Of a stretch of 64,000 bases of DNA, positions 1 to 64,000 are shown piece after piece. The stretch spans positions 372,001 to 436,000 of the forward strand of contig NW_026943205.1 in NCBI RefSeq assembly GCF_024139115.2, read 5' to 3'. Within the stretch, counting starts at the first letter, position 1; every line of letters begins with the position of its first letter. The notes below the pieces were generated by a model. That model did no database searches and was not told the DNA's origin. It saw only the letters and a list, made by a program, of their open reading frames with translations. This DNA is from Armigeres subalbatus (lineage: Eukaryota; Arthropoda; Insecta; Diptera; Culicidae). The translations under genes were made by a program, and so were the position numbers.

Positions 1-419
1 GAAGCGACAAATGTTGTCCACGCGGTTTGAAGAGGGAAAGCTGCAGCTGCTTAATAAGTCGGCTCGGGAGTAACGTGCCACTGGTGCGGCTTTGGATGAT
101 TTGGATGATGTGTGCCTTCTACTGCTTACACTGGGGTCGTTATATTCTAGTGTTGTGACGGCACTAGAAACCATGCTGGAGTAGAACTTGTCCCTCGAAT
201 TCGTCATGTGTCAGCATCCTGACGATGAGATGAAGAGGAATGGGTTGGGGCTATCGACTCCTCCAGAATCGGATGCAATTTGCCATTTGTTGCAATTTGT
301 TTTCGTTCTATGGAGTGTAGTCAATGATGGTGTGTTACAGGGTAGATCTGCGGTTACATTGCCAGCTACAAGGCAAATCCCTGACCCAACGAATATGTAC
401 CTCACTATCCAACTCCGTG

Positions 420-620
420 GTACTTATGGGGGTGTCTAAGTCGGTGGCCTCTCGTTAAGTAAGTACTACATCAACACTTCCTTCCTCTCCCAAAGTTGCA
501 GTGAAGATGGGCGTGGCCGGGAGTAGTAATCCTCATGCTTTTGTTATTTTTATTTACAGACTGGAATCAGGACCACTCCTCTTCTTGATTTCTGATAGCA
601 TTCTAGATAAGGATCTCAAA
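420..620 (-). repeat. Unclassified interspersed repeat inside the copia wreck
   Basis: On the minus strand this stretch shares blocks with 16436-16620: a CGGCCACGCCCATCTTC block, then an ACTTAACGAGAGGCC block, then a GGA-TTGGAT-GTG-GGTA block. The GAGAGGCC block also occurs near 11232. It interrupts the copia gag region. I do not recognise the family and see no coding potential. The call rests on shared sequence within the window. Confidence 0.45.
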
Positions 621-894
621 AGTAAAACATGAGTATCACTGGTGTCAATCTACGAATTACACCGTAACAATGCTAATGCTAATGCTATGGAGTGTAGTCA
701 GCCAGAAAGCTTAAATGGGGACAAGCCAAACTGACGGCGGCATACTTGGTAAACAAGAGTCCAACGTCGACGCTTGAGGCAAACAACACTCCCTTCGAGT
801 TATGGGAATCGAAAAAGCCGGACGTATCTAACACCGGTTTTTTCGGCAGCGATGTATACGTTCACGTGCCGAAAGAACTGAGGCAAAGCTGGAT

Positions 895-1090
895 GATAAA
901 ACGTGGAAGGTTTTGACGTAAACTACGTCTAAGGGGAAGACTCAGATACAGGGTGTAAAACCGAAATTTCCAAATTCGAGACCGTCACGAAATTCTGGGA
1001 TAGATTTCAAACGCTAATAGCGTCTTTATCTTTCGATGGATTTTCGATTTGCTTATCAATAGATTCAGAAACTCAGAAACTTATCAATAG
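895..1090 (+). repeat. Interspersed repeat shared with 20945-21150
   Basis: Both places carry the same ordered blocks: GACGTAA-CTACG, then ACAGGGTGTAAAA, a run of AT-rich sequence with GACCGT/GACGGT, and CGATGGATTTTCGA followed by TATCAAT-GATT. Here it sits between the copia integrase end and the acidic linker. The second copy precedes the composite retroposon at 21212. The family is not identified; it may be the 3' end of a larger element. Confidence 0.45.
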
Positions 1091-1710
1091 AGTCAGTTAC
1101 TTTGCGGAAGAATCAGAAGCTGGAGAAGAACGTACCAGTCAACTGCGAGCAGCTGGTGGAAGTTCCGTCGAGCACCCCAGAAACGGGTGACGAAGAGCGC
1201 TGTGTTGAAGATGCGGCAGAAGGGTGACGATTGGCAAAGGATATTGAAACTTGCTTAACGTTTGCATCCATCACAATGAGACCTGATCGGGCTGTGACTG
1301 TAAATTGTTTCAATCAGTTTTAGTCGTGTCCGAATGAAGAGCACTGGACTCATCTGAAACGAAATCTCCGCTATATCAGGGGAACAGTGGATGTCGTAAT
1401 CGTGTGTAAAGTAGCGCACTGTGACGTAGACTGAGTGAACGATCTGACCGATAGTCGTTCGGTTCTTGACTACGTGGTGAAGTTGTATAGGAATACTGTC
1501 GGTTGGATTACAAGAAAGCAACATTCGGTATCACTATCATCTACGAAAGTGGAGCTGCGACGTTGGGCGCTTCTGCATGTCAAACAATGTGGATGGTGCG
1601 CATACTGGAAGATCTTGGTAATCGATTGAACGTTAGTGTTACGAAGATTAATATGCGAGGACAACCAGTCTACGATTAGAACTGCTGAGGACGGCCGATA
1701 CTATAAGAGG

Positions 1711-2125
1711 GTTAGGGACAGAAGGTCGAAAGACAAAAGGTCGAAAGGACAAAAGGTCGAAGGACAAAACGTCCAGAAGACAAAGGTCGAAGGACAAAAT
1801 AGTCGAAAGGACAAAAGGTCGAAAAGGGACAAAAGAATTAAGGACAAAACGTCCGAACAGGACAAAAGGTCGAAAATGCAAAACGTCGAACAGGGCCAAA
1901 GGGTCGAAAGGACAAAACGTCGAATGGGTCAAAATGTCGAAGGACAAAACATCGAACAGGACCAAAAGTTCGAAAATAAAACGTCAGGCAGGACAAAAGG
2001 TCGAAAGGGACAAAAACATAATCCATTTTCATTTTGTCCTTTCGACCTTTTGTCTTTCGACCTTTTGTCTTTCAGCCTTTTGTCCCTTCGACTTTTTGTC
2101 TTTCGGCCTTTTATCGCCGATTCAC
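1711..2125. repeat. Palindromic GGTCGAAAGGACAAAA minisatellite insertion
   Basis: The left part (about 1720-2010) is a degenerate tandem array of 14-16 bp units of the form GGTCGAAAGGACAAAA. The right part (about 2030-2110) holds the same unit in reverse complement, so the whole can fold back. An 11-bp direct repeat, ACTATAAGAGG, lies at 1700-1710 and 2126-2136. Copia RNase H sequence continues on the far side, so this is an insertion with a target duplication rather than local expansion. The open frames across it on both strands are a by-product of the simple repeat. Confidence 0.75.
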
Positions 2126-2299
2126 ACTATAAGAGGTTGTAGCATGTGGACACTACGTTCCACTTTATTCGAAAACTGATATAACAAGGCGAGGTAGATA
2201 TCAACAGGTTTGTACGTTCTACAGAGAAACAGCTAGCACAAAGTCATACCGATTTGGTCGGACTTCACTGCGGGACTTCATGATTTTTGGCATTTGGCA

Positions 2300-2750
2300 A
2301 CACCGTGGCTAAACATTGAGCGGCTACATGACGGTAGACTAGCCCAAGACCAATCACTCTAATGAAGTTTACAAAAAATAGCCCAAGACCACGTGCAGCA
2401 GCTGGAAGTAACACTCCCAATGGAAGAGCAGTTAGGCGCAGCTTTTCTTGAAAGATAGGAAGATTGTCGTGTATCCCATGATGACTGAAAAGGTGAATAG
2501 GCTGGATTATGGTATCTACCGCGTAATCATATTGCTGAAAGCCGCCTAAAGGTACTCTCCCAAATATTATGCCATCGACTGACACCAATTGTGAGAGAAC
2601 TTCTAAGGCATTACGCGATTCATTCATTGCTATACCACGGACCAGGTGTTCGTCGTTCGCAAAACATTGCAGAAATTCCGCAAATACGGTGTGGCCATAG
2701 ATCGTGTACCCATTTCCATTTGAAAGGAAAGTGCTGCGTATCATTAATGA
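2300..2750 (+). mobile_element. RTE-like LINE fragment with internal deletion
   Basis: The plus strand matches the same LINE family seen in full at 11470-13975. About 2360-2450 reads as the endonuclease to RT linker (AQDHVQQLEVTLPMEEQ). It then jumps straight to the RT entry region at about 2480-2690 (KVLSQILCHRLTPIVREL and TDQVFVVRKTLQKFRKYG). The several hundred bases normally between these blocks are missing, and there are frameshifts and stops. It is a dead fragment next to the copia wreck. The reading that runs leftwards on the minus strand across this stretch is a shadow. Confidence 0.7.
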
Positions 2751-2879
2751 TGGGCGGCCATGAGCCGAGCTGTATGAAGACGACTTTTATGTGTTACTAT
2801 GGACACTCTAGCCTTAGACTGAGTAAACGACTAAATATGACTCTCCGCGCCATCCATAAAAATGGTTTTGAAGTGATCT

Positions 2880-3225
2880 GATAGTCTTCACGTGCACTTA
2901 GTGTGTGAGAAAGGCATGAAGACTTGATGACCAGCATCCAACACAAAGTGTTGAATGCATTTTTCCTTAAGTAATGACTGTCTTGAAAAATTATGTTTAT
3001 TTGCTAAGGGTTTTTGAATGGAGAAGAAAAAAGTTTTTAGAAAAGTAAACTTCTGAATAGTTTTGATAAATGTTATTGATATTATCGTTAAGTATCAACT
3101 TGACTATTTAATTGTTTCAATTTTATTCTATAGAATAAAAATAGAGTCAAGCTAAAAAGCCAAGTTATAACTTTTGTCAATATATAGATAGTCATCAGCA
3201 ACTCCTAATGGAGCTGTATTCATGA
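2880..3225. other. No recognisable feature
   Basis: AT-rich sequence between the LINE fragment and the SINE. I see no open frame of note, repeat or RNA gene. Confidence 0.4.
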
Positions 3226-3500
3226 ATCTTCTTCTTCTTCTTCTTCTTCTTATATGGTTCTACTTTTCAACTGGAACTTGGCTAACTTTTCAACTAAAGT
3301 GTGTATTAGCATTTCCTCAGTTGTTATTTGAAACTTTTCCCTATGCCCGCCACCATTGCATGAGTATGTATCTTGTGTAGCAGAAGTTCAATGGATACAC
3401 CTATGCCCAGGGTGTCGAAAGTTTCCAACCTGAAAACATCTAAACCGGACCAGATCGAACTCATGCATCTCCGGATTGGCAATACTACGCCTTTGCTCGC
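3226..3500 (-). mobile_element. tRNA-derived SINE, Feilai-like
   Basis: Reverse orientation. A (CTT)n run at 3228-3251 is the complement of the GAA-rich 3' tail of the family. It is followed by the family body, with GTATCTTGTGTAGCA, ATGGATACACCTATGCCCAGGG and the B-box-like end near 3445-3470. The same body occurs at 9700-9955 (-) and 47196-47400 (+). The family is RNA polymerase III transcribed and depends on a LINE for movement. This copy is diverged. Confidence 0.7.
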
Positions 3501-3808
3501 AAGGCTACTGGAAACCCAGAGAGTATTTTTTTATTCTTAATTGATAAATCAATTTAGCTCTAATTAGTACCACTATATACTCTCGAGATTGTGAGCCTTG
3601 AAGACACTTGACATTAGAGATGATTGATCCAATGAAACCGTTATCATGTTCTCGGACCAAAATACCATTACCTACGTTTCACGGTTCCGTGAAGACATCA
3701 CCATCGATTTATTCAAATTGAAACCCATCACAGAAGCAACATGCCTCAGTTTCTACTTCAAACAACTTTCCCAAATTAGATCGTCATCCACTTTGTTTAC
3801 AATTACCG
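3500..3808. other. No recognisable feature
   Basis: Unassigned sequence between the SINE and the assembly gap. One short open frame runs into the gap at 3646 (+), but it has no family signature. Confidence 0.4.
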
Positions 3809-3833
3809 NNNNNNNNNNNNNNNNNNNNNNNNN
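3809..3833. other. Assembly gap (25 N)
   Basis: A run of 25 N. The sequence to its right is the 3' end of the Jockey ORF2 and the sequence to its left is not, so the true 3' end of that element may be hidden here. Confidence 0.99.
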
Positions 3834-6060
3834 CTAGAAGCCACGTATCATTGCTGCTTGTTTTTCAGGGACAATGACGACCGGCGGTTGATCAAAGGCA
3901 GTAGTTTCAAAAGACGTTACACTTTGTCACCATTTTGTCAACCTGTTGCCTGAAAAAGCTTTGCTCGAGGGTCATTAAGGTAGCCGGCCTCATTGGCCCA
4001 TTCCACAGTCTGCCATTGAGGATGATTTTACAGTCCCCAGGCGGAACAAGTTTAGGGATTTGGAGTGGGGAAAATGATGACCTGGTCTTCGCCGTTGATA
4101 CAGATCTTCCAGCTGGTGAGGTACTCTGTCAGGGCATCCAGGCCTCGTTGGAGTTTTGCCACTAGCGCTCATCACTCTACCGTTGTAGACGATGGATGTG
4201 TCATCTGGAACAGAGACAGAATGCCGCCTTCTGGAGGTTCTGGCATGTCGGAGGTGAACAGATTGAAAGCAGGGCCCGAGGATACCTCTGGGGAACGCCT
4301 GCGACGATGTTGTCGCATTGAACTCGCTCCGCTGATTGAGACCCGGAGTGTCCTTGCGACAGGTAATTGTTGATGATTTTCACCAGGTAGCTGGGAAGAT
4401 TGTAGCGTTGTAGTTTGCACCAGGCCATCATCATACATTGTCAAATGCCTTCTCGACATCGAGTAAGGCCATGGCGGATGTTTTCGAGACAAACTTGTTC
4501 CGTCTGAGGACGTTTAACGTTGACGTGACAGTGGTGTACAGTTGACCGACGTCGGAAACCAAACTGTTCCTCGAGCAAGATGTTGAGATTTTCGGCAGAC
4601 TCAAGTAACCGATGATGAATAGCTTTTCGAATAGCTCGATAACCCTGAGAGAGGCTGATGGGTCGATAACTTTGGGGAGGAAGGATCCTTCCCAGGCTTC
4701 CGGATGGGATGACTTTCGCTGACTTCCAGGACGATGGAAGTAGTTAAGCCGGAGACACTGATTAAAGATCAGCGAGAGGTTCAAAGAAAGGAGCACTCAT
4801 GTGTTTGATCGAGATTCAGGAGCTGTCGAAGCCTGGGGCCTTCATCTTCGACGATTTGATATAGGCCGTCAATTCGTCAGTGCTGAGATCTCCAACTCCT
4901 CCGAGAGTCGTTGGGAATCAAATGGATGTTGTTCATGCTCGTTGAGGCTGCTTCTGTGGACTGACGATGTTCTGCCCAAGATTGTGTGAGCTGACGGGGA
5001 CGACTATTTCAGCGACCTTCTCTGCAGGAGTTATCAAGCGATCCCTAGAGCCATTTGTCTAGTATCAAAGGTGTGATGAGGCTTGATTTTAGAATTTTGG
5101 TCTTTTCCAGAACGGCTTATCAATCTGGGAGAGTGATCTTATTCGAGAAGTCGTTATTTTTGAGGTCCACCATCTTGGCTCTGAAATTTTGTGATTCGAT
5201 TAGCGTGTTTAAGCCCAGGGTCCAGTACGCTGAAACTGCCTGCAGTGACATTCCGCAATCGAATCAAATCTGGTGAGTGTATCGATGTTTAGAGTTGCTT
5301 ACCTGCGAGCCGTCGGTACGTGTTGTCTCTCGGGCCGCCGTGATCGCTCTCCTCGATAGCGCACAGCTGGCGGTCGATACTTTCCGGCGTCTCCGGACGC
5401 ACCTCGTAGTCGACGGTGTTATCGACGCACTGCTGGAAACGCTGCCAGTTCACCTGGTGGTAGTTCCGCCGTAACTGCTGGCGTGATTGACCGAGGAGCC
5501 CAGTTCCGCCACCACCGGATAGTGATCCGAACTGAGCTCCTGGTATACAACCGACTGCGAGAGAGGTCACCTCAGGTGTTACAGAGGTCGAGCGTTGCGT
5601 GGGCACCGGACCGACTCAGCCGAGTGGGGAATCCGGGCTCAGGATCGTGTAGTAGCCTTCCTCCGTCGTTGTCTCAGATGGTGCCGTTTGATTGCGCGAC
5701 TGGCCCCAGGCTTGATGTTTGGCATCTGTCGCCGGAATGATATAGTGGCCTTGCCTGCGTCAGCTTGACGATGTCCCCTCCGAAGGGCAGGCCGATGATC
5801 CATCGCCGGCTTTGGCTTGTTGACAGTACGCCGCGATGAGCGCGATTGTGCCGACCGAAGTGGTGATTTGACACCGATACCTCGATGACACCGAGCTGGA
5901 AGCACAGACGACAGTTGTTGAGCGAAGAGCGATGGCCACACCACCCCCCTGGTCGGCCGGTCGAGCGCACGATGCGGAAGTCCGGATGTTGATGTTCACC
6001 TCCGGTTTTAGGTGCGTTTCGGTGATGAACGCCACGTCTATTTCCTTCTCCTCAAGGAAA
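3834..6060 (-). pseudogene. Jockey ORF2: endonuclease plus reverse transcriptase, broken
   Basis: From right to left: endonuclease at about 6035-5640 (VAFITETHLKPEVNINI, then GGGVAIALRS), ending near 5500. The RT entry is near 4720 (FNQCLRLNYF). The RT core is at 4490-4200 (MALLDVEKAFDNV, LPSYLVKIINNYL, VPQ, and the FADD position read in another frame near 4205). The C-terminal cap is at about 4010-3850. In a live element the product nicks DNA and reverse transcribes element RNA. Several frame changes (near 4190, 4430, 4680, 5290 and 5640) and stops make it non-functional. Confidence 0.8.
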
Positions 6061-6125
6061 TCTTCAGCTCGATTTTTGCTCTTTAGGAAGCGTTCCAGTT
6101 GACCAGGCCCACCTAGCAGCCATTT

Positions 6126-6680
6126 TCAATGATGAAATGCCAAGTGTGAAGACCTGGTCGAATCGGTTTGCAGCCGCGCAGTCGAGTGGCGAGCTGCGCG
6201 AAGATCGGCATCAGCTGCTCCGGAGTGAGCAGCGGGCAGATTCTTCCGGTGGACGGCTTGCTCTCCGACTGCCGACGGAACCCAGAGGGAGGAAGCGGGG
6301 CCACGCTGGGATGGTGCCGACGATGCTGGAGCTTGGACCGATGCAGCTGCGCTGCCAGTCGCTTGTGCGGCTGTAGCGGTGGGAGTATTGGAATCACACG
6401 ACGGGGAGCCGGGATAACTGGAAAGTTCACCTCGTTGATTACAGGAACACGGTTCTTCTTCGAATGGTCCTGGTGGAAGCCTTCTTCCGGATTTCAGGAA
6501 CTCGGCTCGCTTTGGGAGCCCTTGTGGTGGCCTGATGTGTCGCACAGTTGGCGCACTTGGGATCGGCCACTCCATTTTGTCGCACCGTCAGTCGGATGGG
6601 GTTCGCCACACTTGTTTACTGTTCTTCCTATCGTTTACTTTGTCGCGGAATTCTTTCACAAACGATGTGCACGGTTCGAT
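6126..6680 (-). pseudogene. Jockey ORF1 C-terminal part with zinc knuckles
   Basis: In reverse, about 6640-6530 reads as CCHC-type knuckle sequence (KCGEPHPTDGCDK is visible), followed by the basic PKRAEFL block and the typical INEVNFP-PAPRRVIP stretch at about 6440-6380. It ends near 6126. ORF1 proteins of Jockey elements bind the element RNA. The N-terminal half is absent and the frame shifts at least twice. Its position directly upstream of ORF2 supports the call. Confidence 0.7.
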
Positions 6681-6869
6681 AGTCGTTTTAGAATTCCTTT
6701 ATTTTCTACATTTTGTTACAGGTTTTGGGGCTCCTCCTTCGGGTCTGTACGAGTGTGTGTATGTGCGAGTTAGCAGTGTTTTGCAGTCGGTTTGGGAACA
6801 GGTCCCAGCATCCAATCCACATCCGACTGAGATGCGCTATATGACAGTGATTTAATTTTTAAAGTTAAT

Positions 6870-7585
6870 TGGAAATATAAAATTGACCGAAAGTTGCTGC
6901 TGCCTTCTGTTCTGGTTGTTGGGTTTTTGCTTTGTACGTGTCTATTCTATGTCCCCCCCATCGTTCGGTTCGAGTGTGGTTCTCTTTATTGGGGCTTTTG
7001 AGGTTTTTGAGCGCTGCAAGTTGCTTCGCAATTTGCTTTCTGACATTTTGTGAAGGCGAACATTGTGTGAAAAATGTTTGATAACTTCGGACTGATGAAC
7101 AAGCAAACTGACAACTGAGAAATTTACATAAATTGTATCCAAGCATTTGGAAAATAGAAGAGCACTATGAATACTAAGCGAAGTGTCATGAACAATTACT
7201 GGGAGATGCGAGATATGGCGTAGTTCTCACATCAATTCACTAATAGCGATGGAATTCTTGAAGAAATTTTAAAATAAATTGCAAATGTAGAAATATTCGA
7301 TAAAATGTTATTGTTTAATTTCTAGAGGAACTCTCAAATAAATTCTATGATTTATTACCAGAACATTTACATTACTTACACTTACTGCAAATGCTGCATT
7401 TCATAGCCATTTGAAAAGGCTAGCCCATTCACTTTTAAATTGCCTACAACGTTAACAGGAGCCTTAAAATTAGAAATTGTAAGTTTCGAGCAAAAATGAA
7501 ATAAAAAATTTGATCTATCCTAATATGTATCAGATTTGCTACACAGATATTTTGTACGCTCGAGTGATCATAACTGGTACGGACC
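6870..7585. other. No recognisable feature
   Basis: Small open frames on the minus strand (6865-7146) have no family signature. The rest is AT-rich. It could be further LINE 5' sequence that I cannot identify. Confidence 0.35.
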
Positions 7586-7587
7586 TA

Positions 7588-8087
7588 GGGTAAAAGTTCC
7601 GATAGTCGTGGTTGCTCCTATAGTTGCGGTAGTGTAGTTTTTAGAGAAACTACAGATTTAACGTAGCAACCCACATTGTTGATCAATTACGTGTACTGTC
7701 ATTAGACGAAACAAGCACAAACAGCCTAGGAATATCCTCGAAAACGGTAAATAATACTCAAATAATTTATTTTTTCTGGACTTTGCACCAATAGTTGCGG
7801 TAGTGTTCCTATAGTTGCGAGTTCCATACAAAAACAGAGAGATTCGCAACTATAGGAACACAAATTAATAAATACCGCAACTATTGGAACATTGTACCAA
7901 TACTTGGAGGATTGATTTTAGGTCACAATCAAGGATTTTCTTGCGATCGAAACATAATTCTCCTAAAATAATGTTACTGGGCTTTCGAATACACCCTCGA
8001 GGTAAGTGAAGTACTTTATCTATTAGGTGCAAGTGAGAAATTAGTGATGGCGCGTGCTTATTACCTCCACTATTGGGTCTTTGACCC
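7588..8087. mobile_element. TA-flanked MITE, copy A (opposite to 14776-15277)
   Basis: 500 bp bounded by TA dinucleotides (7586-7587, 8088-8089). The ends are imperfect inverted repeats, GGGTAAAAGTTCCGATAG against GGGTCAAAGACCCAATAG. Inside, short blocks such as TAGTTGCGGTAGTGTTCC and their complements recur and can fold into hairpins. A second copy lies at 14776-15277 in the opposite orientation, roughly three-quarters identical by eye and also flanked by TA. The TA target fits the Tc1/mariner superfamily. No transposase is present, so it moved with enzyme from elsewhere. Confidence 0.8.
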
Positions 8088-8089
8088 TA

Positions 8090-9690
8090 CTCCTATTCGT
8101 CACAGTTCGATTTAGTATGAAAAGCTCATTTCGTATGTAATAATCTCAACGCAACTTCAATATTATTTAGTTATCTTCATTTTCCTCTTTCGGTAAGACT
8201 TCTTTGTGATAACTTTCAGCTTGTCGGAGAGCTGCCAGCAGGAAAAAAAATAACAGAGTTACTGTCAGATAGCATCAACAAAACTTTGTTTGCTAATTAG
8301 ACATCAAATTAGCACAATCGTAAATGAGATTTCGCGAAGGCGCACCCCCGCATGATAAAGTTGGAGACAACCCCTATCCCGACCCGAACGGCAATTGACT
8401 TCGAGGGAACGGCGCTGTCCCATTCTATTCGTCGTATTACGTGGCTTCGTTAGACAACTGTGTCGGGTGAATCGCCCTGATGGTTATTTTAAGGTTTCTA
8501 AGTTAGAATTGGATTTAAGAAGAAAATACGATCTCTCGTAGTCGGTGGGAGTACCAATTTGTGCTAAAAAAATCTACAGATGGAACAAAATATGGATTAG
8601 TTTCAACTTCATTTTGCTGTTTGTAATCTCGCTTTGAATGCTGCTCATGGTCGTAAATTTCACAATCGCTCTGTGTCTCAAGTAGAACTGAGGAAATTAA
8701 TTTCCTATTTGTATTTTTGTCCTATGCTTTCACCCGCTGACCAGATTTAGGAACAGACTACCGAGCATTTGTTGAAAAGTCCACCAACGGAAATGAAATC
8801 ATCTTCGCTGTAACACTCTTTGAAGCGACATCGTCAGGAGCATCGTAAGGGAATAGCAGTAAGTGTTATTTAAACGAAAGTGAACTTTACAAAATGTTTT
8901 ACATAGGAAGGACTTGTTCTGCATTTTGTAAATATTCCATGCGTAACATATGAGTCTTATATGATCTAAGGAATTTTCCTGACGACGCCACTGCGTAACC
9001 GGAATGAACCCCAAAGCAGTGGAAGGAAAATTGTTAAGACCAGTTTTTTTTAATTAAAATTTTTAGCTTAAAAACTTTTCTCCGCTGTTATTTCAGTTTT
9101 GTCCCTTCCTTTGGGCCTGCGGCAGGAGTGCTTTCGACTCGTATTATTCCTTTCCTCGCGCGTGTATCTTCCAAGTGAAAGGCGCAACTACACCATCATC
9201 GTACAGCATCATGACGGTTTTGTATCTGTTCTTTGTCATAAAAGTCTAAAAAATACTTTTTTTTGTCTCTGGCTCCTATAAATTACCCTTTTTGATATAT
9301 CATAGAACCAAAGTGACAGATAGGACGTGGCACAAAAGGCTTAGTTAAAAGAGCAAAGGGCCACAGAAAATGAAATGTTGTGGTTGGTCAAAGATAAAGC
9401 TCGCCCGCACAGTTTTCCATTCGTTTTTCTTTTTCTTGTGATTTGTCAGATGGAAACCGAAGTCGGTATTGGATGAGGGGAAATATTTATCGGATTTATT
9501 ATAGTTGGTATTTGCTGACCGATATTCATTGAATTGGTGTATCACGTGCTTTCAAGATCTATAGATATACACTATACAGGGTCTATTTGATTTGTGCTAC
9601 ATCTTATCACTTGATTGCTTTTAATTTCTTTATCCGATCATGTTTATCATTTATACTCCGTATCTTTAAGAACTATACAACCTTCTTCTA
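8090..9690. other. No recognisable gene or repeat
   Basis: Only short open frames on both strands, none with a family signature. Composition is ordinary AT-rich intergenic or intronic sequence. Confidence 0.35.
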
Positions 9691-9699
9691 TGACTCTAC

Positions 9700-9955
9700 A
9701 GTCTACATCCCAACTGGTACTTAGCCTGCTGCTGGACTGTATTCTATTGGCATTTCCTGAGTTATTCGTTGAAAACTTTTCCCCGCCGTTGCAAGAGTAG
9801 GTATCTTGTGTGGCATGGCTAGGAGATTGGATTGGATATGCTATGCCCATGGAGTCGAGAATGGTTCCCACCCGAAAATATCCTAGACCGTACCGAGAAT
9901 CGAATTAGTCATCTCCGGATTTGCAAACCTAACAAACCTGCAAGGCTAACAGAAG
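9700..9955 (-). mobile_element. tRNA-derived SINE, Feilai-like, diverged
   Basis: Same body as at 3226-3500, in reverse orientation: GTATCTTGTGTGGCA at about 9800, CTATGCCCATGGAGTCGAGA at about 9840, then CCTAGACCGTACCGAGAATC, the region of the pol III B box, at about 9882-9902. The GAA tail is not preserved. It is a dead copy. Confidence 0.6.
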
Positions 9956-9959
9956 ATCT

Positions 9960-10330
9960 AATAAAGATAAATAGACATAAAACAATTAAATAGAAGAAGG
10001 ACACCAGCAATTTTGAAACGTAAAAATAGTGTAGCCAAAATTGAATGGAAAAGGTTACAAAGGTTCAAGTTTCTTGATATTCCGTTCTATTTGATGCCCT
10101 GATGCCCTGCCCTACGTTTTGACGGTGCTAATCTCATCAAGAAGCTACTTCAATTTTGTCAAACGTCGCAGGACTATCCAAAACAAAGAATGGCTTACTC
10201 TCCCTTTCTCTTCACAGAATGGTCACTGCGTTTGAAGAAAACATAATTGGCCTTGATTATATTGACATTTGGAGCTAAAAATGTCCCTCAGTTGATCGTC
10301 GGGGTAAGATCTACGTGAGTAACTGTTTAA
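9960..10330. other. No recognisable feature
   Basis: AT-rich; nothing identified. Confidence 0.35.
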
Positions 10331-10331
10331 A

Positions 10332-10425
10332 CCAGCGGTTCTCAACTTTTTTCTTGATAGGTACCCTTCACACTTTTGCATTAAATGAGGTACCCTCTAT
10401 TTTTTGCTGTAAATAAAAATAAGTT
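10332..10425 (+). mobile_element. hAT-like element left end
   Basis: Begins with CAGCGGTTCTCAACTTTTTT and continues with the GGTACCCTT and TTTTGCATTAAATGAGGTACCCT blocks usual next to such ends in animal hAT elements. No matching right end was found nearby, so it is truncated or hidden. It leads directly into the GGAGGCTTCTGA minisatellite, which may be its internal part. Confidence 0.45.
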
Positions 10426-10439
10426 TAACTCATAAGGTA

Positions 10440-10860
10440 TATTGAAAAAAAGACTTCCGAGCCTTTTGAAAGGCGGCATTCGAGCCACTAAGAAGGAGGC
10501 TTCTGAGCATCTTCAAAGTAAGCCTTAGAGCTTTCTGATCGTAGGCTTCCAAGTATCTAGAAAAAATAATTTTGAGCCTCTTGAAGAGAGGCTTGCGAGC
10601 TAGACTTTCGTTCTTCTTGAAAGAATGTTTCAGAGCATCTTGAAGGAAGGTTTTCAAGGCTCTTGAAAGGAGGCTTCTGAACTTCTTGAAAATAGGTTTC
10701 TGAACCTTTCGAAAGGATACATTCGATCCTCTTGACAACAGGTTTCTGAAGGTTTTAAAATGAGTCTTTCAACCCTCTTGAAAGGCGTCCTTCGAGCTGC
10801 TTGAAAGGAGGCTTTCGAGAAGCGTAGAAGGATGCTTCTAATCCTCTTCCATCAAGCAAA
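10440..10860. repeat. Degenerate minisatellite, CTTGAAAGGAGGCTTCTGAG units
   Basis: About a dozen loosely conserved units of roughly 25-30 bp carrying CTTGAAAGGAGGCTTCTGAGCC or a variant, all in one orientation. The 102-residue open frame on the minus strand (10430-10738) is a repeat artefact with a matching short protein periodicity. Confidence 0.7.
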
Positions 10861-10869
10861 TGAGTTTTT

Positions 10870-11265
10870 CGGAAAAAGTAGAGGTTTCCAAACGTGTAGA
10901 CTCTAGATTTTAGTTCAAAAGCATGTTAAAAATATATCATTCAATATTTTGATTCAATCAGGAAGTCTTCACCGAAAAAAAATAAAATTTGTTTATTCGT
11001 CGTTTTGTCCTTTTAATATTTGGTTCCACAGCCCTTCATCCACTGTGCTGGTTGTGGAGGGCAGGATTCAGCAGTTTTTGAGTTGCTGACCGCCATGTCA
11101 TTATGAAAAAGAAAATTTTAAAATCGTGTTTTTCTTTTAAAAACTATATCTAGAATGCTATCAGAACTCAAAAAGGGGAGAGGTTCTTGATTACAGTCTA
11201 CGATATGCTGATGTGGTACTTACTATAGAGAGGCCACTAACTTAGCGATACTCTCATAAGTATCA
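10870..11265. other. No recognisable feature
   Basis: AT-rich. A GAGAGGCC motif near 11232 is shared with the unclassified repeat at 420-620 and 16436-16620. Confidence 0.35.
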
Positions 11266-11266
11266 C

Positions 11267-11421
11267 ATGAGGTTAACACGATGATACTTTTATGCCCAGG
11301 TAAATCGAGACAATTACCAATCCAAAAATTGCCTAGACCGGCACCGGGAATCGAACCCAGCCACCCTCAGCATGGTCTTGCTTTGTAGCCGCGCGTCTTA
11401 CCGCTAGGCAAAGGAGGGCCC
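11267..11421 (-). mobile_element. tRNA-derived SINE, second family, 3'-shortened
   Basis: In reverse, it starts with GGGGCCCTCC at 11421, followed by an A-box region (GCCTAGCGGTAAGACGCGCG), then GGTTCGATTCCCGGTGCCGG, a near-perfect pol III B box, and CCTGGGCATAAAAGTATCAT. The same family is complete at 52373-52664 and 19988-20267. The usual 3' half is missing here. Confidence 0.75.
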
Positions 11422-11519
11422 CTCGTTTTACCTTAATGCTCCTTATTTGTTATGTTTGATTCTAATTTGATCTATAGCGTGCGGTTATTTATTTATTATT
11501 TATTCAGACTAAGGCTGAA

Positions 11520-12660
11520 GTGGCCTGTGCGGTACATAAAAGTCTTCTCCATTCGGCTCGGGCTATGGCTACACGTCGCCAACCACGCAGTCTACGGAGG
11601 GTCCGCAAGTCATCTTCCACCTGATCGATCCACCTTGTCCGCTACGCACCTCGCCTGCTTGTGTCCGTCGGATCGTTGTCGAGAACCATTTTCACCGGGT
11701 TACTGTCCGACATTCTGGCTACGTGCCCGGCCCACCGCAGTCGTCCGATTTTCGCGGTGTGAAGCAGTTCATGCAACTCGTGGTTCATTCGCCTCCTCCA
11801 CGTACCGTCCGCCATCTGGACCCCACCATAGATGGTACGCAGCACTTTCCTTTCGAAAACTCCAAGTGCGCATTGGTCCTCCACCAGCATCGTCCTTGTC
11901 TCGTGTCCGTAGAGGACTACCGGTCTAATGAGCGTTTTGTAGATTGTCAGTTTGGTACGGCGGCGAAATCTATTCGATCGGAGTCCAAAGTTCGTACGAT
12001 TTCCAGCCACTATGCGTCTCCGAATGTTGCTGCTGGTATCATTTTCGGCAGTCACCTTGGTCTGTGGTAGAGTGTTCACCCATAAATCCCGCCTGGTACT
12101 GCCCCACGAACTCTCTTGCAATTGGTGTTAGTCGGCGGCATAAAATTTGGGAGAGTACCTTGTAGGCGGCGTTCAGCAATGTGATTGCGCGTTAGTTGCT
12201 ACAATCCAGCTTATCGCCCTTCTTGTAGATGGGATACACGACACCTTCCATCCACTCCTGCGGCAGAACCTCATCCTCCCAAACCTTGATAATCACCCAG
12301 TGCAGCGCTCTAGCCAGTGCCTTACCACCGTGTTTAAACAGCTCTCCTGGTAGTTGGTCAACTCCAGGGGCTTTGTTGTTTTTCAGCTGGCCGATCTCCT
12401 CCTGGATTTCCTGGAGATTCGGAAACGGAAGTCACATATCCTGCGCGCGTGCTCCTACGTTCATTACCATACCGCCACCGTTGTCTGCCATATCGCCATT
12501 CAGGTGTTCTTCGTAGTGCTGCCGCCACCTTTGGATCACCTCACGCTCGTTTGTAAGAAGGTTCCCGTTTATGTCCTTACACATATCGGGCTGTGGCACG
12601 TGGCCCTTACGTGAACGGTTCAACTTCTCATAGAACTTTCGTGCTTTATTATCGCGGTAC
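11520..12660 (-). pseudogene. LINE ORF2, RT approach and C-terminal cap with RT core deleted
   Basis: In reverse, RT approach motifs occur at about 12640-12100: HYEEHLNG, LKNNKAPG (in another frame), VVYPIYKKGD, ITLLNAAYKVLSQIL, then RRLTPIAREFVGQYQAGF and STTDQ near 12062. The next bases read as C-terminal sequence (TKVTAENDTSSN, TIYKTLIRPVVLYGHET, FERKVLRTIYGGVQMADG, WRRRMNHEL, GRLRWAGHVARM). RT motifs between STTDQ and this block are missing. The frame also changes near 12150 and 12430. Confidence 0.8.
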
Positions 12661-12675
12661 AGTTCCTCCGTCTCT

Positions 12676-13914
12676 TCACGGTCTCGATCTTCCTGCTGGC
12701 GCTTTCGAGTTTTGTCTGTTCCGCACCTGTTTGTATCGTGCCTCGTTCGCCCTCGTGCGGTGTTGCAGCAATCTCGCCCATGCTGCATTCTTCTTCTCAA
12801 CTAACTGCTCACATTCGCCGACATACCAGTCGTTTCTCTGATCCGGAGCCACCGTGCCTAGTGCAGCGGTTGCGGTGCTTCCAATGGCGGATCGAATATC
12901 TCTCCAGCCATCTTCAAGAGATGCTGCGGCTAGCTGCTCTTCCGTTGGGAGTGCCACTTCCAGCTGCTGCGCGTAGTCTTGGGCTAGTCTACCGTCTTGT
13001 AGTCGCCCAATGTTTAGCCGCGGCGGACGACTCCGACGCGTGTTGATCACCGTCGAGAGTTTTGAACGCAGACATACTGCAACGAGGTAGTGGTCGGATT
13101 CAATATTCGCACTGCGGTAAGTGCGTACGTTCGTGATGTCGGAGAAGAATTTACCGTCGATTAGAACGTGGTCGATTTGGTTTTCCGTTACTTGATTAGG
13201 TGATTTCCATGTGGCCTTGTGGATATTCTTGCGGGGGAAGAAAGTGCTTCGGACTACCATTCCGCGGGAGGCTGCAAAGTTTATGCATCGTTGGCCGTTG
13301 TCGTTCGATACGGTATGCAGACTATCCGGTCCGATAACCGGTCTATACATTTCCTTCCTTCCTACCTGGGCGTTCATGTCACCGATGACGATTTTGACGT
13401 CCCGCCGTGGGTATCCATCGTATGTCTGCTCCAGCTGCGCATAGAACGCTTCTTTCTTGTCGTCGGATCTCCCTTCGTGTGGGCAGTGCACGTTGATGAT
13501 GCTATAGTTGTATAAACGGCCTTTTATCCTCAGTTTGCACATCCTTGCGTTGATTGGATGCCACCCAATCACGCGTTGGCGCATATTTCCCAGCACTATG
13601 AAGCCGGTTCCCAGCTCGTTGGTGGTGCCACAGCTTTGGTAGGAGGTAGCCGCTCGATGCCCGCTTTTCCACACTTTTTATCCTGTCCAGCAAATTTCCT
13701 GCAGCGCTACGACATCGAAGTTGCGGGGATGTAATTCATCGTAGATTATCCTGTCGCAACCTGCGAAGCCTAGTGACTTGCAGTTCCATGTTCCAATCTT
13801 CCAATCGTGTTCCTTTATTTGTCGCCTAGGTCGTTGCCGATTGTAGCGAGTCGTATTATCTTCTATGTCGTTCGTAATTGTTGTTTTAAGAGGCGGCTTA
13901 TTGGGCCTGCGCAA
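12676..13914 (-). pseudogene. LINE ORF2, endonuclease domain, nearly intact
   Basis: Starts at 13914 and frameshifts near 13680 into a 332-residue frame (13674-12676). It shows the exonuclease-endonuclease-phosphatase landmarks in order: GTWNCKSL, VVALQEICW, a YSIINVHCPH block, the catalytic GDMNAQVG, QIDHVLID and SDHYLV near the end of the domain. In a working element this enzyme nicks the target to prime reverse transcription. The linker LPTEEQLAAASLEDGW follows. One frame change apart, the domain keeps its key residues, so the copy is fairly young. Confidence 0.85.
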
Positions 13915-13986
13915 ACCTACTGTCTCGTTGGAGGGCCGTCGTGTCAGGGCTGTTTAGCGGCCCACCTAACACCAGGACTTGGGCTT

Positions 13987-14009
13987 GACGGATATACCTG
14001 CCGTGTCCC
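13987..14009. mobile_element. Lone end of a TA-flanked MITE
   Basis: 23 bp, one base different from the right terminal repeat of the element at 39553-39741 (ends in TACCTGCCGTGTCCC) and followed by TA. The opposite end is not found; the LINE immediately to the left may have replaced it. Confidence 0.6.
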
Positions 14010-14011
14010 TA

Positions 14012-14773
14012 TTGTTCATTTATGCAGGAGGGAAACAAAATCAAAAGCTAACTTGGCCATGTATCTGATCTTTAACACGTACCGGTGTAGGTTTTTTGAT
14101 GTCCAGAAGTTTGGTGCGACGACTCTGATGCGGCTTGCTCGAATGGAAACATTTTAAGCTTCACGGAAATGGCGATGGAGTACACCCGATTCTTTTTTTA
14201 CACGGGTGGGTTTTAATTGATTACGACCTTTAGCGTTGACGGAACTATGAGTTAACCCCATGAAAAAATTCACAAAAAATCAAATAAATTCATGTGGTAT
14301 TTAAAAAGCTATAAAAGATCTGGTGAACCGGGAAATCAAAGAATACCAACCGTGTAAAAAAAAATATTGGGTGTAATGGCTGCCACCGGGATGTTCAGGC
14401 TGGGATTTGGCGTGCAATGGCAAAATTAACCGGAGTTTGTGTTATGGCCGAACTAGATGTGCGGAGGGAGTGGCGGCTGGAAAGGAAGCTTCCGTTTTGT
14501 TCCGCGAGAGCGAACAATGCCGTTTCTGTCCCCGGGGCGACTCGCCCTTACGGATAAATCGGCTTCACGTATTTGTCCGTTCCACCTAGCGGAGATTGGT
14601 GAAACCTCTATTTTTCAGTTTGGATCGAATACGCGGCGATTTTTTCTTCTTAATTAGGGTGTTTTTTTAAATCCTTAAATAAAGTTCAACACCGATGCAA
14701 TTGACGACACTCTGGAACGAACCGCGCTCTTGGATTCCTCCGGAAAACAAAAAATGACGAAGAGGGACCTTAC
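14012..14773. other. No recognisable feature
   Basis: Short open frames only; nothing identified. Confidence 0.35.
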
Positions 14774-14775
14774 TA

Positions 14776-15277
14776 GGGCAAAAGACCCAATAGTGGAGCA
14801 ACTAAGCACGATCCAACACTAATTTCTCCGTAACACCTAATCCATACTTCATTTCCCTTACCTTAAGAGTGCATCCGAAAGCTCCTTATTTCTATTTTAT
14901 TCGAAGCGTGCCATAATTTCATCAAAATCCTTTATTGTTACCTAAAATCAATCCTCCAATTACTGGTACAGCGTTCCAATAGTTGCGGTATTTTGTTATT
15001 CGCGTTCCTATAGTTGCGATTCCCATAGGTTTTATACGGGATTCGCAACTATTGGAACACTACCGCAACTATTGGTGCAAGGGAAAGAAAAAAATAAAGT
15101 ATTTTAAAGTTACTTCACTAGTTTAAATGAGATTCCAATGTTATTTTTGTTTCCATTGTGTTATGACAGGTCGACTAATTGATTAGTGATGAGGGTTACT
15201 GCGTATAATTTGTAAATTCCCTGCAAACCGTACTACCGCAACTATAGGAACAACCACGACTATCGGAACTGTTACCC
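14776..15277. mobile_element. TA-flanked MITE, copy B (opposite to 7588-8087)
   Basis: 502 bp between TA dinucleotides at 14774-14775 and 15278-15279. Terminal repeats are GGGCAAAAGACCCAATAG and GGGTAACAGTTCCGATAG (complement). Internal blocks match copy A in reverse order over the whole length. Each copy has its own terminal repeats and its own TA pair, so they are independent insertions. Confidence 0.8.
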
Positions 15278-15279
15278 TA

Positions 15280-16088
15280 CGGTGTTTGGCGACAAGTGGG
15301 AGATTCTTCCTCCCAAACAGTCGGAATGCTTTTTTTAAATCGCTATATCTCAGTCATTGGGCTGAGATCCTGATGACAAACCTGATGAATTGAAGGACGA
15401 GTTGTATGAACGTCTAGACAAGACCTACGGATAATGCCCAAAAATCATTTGCTTGATGCGAACTGTTGGTAGCAGAGTGTAAAATAATCGAGATTTTTTG
15501 GTGAAGTCCATTCTTCTTCACTTGTCAGTTCACTTCCGACACATTCATAGTCGGCACATTTTACAAATTAATAAATTATCTGCAATCTGAACACGTTTCG
15601 AATGAGTAAAGTGATTTATCACACAGGACTGAACCCGATTTTCATTCGCGAGGTACTTTCAACGGTAAACATCAACATAAACAATGCTAATTATGTTTTT
15701 TTCTGCACATAGTAAACACACTCAGTGACAGTCAAATGAATGAGTTCGTGGAGTAGTCGTCTGACTATGTCATTCTATGTTTTGAATATTCATGCGATGT
15801 TTGTCAAAATTCGGACCGAAGTTGCTTCATGAAGATGAATATTTCAAGCTCTGGTTGGTAGAGGTCCAATTTTTTGTTTAATTTTATACATACCAGTTCT
15901 CTTGTGTCTTTTAACGGTACGGCAGATAAATCTCTCTTAAACGCCGATGTGTTTGAGCATTTTCAATATCTCATATGATCCTATATTTCTCAAATACAAT
16001 TCGATTATCAACTCGCGTTTTGCATCCATTGCTGTAACGAATCAAAATCGAACAAATCTCGAAAATAAACTACATTTGTCAAAATATA
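15280..16088. other. No recognisable feature
   Basis: Unique-looking AT-rich sequence without a usable open frame. Confidence 0.35.
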
Positions 16089-16273
16089 TATGGGAACTGT
16101 ACCGGTTTTGGCAATGTTCCTAATATGGCCAATTTTGCGAATAACTCCAAAAATAAAGCAATTCGCGAGGGTTTCATTAGTTCCATCAAAAGGTATATCC
16201 CTCACGGTTCAACGCTGCTTTCAACTGATTGATTATTTTGGAAAAATATGTATTTTCCAGGGTTGGCCAAATT

Positions 16274-18561
16274 GCGTTGCGTTGCGTTGCGTTGTAACGG
16301 AGTATTTCGTAGATTGCATACTGATAGTTGTCATGTATATTCTTTACCTTTCTTACCCCAATTGCTTATGGATTTCCATTTGGGATTCAATGGAAATCCA
16401 ATTGGGGGTCCAAAATGATAAAACATGAAAGCTATCATTGCCGGCCACGCCCATCTTCTCCGTTACTAGGAAAGGGAAGAAAATGATGATATGACATCTA
16501 CTTAACGAGAGGCCAGCGACTCACCGACGCCCTCATAGATGTCAAGGAATTGGATGGTGGGTAGGGTATGTGGTTTAGGAGTATCATTATAAGCAAATGA
16601 TAGAAAATTTGTGGAAATACGTTGGGAGTGACTTTGCTAAGAAATTTATGTCACTCCATTATCCTTGCCAGTGATTTTCCTCGGATGGGGCGAAGGTATT
16701 AGCCTTGCCCTGGCTAATAGCCTAGGTTTAAGCGCCTTTGCTCGCTCTCTGAAACGAAAAAGAGCAAAAGAAATTAAATTCCCTTCCCCTGATATGATAA
16801 TGATTTTGATCAACAAATGAATTCTAAGTGGATGAATAAATGATCAAACGGCTGCAAACAAGCCTCTATTGTCGTAGCAGAAGCAAACCCGCCTCAATAC
16901 GACAGGCAGAAGCACATGTTTGTGATTCAAACGCGATCGACTGTTGTTCAATTTCGATACACATAGTTGGGTAGAGAGAAAAGATGTGAAATATTGCTAA
17001 AGTAGGATTCGATGGATACGGAGAATTGACTCATATGCCACCGTTATTAGCTGGTTATGGGACAGCTTTCTCGCAAGGGCAGCTGTTGTATAATTTATTC
17101 AATTTCAAAATTATTAGTAAAACATATACAGTAATAGGTAACCTTTAACTAAACGATACACATAGATTGAAGATTAGGCTTGAATGGATCGCCAATTTCC
17201 ATGTATGTACCATTGTACATATATCTATTGTAAACGCCTTTTTAAACGTTAACATTACAAACTTACTAAATATTGGTCGTTATCTTTTGGCCCAATATTG
17301 TTCACACGCAGTTCCTATATCTATTCCTTATCTGTTCCTATGTCAATAACAAGGCAATGTGTACATGAAATACATTGATTTCCCACCCAATCATCAAGAA
17401 TCATTAACATAATTATGCTCACCTCACTTAATTTTGAAATGAAAACCATTTTATGACAACTAAAATTGCATTAATATCACACTTTTTAAGAATTCAACTA
17501 AAAAAACACCATCACCACCATGCACATATTTTAATAACATTAAAAAATAGTTAATCCCATGCCTGTACCTATATTAATGACACTATTTTCTACAAAAAAT
17601 CCGCACAATATTACTCGTATCTATATTTAACGATATGTTTGCAGTGATGCCGAATTCTTCAATATTTTGTATTATTGAATGAATTATAAATATATACAAT
17701 ACCACAATTTGTTCTATTTTTTCTACTTAATTGTTCAATTTTATGTTCGCCATGTCTTATCTTTTTGAAACACCTTATTTTACATAAAAGAAATGAATTT
17801 TACAAAGGAAATGTATTCAAAAAATGTTTGAAATAAAACTGTAGATTGGCAACACTTAAGAAATAAGAATACTGTAAGCCATGAAAACAGTTTGGATTAC
17901 GGGCAAGGATATTTAAGAAGTTGTGAGTTTCAAACCTATATCAATCTGTATGAAATTGCGTTCTTTTATAAAGTATAATTTGATTTATCGTGAAAATGGA
18001 ATTTACTTTATTTGTTGTGAAGTAAATTTCAACAGAATACATATGTTTTATCTGGAAATGGAGTGGTATCTGCTTGTAATAATTAGGCAGAAAACCGAAT
18101 CAACAGTTCAGAGGTAGTAATATTACTAATTTGAATCTCGTGAGCTAATGCATTTCTCGAACGAAATTTCAATCATTATCTTTAGCTTTTAAAAATGTAT
18201 TTAATTCAATTCATCATCGTAGGTTGTGATGAATAAATAGGGTGTTATTAATTTGAAGTTTTTGATCATTTCATATCTGTGTAGTGCATTGAGCGAGGAA
18301 AATAAAAATATTAAGAGGTAAAAACTTATCTTGGTAACGGGATCTTCATATAATTTGGCTTTTTCTTGCGAATCACACACGACACGAATTGCTTAAAAAT
18401 ATTCACCAGCACCACCTGAACCTACTCATCAACTATTTTTTGCTCCACTTGCCGAACTATATTTAACACAAACTTTCAAATTACTTAAAAACATATCAAA
18501 AGAAAAACGGAAACATAAAATGAAAAAAATGACAGCAACTTTAATGCGTCCACGCGCAATC
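16274..18561 (-). mobile_element. 2.3-kb noncoding retroposon with AACGC tail
   Basis: Flanked by a perfect 24-bp direct repeat, 16250-16273 and 18562-18585 (begins GTATTTTCCAGG, ends GGCCAAATT). Just inside the left copy, GCGTTGCGTTGCGTTGCGTT reads on the minus strand as a pentameric (AACGC)n 3' tail. A long target duplication and a simple tail are the marks of target-primed reverse transcription. There is no long open frame. It contains the unclassified repeat at 16436-16620, and the rest is AT-rich and unrecognised. It may be a non-autonomous element or a retrocopy of a noncoding RNA. Confidence 0.65.
16436..16620 (+). repeat. Unclassified interspersed repeat, second copy
   Basis: Shares ordered blocks with the minus strand of 420-620 (CGGCCACGCCCATCTTC, ACTTAACGAGAGGCC, GGTGGGTAGGGTA). 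It lies inside the noncoding retroposon. Confidence 0.45.
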
Positions 18562-18889
18562 GTATTTTCCAGGGTTGGCCAAATTAGGCACTAAGTTGGC
18601 CTAAACCGGTGCACTTCCCCTACGTACTTAGAAATACTCACTCTGAGAAAAATCTATGCTTACTGCGTTTCTCCTGCTTAACCCCACTTTCGTTTACGTG
18701 CAGTTTATATTTACTCGATTAGTATAACCTCCGTATCCTCCCCGTGTAACGATTTAATCTTGCATAGATTACTTTTTTACTCTAGCTTAGTATAAACTTT
18801 GAAAATATGAAATGTATGTATGTTACAGTTTTGGTCTATTTCTGAGTGCTCATTATAAAAACACTGACATCTAACATTTTTCACCCAGT

Positions 18890-19300
18890 GTATCTCTATA
18901 TATAAAAATGAGTTAGCATTTCCTTTGAGGCACTAAAACTCACGAACGGGTTGACCGATTTGCAAGATTTTCTCACTAATCGATTCGTCTTAGAATTAGC
19001 TGTGTTTATATATACAAAGAATTGATTAATTTGACGGGGAAAGATGAAAAATTGTCCAAATGCAACAATGCAATTCCAAAAACTGTGACCGGCGATGATG
19101 GTGGCGCACTCGTCTACCCACTGGAGAAACTCGCTATACATCCATCAGATAACAATGGCATTGTCGCCATCATGATCAAACTAAGAGGTGTTTTTCATCA
19201 TTCCAACAACAACAATCGTTGTCGTTTGGCTTTTCCAACTTGTCTTGTCACTCATCTCCTATAGACAGGACCGTCGAGCAGTTTTTGGTTATTTCGTCCC
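18890..19300 (+). mobile_element. Possible Helitron 5' end
   Basis: Begins with TCTCTATATATAAAAATGAG followed by CGAACGGGTTGACCGATTTG, a pattern common at the 5' ends of insect Helitrons. No CTRR-type 3' hairpin end was found downstream in the same orientation. The length is a guess and the call is tentative. Confidence 0.35.
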
Positions 19301-19309
19301 GTCCAGGAC

Positions 19310-19975
19310 TACATTTTTGATGAGAAGGAAAACGATAATTCGGATGTAGTGCTGCTCCGTCAATTCACCAAATGGCTCTTGACCAATGTGTTGCAGGACA
19401 GTTGAACATAATTCTTTTCTGTTACGCCGACCCTACGATTTATTTTGTATTCGCATACATCACAACAGGGACGTTAGCTACTTCCACTTCGTTAACTTAC
19501 TTAGCAATAACAACTAATCACAACCAATTCAGGGCTGCTCCGCTTCTAAGCAAAAATAAACGTCAATCCCCATCAATAAAATGACAATATTCTCGGTGAA
19601 CCGGTGCCGGTAAGTATACGAGCCCATAATTTTTCGTGTCAGACAAGCCAATTTTCGTTTCACAATCAATTAGCATCATTCTCCGGTTTCATGGCGGCGG
19701 CCGTTTCAGCGCTGACTGGTTGGTTTTATTGGTTAGCAATTTTGCCATTTCGTTGGGTTTTTTTATGTGAATTGTGGGGTGCTTCGTTAGTTGGTTGATT
19801 TGGTCGAAGAAGTTAGACTCGGCTTTGCGCCGATTTCGAGGTAAGAAGGGTGGTGAGTTTTCCGTTCCAATTGGCTCCGATTGGGAAATCGACCGTTCTT
19901 TGACCTTTCTAATGTATTACATTGGAAGAGAAAAATGATAGCCGTGCTTGGCGAGCTTCTGGCTTTTCATCTTTT
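19310..19975. other. No recognisable feature
   Basis: Small open frames without a family signature. Confidence 0.35.
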
Positions 19976-19987
19976 ATGTGTAGATGT

Positions 19988-20267
19988 GTACGGGCCCTCC
20001 TTAGCCTACCGGTACGATACTCGGCAACACCATGCTGAGGGTGGCTGGGATTGATTCCCGGTACCGGTATAGGCAATTTTCGGTTTAGAAATTGTCTCGA
20101 CTTTCCTGGGCATGAAAGTATCATCGTGTTAGCTTCATGAAAAGCGAATGCAAAAATTGTAACATGGCTTAGAAACATCGCGGTTAATAACTGTGGATGT
20201 GCTGAATGAACACTAAGCAGCGAGGCGGAAATATTCCAGTGGGGGATGTAATACCAATAAAAAGAAG
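19988..20267 (+). mobile_element. tRNA-derived SINE with 12-bp target duplication
   Basis: Starts with GGGCCCTCCTTAGCC, has an A-box region, a B-box-like GATTGATTCCCGG, then GGCAATTTTCGG, CTGGGCATGAAAGTATCATC, AATGAACACTAAGC and an AAGAAGA end. A 12-bp direct repeat ATGTGTAGATGT lies at 19976-19987 and 20268-20279. The same family is at 52373-52664 and 11267-11421. The damaged B box suggests an inactive copy. Confidence 0.85.
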
Positions 20268-20602
20268 ATGTGTAGATGTCTTACAACAAAAACGTTCCAA
20301 TGATACTTTTCAAAAATCGAACGATATTATTTTTACTTTTCTAGCTTCAGTATTCCGTAGCACATGTGCACCGTAGCACTGCAGTCACCTACGATAATAA
20401 ATAGCTTGACGCCTAGATCGGAATGATGTTGACAACTAACCAAAAAGCATCGCGTTGTTTGTTTTCACCAATATAAACAAGAATACCGTACCATTTTAAC
20501 GTGTAGATGCCAAACTTACAAAACCAGCTACATTTCACAATGATTCAAAACAACAAAGTTTTGTGGTTTTATAACGCATTTAAAATGTGTTTTAAAAATA
20601 GA

Positions 20603-20881
20603 CCTGGGGCAAAACGCCTCGATGGTGGTGCAAAATGACCCAATTGCATGTAAAATAATGGTGAACGCATGGTTGTTTGTTTTTTCTTAATTGATTGAAC
20701 AACAATGTTACGGATAAGGTGAAATAATCACAAATCGTTAAATTTGAGTGAATATGAAGGGCTTTTCCTCACTTTTTCAAATGTAGCTCAATAATAAATA
20801 ACTAATTATGAATTGTAATGGTAATATTCGTTCATAAATCTTATATGAGTGATTTCATGAGTGAGGACATTTTGCCCCAGG
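20603..20881. mobile_element. MITE with perfect CCTGGGGCAAAA ends
   Basis: 279 bp bounded by CCTGGGGCAAAA (20603-20614) and its exact complement (20870-20881). The interior is AT-rich and noncoding. No unambiguous target duplication could be read, so the superfamily is open. Confidence 0.6.
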
Positions 20882-20944
20882 GGTGCATTATGCACTGTTC
20901 TCCCATAATCGGTTGATGTGCAAAACTAACCACGTTTCACCCAA

Positions 20945-21150
20945 GGATATGCGACCAAACACTTTCGACGTAATCTACGATCAAGGGGGAGGAGGCTCGG
21001 ATACAGGGTGTAAAATGAAAATGTCAAAATTGACGGTTCCCAATTATGTATTATTATGACGGTTCGAAATTATGTAAGATTTTGACCGGTAATGACGCCG
21101 TTATCTTACGATGGATTTTCGAGATTTATATATCAATCGATTTCGAAGCT
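20945..21150 (+). repeat. Interspersed repeat shared with 895-1090
   Basis: Same ordered blocks as the first copy, including ACAGGGTGTAAAA and CGATGGATTTTCGA. It ends about 40 bp before the target duplication of the composite retroposon. Confidence 0.45.
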
Positions 21151-21189
21151 CTGCATCAATTTTCCAGTATTAATGAAACTTTTGATGAT

Positions 21190-21211
21190 CATCATTATAC
21201 TGTTGAAACCG
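21190..21211. repeat. Target duplication of the composite retroposon, left copy
   Basis: 22 bp (starts CATCATTATACTG, ends GAAACCG), identical to 22362-22383. Confidence 0.9.
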
Positions 21212-21212
21212 A

Positions 21213-21735
21213 GTTCAGTGCGTGATCTCTCATGTTTCGGACAGCAGAACGATCGCGCGGTCGGCCGAATTATTGTGTTCTGCATTGCGCGGCCGGTAAT
21301 AAAAATAATCAGTTCAGTGCGTGATCTCTCATGTTTCGGACAGCAGAACGATCGCGCGGTCGGCCGAATTATTGTGTTCTGCATTGCGCGGCCGGTAATA
21401 AAAATAATCAGTTCAGTGCGTGATCTCTCATGTTTCGGACGGCAGAACGATCGCGTGGTCGGACGAAATATTGTGTTCTGCATTGCGCGGCCGGTAATAA
21501 AAATAATCAGTTCAGTGCGTGATCTCTCATGTTTCGGACGGCAGAACGATCGCGTGGTCGGCCGAATTATTGTGTTCTGCATTGCGCGGCCGGTAATAAA
21601 AATAATCAGTTCAGTGCGTGATCTCTCTTGTTTCGGACAGCAGAACGATCGCGTGGTCGGACGAAATATTGTGTTCTGCATTTCGTGGCCGGTAATAAAA
21701 ATAATCAGTTCAGTGTGTGATCTCTCATGTTTCGA
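21213..21735 (+). repeat. 99-bp tandem array, five full copies and a partial
   Basis: Units start at 21213, 21312, 21411, 21510, 21609 and 21708, exactly 99 bp apart, with only a few differences. Each holds a palindrome-like core running from GCAGAACGATCGCG to GTGTTCTGC, followed by GGCCGGTAATAAAAATAATC. Because 99 is divisible by three, frames stay open on both strands (257 and 206 residues), but this is periodicity rather than coding. Related cores occur at 39190-39440. Confidence 0.95.
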
Positions 21736-21739
21736 AGCG

Positions 21740-21810
21740 GGCTTGGTAGTCATATGGCTACTGCTTCTGCCTCATACGCAGGAGGTCGTGAATTCAATCC
21801 CAGGTCCGTT
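21740..21810 (+). promoter_or_regulatory. tRNA-like pol III promoter block of the retroposon
   Basis: GGGCTTGGTAGTCATATGGC resembles a tRNA 5' end and A box. CTGCCTCATACGCAGG could form an anticodon arm with a CAT loop like tRNA-Met. GTCGTGAATTCAATCC resembles a B box. The acceptor stem is not intact, so this is a SINE head and not a tRNA gene. Copy 2 lacks a clear counterpart. Confidence 0.55.
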
Positions 21811-22361
21811 CCATTCTCCTACTTTGTATCTTTCTCTTTATTTCTCATGTTCTAGCAATCGCTAGAACTGGAAATGGACTTCCATACCGTTTCCATTACT
21901 ATTCCTATACCTTTAATTTGAGTATTCTAACAGTAATCTGCTAGAATTGGAAATGAACTTATAGAGCTCGTTTCCTACATCCAATTAGAAATTCCATCAG
22001 TTACCTTCTCCTATCTATCACATTGGCAGCTCGTGAACCAAGACGGACCTCTGCCTCTCCAACCTAACCCAGAAATTCCAACAAATTCCGCATGAACTCG
22101 TGGCAAGTGCAGAGGTATATTCGGCTTGCAGTGGGCGAGTGATTGCATCATCATTTCCTCCCCCTTCCCTACATTGACTTGCATTCTGACATGGCAGGCG
22201 CCAGTATGACCTAACAAATGAGATCACCAGTTCTTGTACATTGAAGATGTGTGCTAGTCCCAAGCAAACATCTGTTGGTTCCCTGTGCAAGAACAGCTGA
22301 TCTGGTCATAATGGAGTAGCAACTACGAGCAGTCAATCAAGCTCAAGCTCAAGCTCAAGCT

Positions 22362-22383
22362 CATCATTATACTGTTGAAACCG
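22362..22383. repeat. Target duplication of the composite retroposon, right copy
   Basis: 22 bp identical to 21190-21211, directly after the hexamer tail. Confidence 0.9.
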
Positions 22384-22989
22384 TTCTTTTCAAATCTAGT
22401 AAAAATTTCAGAACCAATCATTTCTGCTCGTGCCGATAGGATTGGTTGGTTTACCTATTTCTAAACTTTTTAACAGTTATCGATAATCAGTATTTGTTGA
22501 ACAATACAAAGAAGCGTTAACTCTTCTGTGATCGAATGGACCTAAAAAAATTAAAATCCATCGAGAAACGGCTGAAATATTGGCGTTTAAAGTGTATCAT
22601 ATTTTCGCGACGGTCTTTTATTTTCGCAATCACAAAGTGTACCCCGACATGAAAACACAGACGTAGTCATACGCCAAAAAAAAACACACGAATCCCAAAA
22701 TCCACGTAGAAACGTCTTTATCAACTTTTCCGACCTTTTTGAAGAACGACTTTTTCATGAAATTCACGTAGAATTCGAAAAATGCGTTCCACGTGAATTT
22801 CAAAATCCGCGTGAGAAATATTGCGTACTCCTGCGTAAAAACGCGCTACGTGAACACTGCGTTAAAAGCAACCCCAGTGTCAACATTTTCTTATATAAAA
22901 CTAACGAATAAAATTCAGAAAACTGTTAATATTTAGTTAGAGAGTGTACCCGGTTGTGGGCCTAGTTGCGTATGTCGCTCATAACTTTT

Positions 22990-23480
22990 TTTCTTATCAA
23001 TATTATGCAGCGATATAATCCCCATTGGAAAGCTAGAGATCTTAGCTAACTTCTCTCCGTGGAATATTTTGATTTCTTTATGGAAAATTCTACTTTTATA
23101 ATTGTAATTTTCGCTTTTTAAAGTGCTAGTTTATTGTTGTTTTGTGGAAAAATCTCTATTGTTAATGGAAATTTTGCATTATTTGTGGAAATTTCATCCC
23201 AAGTAGCGCATTTCTATCTATTCTGGGGTGGCATTGCGCATCTCGACTCAAAATGAGCCAACCATGCAAACTGTCATACGGAAGAGCTATCAAAAGGAGA
23301 TGCGCAGGTTACAGCAACTCGATTGTAACCAAATTCGGTCGTTTATCGGTTACGGCAACCGACCTGGAACATGTGTGCTACAAGGAATATCTATTTATTG
23401 CTTATACCCTGATTTCTTTATTGGCGATTACTAATTTTTTATGGAATATTTCTAATTCCTCATGGAAATTTTATTTTGCT
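22990..23480 (+). repeat. Dispersed TTATGGAAATTTT-type repeat, copy 1
   Basis: Blocks such as GCTTTTTAAAGTGC, TTTGTGGAAAAATC, GGAAATTTTGCATTATTTG and CTTTATTGGC occur in the same order at 55540-55750 (+) and, reversed, at 53930-54150 (-). No coding potential; the element type is unknown. Confidence 0.55.
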
Positions 23481-23746
23481 GCCAAAAATATTTGTTTAGG
23501 ATGCGCTAGATCATCCAAACAATTCTTGAGTCCAGAACTTCCAATGTACAGTTACCATGCTAGCTTTATTCGTCACTCCAAGCTTGGATCTGTATTCAAC
23601 CATATCCATAACATATTAGTGAAAATCAACGGACATGGTAAGATGGTTTTTGAGTTCAGAGTTAACACTAGATTTTTGGTCACTTGAAGCTTGTATACGT
23701 ATTCAACAATGCCCATAACTTCTTCTTTTCATCTTTTTGCCTTTCT

Positions 23747-24010
23747 CGTTCAACAAAGTTGTACCGAAAGGCTATCATTTCACTCCAATATCGAACTTTT
23801 TATAGAAGGCTCATAGTGTTATATGCCAATCGACTCAGCTCGACGAACTGAGTAAATGTCTGTCCGTGTGTATGTGTGTGTATGTGTGCACATGTGCCAT
23901 AAAAAACATTAGCCAATTTTTCACATAGTAATTCTTAACCGATTCTCTCGCAAAGTTACATTCGATAGAGAATAAAGCGCAGTTGATCTCTGTTGAATTT
24001 CATGACGATC
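23747..24010. mobile_element. GCCTTTCTCG-end MITE, partial
   Basis: Starts with GCCTTTCTCGTTCAACAAAG followed by TTGTACCGAAAGGCTATCAT, a region with GACTCAGCTC and a short GT-rich run, matching in order the longer copy at 54271-54742. The far end is not clear here. Confidence 0.6.
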
Positions 24011-24450
24011 GCGCATTCCAAAAAAAAATATTAAAATAGTTATGAAACATAGTAATTAAGTTATAGCATGCCATAAAATGCCTTGAAGTATCAACCCATG
24101 CAAGCTCTTCTACTCGATTTACTGCACGACTTTAGTACAACAATTGAAACGCAAGCTTTGATTGCACGCAAGTTACGACGCATAAAACCATAACGTTTCT
24201 GCAGTTTTCTGGTATAATAAAAAAAGCTCGCATAACACGCGCACGCTAATAATACTTTACTTAGTGATTTTAAAATTAATATCACACATTATTCAGCATT
24301 TCAACGAATTTTTCGATAATGCATTTTATTGTTTGATTGCACAATAAAGGCACAATCACTGGATCAATCTGGGTTTTTCTTTTCCCTTCTTTATTCATCC
24401 TTCCTCTTTCCTTCTTATTCCTGAGTTAAAAAACTTCACTATTCCATATA

Positions 24451-24663
24451 GGGGAACTGTTCCGTTTTCCATCTCACTGAACATATATTCATCTCATTGC
24501 AAAACAAAGAAATACAGCACCAATCTCATCGCTTCTTTCTGCTAACACGCGTGCTCACTGGAGAAAAAATCACAAAAATAAGAAACAAACCAAATTCCTT
24601 TTCAGCAATGTTTTTGATGTGATGGAAATAGGAGCTATGGGATGAAGTGCCGAACCGTTCCCC
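24451..24663. mobile_element. TA-flanked MITE with GGGGAAC ends
   Basis: 213 bp between TA pairs (24449-24450, 24664-24665). The ends are GGGGAACTGTTC and, in complement, GGGGAACGGTTC. The interior is noncoding. Size and ends suggest kinship with the split MITE at 16091-18620. Confidence 0.7.
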
Positions 24664-24832
24664 TACTTCCAATATAATCACGACTGTCGCTAACAAAACA
24701 CTGAAGAAGTGTTCAAGTAGAAAACGAAATAAGGTTGTTCTGAATCGTTTTGGGACCCCTATCAACTGTGCGAAATATGGGCTCGATTGCTTGCGTCCTC
24801 GGTTTCCGCATCGCGTTCTAAATTTACATGAA

Positions 24833-24875
24833 AACTAGCTGACCCGGCAAACGACACTGCTGAATAAATGAAGGT
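24833..24875 (-). mobile_element. Helitron-like 3' terminus
   Basis: On the minus strand this reads GTTTGCCGGGTCAGCTAGTT, the usual insect Helitron 3' end with its CTAGT finish. Only about 40 bp is recognisable before LINE sequence begins to the right. Confidence 0.45.
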
Positions 24876-24879
24876 ACAT

Positions 24880-25240
24880 TCGACAGAGACGGTTGTTTAG
24901 GACCATGTGTAGTGGTGTGTAGCGGCAAAGAATGAACCACGAGCTTGCCCAGCTCTACGGCGAACCCAGTATCTAAAAGGTAGCTAAAGCCGGAAGGGTA
25001 CGATGGGCAGGCCATGTTGCAAGAATGCCAGACAGCATGGAGTTAGCAATGCACGATGGAGTTCGCTTCCAATCCGACAGGTATGAGACGGCGTGGAGCG
25101 CAACGAGCGAGGTGGGTTGACCAGGTACAAAACGACTTGGCGAGCGTGGGGCGCATTCGAGGATCTGTGTATTATGGCGTCAAATTGTTGATTCAGTGTT
25201 ATCTGATTATATGTAAACTAAATAAATGAAATGAAGGTGA
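24880..25240 (+). mobile_element. RTE-like LINE, 3' end
   Basis: The plus strand reads RMNHELAQLYGEPSI, then AKAGRVRWAGHVARMPDS, the conserved C-terminal cap of the family at 11470-13975. A short 3' end closes in TAAATAAATGAAATGAA, a simple tail common in RTE elements. It is 5' truncated and contains stops. Confidence 0.75.
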
Positions 25241-25259
25241 ACAATCAAAAAGACATCTA

Positions 25260-25770
25260 GTGATGTTAAGGTGAATCCCGACCATATAGTTGAGCACTGT
25301 AAATTTCTCGGAAGTTTAGATACGGGAGATTTATGCACGCTTACCCCAATCACTTTCGGTGCAGACATTCTGGTTCTAACACATTTCAAAAGCGGTGGAA
25401 GATGGAAAGTCTAACCCTCCAGCGCTTTTCCCAAGTTATGACCAAAGCATTTTTCAAAACATATTTGCCAAACACATCATACTTGTGCAATATCAACATA
25501 GAAAGGAATGTTTGTAAAAACATCAGAGCCATAAAAAGAAGCATATTTTTTCGGATTTAATTGAAACACATAATCAGACGTTAGTAAAAATTCACTCTTT
25601 TATTTCTTTCTTCATTATCATCCTTCACAGCCGAACTGCCATCAGCAGGTGTGTGTGCTCTGCGAAGAAAGAGGGGAGGAACAGGAACGCAAAAACCACC
25701 CACCCCCATTCGTTCGTATCTCACCCCTGCCCATTATAATCATTTGTTCGAACACAGATCGTAACTTTAC
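25260..25770. other. Probable intron, no feature seen
   Basis: No family signature. A C/T-rich stretch builds up towards the splice acceptor at 25790-25791. Confidence 0.4.
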
Positions 25771-25791
25771 TCCTCTTTCCTTTCGTTTCAG

Positions 25792-25874
25792 GCTGTGCGT
25801 TTTTGACGTATTTCAGTCCAGAAAACGCTATCAACGCTCAGAGCGCGTTACATGAAAAGCAGACTTCACCTGGG
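25792..25874 (+). CDS. bru3: Internal coding exon of a CELF/Bruno RNA-binding protein (RRM1)
   Basis: An 83-bp exon preceded by a pyrimidine tract and CAG (acceptor AG at 25790-25791) and followed by GTGAGT (25875-25880). It enters in phase 1 (two bases of a glycine codon) and leaves in phase 0. The 27 full codons begin CAFLTYFSPENAINAQ and end HEKQTSPG. This is the RNP1 strand and second helix of the first RNA-recognition motif of CELF proteins. The CAFLTY form is that of the CELF3-6/Drosophila bru3 branch, whereas CELF1-2 and arrest have CCFVTF. The family binds GU-rich RNA and controls splicing, translation and decay. Neighbouring exons were not found within the window, which implies very long introns. 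The subtype is inferred from memory of the family. Confidence 0.82.
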
Positions 25875-25880
25875 GTGAGT

Positions 25881-27780
25881 AATTCGAATCCATTCGCGTT
25901 TTCCACGGCCAACAACCGTTTGTGTGTTTCTTTTTACTTCTTGTGCGTGTAGTCGTTCGTTTCTGTTACTCTGTGTTTTTATCGGCGAGAGGGGTGAATC
26001 CGCAGCCACCCGACTTTATGGTTTTGCACTTATTGCGCGCTCAGCCACCCCGCGCCCATCCACCGTGCACAGTGGGGCGATTTTCGGGAACTTTTAGCCT
26101 TTTAATCTAAATTTCTGTATTTTCTGTTTGGATTATAGCCACCACATCAGCTTGAAATTCGGCACTTCAAAAGTCAAGTCACTTCCAAAAGTCAATGCAT
26201 CATCCCCGCTGTGCATTTCGGCCACACTCCCACCTTGTTCTGTTTGTATAATTTCGTCGGATTTTATTGCCGTTAGCACCACCTCACCACCAATCCTTCT
26301 TCCACTGATAGTCCTGCTGGATTCGTCCGACACCAAGGACCGTGTAGATATTAATACAAATTTAGCTATTTGTCGCTTTTGTGCCTCTAATCTTTACGCG
26401 TCTTTAATGTCTATGTTCGGTGCTGCTGCTGCTGTTGGATTGTACTTAAGCTTTTATGGGATGCACGGGGCTTTTGGGAGGATCATCGGTCTACCGGCCG
26501 GCCGCCGACACAAATTGGGGTTACTTTTATTGCGGCAGAGAAGGGGTCTTTGGCATAATTTCTGTTAATTTGTATTTAAATTGATGCTCGAGCAATTTTT
26601 GACAGCTATTATATCTAATCTGCTGAGAGAGAAATAGGAATCCATTAAACTTTATGGTAACGTAATTCTGTATTCTTGGTACAAATAGGTGAAAATGTGA
26701 TAATTTGTCGGGGCATGCGATTAAGACCGAAACATAATTTTCACGACGTTTGACGAGTTTGAGCGAGCGCAATTACACCTAGCCGATGGTCTCAGCCATT
26801 AAATGTATGAAGTGATTAATTAATACAGCGTCAGCACCAGAGAAGAATCCAATCACGCAATAAGTATCAAATATGACCATGACCAGTAAAATCAATTCGC
26901 ATAGTCAGTAATTACAAGTTAAAGCCACCTTTTGCATCAGATTCTGTCAAATAAAATAAGAGGCATTTTACAAGAAATTGTCCCAATGATGCATGTCGCA
27001 GATCCTGTGGTTATTTTTCTTATCATGAGTCTACATTTCTTTCGTTGTCTCATTAAATAAGTATACACGAACCATAAACAACACACACGTCGCGATCGGG
27101 ATAATAAGGCAATTATGCACCCTGCGTTTGTTGTGTGCCCCCGTAATCGCCCCTCAAAATCGTCTTCGTCAAACAGATCAGGAGAAAATTTCACGCAGCA
27201 AGAGCAGACAGCCGAGGTTATTTTTAACGGACCTGATTCCAGACAGTCGAGTTTTTCGCCAGCAACAACAGCGGGCCAAAAGTGCTTGTGTGCTGCTGAG
27301 TTCTGGTTTTTGTTTACACTCCACTTGACTCGAGATGCGATTAGAAAGATTGGCCTACCTCCACGCGGTGTTCGCCCTTGTGTTCGGTTCTACCTCGGTT
27401 CATTGGATAATTGACGGCATTATCGTTGCCGCGCAGCACCGGCCGCTCGGTGGGAATATGTCGATATAATGGGAAAAATATGGATTAATTAGTGCGGTAT
27501 TTCGAATGCATTCCATGCCAGCCTATCGAGCCGTAGTTGCGGCGTAGTTCAGGGGAAGCTTTTGCCATTGAGATTCTATTTTAATTTTGCCCCTCGCTCG
27601 CTGCATATATTCCAGCAAGTAGTCAGCGCTTGAAATCGATGAACCGCAGTTGCGTGTCAGGTAGACATCATACCGACCCACAAAGCTGTAATTTTGTGGA
27701 AAATATTTATCCTTTTCCGATATAACTTCGTGGCGCCAATCAACGGCTTGTAGAAGCGTAAACGGTACGCAATTTTCCCG
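25881..27780. other. Probable intron downstream of the CELF exon
   Basis: Little transposon signal. Small open frames (for example 26128-26568, 146 residues, +) have no recognisable domain and are rich in serine, leucine and proline. I see no further splice-bounded coding exon. Confidence 0.4.
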
Positions 27781-28244
27781 CATGATTAGTTTGTAACTAG
27801 TTCAAAAAACCTGGTAACATACATACAAGTGCGTTCGAAGGTTTTCCAAGGCTTGAATAGTTCATGGGCGTGTTTGAGTTACGTTAGAGGGTTTAGTCCA
27901 CCAAATACCCGAAGAAAGTATTCTACTTATCGTATATACATGTGTAATACATGGAGTGATGTGTGTAATAAATACGCTGGGGGATGGCCAGGGTATCTGA
28001 AATTGATCAAAGCCTGTCCACGTTGTATATGGACAGCCCCTAAGAAAGTTAAGAGGAATCCAGTACCTCTGAAAAGTAAGGCTACTAGGACAGCCTGTGT
28101 ATCAAATCTCGATTAGATAGCAAAATGGACGTGATTGATATAAAAGATAGAATATATCTGGCTGAAACCAAGAAGGGTATTGATAAGGCTAAACTGATGG
28201 TGGGCGGGTTATTATATGACTGTAAGGGATCCGTTCGTGATAAG
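27780..28244 (+). other. Unrecognised sequence with a short open frame
   Basis: Open frames at 27829-28116 and 28125-28257 (+). The latter starts MDVIDIKDRIYLAETKKG and runs into the target duplication of the R1-clade LINE. It could be part of an older element into which the LINE inserted. No family recognised. Confidence 0.3.
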
Positions 28245-28257
28245 CTATTCCGTAGGT
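28245..28257. repeat. 13-bp target duplication, left
   Basis: CTATTCCGTAGGT, identical to 30587-30599, next to the poly-T (poly-A on the minus strand) end of the LINE. Confidence 0.85.
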
Positions 28258-28876
28258 GTTCTTTTTTTTTTTTCTTTCTAAGCAATGGAGGAGGAATCTG
28301 CGCAATATACATCCTGGGTTGTCCAGGAAGTGCGGGGCTAGGGATCACCTCCGACAGCAAACGAGGGAGGCAGGACTACATCCCCGACCCGTTAAACCGT
28401 TTCCATTGCCGCCAAGCCCATAGTCCCTTCGGCACAACCAGTAAGTAATGCTTTAAAGGGGGGCCAGTGCACGACGCACCCTCAAGGTTAGCTGCGTGTC
28501 CTTGCAGCATCGAACATCGTGACTCGCTTTTTTATAAGAACACTATGGTATCGTGTCAGCGCATTGCCGGCTGTCCAGGTGGCCTTACCACGCCCTATGT
28601 CCTCGGAAGGTGGGAAGGATAGACCTCGCGCCTGCTTCCCTCTGCACGACTGGTATCAAGAATGATGATGCCGCGTGCACCCCAAATTGACCTCTCTGCG
28701 ATAGGGTCTGTTCGCCAACACACAAAGGGGCTTGCTGATGCGGTGCCTACGCCTACCCCAGCCTTGACGATGACACCGCGAAAGCGACGATACCATGTTG
28801 TTCTTCGCGCGACCACTTGTTCGATAAAAGGATCGAGTTTGACCACAGGGCATGACCACCGCCCGATCAAGAATGC

Positions 28877-29414
28877 ATAACAAAATTATAACAAGGGGAG
28901 TTATTTATTTCAGAAAAATAATGTAACAAGATGTGTTATAAAATTGGCTGGTTAGTTGTTAAAATAACAAAAATTATATCAAAATTCCCTCTAGCCGTAA
29001 CATAATTATATCAGAGGTTGTTACCTTCATTTCAACATTATAACAACCGTTGATATGATTATGAGGTACAAAAATCTACTTTCATGGTAATTGCCTACAT
29101 TACGTATATAAATGTGGTACGCTACAACGCTACAACGGATTTCCATCCATAATGTAGGCAATTAACTTTGTACTAGCTATTAACATCGAACATTGATTTA
29201 AGTTATACTGGAGGTGATTACCTCCGTTTTTTTCCAATATCAAAAAATGTAGGCAATTATTTTGTGTAAATATACATAACTAATGTTGTTATAATTTTGA
29301 TATGAAATAAAACTGGCCGAAGACACATTTTTATCGTATTATCTAATTATAACACACGTTGTTTTAAATAAAAACCATTGATAGAATTAAGTTATAATTT
29401 TGTTATGTATTCCT
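28877..29414. mobile_element. MITE inside the R1-clade LINE
   Basis: Ends CATAACAAAATTATAAC (28877) and its complement GTTATAATTTTGTTATG (near 29403). The repeat extends outwards imperfectly into CCGCCCGATCA on both sides. The interior is AT-rich with repeated TATAACAA and AATGTAGGCAATTA motifs in opposite orientations. Confidence 0.65.
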
Positions 29415-29751
29415 GATCGGGCGGTATGACCCATGAAGCCGACTCCGAACCCTTGGACCACCTCTTGTTTGCGCCTGAACTAGCCATCCTTGAGTCCACG
29501 CGCCACCTTCTGTGTAGCTCCGAGACGATTTGGACGATAGCCGATAAAACGGCGTTCCAGCCAACTTCATCTTTACACATCCTCCGAACTAGGTTGTCCG
29601 GGGTAGTGTCCAGACCACATGTGGCAAGCATGTGGTCACGCATTGCGCGAAAACGTGGGCTCACGAACAACACGTGTTCCGCCGTTTCCTCTAAACCTGC
29701 GCACACCAAACACTCGGGCGAGGCCGAGCAAGCCAGCTGCGTTACCTGCAC
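29392..29751 (-). pseudogene. R1-clade ORF2 C-terminal fragment
   Basis: 119 residues with CLVCAGLEETAEHVLF (the C-x2-C and H of the C-terminal zinc motif), PRFRAMRDHMLATCG and NLVRRMCKDE, typical of the ORF2 end in R1-clade LINEs. It ends at a stop inside the MITE repeat. Everything upstream in ORF2 is missing; the fragment lies against ORF1 sequence at about 29755. Confidence 0.8.
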
Positions 29752-29765
29752 TGTGAATTTGCAGC

Positions 29766-30515
29766 ACGCTTAAACGCCGGACAAATCGAACCCATGGGGT
29801 GCTTGCTGTTCACAGCTTGGCTAGAACAAATCAAACAATTGGGAGGGTTCGTGCAGCATTGTGCCTTATGTCCCTCCAATCCGCAGCGTCGACAGAGCTT
29901 GCTTCTGTCAGGGCTTTTGCAGTCCCATTGCTTGTGCCTCGGTTCCAGGCACATGAAGCAAACTTCGGGTTGCTCGTATATGCCCTCAGGGCACACCGAC
30001 CATCCCACCTTGACGCTCCCTAACTTGACTACCTTGGAGGCATCCGCTGCGAATAGCCGAACCAATGCTACCTGTGTCCCTGCCGGACCTTACCGTAGCA
30101 GAACGGCTGCGGTGGGCGCCTCCCCTGCACACTGTCGCCGCAGTGCCGTGATGAGCTCTTCGACTTCGGTGATCTCGTCCAGGTCTTTAACCCTTAGATT
30201 CACCTCCGTCGTGAGTGCCCTCACCTTGACCGTCTCGCCTAGATCTTCCTCCGCCAGCTTCTTGTAGGCGGCGCCCTTTAGCGAGACGCCCCGCTTCAGC
30301 TCGAAGATCATCTCGCCCATCCGGGTACGTCTTATTCGACGTATGTCGGCGCCGAGTTCACCGAGCTTGACGTCACTCCTGATCGCCTTCAAGACGTCCG
30401 AGTACTTAGCCTCATCCGTCTTGATGACTAGGGCATCGCCCCTGGAGCGATTGGCGCCTACCCTAGACTTCTTGCTACCCTCGTTCGCCTGGGCCTTCTT
30501 TTCGGCCCCTGACAA
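29766..30515 (-). pseudogene. R1-clade ORF1 with CCHC zinc knuckles
   Basis: It starts at 30515 (MSGAEKKAQANEGSKKS), with a lysine-rich N-terminus, then the conserved DVLKAIRSDVKLGELG, RIRRTRMGEMIFELK and VKVRALTTEVNLRVKDLDEIT blocks (given here in parts) to about 30090. A frame change follows into 30065-29742, which carries CFMCLEPRHKQWDC, CRRCGLEGHKAQCC and NCLICSS, a row of knuckles that bind element RNA. Length is near normal for the clade. One frameshift apart it is well preserved. Confidence 0.85.
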
Positions 30516-30586
30516 CTTCAGTTTCCTCTTGTAAAGACCAGAGCTGTGTAGGTCGCTCTTTCCCAGATGTCAACTCACCAGCCCAC

Positions 30587-30599
30587 TATTCCGTAGGTA
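30587..30599. repeat. 13-bp target duplication, right
   Basis: CTATTCCGTAGGT, identical to 28245-28257. Confidence 0.85.
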
Positions 30600-30779
30600 T
30601 AGAGCCGAAGGCTTGCACCTGTCAGTCCCCAGCCGCAGCCCACAGACACCCCACCGGTGGACAGGCTTGTGCAGCATTTAGGAGGATCCAGATATGCAAG
30701 TAACACAGGTAAATTAACCACAATAGTCGGTTAATGAGTTGAAAACTGATTTGGCTATGTTGTGCAATATGTATCACAT

Positions 30780-32945
30780 CACTGCCGGTAGCCATCTGAA
30801 CTTACGGGCGGGATACAGTAATTGCCCGTATCCTGAGAAATTCCCGGAGATGTAAGTCAGGATAGTCAAAATATTGTCCCAGATATATTACTCATTGTTT
30901 TAACCCCACATAAAAAATCATCGGACTCGCCTGCCCATCGTATGATTTTGGCGATATGGCACCGCCAGTGACAAACGACGCACACTGGGGATTTTCAGAA
31001 GCAAAAGGCTCGAAATTCAATTACTTCAGCTGACGCTGCAAAATTTCCAGAAAGTACATGTTTCCTGAAGGAAAAAAGTGCGATGAATCGATTGCGCGGG
31101 GTTTCGTGCTGGGCAGACTACTTTAAAGTGCCCATTTTGCCCCAATTCCCATAAAAATCACAATATTTCAATATTACAATTCCCCTGAAATCACAAAATT
31201 TTTGCTATGCCTCGAGCTGACGCTGATATTTCTTCAATAATTATAGGTTACATGAAGATAAAAGTGCGATGAATCGATTGCGCGTGGTTTCGTGCTGGGC
31301 AGACTACTTTAAAGTGCCCATTTTGCCCCAATTCCCCTAAAATCACCATATTTCTGTAATGCCTCGAGCTTACGCTGATATATCTTCAATTAAAATATGT
31401 TTCCAGAAGGGAAAAAGTGCGATGAATCGTTTGCGTGGGGTTTCGTGACGAGCAGACCCTTTTAAAATGACCATTTTGCCCCAATTCCCTTGAAATCACA
31501 AATGTTTTGCTATGCCTCGAGCTGACGCTGATATTTCTTCAATAATTATAAGTTTCCTAAAAGTAAAAAGTGCGTCGATTCCGTGGGGTTTCGTGCGGGT
31601 CAGACTATTTTAAAGTTACCATTTTGACTCAATTCCCCTTAAATTACAATATTTCTGTAATGCCTCGAGCTGACGCAAATATTTCTTCAATAATTTGAAG
31701 TTTGCTGAAAGGAAAAAGTACGATTAATCGATTGCGCGGTGTTTCATGCTGGGCAGACCACTTCAAGTGACCATTTTGAACCAATTCCCCAGAAATCACA
31801 ATATTTCTGTAAAGCTTTAAGCTGACGCTGATATTTCTTCAATTAAAATATGTTTCCTGAAGGGATAAAGTGCGATGAATCAATTTCGCGGGGTTTCGTG
31901 CTGGTCAGACCACTTTAAAGTGCCCATTTTGACTCAATTCCCCTAAAATCACAATATATCTGGCATCAATTGTATATATTGTGAATTTGGGGGAATTGGG
32001 GTGAAATGGTCACTTTACAGTGATCTGCCCAACATGAAACCCCGCGCAATCGATTAATCGTACTTTTTCCTTTCAGCAAAATTAAAATTGTTGAAGAAAT
32101 ATCAGCGGCAGCTCGAGGCATAGCAGAAATATTGTGATTTTAGGGGAATTTGGGGCAAAATTGTCATTTCAAAGTGGTCTGTCCGGCACGAAACCCCGCG
32201 AAATTGATTCATCGCTTTTTTACCCTTCAGGAAACATATATTTATCGAAGAAATATCAGCGTCAGCTCGAGGAATAGCAGAAAATGTGTGGTTTCAGGGG
32301 AATTGGGGTAAAATTGTCACTTTAAAGTGGTCTACCCAGCATGAAACCCCGCGCAATCGATTTGTCGCACTTTTTCTCCTCAGGAAACTTATAGTTATTG
32401 AAGAAATATCAGCGTCAGCTCGAGGCATAGCAAAAAACTTGTGATTTCCGGGAAATTGGGGCAAAATGGTCACTTTAAAAGGGTCTGCCCATCACGAAAC
32501 CCTACGCAAACGATTCATCGCACTTTTTCCCTTCAGGAAACATATATTTATTGAAGAAATATCAGCGTCAGTCTGAGGCATAGTAGAAATATTGTGATTT
32601 TTAGGGGAATTGGGGCAAAATGGGCACTTTAAAGTAGTCTGCCCAGCACGAAACCCCGCGCAATCGATTTATCGCACTTTTTTCCTTCAGGAAACATGTA
32701 CTTTCTGGAAATTTTGCAGCGTCAGCTGGAGTAATTGAATTTCGAGCCTTTTGCTTTTGAAAATCCCCAGTGTGCGACGAGTTGATCGCTATAAAAGAAC
32801 TTAAACGAAATAACGCTCCAGGTTAGGATGGCACTCCAAATATGCGATTCTTGCTATTACGTTTGAATCTCCCGTCCAATGTGGAAATATAATGCTCGAG
32901 ATTGCTACTGAAACTCTGGAAGTAGTTGCACTAAAAGTTTAAGGA
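30780..32945 (+). mobile_element. R1-clade LINE fragment split by the foldback element
   Basis: On the plus strand, blocks before the foldback element (about 30800-30980, ending GDMAPPVTND in one frame) and just after it (32775-32945, ELIAIKELKRNNAPG) fit the RT entry of R1-clade LINEs. Removing the insertion and one target copy brings the two blocks together in a sensible order. The fragment is short and decayed. Confidence 0.55.
30981..32774. mobile_element. Foldback element: 1.8-kb palindrome built of 153-bp repeats
   Basis: 1,794 bp bounded by CACACTGGGGATTTTC and its complement, with CGACG on both sides (30976-30980, 32775-32779). The outer 180 bp of each arm are almost identical. Each arm is a row of about 150-bp units carrying GTGCGATGAATCGATTGCGC and GCCCATTTTGCCCCAATTCC: left unit marks at 31079, 31264, 31417, 31570, 31718 and 31870, right ones near 32050, 32205, 32362, 32515 and 32668. 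The arms meet near 31975. No protein is encoded. The design is that of Drosophila FB elements, which have long inverted repeats made of short direct repeats. Confidence 0.85.
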
Positions 32946-32989
32946 AGCTTGTTTTAGCACACCACAATGCAGAAGTCGTGGTGGTACAA

Positions 32990-34620
32990 AACCATCACAG
33001 CTTGTACCTTCTTGGATACCTGGTTGGCTACAGCGTCGATACACCTATGCCTGGCGTATTGTAGAGCTCCATAATCGTCGGTCTTGGGTGATGTTCCTCC
33101 AGTTTCCCCGAACGTTCAGGGTCCCAGGTCCGATGCTACCGCGTGCAGCCAGCGTGTTCGTGGCCTTCCACGAAGTCGCCGGTCATTATCTGGTTCTCTG
33201 TTGAATATTGTTTTCGCTATTCTTTCTTCTGACATTCCCATTAAAGTGTGCCGTATTTTATATGCTTCACAATATTTTCCTTCTAAACTTGATACAGCTC
33301 ATGATTCATGCGTCTGCGCCACACACCAAGGTCATTAGGCCGAATGGCCATTAGGATGAATGAGAAGTGGGGAGTGAGAAGTGAGTAGTGCGAAGTGAGA
33401 AAGAATAAAGAAGGAAGAAGGAAGAATAAAAAAGACAGATGGAAGGAGGATGAGCAGGATAAAAAAGAAGGAAGAAGGAAGAAGGGAGAAGAATGAACGA
33501 ATGAAAGAAGGAGGAAGAAGGAAGAAGGAGGAAGAAAGAAAAAGAAGAAGTAAGTACAAAAAAGGAATAAATAAGAAAAAAGAAACAGAAAGGAGGAAAG
33601 GAAAAAATTAAAAGAAAGAAGACGAAGAAAAAAAAGTAAAAAGGAATAAGGAAGAAGAATAAGGAATAAGGAAGAAGAAAGATGGAAGAAGGAAGAAGGA
33701 AAGAGGAAGGTGGAAAAAGGAAGAAGGAAGAAGGAAAGATAGAAGAAGAAAAAAGGAAGAAGGAAGTCAGAAGAAGGAGGAAAGAAGAAGGAAGAAGGAA
33801 AAAAGAAGAAGAAAGAAGAAAAAAAGAAGAAGAAAGAAAGAAGGAAGAAGGAAGAAGAAAGGCGAAAAAAGAAGATGAAAGAAGAAAGAAGGGAGAAGGA
33901 AGCTGGGAGTAAGAAGATAGGATAATGAAGACGGAAGAAGGAAGAAGAAAAAACGGAGAAGGACGAAGGAAGATGGAAGCAGGAAGAAGGAAGAAGGAAA
34001 AAGAAATAAGACAGAAGGAGGGAAGAGGAAACGGAAAAAGAGGAAGGCCGAAGTAAAAGGGAAAAGGAGAAAGAAAGAAAGAAGGACGAACAAAAGGAAG
34101 AAGGAGAAAGAAAAAAAGGAAACGAGAAAGAAGGAAGTTGGAAGAAGGCAAAAGGAAGAAAATAAAATAGAAAAAGGAAGAAAGAAGTTAGGAGAAAGAA
34201 GATGGTAGAATGAAAAATGAAGAAGGAAGAATGAAGAAGGAAAAAGGAAGAAGAAAGTAGAAGAAGAAGGGGTAAAAAAGCAGTAAAAATAAAAAAGAAA
34301 GACAGGAAGTACAAGAAGAAAGAAGGAAGAAGAAGATGAGAGAAGCAAGAAGAGAGAAGGAAGCAATGTTGAAGGGAGGGAAGAACTTCTGATTTCTCAT
34401 TTTTTGCCTATTTTTTCTTCTTCGGCCTAACGGTTATTCGGCCAAATGACCGTTCGGCCTAGTGACCATTCGGCCTAACGATCTTTGGCCACTTCCATCA
34501 TTTTCTAGTTTCCCTACAATTATTGTACGCAGCACTTTTCGCTCGAAAATCCAGAAAGCTCTCCGCTTCTTTTAACGTCAATGCTTCATGTCTATAAAGG
34601 GCCACTGATAGAATCAGAGT
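32990..34620 (-). mobile_element. RTE-like LINE C-terminal end split by a purine-tract insertion
   Basis: In reverse, about 34600-34500 reads FWIFERKVLRTI and then GKLENDGSG. After the insertion at 33326-34498, reading resumes VWRRRMNHELYQV at about 33318. About 33180-33050 reads RPRGRPRTRWLHAVA, the family's basic end. Together this is the C-terminal cap of the LINE family at 11470-13975, with stops. Confidence 0.75.
33326..34498. repeat. 1-kb GAAGAAGGA purine tract with GGCCGAATGGCC ends
   Basis: From about 33350 to 34385 the plus strand is almost pure A and G, in degenerate AAG/GAAGGA units. Outside it lie CCAAGGTCATTAGGCCGAAT on the left and the complement of CCAAAGATCGTTAGGCCGAA on the right, so the tract sits inside an element with inverted ends. 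The open frames of 199-343 residues on the minus strand (phenylalanine, leucine and serine only) are artefacts. A long mirror-like purine tract of this kind can form triplex DNA and stall polymerases. Confidence 0.85.
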
Positions 34621-34639
34621 TAAATGGAGATTAATGTTA

Positions 34640-35190
34640 AATCGACATCAGTAGCATCGATTAATTTACGTTATATCCCATTTCTCAAGTAAACATCATC
34701 AAGTATTGTGTCGCAAGCACTAAAGTGTTTCCCGACTTCCAACGTTTAACTTTCGAACTTACTTCCGACATCATAACTGTCAAAGAAAAATTTGAGTTTG
34801 ACACCAACACATTGCCAGAAGCCAGCGACAAGCTCGATTTTGTGACAGATAACACCGTGTAGTGCTGTATATTTATTTTATTTTCCCGTATGAATCTCGT
34901 CGCTACCAGTTCATCAGCCCTATGCTTTTGGACTAAATGCACAATTTGTCTATAATCACTGTAAGTGTTCAATTATATCTTCAAAATACTGCAAATGATA
35001 AATTCGCTCTCAAACCAGCCATCCAACTATCCGAGCTTTCTTACCTATATGCTTTGTCAAAACCAAGATTGGAGCGTGTGCAAGCAGTTGTTGAGGCTTC
35101 TGCAATCAACAGATCTTGCCCGTTATTGGACAGTTCAGTTTTACTGAATTCTTCATTCTTCAAGATGACAGCAATATGTAATTATTTGTA
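34640..35190. other. No recognisable feature
   Basis: Short open frames only; no signature. Confidence 0.35.
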
Positions 35191-35194
35191 GCAG

Positions 35195-35630
35195 GGCCGG
35201 ATTTAGCCGGAAGAGGGCCCTGGGGGCTGACAGTTTGTGGGGATCCCGAAATGTACAAAACCAGGTTGGTTTTGATACATAAGATTTGTGGAAGCCCGGG
35301 GCCACGGCTTCTGTCGTGTTTGGGCCTTTTTTGAAATTTCTTTTAAGGTGCTGGTCGACTTGGGGTGTATATTGCTCCGCCAGCTGTTCGGCCCTACACG
35401 GTGAAGGCCAGTGATCTTGAGGAGGCGTTTTTCATATATTTTGTGTAAAACTTCATTAGCTCGCTTGAGGAGGTTACATCTATCATTGCTAGCTTGTGTT
35501 TTCTCCAGATATCCTATTGCTTTTCTGCCGTAATCTGGAGAAGTGACGTAACCGCCATTTTACAACATGCATGTTTTCCATTTTTCTTTTAAAGAGCTCG
35601 ATGAGCAGTACTCGTTAACACCATTTTTGG
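35195..35630. other. Unclassified repeat-like sequence
   Basis: Starts GGGCCGGATTTAGCCGGAAGA with GGGCCCTGGGGG, which looks like the end of a DNA-transposon-derived repeat, but no matching end was found. Confidence 0.3.
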
Positions 35631-35639
35631 AAAATGACT

Positions 35640-36660
35640 TTTTCAGATTACGGCAGTTTTGAGCCCAGTGCTGCAGTAGCCTCATATATGAAGGGTAGGA
35701 CTCCCGCTTCAACGCACGGCCGGAGGTGATGAGAGATGGCCGGATGCAATCCTTATCACTCTGTTATAGGGGGGAACTAGCTTTTGGATAAGGTTTTCGA
35801 AATTAAGCATGCTAATTCAAGGCCATAAAGCAAGCGGCAGACATCTCATACCCGGTAGATTTGCCCCATCTGCAACCTTCCTCATTGCTGCTTGCAGCTT
35901 TCTCCTCATCGCTTTGGGGTGTGGTTTGGAAAGATTAGCTTCTCCATTGCTACCAGGAATAGTGTTACCGCAATGACCGAACCTTGGGAGACCCCGGTTT
36001 CCTCCTTCACGATCTTAGACTCAGTGCTGCGAGTTGCACTCGGAAGGAGCGATCGGCCAAAGGAGGTTCCCAGAGATCCCCCAAAGATTGATCTTCTCCA
36101 AAATCTCGTTCTATTGTACGCCCTGGAAATGCCAAGTGAGGCTTGTTCGATGTGGTGATTGGCGCTCCTAGCCTCTTCCAAGATCTGGCCTAGGGACGCG
36201 AAATAGGTCCTTGTTCATGCCTAGCGCGAAAAGCATGCTGCCTATCATCCAGGAGACCTGAGTTTTTAAAAAATTCGGTCAAACGTCTGTTGACCATTCG
36301 TTCCATGACCTTGGCAGAAACGTTAATAAGAGCAATCGGTCGATAACTTCTGGCTTTGCTAGGTGATCCACTACTTTTTGGTATGGGTTCCACCATATTG
36401 GATTTCCACTGCCCAGGCAGAGTGCCAGCTATCCAGTCGTTGTTGATGGCTTCCAGTAAGGCAAAGTTTCCGCAAGCTGGTAAGCGCTTCAGCGTGGGGT
36501 GGCCGATTTCGTCGATCCCAGCGGATTTGCCAATGCCTTTGTGCAGGGCGAAATCCAGCTCATCCATGGAAAACGGTTTGTTGAAATCTTGATCGCCGTC
36601 GGGAGGGATCTGGAAAGCAGATATTACAGAGCCAGGATGACAGTGATTCTTACAGAAGAG
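35640..36660 (-). pseudogene. I-clade LINE reverse transcriptase, broken
   Basis: Reading leftwards from 36660: SMDELDFALHKGIGKSAGID, then LPGQWKSNMVEPIPK, SYRPIALINVSAKVMERMVNRRL and LLDDRQHAFR (36567-36190, given in parts). After a frame change, ASLGISRAYNRT, then EETGVSQGSV and FLVAMEKL (36181-35906). Finally RVIRIASGHLSSPPAV near 35740. These are RT motifs 0-4 and the following cap of I-clade elements. The Y-x-D-D motif is not seen. Stops and shifts are frequent. Confidence 0.75.
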
Positions 36661-36669
36661 GTCGGGATA

Positions 36670-37590
36670 CTTTCCGACTTGATGATGATGATGATGATTA
36701 TGATACTACCATCTATTGTAGCAAGGCACCTGCCGATAGCACTGGCCATATCTGACAAACGATTTGATCATGATTATATTACTGTTTGTATTTCATCAGA
36801 CTCCTGTATGAAGGGCCAAAAATGGGTGGGGTGGTTCCATAAGCAGAGACACTTATGCGAATCCACGGGATGAATAGAGAATCTCCTTCCAGAAGAAAGT
36901 TCGTACATACAATATTATAATTTAGCCCTCGTTTGCCAGATTGACCCAATAGATGGGGAGAAGAGACCGCCCTCTATCCACGAGATGTTAACAACAGGAA
37001 GTTGGCGATTCCACTCTTCCTATCCAAATCGCTTCAATCGGGTATGGTATATAATCATATAGTTTCAATATAATTTAGTAAATATATATATAATGGAATT
37101 CTCTCACCAAGTTTTAATTCCATGTCCTGGACCTTTCTTCAACGCCAGCTCGTTTTTGTTTAATGCCCGCAGAGATCGAAGACCAATAGCTCTTCAAGAG
37201 ATGTTCTGGTTTAGATCGGGAAATAGACTTCTTGATTTCGACATAATCCTACATACTATACTTTCCGATACTTTCCGACTTGTCCTGAAAATGGTCGGCC
37301 ACCAAGGCCGTGTCTCGTTGGGGTACGCCATTGATGGACTGGGTCATTCCCTTCGAGCGCGTTTTACCCTGTATGGCACCGATGCGTCCTCACAGTTGCC
37401 GTTTGTGCGCTGGAGATACCGTCCAGGAAGGTAGTTAACGATTTTTCTTTTGCTTCACGCACGGTCTGGGGGTTCCTGCATTCTTACACAGTATAAAAAT
37501 GTTACAGCATATATGACGTAACAAAAAGGCTCCGTTCCAATCGACTTATTTTTCCATCACTTTTAAAAATTACAGGTTCTCGTTACTATG
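36670..37590. other. Unassigned sequence within the I-clade LINE region
   Basis: Includes a (GAT)n run at 36681-36702 and a 113-residue frame at 37093-37434 (+) with no recognised domain. It probably contains decayed LINE or a later insertion. Confidence 0.3.
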
Positions 37591-37599
37591 AAGTTTGTA

Positions 37600-38280
37600 T
37601 TCAATATTGCGTACAACTAAAAGTTGGATGTAAAATTAAAGGCGATTGAACACAAAAATAAGAGTTCAAATATTTCCATAGCGTGTAATATTCAGATTTT
37701 TTAACTGTGTAGTATGTCGACCGAAGAACTGCCAATTCCGTAATATCGGGGGTAAGCCGAGCTTTAGCTTTTTTCTTAGCTCTCAGCATTTTTCGACGCT
37801 TCTGGACAACGGTTTTGGTATTACCGCTCCTTCAATGGAGAGCTCAGCGTCCCGGGTTTGGGGTGGATTTAGGGATGGTTCCAACGAAATACTGTATCGC
37901 GTCAGCTATACCTAATGTGGCAGCCCCACCAGCGCGACGTAGGTGACGCGACCCCGGTAAGGTAGCTTACTGAAGCCTCTCAAATACCACGAAAGATGGA
38001 AATAGAAAATAGGGATGCTTTCTTCAGCTTCCCGGAGAATGCCGCTAGTTGGGTCGATAATTGTGTTTGACGACTACTCGTCCAAGGAATTTTCGATGGT
38101 GGTTTGGAAGCAGCTCCATACAGCACGTTCATATAACCAGCGGGGTCTAGTTACTTCGATTGGGGTACTGTCATGGGCCACCGATATCGGTATGTGGTCG
38201 CTGCCTCAGAGGTCATCTTCCGTCGACCACAGCAGCCGGTTCACAATTGACATGGAGGCGGCTGAGATGCAGAGTGGTAC
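37600..38280 (-). pseudogene. I-clade LINE endonuclease end and linker, broken
   Basis: From 38280 leftwards, ADDIVPLCISAASMSIVNRL is followed by DDLWGSDHIPISV, the SDH motif that closes an APE-type endonuclease, and RPRWLYERAVW. Near 37790-37740 MLRAKKKAKARL fits the linker to RT. It lies upstream of, and in line with, the RT remains at 35640-36660, so it is probably the same copy. Confidence 0.6.
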
Positions 38281-38289
38281 AATATCATC

Positions 38290-38788
38290 AGCGTAGGCTG
38301 ATATGTGATTTCATTGAACTATCAAATGTCACTGATTGAAACTAACTATCATTTCTGCACTGATCTCGAAGTCTGCTCTGTCAGTCAGTCGCAGCTACTG
38401 ATAGTAACCCAGGCTCTACTGATAAGCCTTTACTTTTCAATTTTAATAAAATTATGATTTCTTTGTAGTTCCAACTATAGAAGACGGAAAATGCGGCATC
38501 AGCTAACTTGAACCTGTAGCTCAATCGTATACAAATGGTCTCAGGAACAAAAAATCCGCAATTTCAATAGTTCGTGTTCAGCTTGCAGCAGAAGCTGAAC
38601 TTATTTAGTTCCATCTGACCTAGATGAAAAATATGGTGCACGGTATACTATAAAGTTGAATGCTGAGGAAAAATATTACCAGATCTTTGTACAAATGCAA
38701 CGATGTGCAAAAATAAACTACCTATATGTTAATATATCATGCAACAAACCATTATGTTTTATTGAATGCCATCCAATTTAAATCAAAA
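38290..38788. other. No recognisable feature
   Basis: AT-rich; nothing identified. Confidence 0.35.
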
Positions 38789-38813
38789 CTAATTCGAAAG
38801 AATGAACCGACAT
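38789..38813. repeat. Target duplication of composite retroposon copy 2, left
   Basis: 25 bp (starts CTAATTCGAAAG, ends GAACCGACAT), identical to 39849-39873. Confidence 0.9.
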
Positions 38814-39189
38814 GAGCATGAGCATGAGCATGATTGACCGCCCACGGTTGCTACTCCGTTACTGCCAGGTCAGCTGTAATTACACAGAGAACCAACAGAT
38901 GAAGTTTGGGACTAACAACATCTTCAATGTGTAAGAACTGGTGACCCAAAAATATGCAATACCAGCGCCGGCCGTGTCCGAATGCAGGTCAATTAAGGAA
39001 TGGGTAGGATTATGTTGACATGATACTCGCTTTGATAGAAGCCGACGAGTCATCTGCACTTCCACGAGAAATCACTGGGATGTTGGATATATGGGGTAGG
39101 TATTGCGGCAGGGTTCGTTTTGGTAAACGGTATGCCGTGTATAGCGTGTAATTTGATTAATTCAAAACATATCGAACGAACACTAATTA

Positions 39190-39440
39190 TTTTAATTACC
39201 GACCGCACTAAGCAGAACAAAATTGTCGATGACCAGCCGATCTCTCTGCTAACCGCACAAAGCAGAACAATATTTTCGATGACCGGCCGATCGTTCTGCT
39301 TACTGACGCGAACTGTATCTTCACTTTCTAATTCATTTACTCACCCGCACAAAGTAGAACAACATTTCGATGATCGGGCGATCGTTCTGCTAACCGCACA
39401 AAGCAGAACAAATTATGTCATGACCGGCCGATCGTTCTGC
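39190..39440 (-). repeat. Four GCAGAAC...GTTCTGC cores, related to the 99-bp monomers
   Basis: Cores of about 40 bp start with AGCAGAACAA and end with GGCCGATCGTTCTGC or a variant, at about 39192, 39252, 39352 and 39400. They are separated by ACCGCACAAA spacers and by one longer spacer. On the minus strand they match the monomer core at 21213-21735, and the flanking CGGTAATTAAAATAATTAG also matches. They are more diverged and irregularly spaced than in copy 1. Confidence 0.8.
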
Positions 39441-39552
39441 TTACTAAATAAATCACGACTGTACGTGACCTCTGAATGCTGAACATTTGTCTTTCAAGCA
39501 ACAAACAAACATGATCTACTTTTTTCACTCAATTCCGACAGAAAATTTGATA

Positions 39553-39741
39553 GGGACACGGCAGGTATTTCCGTCTGTTCGTCATAGTCTCGAAAACCAA
39601 TAAAAGAGACGCTTTTTTTTGTAAAACTCATACGTACCAAATCGTAAGAAACGTTCTGCTATAGTGGAGTTCTAGCAAATTTACGTTGCTTTCGTTGGTT
39701 TCAACCCCTACGACGATGGACGGAAATACCTGCCGTGTCCC
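39553..39741. mobile_element. TA-flanked MITE with near-perfect 23-bp ends
   Basis: 189 bp between TA pairs (39551-39552, 39742-39743). The ends, starting GGGACACGGCAGGTATTTCC, are exact complements over 23 bp. A lone end of the same family is at 13987-14009. Identical ends imply recent movement. Confidence 0.85.
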
Positions 39742-39848
39742 TACTCCTAAATAAACGTCTCTGAGGCATGTTTACAAGTACAGCATTCCGAATAATAAAA
39801 TCTATTCACATATCGTCCGCACAAGCAGATCAAAAGCTTCTGATTCTC

Positions 39849-39873
39849 CTAATTCGAAAGAATGAACCGACAT
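39849..39873. repeat. Target duplication of composite retroposon copy 2, right
   Basis: 25 bp identical to 38789-38813. Confidence 0.9.
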
Positions 39874-40197
39874 ATAGATAAACTCAGCGCCGTAGCGTGC
39901 GGTTGGCCAGGTTGGCCTCCGCCAAGGGCGCCAGTCTTTAGGGGGCGCCGAAATCAAGGATTATGCTATAAGCAAAAGACAAATTATTTAGTTTAGGGTT
40001 GGTACAATGGTAGAGATATGTCTTATGACAAGTAAGAGATATGTGGAATAATCTAGAGCAAGCCAAAAATATTGCCTTTTTTCCACTTGACATATTATAT
40101 GGATTTGTTTTAGTTTTGACTGCTAATCCGATTTCTCAAGGACTTCTGTAACCGGTTACAAGAGGGCAGTAGAAAAAAGAGAAAAACAAAAATATAA

Positions 40198-40388
40198 TCA
40201 ACCGTCTAAGACGAATTAAGTACTCTACATTTAATTCCACCAATTATTTTCGATATCTTTGCAAATACGTATTTTGACCACAACTGTGTGGTCGTCTTCA
40301 GTGTCTCGTACTTGACTCGACTTTACGACTCGACGAAAATAATTGGTGGAATTAAATGGAGAGTACTTAATTCGTCTTAGACGGTTGA
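40198..40388. mobile_element. Hairpin MITE
   Basis: Arms of about 54 bp (40198-40251 and 40335-40388) are near-perfect complements, beginning TCAACCGTCTAAGACGAATT, around a loop of roughly 80 bp. A diverged half-copy lies at about 48660-48790. It could transcribe into a long hairpin RNA. Confidence 0.75.
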
Positions 40389-40539
40389 ATACATTCCACT
40401 AAAAGAGCTTAATATATTTTTACGAAAAATATAATATTTAACAAGTTATTTGACAATCATGGATTTTGATTATCAACATTGTGTGAATCGGATTATTTAA
40501 AATTTAAGCTATTACATATTAGGGCCACCGAGGGATTTC

Positions 40540-40990
40540 CGGAGCCGTAATGTTTGATAGCAGTGACTATTCGCGAAATGAAGAACTTATTGAAGCAGTG
40601 CAGCATACATTTAAGCGTTTTTGTATAGAAAATTCTATTACCCTGATGAACCATATCAGAGAAGAATAAGTCGCATGCAGATCGCATCATTAACTCGGGG
40701 CGTCCTTGATGTGTCTACGCTTCATCGACTTGTACATGGATCTATTCACTGCAGCATTACTAGTGACCTCCAGTTTTGGTTTCCCACGCATGGTCTACGT
40801 CAGTTGGATCTATTCTACACCCCTAGATCAAGGACAAACCTGGGAAAAGCTGCACCTCTTTCTCGTTTATGCCAGACTTACAACGAGGGCTACAAAGAAG
40901 TGGACATTTTTATGGAGCTTTCGCAATTTGAAAGGATTACTTGAAACTAGCAGCTTTGCTAAGCTTTAAAACTTTATTGTATTGTGGTCC
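40540..40990 (+). pseudogene. LINE reverse transcriptase C-terminal end
   Basis: The plus strand reads LIEAVQHTFKRF, then after a shift RMQIASLTRGVLDVSTLHRL, THGLRQLDLFYTPRSRTNLG and LSRLCQTYNEGYKEVDIF. This is the cap region that follows RT in CR1/Jockey-like LINEs of insects. A 3' region follows, ending GATAAATAAATAAC near 41045. It is 5' truncated. Confidence 0.7.
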
Positions 40991-41133
40991 GATTTTTGGG
41001 TAACTCTGTAGGACACTATACAATATATGAGATAAATAAATAACTTAATTTACTAAAAAAAGGACAATTCACACTCAAATTCATTGGTTTGAATTTATTC
41101 AGCTTTTTTGAGCGGACATCTTTAAAAGGTTAC

Positions 41134-41444
41134 TGTCGTGTCTTCCGGTCGTATTCAAACTCTTTCATTAACCAACTACTAGCTACAAAGTGTTGAGTTC
41201 GGATAATCGACCAGATATCTGATCCGCAAGAAAACACAGCCGTTGAAGCTAATCTCAAGACTGCCGTTTATTCTTTATTTTATTTTTTTTTCCGAACCTC
41301 TCTCTATTCTTTTTGTATGTATTAGTTTCTTTTCAGTCGTCTATGTATACGTCATAACCCTTCTACAACCGCTCTCCTCTTTAAACTCCCACTTTTAGAA
41401 TCTTTAAAATACTTTTCATTTCATTCTCTTTCCTGTTCCCTACA
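41134..41444 (-). repeat. 3' LTR of the gypsy element
   Basis: 311 bp, TGT...ACA ends, closely similar to 44463-44746. On the minus strand it begins TGTAGGGAACAGG, directly after the purine tract GAGGTAGTGGAAGA. It has a 27-bp excess over the other LTR, mostly one T-rich insertion. Confidence 0.9.
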
Positions 41445-41642
41445 TCTTCCACTACCTCTACTCTTCACTTGATAATATTATATAAAACCATGTCGTCCAG
41501 TTTGGCTGGTTTACGGACCATCCTCCTAGGCCTATCGGTAACATTTTCGGTTGCTGAAAACGAGGACTTTTTAAGTTCCGAAGTGCCTTTGGAACCACTA
41601 TTCCTTTTATCGTCCGCTCCATCTGCTGAACCCTCCTTGTCG

Positions 41643-42881
41643 CTATCGTTCTCTACCTCGAGACTCCTTACCGGAACTTTTTTTTATATCTTGCACATTC
41701 CGCGACATTTGCAACCCTGCTTCGCTTCGAATAACTACCTTCGCTCCTTCTCTTGTCAAAACGGAGAATGTCTCTCTAGAGAACTTCGGATCTGTTTTTG
41801 TACGCTGTGCGATTGCCACTACAACCTTATCACCTACAACGATATCGCTTTCCCTTGCTCCACGATGTTTGTCGGCAAAATGCTTGTTCACAAGCTTCGA
41901 ATAGGCATCGTCTTCTGCAACTTGATTCCTATCTACTACCTTCGATTGCTCCCATAAGCTTGGGAAAGTTCCTCGGTGACGCCAGCCTACGAGCAGTTCA
42001 AAAGGTGTGACCCCTAGCCGTGAATGGTGTTTCCTCGTGTTCTGTGTGTATGTATATTGTTCCAAAACCTCTCTCCAGTTTCTGTGCTCATGTCTTGCGG
42101 CCGCCAAAGCTTTTATGACGCCTTGGTTTTGTCGTTCAACCGCTCCGTTTGATTGCGCGCTGAGCGGGATGGACTTTTGAACTCGAACACCTTTTGCTTC
42201 CCAATAGTCCACAAATTCTGTGCTTCTGAACGGAGGACCATTGTCACTCTGAAGCAACAATGGTAGACCCCATGTTACGAATATTTTGCAAAGTGCGGCG
42301 TTTGTATGACGAGCATCAGTTTGTTTTATCTCTACCACGTGCAAGAACCTGGAATACGTGTCCACGCACATCAGTAGATGACCAGAACCGCACCCTTGTA
42401 CTGATAAAAAATCTATTTGGAGGATCTCCCAAGGGCCGTTTGGGAGCTGACGGCTGCACAAAGGAACCGGAGGATTTTTTCGAGAAATTATTAGACAAGT
42501 TTCACATTTAGACACGAAGTCCTCCGCTTCTTTTGCCATATTGGGCCACCAGAAAAATTCCCGGAGAATGCGTTTAGTTGCACCGCTGCCTACATGTCCT
42601 TGGTGAGCGGCGTCTACTGCTCGTCTTCTTAGACTCGCAGGTAACACGATTAAGTTGTTCTTAAATACCAATGGATCCAATGTTCGCAAGTGTTTTGATA
42701 CAGACTCATAACGTCGCAATTCACGAGCCCATTTACCTGATTCAATTCCCAATCTAACCTGCGAAAGTTCATCGTCGCTTTCGGAAGCAACCTGTATCTC
42801 CGCCCAAGAAATAGTCATGTTACCTGCATCCAGAGCATAGAGCATATGTTTATCATTGTCTTCGTCGAATGGTGTGTCAAC
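41643..42881 (-). pseudogene. gypsy integrase, catalytic residues kept
   Basis: About 410 residues. An N-terminal zinc domain shows HQGH and KCETC (HHCC). The catalytic core has LQIDF, LQSDNG and NGAVER, with 35 residues between the second aspartate and the glutamate (DD35E). A C-terminal part follows and the frame ends at 41643. It integrates element cDNA in a live copy. In sequence it is joined to RNase H through a 94-bp interruption (42882-42975) that breaks the frame. The long intact frame suggests fairly recent loss. Confidence 0.85.
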
Positions 42882-42966
42882 CTTTGTGAAGAAAAACAAT
42901 ATAAATGATTTCAAGTTATTCAAAAGATCGTATGTTCCAAAAAAATCTATAAGGACTATTTGCATT

Positions 42967-43740
42967 TCATTCAACTAATTTATTTATTTTAGGATTGAGA
43001 CCAACCTGTGTCTTGCTGATCATTCGAGACAAAGCATCCGCGAGATTTTGATGACCCGGAACTCGTTCTATTTTGAAATTATATGGTAGGAGCCGCAACG
43101 CCCATGCTTCAGCTCGTGTGATCGCACGTCTACTAGTACGATGCTCACTGCCGAAAATAAACTCGTTGGCTTCCGAATCCGTTCGTATCGTGAAGTGTTT
43201 GCTGGTGAGGTAGTACATGAAGCGTTCAACACCCCACACTATCGCTAAAGCCTCCCTTTGCGTTTGGGGGTACCTTTGTTCGGCGATAGTCAGAGACTTC
43301 GAAGCACACGCTATTATCCGAGGATCCCCAGAGCTACTGAACTGTATCAAAACGGCTCCTATACCGATCGGTGAAGCATCTACGTAGAGCTCTGTCTTGT
43401 CTCGATGATCAAAATATCCCAATTTAACGATAGAGTTTAGTGCTTCCATCTTCAAATACATTAACTCCTCTTCCTCGGCAAGGGTCCAGTAGAACGAATC
43501 TGATTTTGTAAGCGACCGAAGTTTCTCCGTCTTTTCTGCCCTGTTAACTATGAAACGCTCGGTGAAGTTCATCAAACCTAAGAAACTTTTGACTTCCGAG
43601 ATTGATTCTGGTCTGCGGAAGTTTTCGATGGCCTTTAGTTTATCGCTGTCCACGCTCCATCCGTCTTGAGATAATCGAAATCCTATGAATGTAACGGTGT
43701 TCTCGTAAACGACAGAGAACGATTTCCAGATTTCGGTCAT
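42967..43740 (-). pseudogene. gypsy RNase H domain
   Basis: 257 residues. It opens with the RT connection (TFIGFRLSQDGWSVD, VKSFLGLMNF) and continues with RNase H landmarks LYVDASPIGIGAVL, QREALAIVW, IRTDSEA and QNLADALSRM, covering the D-E-D-D positions. It ends where a 94-bp interruption starts. The frame shifts near 43735 relative to the RT piece. Confidence 0.85.
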
Positions 43741-43840
43741 GTTCTGCTTTTGTTTCCCCGAAGACGAGAACGTCGTCCTGGTAATTAATGGTACCCGGAC
43801 AGCCTGCTAGGATTACGGTTCGACCGACAAAAACTACCAA
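43640..43840 (-). pseudogene. gypsy reverse transcriptase, YxDD fragment
   Basis: The frame contains INYQDDVLVFGETKAEHDRN, RT motif 5 with Y-x-D-D and what follows it. Upstream RT sequence is absent. It overlaps the RNase H frame after a shift. Confidence 0.8.
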
Positions 43841-43934
43841 ACACTAACCCCGTTTGATGCCCAGGATTTCTGATCAAGACCACTTCCTGTGACGTCCTTC
43901 AACGAATGATTCTACGCCATCAAATATTAACAAT

Positions 43935-44425
43935 GCACCTTTTCGAAGGAAAAATTGTTTTTTTTTCTATCAGGGATTGACGTCATACCGTGTTTTATCT
44001 ATCAGGGACTGATAATGTACCCTCTCAGGGAATGATTGTTTACCCTAATATGGATTGATAATTTACGCTCTCATTCACTCTATCAGGGAATGATAATGTA
44101 CCCTCTCAGGGGAATGATTGCTAACCCTATCAGGGATTGCCGATGTACCCTCTCGGGGGGATGATTGTTAACCCTATCAGGGATTGATAATTTACCCTCT
44201 CAGGGGAATGATTGTTAACCCTATCAGGGATTGCCGATGTACCCTCTCAGGGGGATGATTGTTAACCCTATCAGGGATTGTCGATCTACCCTCCTCGGGG
44301 ATGATTGTTAACCCTATCAGGGATTGTCGATCTACCCTCTCGGGGGGATGATTGTTAACCCTATCAGGGACTGATAATTTACCCTCTCAGGGGAATGATT
44401 GTTTACCCTATCAGCGACTTACGAA
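43935..44425. repeat. 47-bp minisatellite in place of gypsy gag-RT
   Basis: About ten units of 47 bp, each with AACCCTATCAGGGATTG and TACCCTCTCAGGGG. The two blocks are themselves partly palindromic (CCCTATCAGGG, CCTCTCAGGGG). Units drift in sequence towards the right edge of the pol sequence. Confidence 0.9.
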
Positions 44426-44447
44426 AAAAGTCAGTAAGTGCCAATTA

Positions 44448-44461
44448 CCCGTACCGCGCCA
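44448..44461 (-). other. Candidate gypsy primer-binding site
   Basis: One base after the 5' LTR, the minus strand reads TGGCGCGGTACGGG, starting with TGG as expected for pairing with a tRNA CCA end. The tRNA was not identified. Confidence 0.4.
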
Positions 44462-44462
44462 A

Positions 44463-44746
44463 TGTCGTGTCTTCCGGTCGTACTCAAACTCTTTCATTAA
44501 CCAACTACTAGCGACAAAGTGTTGAGTTCGGATAATTGACCAGATATCTGATCCGCAAGAAAACACAGCACTTCTTCCGTTGAAGCTATTTTTTTCCGAA
44601 CCTCTCTATTCTTTTCGTATGTATTTGTTTCTTTTAAGTCGTCTATGTATACGTCATAACCCTTCTACAACCGCTCTCCTCTTTAAACTCACACTTTTAG
44701 AATCTTTAAAATACTTTTCATGTCGTTCTCTTTCCTGTTCCCTACA
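44463..44746 (-). repeat. 5' LTR of the gypsy element
   Basis: 284 bp, TGT...ACA ends, similar to 41134-41444 apart from small indels. It is followed outside by an AATAATTCAT microsatellite (44747-44820). Confidence 0.9.
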
Positions 44747-44879
44747 TCATAATAATTCATAATAATAATTAATAATTCATAATAATTCATAATAACTCTA
44801 ATTCATAATAAACCGTTCATAATAAAACTGTTCTTATATCCGGAAGTAGTGGTATGGATTTTTGTGTAATTTATATAGT

Positions 44880-45480
44880 TCAGGTAAATTTCCCGGTTCT
44901 TGTTTTTTTTCATTTATTCTTATTATAATCAAATGTATATTTGTCCTGAGGTAGACGGCAATTCCGACCATTGAACAACCCACTGCATAGTTCAATTTTA
45001 TCAACACAAATATGTACAGGAAGTGACTTCAAACTATCGACAGACACAGTCCTGAGTTAAATTTTCCTTGATCCAAACAGATCCGTTGGCGAATTCGACC
45101 ACCAACCAATCTACACACCATACAGTTATTTTTGATTTAATTTGTCCTAACTGGGTTCAGTGGTCCAAAGCTACATTTTACTTGATCCAAATAGGTTCAA
45201 TGGCAACTCCCGGCCACCAACAAACCAACTCCAAAATATGGTTTTCCCTGATTCGACTAGATCCGGTAGAAACTCTGACCTTCAACCATCTCACCCCAGA
45301 GTGAAATTTTATTAGCTCTGTTCGGTCCAGAAGTGGTTTCAAAACAACGTCAGACCCACTCCAGAATCGGATTTTCCTTGATGCGAATAGGTCCGATAAC
45401 GATCCCGATAATCGACCGACGCATTTCAGAGCTGGATTTTATTGACCCAACTAGACCCAGCAGTGCGTAGGCTCTGAGAA
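44880..45480. repeat. Degenerate minisatellite, TTTTCCTTGATCCAA units
   Basis: Units of roughly 85-90 bp, each with TTTTCCTTGATCCAAATAGG or a variant followed by a CCACCAACC-like stretch. At least six are recognisable. Divergence is high. It belongs to the interior of the hAT-type element. Confidence 0.6.
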
Positions 45481-46024
45481 AACCTTAACATTATTAATGA
45501 ACTTCCAGCACGGCTCTAGAAGGTCGCTCAAATAACTTGTGAAATAATCAAAAAAAGGATCACCAAATGGAAACAAATCTTAGATGGACATTCTGCAATT
45601 CAAATGAATTCCAGGAACAAAAGTTCTTGTTCTCTTCACAGTATTGAATGATGTTTAAAGCATCTTTAAACCATTAAACCTTCTAATTTTACTGTTCATG
45701 CATTTCAAATTGTCAAATTGTTGTTAAATTTTCCCATTTTTATAATCAAAAGAGGGGCGTCAAATCATGGTTTCGCCAAGGGCGCTAGCAGTCCACGCTA
45801 CGGCTCTGGATAAACTTAATAAATTAAATCCACCATAAAAAGTATAGTTGTCAATAATAATCTCCTCGTTTTATAGGTCTAATCATTCCTAATTAACATG
45901 AAAGCAGTGTATTGGCAAGTGGCAAGGGATAGCCAGATTTTTTTCAAGCTTTTATGGGTATTATTCTAAGTGAAATATAAAAATTAAAATCATCCGACTG
46001 ATCTGGAAAGCTGCTCAATATTTA

Positions 46025-46300
46025 AGGGTCTAAAATTGTATCGCACAAACGTTCTGCTAGCGCAAAAATGCTCGATAATGATTTGTTGCTATATAAGTCG
46101 GAGTTTTGCAAGCCCGCACTTAGCAGCTTTTTTACTATCCTGTGAAATTTTACTATTAAAAGAAATACTTACGTGTTTTTTGAAAAATAATATTCTCAAA
46201 ACTGATCTGGGAAATGTTTGTTTCGGCAGGCATTTGGTGCGGGTTAGCAGAACACCGACAAAATGGTGTACAATGTTCTGCTTTGATCGCTGTCAGTAAC
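46025..46300. repeat. Possible third locus of GCAGAAC/GTTCTGC cores
   Basis: AGCAGAACACCGACAAAATG followed by AATGTTCTGCTTTG at about 46247-46291, and AACGTTCTGCTAGCGC near 46048. The layout resembles the cores at 39190-39440 but lacks the GGCCGATCG centre. Confidence 0.4.
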
Positions 46301-47190
46301 AGCATGTTCCTATCATTTGGTGGCCTATCAATGTCACCTAAGAATTGATAGCGTTTTGAAAGACCATTGACTGCTATGATGAAGAAATGATCTAGCTACT
46401 AACACCGCTATCAATATCCTGCATCTGGCTGTAGTGATGGTGATATGGAGCAGCTCTGCTGAGATGTCGATAGCTGATTCCACGCTTTCTCTGAGGAAAG
46501 TGGGTGAGCCATTATTCAGAATCAAAAGACCGGCTTTAGAAAGAGCGTGGAAGTTTCTTACAGACTCCAACCGGCTTCTTCTGCAGACCAGGCACTTTTC
46601 AGCTGGGGAAGTAGACCATCGCAATAGTGATGGCGAAAGGTCAGTCTAGTCTCAACGCAACAACTGGGAAACTGGCGTCTATGTCGATTTGGGAGTGCGC
46701 TGTTCTATCCAATATATCCAATAATTAAAACATAATTTCGAATAATCAAATAATCGATCAAACTACCGCAGCTGGCACTCCACATTTTTTTCACTGCTAT
46801 TTGGCATGGCATGCTAAGATGCCAGGACCAAATACCAGGTTTGTGTTTCAGTGTATTGACGATTTGCATACTTGCTGTAGAACTTTGACAGCTGCTGAAG
46901 AACGGAATCCGTAAAATGAATTTTTTTGAAAAGATCTGCAATAGTAAACAAGTAATTCAGAAACTCCGAAAACATGCATTTTTCAGCAGAGATGGCCAAA
47001 TTAGGCTTCCTCTATATACATACCATTAGTAACGTGTAAAACCGATATTTGCTCAGAGAAAAATAATGGAATAATAGAAGGTGCGTTGCAATATCGATCA
47101 AACAGTTTCCAGTCGAAAAGTAAACACCATTCGCTTCAAATCGATTTTATTTCGATCGAATTTCGCTGCGGTCAATTGCTTTTCGGTCCG
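46300..47190. other. No recognisable gene
   Basis: Short open frames only. A GGCCAAATTAGGC stretch near 46993 resembles the end of the MITE at 16091-18620. Confidence 0.35.
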
Positions 47191-47195
47191 ATTCT

Positions 47196-47400
47196 CGGTC
47201 CGGTCTAGGATGTTTTCGGGTTGAAAACATTCTCGACTCCCTGGGCATAGTGTATCCATTGTACTTGCCACACAAGATACATACTCATGCAATGGCGGGC
47301 ATAGAAAAGCTTTCAATTGATAACTGAGGAATTGCTAATAGAATACTAAGTTGAAAAGCAGGCCAAGTTCCAGTTGGAATGTAGAGCTATTGAAGAAGAA
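47196..47400 (+). mobile_element. tRNA-derived SINE, Feilai-like, 5' truncated
   Basis: Plus orientation, starting inside the B-box region (GGTCCGGTCTAGGATG), then GGTTGAAAACATTCTCGACT, CCCTGGGCATAGTGTATCCA, the tail-side AAGTTGAAAAGCAGGCC and a GAAGAAGAAG end near 47401. This is the best preserved 3' half of this family in the window. Confidence 0.8.
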
Positions 47401-47404
47401 GAAT

Positions 47405-48650
47405 TGCTGGGAGACACCCCTTGACATTTTTCATTGGCATTCCAACTTTAATTTTACGGTATTGGAAATTTTGAAGTGTATATAAAAATGTCATTATTGG
47501 AAGTTTTTATTTATTGCATGAATGTACTCCTATATGTTTCGTATTAAAAACTAAAAATAAACAGCTTGTCATGAGACGTTTGTTTGGTCTTTTAAAATTC
47601 ACAACACTTTTGAATAATTTTTCGATAGGTATCAGAAAATCTGCACACGCCATAGTACGCTGATCGGTTTTTGTGATGCTCCGGCAGCGGGCGGCGGATA
47701 CGACCCGACAAAAAACAACGTGAAGTAAATTGCTCGCAATCATAAGTTTTTCCTCTCGGTTGAAACCGTTGTTCTTCTTCGTCGGAGGCGACTAACAACG
47801 CGCGCTGCAGCAATGTGCAAAAGTGGAAAAATGTAAACCATATTTTACATTCACGCACGGACCTTCACGCACGCACGCACGCTCGCTCGCATCAGCAGTA
47901 CCGCTAACGTACTGCTTGTCATGGTGGTGCTCCATCGCGCAAGAGTGTCTGGTTTGAACGGAGTGGGTTATAAGCAGAAGTAGCCGCGTTTTCCCCTCTT
48001 TACAAAGGTCGACGTCAATTTCGATCAGTTTCTGAAACTGGGATGTAGAAGGAACCAGATACACATCATAATGCAATAATGGCATGACGCAGCTACATGT
48101 GTGTATGGGCGGGTGCTCTGCTGGATATAGAGCCATACTTGGCAGGCCAAATCCATTGAACTGTTTATACCGCTTCTCCGAAATGTTTACATTATGGAAT
48201 TTACGTAGATGCCGTGCTTCGCATTTTCATCCACTACCGGAGCGAAATATCGATGGATGGTTGGGTATAGAATTCCTGTGCCTTGAGGTGTTCCGACGTG
48301 GTTTTGTATTTTCAATCTTTAATTGAGTGCAAGATGGAGGGAGGTACATACATATAAAGGCGGGGTGGGATAATTGGAAACTGCGAAGGTTTGCGGAAAT
48401 CGCTTCAATCACCTGATTTCCACCTGATTAATAGGATACAAAATGCTGGCAGTAATGGGACAACAATATTGTCAGTTTGACGGACATTGGTATTTCTCAT
48501 CGAACCTATATGTGATAATATTTGATTAGAATAGAACTTGTTTAGAAAATTGTCACTAGTCGTATAAATGAGTGGTGCGAAACCTGCTTGGAAATATCTA
48601 AATCATCGGTTCCCAAATGTTTACGGTTTATTTCTGATGGTTAACTGCGT
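47405..48650. other. No recognisable gene
   Basis: Includes an ACGC-rich microsatellite (47850-47890) and several small open frames without a signature. Confidence 0.35.
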
Positions 48651-48654
48651 TAAA

Positions 48655-48800
48655 GTTGACTCGACTTACAAGTACGAGTACAAGACACTGAAGATGGTCT
48701 CACTGTTGAGGTTGGAATACGTATCTGTCAAAGGTACAATAAAATGGTGGAATTAAATGAGATATATAATAAACTCGTCTTATGAGATACACCACCAAAA
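48655..48800. repeat. Diverged half of the hairpin MITE at 40198
   Basis: Shares GACTCGACTTACAAGTACGAG, ACACTGAAGA, TGGTGGAATTAAATG and the ACTCGTCTTA end with the right half of 40198-40388 or its loop. Confidence 0.5.
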
Positions 48801-49845
48801 GCTCAAAATAACTTTTCTATACACTGAAGTTGCTTTTCATGCAGCTTTATTTTCACGTTTCACAAATTTTAGGATTTACGCGGAATTTAAAAGCATACTC
48901 GACTTTATTGCTCTTTACAACAAAGTTTTATAGAAGTTCCACCATTTTTTTTATTGCTTTTTATTGATTTTTGAAATTTTTCCTTGCTTCACGTTTTTTT
49001 AGTACTTGATTTGAAAAAAACAATCTAAACTAAAAGGAGCCAATTAAAAATTATGATCATTCAACCTCAGTTTAACCTTCCTTCCAATACATATAAAAGC
49101 ATTTGCTTCTTTCCAAAGAAAATCTCGCGGTAAATTTATGATAAACATTCGTTCGAAACTACATGGCAAGAGGGCGGCTCGGTCGTTAGTATCAATTCAC
49201 AATAAATGAACCGAACCTACACCAGCCAATTCGCGGCAGTGTTCGGTAGGTATGAACACATTATAACAGGCGCATTTTCCGATCGTTTTCCGTTTTTCAC
49301 ACCCGTTCCCACCCATCCGCAGCCAATCACGAACCGCTCTATCTCTCTATCACCTTATTGCCCCAGACCAGACTCTATGTATGTACTGCTCTGTACACAC
49401 ATGTCGATGGATGGATGGATGATGATTGGATGTGTATAATGTTTTCTTCTCCGTGAAAGGGGCCACGTGCGTTTGTTTTCTAGTATGTAGTCACGGCGCG
49501 GCATGACCTCACTTGCTAACACCACGATCCCATTCGCCTTAGCCTTTTTTACCGCAAAATTAGTGGTTCTCAATTGTAGTTCAAATAGGCGAAATCAAAT
49601 AACAGTTACTTTTTAAATTCTATAAATGGCAAAAAAATCATTTTCTTCTTGCTGTGTCCCCAACATTGCTTTGCACATTTTTAACAAAAAGCGCAAACTA
49701 ACTGTAAGACAATTAGCTTAACCATTGACTTTATAAAATAAGGTAAGGCATAGTTATTTTAATTGAGAATGAGAATGAAGATTTGATTTATTGCAATTGG
49801 AAGAACAAATTTATAAGAAAGTTACTGACCGAAAGATGGACAATT
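48800..49845. other. No recognisable gene; possible promoter area
   Basis: AT-rich at first, then less so from about 49150. No transposon signature. A TATAAA lies near 49621, but its relevance is unknown. Confidence 0.3.
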
Positions 49846-50157
49846 CCTATTAGACCAACAACATTTACAACGGCCCGCCAATCTCGACGCGAAGCCCACT
49901 GCTCGCGAGGAGGCAATGTGTTTCTGGCGTCCGAATCTCGTGCGGACTGACTGTACCGTCCCGACCCGCGTCGCGTCACCGGTTTGTGGTTCCTTCTCGA
50001 CCTCATCCTTCCGCAGCACGCACGGTACGGTGCTGCCAGCCCCAGCAAAGCCGGTCGGCAATTGCACCCGCAGCCACATCTCGAGAGGAGGAAATTTTAA
50101 GTGAAATTTTCATTCTTATAAACATTAAACTTTTCTAATCGATTCTGTTTGTTTTAG

Positions 50158-51027
50158 AGAGCGCGCACGGGGTGTGGGTGACGCATCGGCAACGGGGGCA
50201 ACGCATGATCGCATCGTGTGCTGCGCCAGGGGCTCGGGAAAACCGGAATTTTCGTTCGCCAGTTCCAATTAATATTTCAGTGAGTTCGGTGCGAATTTTC
50301 CCGCGTTGGGGGAGGTTTTTGTCGATCAATCCACGTGGTTCCGTGTTCCGGGGGTTGAGTGTCGTCTCTGTCGTTCTCCTAACGGTTTGCCGGGAAGTGA
50401 CGTGCGTTTGAGGCGATTAGCGCCGTGAATTGATTAAAATCTGGCGCCTGTCGCCGTGATTGCATATGGAGTGAAAGGTGTTTTGGGCCAAAGGTGAAAA
50501 TTTCCTTGCATACATATTGGCAGAGGGGTGCTTCCGGGGAAGTTTCGCTAAATCAAAAGTGTCAACAAAGCTAAAATTTGTTCGCAAAGTGGAAGAAGCA
50601 GTCGAGCGAGAGGGCAGAGGAGCAATATTGGGGGTCTGTGAAAATTGAGCTCGTAGTGAAAGGAGGGTGAATGCATTAGAGAGCGGTATCGAATTTCGGT
50701 GCTTTCATTCGTTAAGTGCTTGTAGGGGAAAGGCAAAGTGGATGTGTGCGCTGCAGTGCCACGTGTAAGGATAAAATATCAGCGGTTGCAGGCGGAAGTT
50801 CGTTGGTGGTGGGTGTCTTACCCTGGAAAACAGTGAAAAAGTGAGCTTTCTGTGAAGAGAAATACGAGAATCTGACAGCCAGTCTCCGCGGTTCTGAGGA
50901 ATACGTCTGGTTCAAGGAGCATCAGCGGAAAGCATCGATTTCTGTACATTTGTTGGGACCCGTCGTCATCGATTGGAGCATGATGGATAGCGCTGCTGCT
51001 AACATGTGGTATTATGACGCTCTATGG
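50158..51027 (+). other. Candidate 5' untranslated exon with start codon
   Basis: This stretch is transposon-free and richer in G and C than its surroundings. A pyrimidine-rich TTCTGTTTGTTTTAG ends at 50157 and could be an acceptor. A GTAAAG donor follows at 51028. It holds many short frames and stops, as expected of a leader. GC-rich sequence at 49850-50100 may be an upstream leader exon. It could belong to a gene continuing to the right or be an alternative first exon of the CELF gene. Confidence 0.4.
50980..51027 (+). CDS. Candidate N-terminal coding segment, 16 codons, then splice donor
   Basis: An ATG at 50980 begins MMDSAAANMWYYDALW and runs in frame to a GTAAAG donor at 51028. An in-frame TGA lies upstream at about 50839-50841, so this is the first usable start after it, with a second ATG directly behind. 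I do not recognise the protein. It leaves in phase 0. Splice logic, GC content and lack of transposon sequence support it, but there is no homology evidence. Confidence 0.4.
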
Positions 51028-51399
51028 GTAAAGATTGTTCATGTGTTTTTGTATATTTTCATTTCCATGCGTTCGATTATTTATAGATTCAGGCCTTTGT
51101 AGATGTTTACCTTATTATTACATTAAGAATATCGTTTCATGGTGAAATGTTTCAAACTTTCTTTCAGTTTTGGTTGACTCTGAGGTGAAAGGTGAAGTGA
51201 GCTTGCACAAGCAAAAGTGCAATAATTCACTATGATGATTAGATGGATGGGTCTGTATGTCTCGGATTATTTGTAGCTTTCAGTTTGTCATGTTACGCAA
51301 TAGCTGATGAATAAATCTGAATCAGAATATAGGCGTGCTTACTAATAGGCTATGCGAATTTCGAAAAAAAATAGTTCCGGGGTATTCAACAGAGCGTAA

Positions 51400-51660
51400 A
51401 CGAATAAATCTTCCAATGAATGATGAAGTTTGTTAGGATTGAATAATTTAATCCTATGATTAATGATTAATTAATTGATGACAATGATTATTGATTATAA
51501 TTAACGATTAAACAACTTTTTGACAATGATTAACGATTATGATTATTGAATAACATGTTTCGAGTATGATGAACGATTAACGATCATGGTAAAATATTGA
51601 TGACAATGACAATGTGTATGATTAATGATTAACGATCGATATGATACATGAATAATGAAC
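51400..51660. repeat. GATTA-rich degenerate minisatellite
   Basis: Repeated AATGATTAACGATTATGATT-like units of about 10-25 bp, all in one orientation; AT-rich and noncoding. Confidence 0.7.
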
Positions 51661-51878
51661 AAAAACATGATGTGGATATTACAGTGTTTCTCTATACAAA
51701 CTTTTTAACACCTACGTGCCTGGCCCCCATGTGTAAAAAAAATCTAAATACTTGCTCTCAGCAGTTATATGGCGGAGTTTGGTTATATTTACTTTACGGC
51801 TACAAAATTCGTATTGCTGTTTAGGTATTGATCATGGTTTTGAGAACGGCCATGACTCTAGAGATATTGATAGTAAGT

Positions 51879-52110
51879 ATGGGCTAATATCTCAGTTATC
51901 TTTCAACCGATTTTGGAGATTTTGGTATCAGTCGATTGGTGAGCTCTTTAAGATTTTGCACAACTATTAAAAAAAATGTGCTAAAAGCGCTAAAGTTCTG
52001 AAAATTGTTTTTCGCCAGCCACTGTTAAAAACCAACCAATCCTGCATGTGCATCGCTAGCACAGACATCAAAATCACGTCACTTACGGGCGGGTTCAAAG
52101 TGCAATCCTG
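51879..52110 (+). repeat. Inverted-pair repeat, left member
   Basis: AGTATGGGCTAATAT, GATTTTGGTATCAGTCGATT, CTTTAAGATTTTGC and ACCAACCAATCCTGC...ACATCAAAAT blocks occur in the complement at about 53235-53448. Either two insertions of one family or long ends of a larger element of about 1.6 kb; a young SINE lies between. Confidence 0.6.
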
Positions 52111-52372
52111 GGCTTGACGACGGCAGAAAGTTGAAGTTGGTAGCAGCGAAAGCGCTCGTTGGATGGAAATACTGCAAAAATCTATTCGCATGGATGACGT
52201 CTCAAATCATCGAGTTGCTGACAATTGCGTCAGCAGCAGTAACAGTTAATAAACATTTCCAATATTTCAAAATAGGATATTTTACCCTTTTCGTAATCCT
52301 ACGTCCGATTAGTGGTCGAGTCTTGGATCCAACCTTCTGATTGAAATAAAAAACTATTCTATAAACAACATA

Positions 52373-52664
52373 AGGGGCCCTCCTTAGCCGTGCGGTAAGA
52401 TGCGCGGCTACAAAGCAAGACCATGCTGAGGGTGGCTGGGTTCGATTCCCGGTGCCGGTCTAGGCAATTTTCGGATTGGAAATTATCTCGACTTCCCTGG
52501 GCATAAAAGTATCATCGTGTTAGCCTCATGATATACGAATGCAAAATGGTAACTTGGCTTAGAAACCTCGCAGTTAATAACTGTGGAAGTGCTTAATGAA
52601 CACTAAGCTGTGAGGCGGCTCTGTCCCAGTGTGGGGATGTAATGCCAATAAGAAGAAGAAGAAG
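52373..52664 (+). mobile_element. tRNA-derived SINE, complete, 12-bp target duplication
   Basis: 292 bp flanked by ATAAACAACATA (52361-52372 and 52665-52676). It has the A box region TTAGCCGTGCGGTAAGATGC, the intact B box GGTTCGATTCCCGG, a body with CTGGGCATAAAAGTATCATC and a tail (AAGAAG)n. The intact promoter and clean duplication make it the youngest SINE here. Same family as 19988-20267 and 11267-11421. Confidence 0.92.
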
Positions 52665-53234
52665 ATAAACAACATACAATTTATATAAACATATTCTCGC
52701 AGATCTAAAACCAATGCATTTTTAGCTTTTTAGTTGGCCTTAATCTAGAATTAAAAAAAAACACTTTAATTAGGTTAAAAAAGGGTTTTAGATGCTGTCA
52801 ACTTAATTTTGACCGAAACGATCCTTACATTTACATCTCTCCGCTACTTACTCCTTCATTTCTTCTCTTAAAATGTTGGTCCTGAAAAGAACCGATTTTC
52901 GTTTCACAGTGCACCCAACAGTAACCAAACGATGGTCCGTGGAAATTTCTCTTGAGTGCTGCTCCTGTTGGCAACTGCCTCTCGATGATCCCTTTTCTGC
53001 TGGGACTGCTGCCACCAGCCACATCGTTGCGACAGAACTATGAAGGTAAAGAAAAAAAGGTTTTGGCAAAAATTCATTCGAGAATAATAATGAAGTTCAT
53101 TATGCCACGCAATGAATGGTCTCGTACTGAAAAGGTAATAAAGTTTAAAATATTGAATATTAATGATAATCAACATTATTTTTTTACGTGTGCAGTCCTC
53201 TTGATTGCTATCTGTGAAATTTTGATTGAACTGA

Positions 53235-53448
53235 GGATTAGAGCCCAGCCCGTACGTTGCACGATTTTGATGTCTGCCTGCGATTCACGCACAGGATTGG
53301 TTGGTTAACCGATCTTTAACAGTGACTGGTTAGCGCGTTTAACCCATTGTTTTAATAATTGGGCAAAGTCTTAAAGATTTCACCAATCGATTGATATCAA
53401 AATCTCTGAAATCGGATGAAAAATTATATATTAACCCATACTACCTGA
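53235..53448 (-). repeat. Inverted-pair repeat, right member
   Basis: Complement of the blocks at 51879-52110, in matching order. Confidence 0.6.
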
Positions 53449-53929
53449 CCACTTTTCGTGATCGTTTCAAATTTGAATGGCGGCAGCATAAAATTTCCAT
53501 AAATAATAAGGGAAATGTACCAATTGTCGCCATACATAAGAACAGCTATTTAAAAAAATAGTAAAAGGCATGTGGGTGGACTTCATATATCAAGCGAAAG
53601 GTTTTACTTCCTGCTCCTTAGATCAGCTGTGCAAATCACAATAAAATTTGTTATAATACTCAAAATTGATTAATCCATAATAGGAACACATGCACCAGTT
53701 CTTAATTTTGGTTTCTTATTTGGCAAATCCCATTGTTTTCTTATGGGATTGGCCAAATTGGGACCGTTACTGCGACAACTGGTGCAAAGGACGTCAAAAA
53801 TCAAGCAAAATCAATTTTTACAATTATGCTTCGCTTGTTTTGGAGGAGATCAAATGTGATATCGTATCATATGAATATGCTTTATCGATCTGAACTTGTT
53901 TTGTGGTGATTTGATTGGCTATTTCGCAT

Positions 53930-54150
53930 ATAAAGCACTAGTGCGATAACTGGGTATGAGCAATAAACAAATATAAAATTTCCACAAGTAATGCTAAATT
54001 TCCATAACGAATTGAGATTTTTCCACAAAACAAGAATAAATTGGCACTTTTAAAAGCAAAAATAAAAATTAAAAATTATATTAAAAATTCCACAAAATAA
54101 TCAATAAAGATCAATCAAAAATAAGAAAACTCTCCATAAAAAGAAGGCCA
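53930..54150 (-). repeat. Dispersed TTATGGAAATTTT-type repeat, copy 2
   Basis: Complement of the blocks listed for 22990-23480, such as CACTTTTAAAAGCAAAAAT and AAATTTCCATAA. Confidence 0.5.
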
Positions 54151-54270
54151 AGCCAAGGGCCGAAACGTAGGAAACTAAACCAACGTGTCGTTTCGATTTT
54201 TGTTAGACTGAAAAGCCGCAAATCTCAAAGTTATAAAAAAAACCCAACTTAATTCACCGAGTGGTAATAC

Positions 54271-54742
54271 TGCCTTTCTCGCATTTAGTCAAGACACCAA
54301 CCTTATATAACGTCAATATGGTTCGATGTACCATTTTCTTTATAACTTTCAAACGCAACGGTCGATCGATATAAAATTCAATAGTGATCTATGAGGCTTT
54401 GCCCCCTGTCGAATGAAACTTGTTGCGAGAAAATCGGCTAAGGATTACCTTTTTTTGTGTCTTTATTAAAGAGACTTTCAGCCCGAGGCTGGCTCGTCTC
54501 CGAAACTAAGGATTACTATATGAAAAGTTGTCTAATGTTTTTCTTAGCTTTTGTGCACACACATACACACACACATACACACACACACATACATACACAC
54601 GGACAGACGGACATTTGCTCAGCTTTCTGAGCTGAGTCGATTGGTATATAACACTATAGGTCTCCGAGGCTTCTGTAAAAAGCTCGTTGTCGGAGTGAAA
54701 TGATAGCCTTTCGGTACAACTTTGTTGTACGAGAAAGGCAAA
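54271..54742. mobile_element. GCCTTTCTCG-end MITE, full length, with a 57-bp insertion
   Basis: Ends CTGCCTTTCTCG and, in complement, TTTGCCTTTCTCG. It has an internal CA-microsatellite (54555-54600), GCTGAGTCGATTGGTATATA and GATAGCCTTTCGGTACAACT. A partial copy is at 23747-24010. A small retro-insertion interrupts it at 54449-54505. Confidence 0.75.
54449..54505 (-). mobile_element. 57-bp retro-insertion with polyadenylation signal and A tail
   Basis: Flanked by CTAAGGATTAC (54438-54448 and 54506-54516). On the minus strand it reads GGAGACGAGCCAGCCTCGGG, then a short stretch, AATAAAGACAC and an A run. It is a severely 5'-truncated retrocopy, probably of a LINE 3' end. Confidence 0.75.
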
Positions 54743-54829
54743 ACAATAAAATTGATAAAATTTTCATCAGCTTTAAACGCTTTAAAGAAAGGGTCATCTA
54801 TGTAAAATGCTCAGGTTTATTGCTTTTTG

Positions 54830-54957
54830 TTTTTCATATTTTTTTATTGCTCTTTATTGATTTTTACGTGTAAAGTTTTTAATTTTTTGTGGAAAAAAAA
54901 ATATTTTGTGAGAAAATTTGTATTTGTATTTGTACAACATTTCCATAAATAAATCAA
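54830..54957. other. AT-rich spacer with parts of the dispersed repeat
   Basis: Contains TTTTTTATTGCTCTTTATTG and TTTTTGTGGAAAAA stretches like those of 22990-23480 and 55540-55750. Confidence 0.35.
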
Positions 54958-54959
54958 TA

Positions 54960-55501
54960 CAGTCGACTCTCTACATCTCGATGTTCTTTGTCTCGATATT
55001 TCTCCCTATGTCGATAATTTCCTTGGTCCCTTCAATTTACGTACATTTTGGCATTCTACAACTCGATATCCTCCCTATCTCGATATCTCTCTATCTCGAT
55101 GTGTTCTGATCGTACTTAGTTCTGGATTCATTCTTCTTATGTCGATATGTTCGAATTTAAAGGCTACTAGACCATCTTTGGATAATAACAAACAGATCAA
55201 CAACAAGAATGATATTTTCGTTAACTTTTCAAAAGGTCCTAAGCAACATTTTTTTCATGAATTAATTTGAATAGCGCAATCAACAGAACAACATGAAAGC
55301 TTTTGATTGCAGTACTCAAATTAATTCATGAAAAAAATGTTACTTAGGACCTTTTGAAAAGTTAAGCGAGATTTGTTTTGTTGTCGTTATTCATAGCAAC
55401 AAGCGTTTTTGGATCTAGTACCCATATCATTTTTCCTTCCATTCCTCGATCTCTCCCTATCTCGATGGTCCCTTCAATATCGAGATGTGGAGAGGCGACT
55501 G
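54960..55501. mobile_element. pogo-type TA-flanked MITE
   Basis: 542 bp between TA pairs (54958-54959, 55502-55503). The ends are CAGTCGACTCTCTACATCTC and, in complement, CAGTCGCCTCTCCACATCTC, in the style of pogo/Tigger elements. Inside are many CTATCTCGATAT-like repeats and a nested hairpin at 55220-55365. There is no transposase. Confidence 0.85.
55220..55365. mobile_element. Nested hairpin element
   Basis: Arms 55221-55270 and 55316-55365 are nearly exact complements (TTAACTTTTCAAAAGGTCCT at the outer edge), with a loop of about 45 bp. It lies inside the pogo-type MITE. Confidence 0.8.
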
Positions 55502-55539
55502 TATTAATTTATTTATGGAAATTTTGTATTTTTTCCGTG

Positions 55540-55750
55540 GAACATTTTAATTTCTTTTTGAAAACTTTTGCTGTAATAATTCAATTTTTGCTTTTAAAAG
55601 TGCCAATTTATTTTTGATTTGTGGAAAATTCTTAATTGTTTAAGGAAGTTTTGCATTATTTGAGGAAATTTTATATTTATTTATTGCTCATACCCTGTTT
55701 TCTTTATTGGCAATTTCCTAATTTTTTATGGAAAATTTCTAAGTTTTCAG
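55540..55750 (+). repeat. Dispersed TTATGGAAATTTT-type repeat, copy 3
   Basis: Same orientation and block order as 22990-23480, including TTTGTGGAAAATTC, GTTTTGCATTATTTGAGG and CTTTATTGGCAATT. Confidence 0.5.
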
Positions 55751-55759
55751 GAAAGTTTT

Positions 55760-56770
55760 TGTTTTAGTCAATTAGAATCTGCAGATTGACCCCCTCATAT
55801 TCCCAAAAGATGGAATCCCACGTCAAAAAATACAAATATGGATCATTGTTCCTAAAAGGCTAAGGGGCACTGGGATATAGATACTCTGAAGAAGTGCGTA
55901 ACGGTTTAAATCCGGTCATATCGCCAGGCGCGGTACAACACTGAAGCTGACAATATGACGTCCCTAATTCCGAATCCCAAGGTGTCAGGCGACCCGTGCC
56001 GAGGGGATGAATGGCCTGGGGGGTAAAACAATTAGTCAGGCAGTTAACGGAGCCTGTAATGCTGGGTAGACACTTTCTCGTGGTGCATTAGATTTACCAC
56101 ACTGTGCTCTATTTCTTACTATTCCTGTTAACACTTATGAGTGATGGTCGGGAGAGTATGGAACGACTATAATTTGCTTTTAGATGACCCATCTTTTCCT
56201 CTCTTTGGATGGAGTCAATGGAGTAAAGTATAAAAACGTAACTCAATCTTAGGCTGGTTTCGAAGCCGATGACAAGAATCTTCAAGCTCCAGAGCGCTGA
56301 TTAATTAGGAAAGAAGCGGACACGAATTTGGTGGATCTGCTGAACCCTTTGACTGATTGGAGCTCTGTGTTAAGGTAAGATTCAGAAATACCAAAACGCA
56401 ATGAAATCAGATCTCTATACAAAAACGAATTTGGAATTCATAAGAAGAAGCAAACAAATGTTTGAACTCAAGTACCGATGCCAAATCAGTATTATCCCAC
56501 TTATTGTTGAGCCGAAACTGATTGAGGTGCGCGCCTTTGAAACTTGGTATAAGCCATTTCTCGAATGGTATAAATAGTGGTACCTTATTCTAAAGAGGCC
56601 TTACATTAAGCTTGAGAAAATATCTGAATAAAAAACGACCACTTCATTTCTTCTCAATAGAAATGGAGCAGAAAGACATGCACTAAACAAATGACACGGA
56701 TATACTACAAAAGTTCAATGAAATGGACGCAGTGGTTCATCCCGAAGAATCCCGGGCTCCACACAGTAAG
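55760..56770. other. No recognisable feature
   Basis: Short open frames only; nothing identified. Confidence 0.35.
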
Positions 56771-56784
56771 GGTAACACACTTTT

Positions 56785-56940
56785 TCCTAACGAAACGAAA
56801 CGAAATTTAAAATGTCTATGTTGATTCGGATCGAAACGAAACGAAATATAGATTTCTTTCGAGACTTCGAAACGATACGAAATCAAAGTTCATTTAATTC
56901 GAAATTTTTCGAAACGAAACGAAATTTTGATTTTTTTTCC
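56785..56940. repeat. GAAACGAAACGAAA-rich repeat, left part
   Basis: Repeated AACGAAACGAAACGAAAT motifs with AAATTTTTCGAAACG. A related block is at 58550-58735. These could be the ends of one element with an interior of about 1.6 kb, or two separate insertions. Confidence 0.5.
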
Positions 56941-56944
56941 GCGG

Positions 56945-57480
56945 AATTTTTATTGAATTGGTTTTACATTATGTCCCAATTCTGATTTCACTTTTTCGAA
57001 GTCGAATAACTGTTTTGCGACCAAAAGAGTTATAATAACTGAAGAGGCAATCTGTGATAAATCGCTACATTCTTGCCGCATATACCATTAGCGATAAGGC
57101 AATACCCCAGCATTTGTGCCGCTTTCATAGGAATTCGTGGAGCGTGTGCTACTGAATCTGATCAATTTTATATCAGTTTTATATAAAGTATATAAAAATA
57201 AAGAAATTGTGGTATTATACGGATTCAAATTTCCTTTAAAACCATAGTTCACTTAAGAATTATGTAATTATGCTGAAGCATACTGCATATTATCTTGTCA
57301 GCGTGGTTTTACAGTATTGACTTTGTCAAAATTTGAAAATGAATGCTTATATTATTTTTTTATTTAGTGGGATACTTAACCATGTATCCACATCTGTCAG
57401 GCGTATACGCAGATATAGAATTGATATAACTAGATCAACATTTGAAAAGGGTGTGTCTGCCAAAATTTATTCCTTCTTAT
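56945..57480. other. No recognisable feature
   Basis: AT-rich sequence between the two GAAACGAAA blocks. Confidence 0.35.
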
Positions 57481-57491
57481 TCCTCGTCTAC

Positions 57492-57626
57492 CAGTGGCGT
57501 AGCCAGGGGGGTGGTTTTGGTCAGAAAATTGGTGGGCCCCCCCCAAAGACAAAATTTTTGAATGAAATTTTTTTTTCTAAAAAAAAATTCAGTGAGCCCC
57601 CCCCCCTTTTTCTGGCTACGCCACTG
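57492..57626. mobile_element. hAT MITE with perfect ends and 8-bp duplication
   Basis: 135 bp. The ends CAGTGGCGTAGCCAG and their exact complement are flanked by TCGTCTAC (57484-57491, 57627-57634). The interior is G/C and A runs. The 8-bp duplication is diagnostic of the hAT superfamily. Confidence 0.93.
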
Positions 57627-57634
57627 TCGTCTAC

Positions 57635-58545
57635 ATATATAGTCGTTTGAATCTTTGTTTACAAAAGCAGATAAGTCGTTTTGAAAATTTGGTATTGATT
57701 TCATATGCATCTATCCAATTCAGGCATTTCCGATTTGTCTGGTAAAGTGTTTTAGAGATTTCGTAATGGTGCAATTTCTTGAAAATTTTAAATTTTCTGT
57801 AAACAATTTAGGCTTCTTCATTTTCGACAAAGTTTTGGCAAATCTCTCAGATTTTAAAGAGTGGTAATTTAAATTTTGATGAGAAAGAACTTGGAATGCT
57901 GTTGGATGGATTATAAAAATCCACAGATCCAATTTCCAATCCAATCCAATTTTGCTTTGCTAAGGCTCGTATGATTTTTTCACGGCTTTTCTTTTTTTTA
58001 TAGGCTGAGTGTCGTGGACCATAATTTATAATGTTCAAGTCGTCAATGGATGTGTTGTTGTATGTAAATAGGTCAATGTTTGTTTGGTCGGCCAACTTGC
58101 AACAATATATACGAGTTGTTTTGAGCATTGAGCGAAAACGATAACTTAATTGTTTTGAGTGAAAAAGTAGAAATAATTAAAAAAAAATTACTCCCCCCTA
58201 GAATTTTCCATTAGTTACGCCAATGTATCACTTCGCGTTCTCCCACACTAGCTGGCGTGATCAGCATCAACACGATCGATTGCACACTGGTTAAACAAAT
58301 TTCTGCTACGCGATCATTCCGCATTCATATTGTGCGAATAGTAAAAAAAAAACACAAAATTTTAATCATGGAAACACTGAAGACGTTTTATAGAAGAAAA
58401 CTACTTACGTATTTGTCTCTTAGTCGACAAATGGGGTGAGTAAGCGTCATTAGAAAAAATTGTATAACCTAAAGTTTTGAAAACAACTTAACGATTTTGT
58501 TCAGCGGCGCAGCCAAAAAATGTTTATGATATGAAGTATGGATTA
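57635..58545. other. No recognisable feature
   Basis: AT-rich, with small open frames on both strands and no signature. Confidence 0.35.
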
Positions 58546-58549
58546 GTTT

Positions 58550-58735
58550 AAATTCGTTTCGAAATTCCGCGGAATTCCGTTAAATTTCGTTAGAAGCTAG
58601 TTTTTTCTAGCGAAATTTTTGTAATTTTACGAAACGAAACGAAATCAAGAAATCAGATTTCGCCATGCTCAAATTCCGCGAAATTCCGCGGAATTTCGTT
58701 TCGAACCACCTGAAACGAAATTTTTCGAAATACCG
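58550..58735. repeat. GAAACGAAACGAAA-rich repeat, right part
   Basis: Contains TTACGAAACGAAACGAAATC, and TTCCGCGGAATTCCG-type palindromes found next to the left block as well. Confidence 0.5.
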
Positions 58736-58994
58736 CATATGCTTACCACACAGAGACCAATATGTTTGACGACATTGACTTCTCCCACAGGAATAGTGGG
58801 TTCGGTCAAAGTAAAGTCGGAGATCTGTGGACAAGTTTCACGACTGTTGGACAGTTCAACAGTCTTACAACTTGCCAACAGACGCTCCGATATTTTCTTC
58901 AAAGTCACCAATCAGCTATTTTAGGTCCATATGTTTATTACCGCTTATTTCGCTATTTTACCCTACAATTATGAACTTAAGCAACTATCAGAAA

Positions 58995-59109
58995 AAAAGA
59001 AAAGGGTCATTTGGCCGAAGCCCATTCGGCCAAATGCCACTAGGCCGAACAAACCATTACGCCGAAACCCATCTGGTCGAAAACCAGTCGACATTTGGCT
59101 GATTAGGAC

Positions 59110-59178
<69 letters not shown>
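58995..59178. repeat. GGCCGAA-type repeat followed by a TA microsatellite
   Basis: 58995-59105 holds CATTTGGCCGAAGCCCATTC and similar GGCCGAA words, like the ends of the purine-tract insertion (33326-34498). 59112-59178 is almost pure (TA)n, directly before the errantivirus LTR. Confidence 0.8.
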
Positions 59179-59180
59179 AG

Positions 59181-59464
59181 TTATGCTTCGTTCACAACGA
59201 ATGGCATAAAAAATAAATTTATTATCGATTTAATCTTAAGTCAAACATATCACACTTAGAACTAACTCACTTTTTGCGTTTCACTTGCTTTTATAATATA
59301 AAATTGCTGCAACTGCGAATTCCTGGGTGGCATGACTCTGGCTTGACATCGTTACTATGGCGGGTGAATATTGCGAACCTCATCGGTTTCGTCTTCGCGC
59401 GTGTAGCAGGCTGGATGGATGTTGGCGTTGTTGCTATGGGCCTAGGTGGCGGGGACCAACATAA
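59181..59464 (-). repeat. 3' LTR of the errantivirus
   Basis: 284 bp. On the minus strand it begins TTATGTTGG after the purine tract AGAGGGGAGACG and ends AAGCATAA. An AATAAA signal lies on that strand near 59215-59220. The 5' LTR lies outside the window. Confidence 0.7.
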
Positions 59465-59469
59465 CGTCT

Positions 59470-61095
59470 CCCCTCTTAGTGTCGAGCGTCCTCGGTTGAC
59501 CTATTTGATCCTTTCGTAAGGACGAATCTGGGTTCTGGAATGATCGATTTTGCCAGAAAGGTGACTTCATCTGTCGGGGGTTGATTGGTGTTATTTTCTG
59601 ACTGCTTTCCAATGGGCTGGTTTTGCTTTTCCTGTCGGAGAGCTGTAAGGTGACTATCTTTTCCTTCTGGTTTTGATGAGGCTGGTTATTAACCTTGGTT
59701 TTGTATCTATGAATACAGAAAATGATTAGTGGTAAAAGGATGATGGAGGCAATTGCTGTTCCACCAAGTGTCTGGGAGCTGATCATGTGTAGTCTTAGTC
59801 GTTGAATTTCTTGTAAGTTATTGAAGTTTAACTGCTGTATTTCTTCAATGTCTACTTTCTGTTTGATGACTTCGATCTCCTTACCGAAGATGGGTGTGAG
59901 ATACTCATGTTGGTTTATCATGTTCATATGGCTTTTGAACGTGAGATTCTGCACCGTGACTGTACAATTACCTGTTTCAATAACAGTAGGTACCGAGATA
60001 ATTCGTGATGCTCCACATGAATCGAATACGTGTATTGCTTTTATAGGTGTCGACAAGAATGGTTCCAGTGTTGACCTCTTTGATAATTGGTTCATCTGGT
60101 TGTTTACTCATTGGACATTTAGCTTTCTGGTTGGTTAGGATGTTGAAGATACACTCATCATTGACCGGAATGTTATTGTTGCAAATGAAGCACCTCTCTT
60201 TCTGTTCATAAAATGTTCGTTGGTAGTTAGCCACATAGCGGATACTTGTGTTGATTCTAGTTCCGTTTACGTTGACGGGTTCTAGTTGCATCAAGCCATA
60301 CTCTCTCGATTCGACGATTGGAAGTTTTACAATTATAATAACATGATTGTTTTGCAAAGATACAATGGATTGCACAAACTTATAAATTTCATCCTCAAAT
60401 TTTACAGTTATCTGTTGTTCTACGAGAAAATTCCAAATATAATCTTTTTCATCTGTGCTGAGAATATTTTTGTTTAGGTGATTTGATTTAGAGAAGGCAA
60501 TCTGTTCTTCAAGGTCTTCTAAGGTTTTTATCAGAATGTCTATGTTCAGAATTAGGTTTATGAACTCGAGGTCTTTTCTAAATTCAATATTTTGAAGCTG
60601 TATTTGCTCTTTGATTAATCTGAGGGTTTTCGAAACTTTGTTAATGGTTGATTGTAAAAGATTATTAATCTTGACTTGTTTTATTTGGTTATCTAGAATT
60701 TTGTTGCTATTTCCTTCCATGGTTTCTAAGTTTTGATTAATAAGATCTAAATCTTCCTGGTCGGGGTTTCCTGCTATAAATTTTATAACTTTTCCTAATG
60801 CGCTGACAAGCCCTCTCGTAGATCGTTTTGGATAAAATCCTGCCAGTTTTCCGTAAGCTTTCCTAATTTAAAATTGTAAAGTTTGGTCTAAGGGAGCGGT
60901 TATGGTTAAAGTATTTGCTAAGCTTTCTATATAGTGGATATTTTGTCTTATTTCCTCTAGATTTACTTTTATGCATAAGGCGTTCGTACCCTGTTTTAAT
61001 CCGAACCGTGTCCAATTTCATAGTCAAGAGTCCATCTTTTGTAGATACGTCATGGTAAACTTTCGCCGAATTAGGTGTATGAGTCTGAAACAAAT
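59470..61095 (-). pseudogene. Errantivirus env glycoprotein gene, broken
   Basis: Spread over three frames with at least one stop near 60870. Visible parts: an N-terminal block at 61093-60970; a basic cleavage-like KRSTR followed by a glycine-rich hydrophobic stretch at about 60805-60760; a helical region with several LI/LE repeats; cysteine-containing RCFICNNN near 60190; and a membrane segment GTAIASIILLPLIIFCIHRY at about 59750-59700 with a short basic tail. In live relatives env mediates membrane fusion. Here it is inactive. Confidence 0.75.
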
Positions 61096-62162
61096 CAAAA
61101 GTTTATTTTTTAATTCTGTTCTTGTGTATTTTACGCCGTGCGAATCTTTAAAGGTCATCTCGTTGTTTTCCCTAATCTTGGAAATTTTGAATGGATCTTT
61201 ATCCTTGGTGATTCTCTGATTGATTTTCACATAAACGTTTTCTCCTGGTTTTAACTCTTTTGGCGGGCTTTTTGATTTATTTTCATTTTCTACCTGTTTC
61301 CTACGCTTTTCTATCTGAACTTTAATGGCTGACTGAATTTTATTGTAATTTTCCAAAATCTCCTCTGTATTTATTTTATTACGGTGGTTGAAAACAATAT
61401 TTCTAGGTTTGTATCCAGTTGCTGAATGAATTGTGTCGTTGTAAATGTCTACTAAAACGTTAATTTTGTCATAAAACTCAAGATCTCTATATTTTGCGTT
61501 TAGGGTTCTGTAAAGCTCAATCAACGTCGAATGGAATCTTTCGACGATCCCGTTTGAATTGCTTGAACTAGCATGGTGAATTTCAATATCTAAGTCTTGC
61601 ATGAATCCGATAAATTCGATCGATGTCAGGGCCGGTTCCTGATCGCAAGTTATAGTTTCGGGTCTGCCAAATATTCTAATGTGCTCCGTGATGGCTCTTT
61701 TAAGATCTATGATTGTTCTTGTTTCAAGAGCGATTACGTTTGCGAATTTGGAAAATGCATCAACGATCGTTAACATTTTCTTCCCGTTCATGAAGAAGAT
61801 GTCAACGTGTATATTTTCAAAAGGTTTTCCTGAAGGGTTGGTTTTTGGATCAATTTAGGCGGTTTTCTGTCGTATTTGCTTTTCTTGCAAATAGGACAGT
61901 TACCTATGAAAAATTTTGACTTTCTTGTCAATTTCTCTGGGAAAAAGTAGTCCGAAAGTATTTGGGCCTTGTTTTCTTTCATGCCTCTGTGGGCGTATTC
62001 GTGTATTCTACGCACTATTGCATCCTGTTCCTCTGGTAACCTCACATCTTGAAGCAAAACCTGTGAAATAAAGAGCTTGAACATATTGTTATGAGATAAG
62101 TGTTTACGATAAGTTTCTTGAATTAGCCGTGTTAGTAGTAAAGGGCAATAGATACAATTCAC
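61024..62162 (-). pseudogene. Errantivirus integrase, frameshifted
   Basis: The zinc domain is at 62090-61880 (HEYAHRG, CPICKK). The frame then shifts near 61855 into 61791-61024 with DAFSKFANVIALETRT, the second catalytic aspartate in ITCDQEPALT and the glutamate in SNGIVERFH (33 residues apart by my count), followed by the C-terminal part ending TRTELKNK. Sequence upstream to 62357 joins it to RNase H through more frame breaks. Confidence 0.85.
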
Positions 62163-62356
62163 ACCATTTGGGTTCAGCTTTTCCTTGAATATTCTAAGTA
62201 TGTCCTGTTCTGTGTAACTTGGTTTCGAAATTGTAAATCGATGGAATTTTGGAAATATCTGCTCGTGTGCGTCTATGTCTATTGGAGAAATTTTGAAAAT
62301 TACTTGGTTTCTAAAAAGAATTTATAGGCTTTTCTGTTGTCCAAATATAGTAGTCA

Positions 62357-63646
62357 TCACTTGTGTCGGCTGGAGTGTACTGTATTCTCGTCATTTTCAT
62401 TTTCGTCTTCTGCATTTTGTGTGTCCTCTTGTTCGTTGGCGTTCATTTCAAGTGTTCTAATTCTTGAGAGAGCATCTGCCACGACATTCTCTCTACCTGG
62501 CTTATAGACTATTTCAAAGTCGAATTCGCACAAGTCTAATTTCCATCTAATAATTTTCTGATTCGCGCTTGTCATTGAATAAATTAGTGGTTGGTGGTCA
62601 GTGACAAGCTTAAATCGTCTTCCATAAAGATATGGCCGAAAGTGCTTCACAGCCCAAATTATGGCCAATAGTTCTTTTTCTGTGGTGCAATAATTTTCCT
62701 CTGATTTGTTTAGCGTCCTCGAAGCGTAAGCGATCGGTCGATCTTTTCCTAACTGTCCTTGCGATAACACTGCTCCTACCGCGAAATCACTAGCATCTGT
62801 TGTGAGGATAAATTCCTTTGTGAAATCAGGATACGCCAGTATTGGGTCCATTGTTAAAAGAGATTTACATTTTTCAAAGCATTTGATTTTATCATGAGTA
62901 AATTCGAAGTTTGTTTCACTTCGCAACAATTGTGTCAAAGGTTTAACCATTTTTGCGAAGTCTTTTATGAATCGGCGGTAATAACCAAGGGTTCCAAGAA
63001 AATGTTTAAGTTCTTTTTCGTTCTTTGGTTGGGGCCAGTTTTTGATAACGTCTATTTTGTCGCTATTTGGCTTAACGCCATCTTTGGTTACGGTATGTCA
63101 AAGAAATTGAACCTCCCGTCTAAAAAAATAGCATTTGTCCAATTGGATTTTTAAGCAAGCTTCTTTCAGTTTGCGAAGAACTTTGCGTAAATCTTTTACA
63201 TGTTCTTCGAATGAACTTGAAAAGACTATGATGTCGTCCATGTAGACAAGACAACATACACCAATTAGATCTCTGAGAACGGCATCCATTACCCTTTGAA
63301 AAGTTGCCGGGGCGTTCTTCAGACCAAACGGCATTCTGGTGAATTCGTATTTGCCAGAACTTATGGAGAAGGCCGTTTTCTCGATATCGTTTTCATCTAG
63401 TTGTATCTGATGGAAACCAGATACAAGATCTATTGTTGAGAAGTAAGTAGTTCTACCCAACTTGTCAAGTGTTTCCGTGATATCCGGAATAGGATATTTG
63501 TCTGAAATTGTTTTTTCATTGAGTTTTCGGTAGTCTATGACAAGCCGAAATTTTTTTAATCCTGATGCATCTGCCTTTTTGGGCACAATCCATACGGGGG
63601 ATGTGTAGGGCGATATGGACTCCTGAATAATCCCGTCCTTTAACAT
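62357..63646 (-). pseudogene. Errantivirus reverse transcriptase and RNase H, one in-frame stop
   Basis: 63646-63098 covers [38 protein letters not shown] and [12 protein letters not shown] with the Y-M-D-D site, ending at a TGA in 63098-63100. The same frame continues to 62357 with RNase H: TTDASDFAVGAVL, EKELLAIIW, VTDHQPL and ENVVADALSR. The single stop is the only break over about 430 codons, so the pol core decayed recently. A frameshift at about 63640 separates it from the RT N-terminus. Confidence 0.9.
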
Positions 63647-64000
63647 CTTTTTATTGGTGTTTGTACCTCGTCTTCAAAAATTTGAGGATATCGGTACGAC
63701 TTTGAATGAATTGGAATATTGTCCACAGTCCTTATTTTATGTTTAATTTTATGAGTGAATGTTAATTTTTCGTTGCCTGTGTACAAAATTTCTGAGCTTT
63801 CGTCAATGATTTTTTCTAATGCTGATTTTTCTAGTTTGTTTAATGAATCGTCCAAAATATTAAATTTGTTTCTGCTACCTTGAGGTTTTTCTGTGGCAAT
63901 AAATTCATCCTTATCAACATAGATCTCATGTGAATTGATTTCTATTTGTGATTTCGTATGGTTTCTTATTGCAACTATAGCGGTATTACGATCGCTATGG
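63640..64000 (-). pseudogene. Errantivirus RT N-terminus and upstream pol
   Basis: Frame 63855-63640 reads LDDSLNKLEKSALEKII upstream and [13 protein letters not shown] at the RT entry. The same frame can be followed to the window edge with the protease-RT linker (IAIRNHTK-like). It shifts at about 63640 relative to the rest of RT. Confidence 0.75.

Follow-up and report, generated by a model that had tools for sequence, protein, structure and literature searches.

Mouse LINE-1 elements carry a variable number of tandem promoter monomers at their 5′ ends, and their copies keep these promoters. Among noncoding retroposons, the tRNA-derived SINEs Feilai A, Feilai B and Gecko have been described in Ae. 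aegypti (PMC3755910). In the SVA and LAVA composites, the array forms the central domain, which the available part of that account does not describe as a row of start sites (PMC4432496), and in SINE-derived satellites, tandem repeats arise from portions of SINEs (PMC10702118).

Here, we describe a retroposon from a 64,000-nt window of the Armigeres subalbatus genome (contig NW_026943205.1, positions 372,001 to 436,000 of the forward strand). In common with mouse LINE-1, it has 5′ tandem monomers which vary in number and lie inside the target-site duplications, and transcription may start inside the array; unlike mouse LINE-1, it is noncoding and tRNA-derived, has no ORFs, and shows an initiator/downstream-element architecture. 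The tRNA-derived head, noncoding body, short tandem tail and target-site duplications are those of tRNA-derived SINEs, as far as the partial account of these goes, and the short class of copies corresponds to a conventional tRNA-derived SINE. However, in contrast to the Feilai/Gecko-type SINEs as described in that part, up to about 115 promoter-like monomers stand 5′ of the tRNA block, with starts within them, and one subfamily has no B box. With SVA and LAVA, the element shares, again within what the source extract covers, its noncoding nature, a variable tandem array and a presumed mobilisation in trans (PMC4432496), but its array is 5′-terminal, insertions start within it, and the SVA-type plan, in which an Alu-like 5′ part precedes the array and a 3′ part follows it, was not found. 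The link between a SINE and a tandem array recalls SINE-derived satellites as the excerpted source presents them (PMC10702118), whereas the array here is not SINE sequence and constitutes a separate 5′ module that is inserted along with the SINE. Among the matches listed from the open-licence literature, no description of this plan was found.

The noncoding element occupies positions 21212–22360 of the window on the forward strand, as do all its features given below, and is flanked by perfect target-site duplications of 22–23 nt (21189–21211 and 22361–22383, 23/23 identical), for which 22 nt is the safe length and the first T of the 23 may belong to the tail. It begins with five full 99-bp monomers (21212–21706), which we propose to be tandem pol II-type promoters, followed by 28 bp of a sixth (monomer positions 1–28, at 21707–21734) that join the array to a tRNA-Met(cat)-like block (about 21737–21813), degenerate in this copy. 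The body of about 550 bp consists of a family-specific middle (21816–22036), which occurs in sampled copies both with and without monomers, and a 3′ module (22037–22336) with 73% identity to a second family in the window, and the element ends in a TCAAGC-repeat tail (22337–22360). Tandem Repeats Finder reported the array at 21212–21734 (period 99, 5.3 copies, 96% match) and a 6-bp array at 22337–22363, in agreement with the first-pass annotation, which had read five and a quarter 99-bp units, a further stretch of 550 bp and a (CAAGCT)n tail inside one perfect direct repeat. Its reading of a tRNA-Met-like block was likewise right, in that the block of relatives is often called tRNA-Met(cat) by ARAGORN.

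No open reading frame for an endonuclease or reverse transcriptase was found, the longest stop-free stretches over the element (259 and 212 aa) being those that cross the 99-bp array. The former is a single frame open from 21086 to 21865 on the forward strand and is probably meaningless, since 99 bp, i.e., 3 × 33 or 33 codons, keeps a frame open through the array; a coding function of the array was rejected, 98- and 100-bp steps being present in other copies. A known RNA family was also considered and rejected, as the single Rfam match in 21100–22500 was SNORD82 at 21128–21201, under threshold and 5′ of the element. Elsewhere in the window, 31177–32697 holds two blocks of tandem units of about 153 bp, apparently mutual reverse complements, and 33361–34363 holds about 1 kb of purine-rich AAGAAG-type repeats.

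A genome search with the whole element gave 2375 candidates, of which 40 were scored, comprising the window copy and 39 further near-full copies with 95–98% identity to it, all examined with their flanks. As the query contained the array, these 39 are by selection array copies that resemble the window copy. Target duplications lie outside the array in 34 of the 39 (35 of 40 counting the window copy) and measure 17–32 nt, five with one or two mismatches; no clear duplication was seen in L014, L020, L023, L029 and L044. Of the six array copies with long stretches that were sampled and not ranked by likeness, five also have duplications outside the array (L049, 27 nt; L051, 26 nt; L055, 23 nt; L066, 21 nt; and L063, 26 nt), whereas for the sixth, L048, the flank comprised only 11 nt. 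Because target duplications flank the array from outside, a host-derived array was rejected, and the view of the first-pass annotation that the array had been part of the inserted copy holds.

It had further proposed counting the monomers of each copy, and the 5′ number indeed varies, from 4 (L047) to 56 (L013) full units 5′ of the tRNA block among the ranked copies and up to about 115 beyond them. None of the 40 ranked copies has fewer than four full units; among the sampled ones, L055 has one and L049 two. The array of L063 contains 80 exact monomer words across 11,189 bp, with 77 of the 79 steps multiples of 99 and two off by one. The 5′ flank, in L159, and the 3′ flank, in L063, share a perfect 26-nt stretch, the first bases of which may be tail, and the insertion between them (G000:C1, about 9906451–9918480) would hold about 115 monomers in about 12 kb by coordinates, its array middle known from pattern matches only. 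We regard it as a mobile element of satellite size. More generally, a 35-nt pattern for the monomer-to-tRNA junction matched 682 genome places at up to 3 mismatches (reversed control, 0), and units differ by about 3.1 per 99 positions within arrays vs. about 4.6 between arrays. In L102 (G000:C1:101040318–101040448), the tRNA block stops after about 50 bases and seemingly runs back into a monomer; this may be a SINE piece drawn into an array.

The 5′ ends of the array-bearing insertions concentrate on two monomer positions. According to a table compiled by hand from the duplication and start-position results, 30 of the 35 ranked copies that have duplications start at one of two positions, monomer base 1 in 24 copies and base 6 in 6 (binomial against 2/99, p about 4e-46). 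In 29 of the 30, the first templated base is directly preceded by a G where the template has C (AATC/AGTTC/AGTG, the slashes preceding base 1 and base 6), and in the remaining one by an A. For 21 of these 29 copies, the G is located outside the duplication, and in the other 8, the window copy among these, it could be host sequence. An automatic count over all 40 ranked copies, which mis-phased L026 and L028, gave 30 G and 2 A for the 32 copies with a start at one of these two bases, against a G frequency of 18% in the flanks (p about 2e-20). The other five of the 35 start at base 16, at base 21 (L033), at base 32 (L018) and, in two cases, at an unclear position; L033 and L018 likewise show G for C. 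Among ranked copies without duplications, L014, L020 and L044 begin with G followed by base 1, L023 begins without the G, and L029 begins inside a monomer. Among the sampled array copies, the start is base 1 in L049, L055 and L063 and base 6 in L051, in every case preceded by a G that is inside the duplication in L049 and L055 and outside it in L051 and L063, while L066 starts elsewhere and L048 has an A before base 6. In short copies, a G precedes the start in only 2 of the 10 that were scored by hand, the other 4 of 14 having been left unscored for having no extra base or no AGC start. In L1-type elements, copying of the cap is known to leave an additional G at the 5′ end. Thus, the extra G looks like the copy of a capped, i.e., pol II, RNA, and together with the insertion 5′ ends it points to transcription starts inside the monomers. 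The comparison with the promoter monomers of mouse L1, made already in the first-pass annotation, is a fitting one, given that insertions start at one position of the monomer and carry an additional G there.

The monomer also contains candidate pol II core promoter motifs, namely TCAKTY and RGWYV, which we take to be the initiator and the downstream promoter element, respectively. The former occurs as TC/AGTT across the monomer junction (21309–21314, with the A at 21311 as putative +1) and recurs at each junction; it is the sole TCAKTY match in the monomer consensus, and its A is monomer base 1, so that the initiator coincides with the insertion start base. The latter occurs as GGACA at +28 to +32 (21239–21243 in the first monomer) and repeats every 99 bp in the window, with the last A changed to G in monomers 3 and 4. 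In base-shuffled monomers, the joint chance of finding both motifs at their fixed places is 3.5e-5. Columns 28–32 and the initiator columns are 96–100% conserved in 367 monomers, as is most of the unit. Since the initiator spans the junction, the whole motif is supplied only by the array or by a fitting flank, and the array would thereby keep promoters through rounds of retroposition, by analogy with mouse L1 monomers. The best reading is that each monomer may act as a pol II promoter. A palindrome-like core, to which the first-pass annotation had drawn attention, is present in the monomer, but it does not underlie the fold that was predicted for the RNA of a single unit.

The array is found in one part of the family. 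A 34-nt word from the tRNA block matched 4592 genome places at up to 3 mismatches (reversed control, 0), and a sample of 40 was taken as the first exact tRNA-block places on C1 in map order, irrespective of upstream sequence. Monomers precede the block in 11 of these and are missing in 29. Long flanks were at hand for 20 of the sampled places, 14 of them without monomers, and all 14 of these short copies have duplications of their own (18–31 nt) and begin at the tRNA block, at (A/T)GCGGGC preceded by 0 to about 8 extra bases; for the remaining 15 monomer-less places, about 200 nt of upstream sequence was examined. Judged by its sequences, this one tRNA-Met SINE family has two 5′ ends. Since monomer-less copies account for most of the sample, the array is no constant component of the family but a putative promoter module, carried by some members of an otherwise conventional tRNA-Met SINE family. 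Target duplications with a simple-repeat tail, which characterise SINEs, were found in 14/14 short copies as well as in 35/40 ranked and 5/6 sampled array copies. The plan with a 5′ array that the first-pass annotation ascribed to the family therefore describes its array copies and not the 29 of 40 sampled ones without monomers, and copies that begin at the tRNA block without monomers, which it had named as evidence against such a plan, do occur next to those with arrays.

In the window copy, the B box of the T stem, a pol III element, is broken. The former box (21791–21800) reads AATTCAATCC here vs. GGTTCAATCC in most sampled relatives, with GG changed to AA at 21791–21792. ARAGORN, run with the bacterial code, found no tRNA in the window, and it called a tRNA in 12 of the 14 sampled short copies (11 Met, 1 Ile), in 3 of the 6 sampled array copies and in 6 of the 39 ranked copies other than the window copy, the GG-carrying relatives often as tRNA-Met(cat). 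A tRNA-derived head with A and B boxes is thus a property of the family and not of the window copy, in which the head is degenerate and lies behind monomers. A 51-nt pattern carrying the AA matched 166 genome places at up to one mismatch, some of them with a single A, and 93 exactly, while its GG form matched 2520 (up to one mismatch). Monomer sequence stands just upstream in all 23 exact AA copies on C1, for most of which only 35–47 nt of it were seen, and in 7 further copies on C2; the 23 comprise 13 places examined for this purpose and 10 already known, four of the latter only as junction matches. Because the 40 sampled places were picked by the exact 5′ half of the tRNA block, only the B-box half is unbiased in them, and there the B box is intact in 32, 7 with and 25 without monomers. 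Monomers upstream are therefore found in 23/23 AA copies vs. 7/32 copies with an intact B box (Fisher, 1.1e-9), where the 23 are not independent events because the AA copies share ancestry as one lineage. Across lineages, the B box is intact in 25 of 29 copies without monomers vs. 19 of 31 with them (p 0.041), the latter being the 11 sampled copies plus 20 junction places, taken from those of the 682 that were listed on C1 at one mismatch; loss of the B box is thus only weakly commoner in monomer-bearing copies. The subfamily of the window copy, whose B box is broken and whose examined copies all carry monomer sequence, seems to depend on a pol II start. The composite is real and unusual, and one of its subfamilies seems to have given up the pol III head.

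Phylogenetic analysis of the body covered 60 rows (40 ranked and 20 sampled copies) with the tRNA-block columns included, and gave a tree with a weak backbone that neither roots nor dates the capture of the array. One clade (99/95) mixes L045 and L063, which have arrays, with L067, which has none, and a 33-row group (92/83) contains array copies only, all from the ranked set. A single clade for short copies was not rejected (p-AU 0.065). It seems from the mixed clade that one lineage may give both long and short copies.

The 3′ module is common to the element and another noncoding family. The member of this second family in the window (38811–39441, reverse strand) has monomer-core units, the 3′ module and a CATGCT tail, and no tRNA-Met block, and the element extends further 5′ than 39441. 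Of 3259 candidates from a search with this family, 40 were scored, 39 of which are other places at 97–98%. In a search for its duplications, a convincing pair was obtained for L130 (28 nt, one mismatch), and the other matches are at chance level, since the examined stretches stop short of the 5′ end; a tRNA-like start of L130, noted by eye, was not supported by ARAGORN. Inside the second element lies a 189-bp MITE (39553–39741) with exact 23-bp terminal inverted repeats (GGGACACGG...) and a TA duplication, the empty site of which is seen in relatives such as L128 (GAGTA/TCAAAT). As for the monomers themselves, seven clusters occur among the first 100 of 1741 exact matches; six are followed by the tRNA block, which for one of them is known from coordinates alone, and in the seventh, L158, the monomers run into another body with, by eye, a related 3′ module. 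As they occur with more than one body, the monomers behave as a module. No coding element with these monomers was found among the copies examined.

We consider it quite probable that the family is a tRNA-Met SINE with a 5′ array of pol II promoters, that its copies with an intact head are also transcribed by pol III, and that the window subfamily depends on pol II. On sequence grounds, the case for starts within the monomers and for two product classes is strong. A tRNA-Met-derived SINE would have acquired a 5′ array of 99-bp promoter monomers, and the polymerase, which we infer to be pol II, would begin transcription at base 1 of any monomer or, less frequently, at base 6. The resulting capped RNA would extend through all further monomers, the tRNA block and the body to the end of the TCAAGC tail, and presumed LINE-type machinery would copy it into a new site, including a cap-derived base, i.e., the extra G. 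In this way, the promoters would travel within the transcript, as in mouse L1. Where the tRNA block is intact, pol III may also start there and give rise to the short monomer-less copies, whereas the window subfamily without the B box would rely on the pol II start.

Several other explanations account for part of these observations. A passive satellite, captured once and transcribed from flanking pol II promoters, with monomers that have no promoter role, would fit the copy of about 115 units, the likeness within arrays that exceeds that between arrays, and the L102 copy, whose tRNA block seems to re-enter a monomer. However, read-through from the flanks would not give one start base with an extra G across very different lengths, and the initiator and the +28 element coincide with that start base, which makes this account very improbable. 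The fixed start with its extra G is equally unexplained if insertions carried one or few monomers and the arrays grew later in the DNA by slippage or unequal exchange. Such growth is favoured by the homogeneity within arrays and by the 115-unit array, but there are no fewer than four full units in any of the 40 ranked copies, even though L055 and L049 in the sample have one and two. We rate later growth as a possible but not a likely explanation of the arrays in place of the promoter reading; it is also compatible with that reading as a second step, and for the longest arrays this second step is probably true.

The remaining alternatives concern the polymerase and the source of the monomers. 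That pol III makes the long RNA too, via an upstream effect of the tRNA block and with no pol II involved, is hardly credible, although array copies keep a tRNA-like block and the B box is intact in 12/20 junction copies. Pol III initiates close to the A box, for which the 14 short copies also speak, and the AA copies with their broken B box still spread; in addition, pol III RNA has no cap, whereas the extra G marks the long class and not the scored short copies. It is also conceivable that the long class derives from an autonomous LINE with a monomer 5′ UTR, from which the SINE gained its monomers by recombination or template switching, and both the element at 38811–39441 and L158 combine monomer-type units with a related 3′ module in the absence of a tRNA-Met block. 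We consider this origin doubtful, since there is no coding copy among those examined and six of the seven monomer clusters, in the 100 places listed, precede the tRNA block. However, it concerns the source of the monomers and is compatible with the SINE carrying a pol II promoter array that we favour.

For that promoter-array SINE, we lean, on balance, towards a history in which a pol III SINE gained self-propagating pol II starts, became a dual-product lineage, and then, in one branch, lost the pol III head while still spreading, with the promoter cassette present in sister families and arrays growing to satellite size. Promoter exchange in retroposons is mostly inferred from end products, whereas here the stages seem to be present in one genome, namely short pol III-type copies, a dual-product lineage and a broken-B-box subfamily found only with the new promoter. 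The family would provide natural material in which the contributions of the two polymerases to retroposition can be told apart. It also suggests convergence of a noncoding insect element on the solution of mouse L1, i.e., spare tandem promoters, and may illustrate one route from a mobile element to an array of satellite size.
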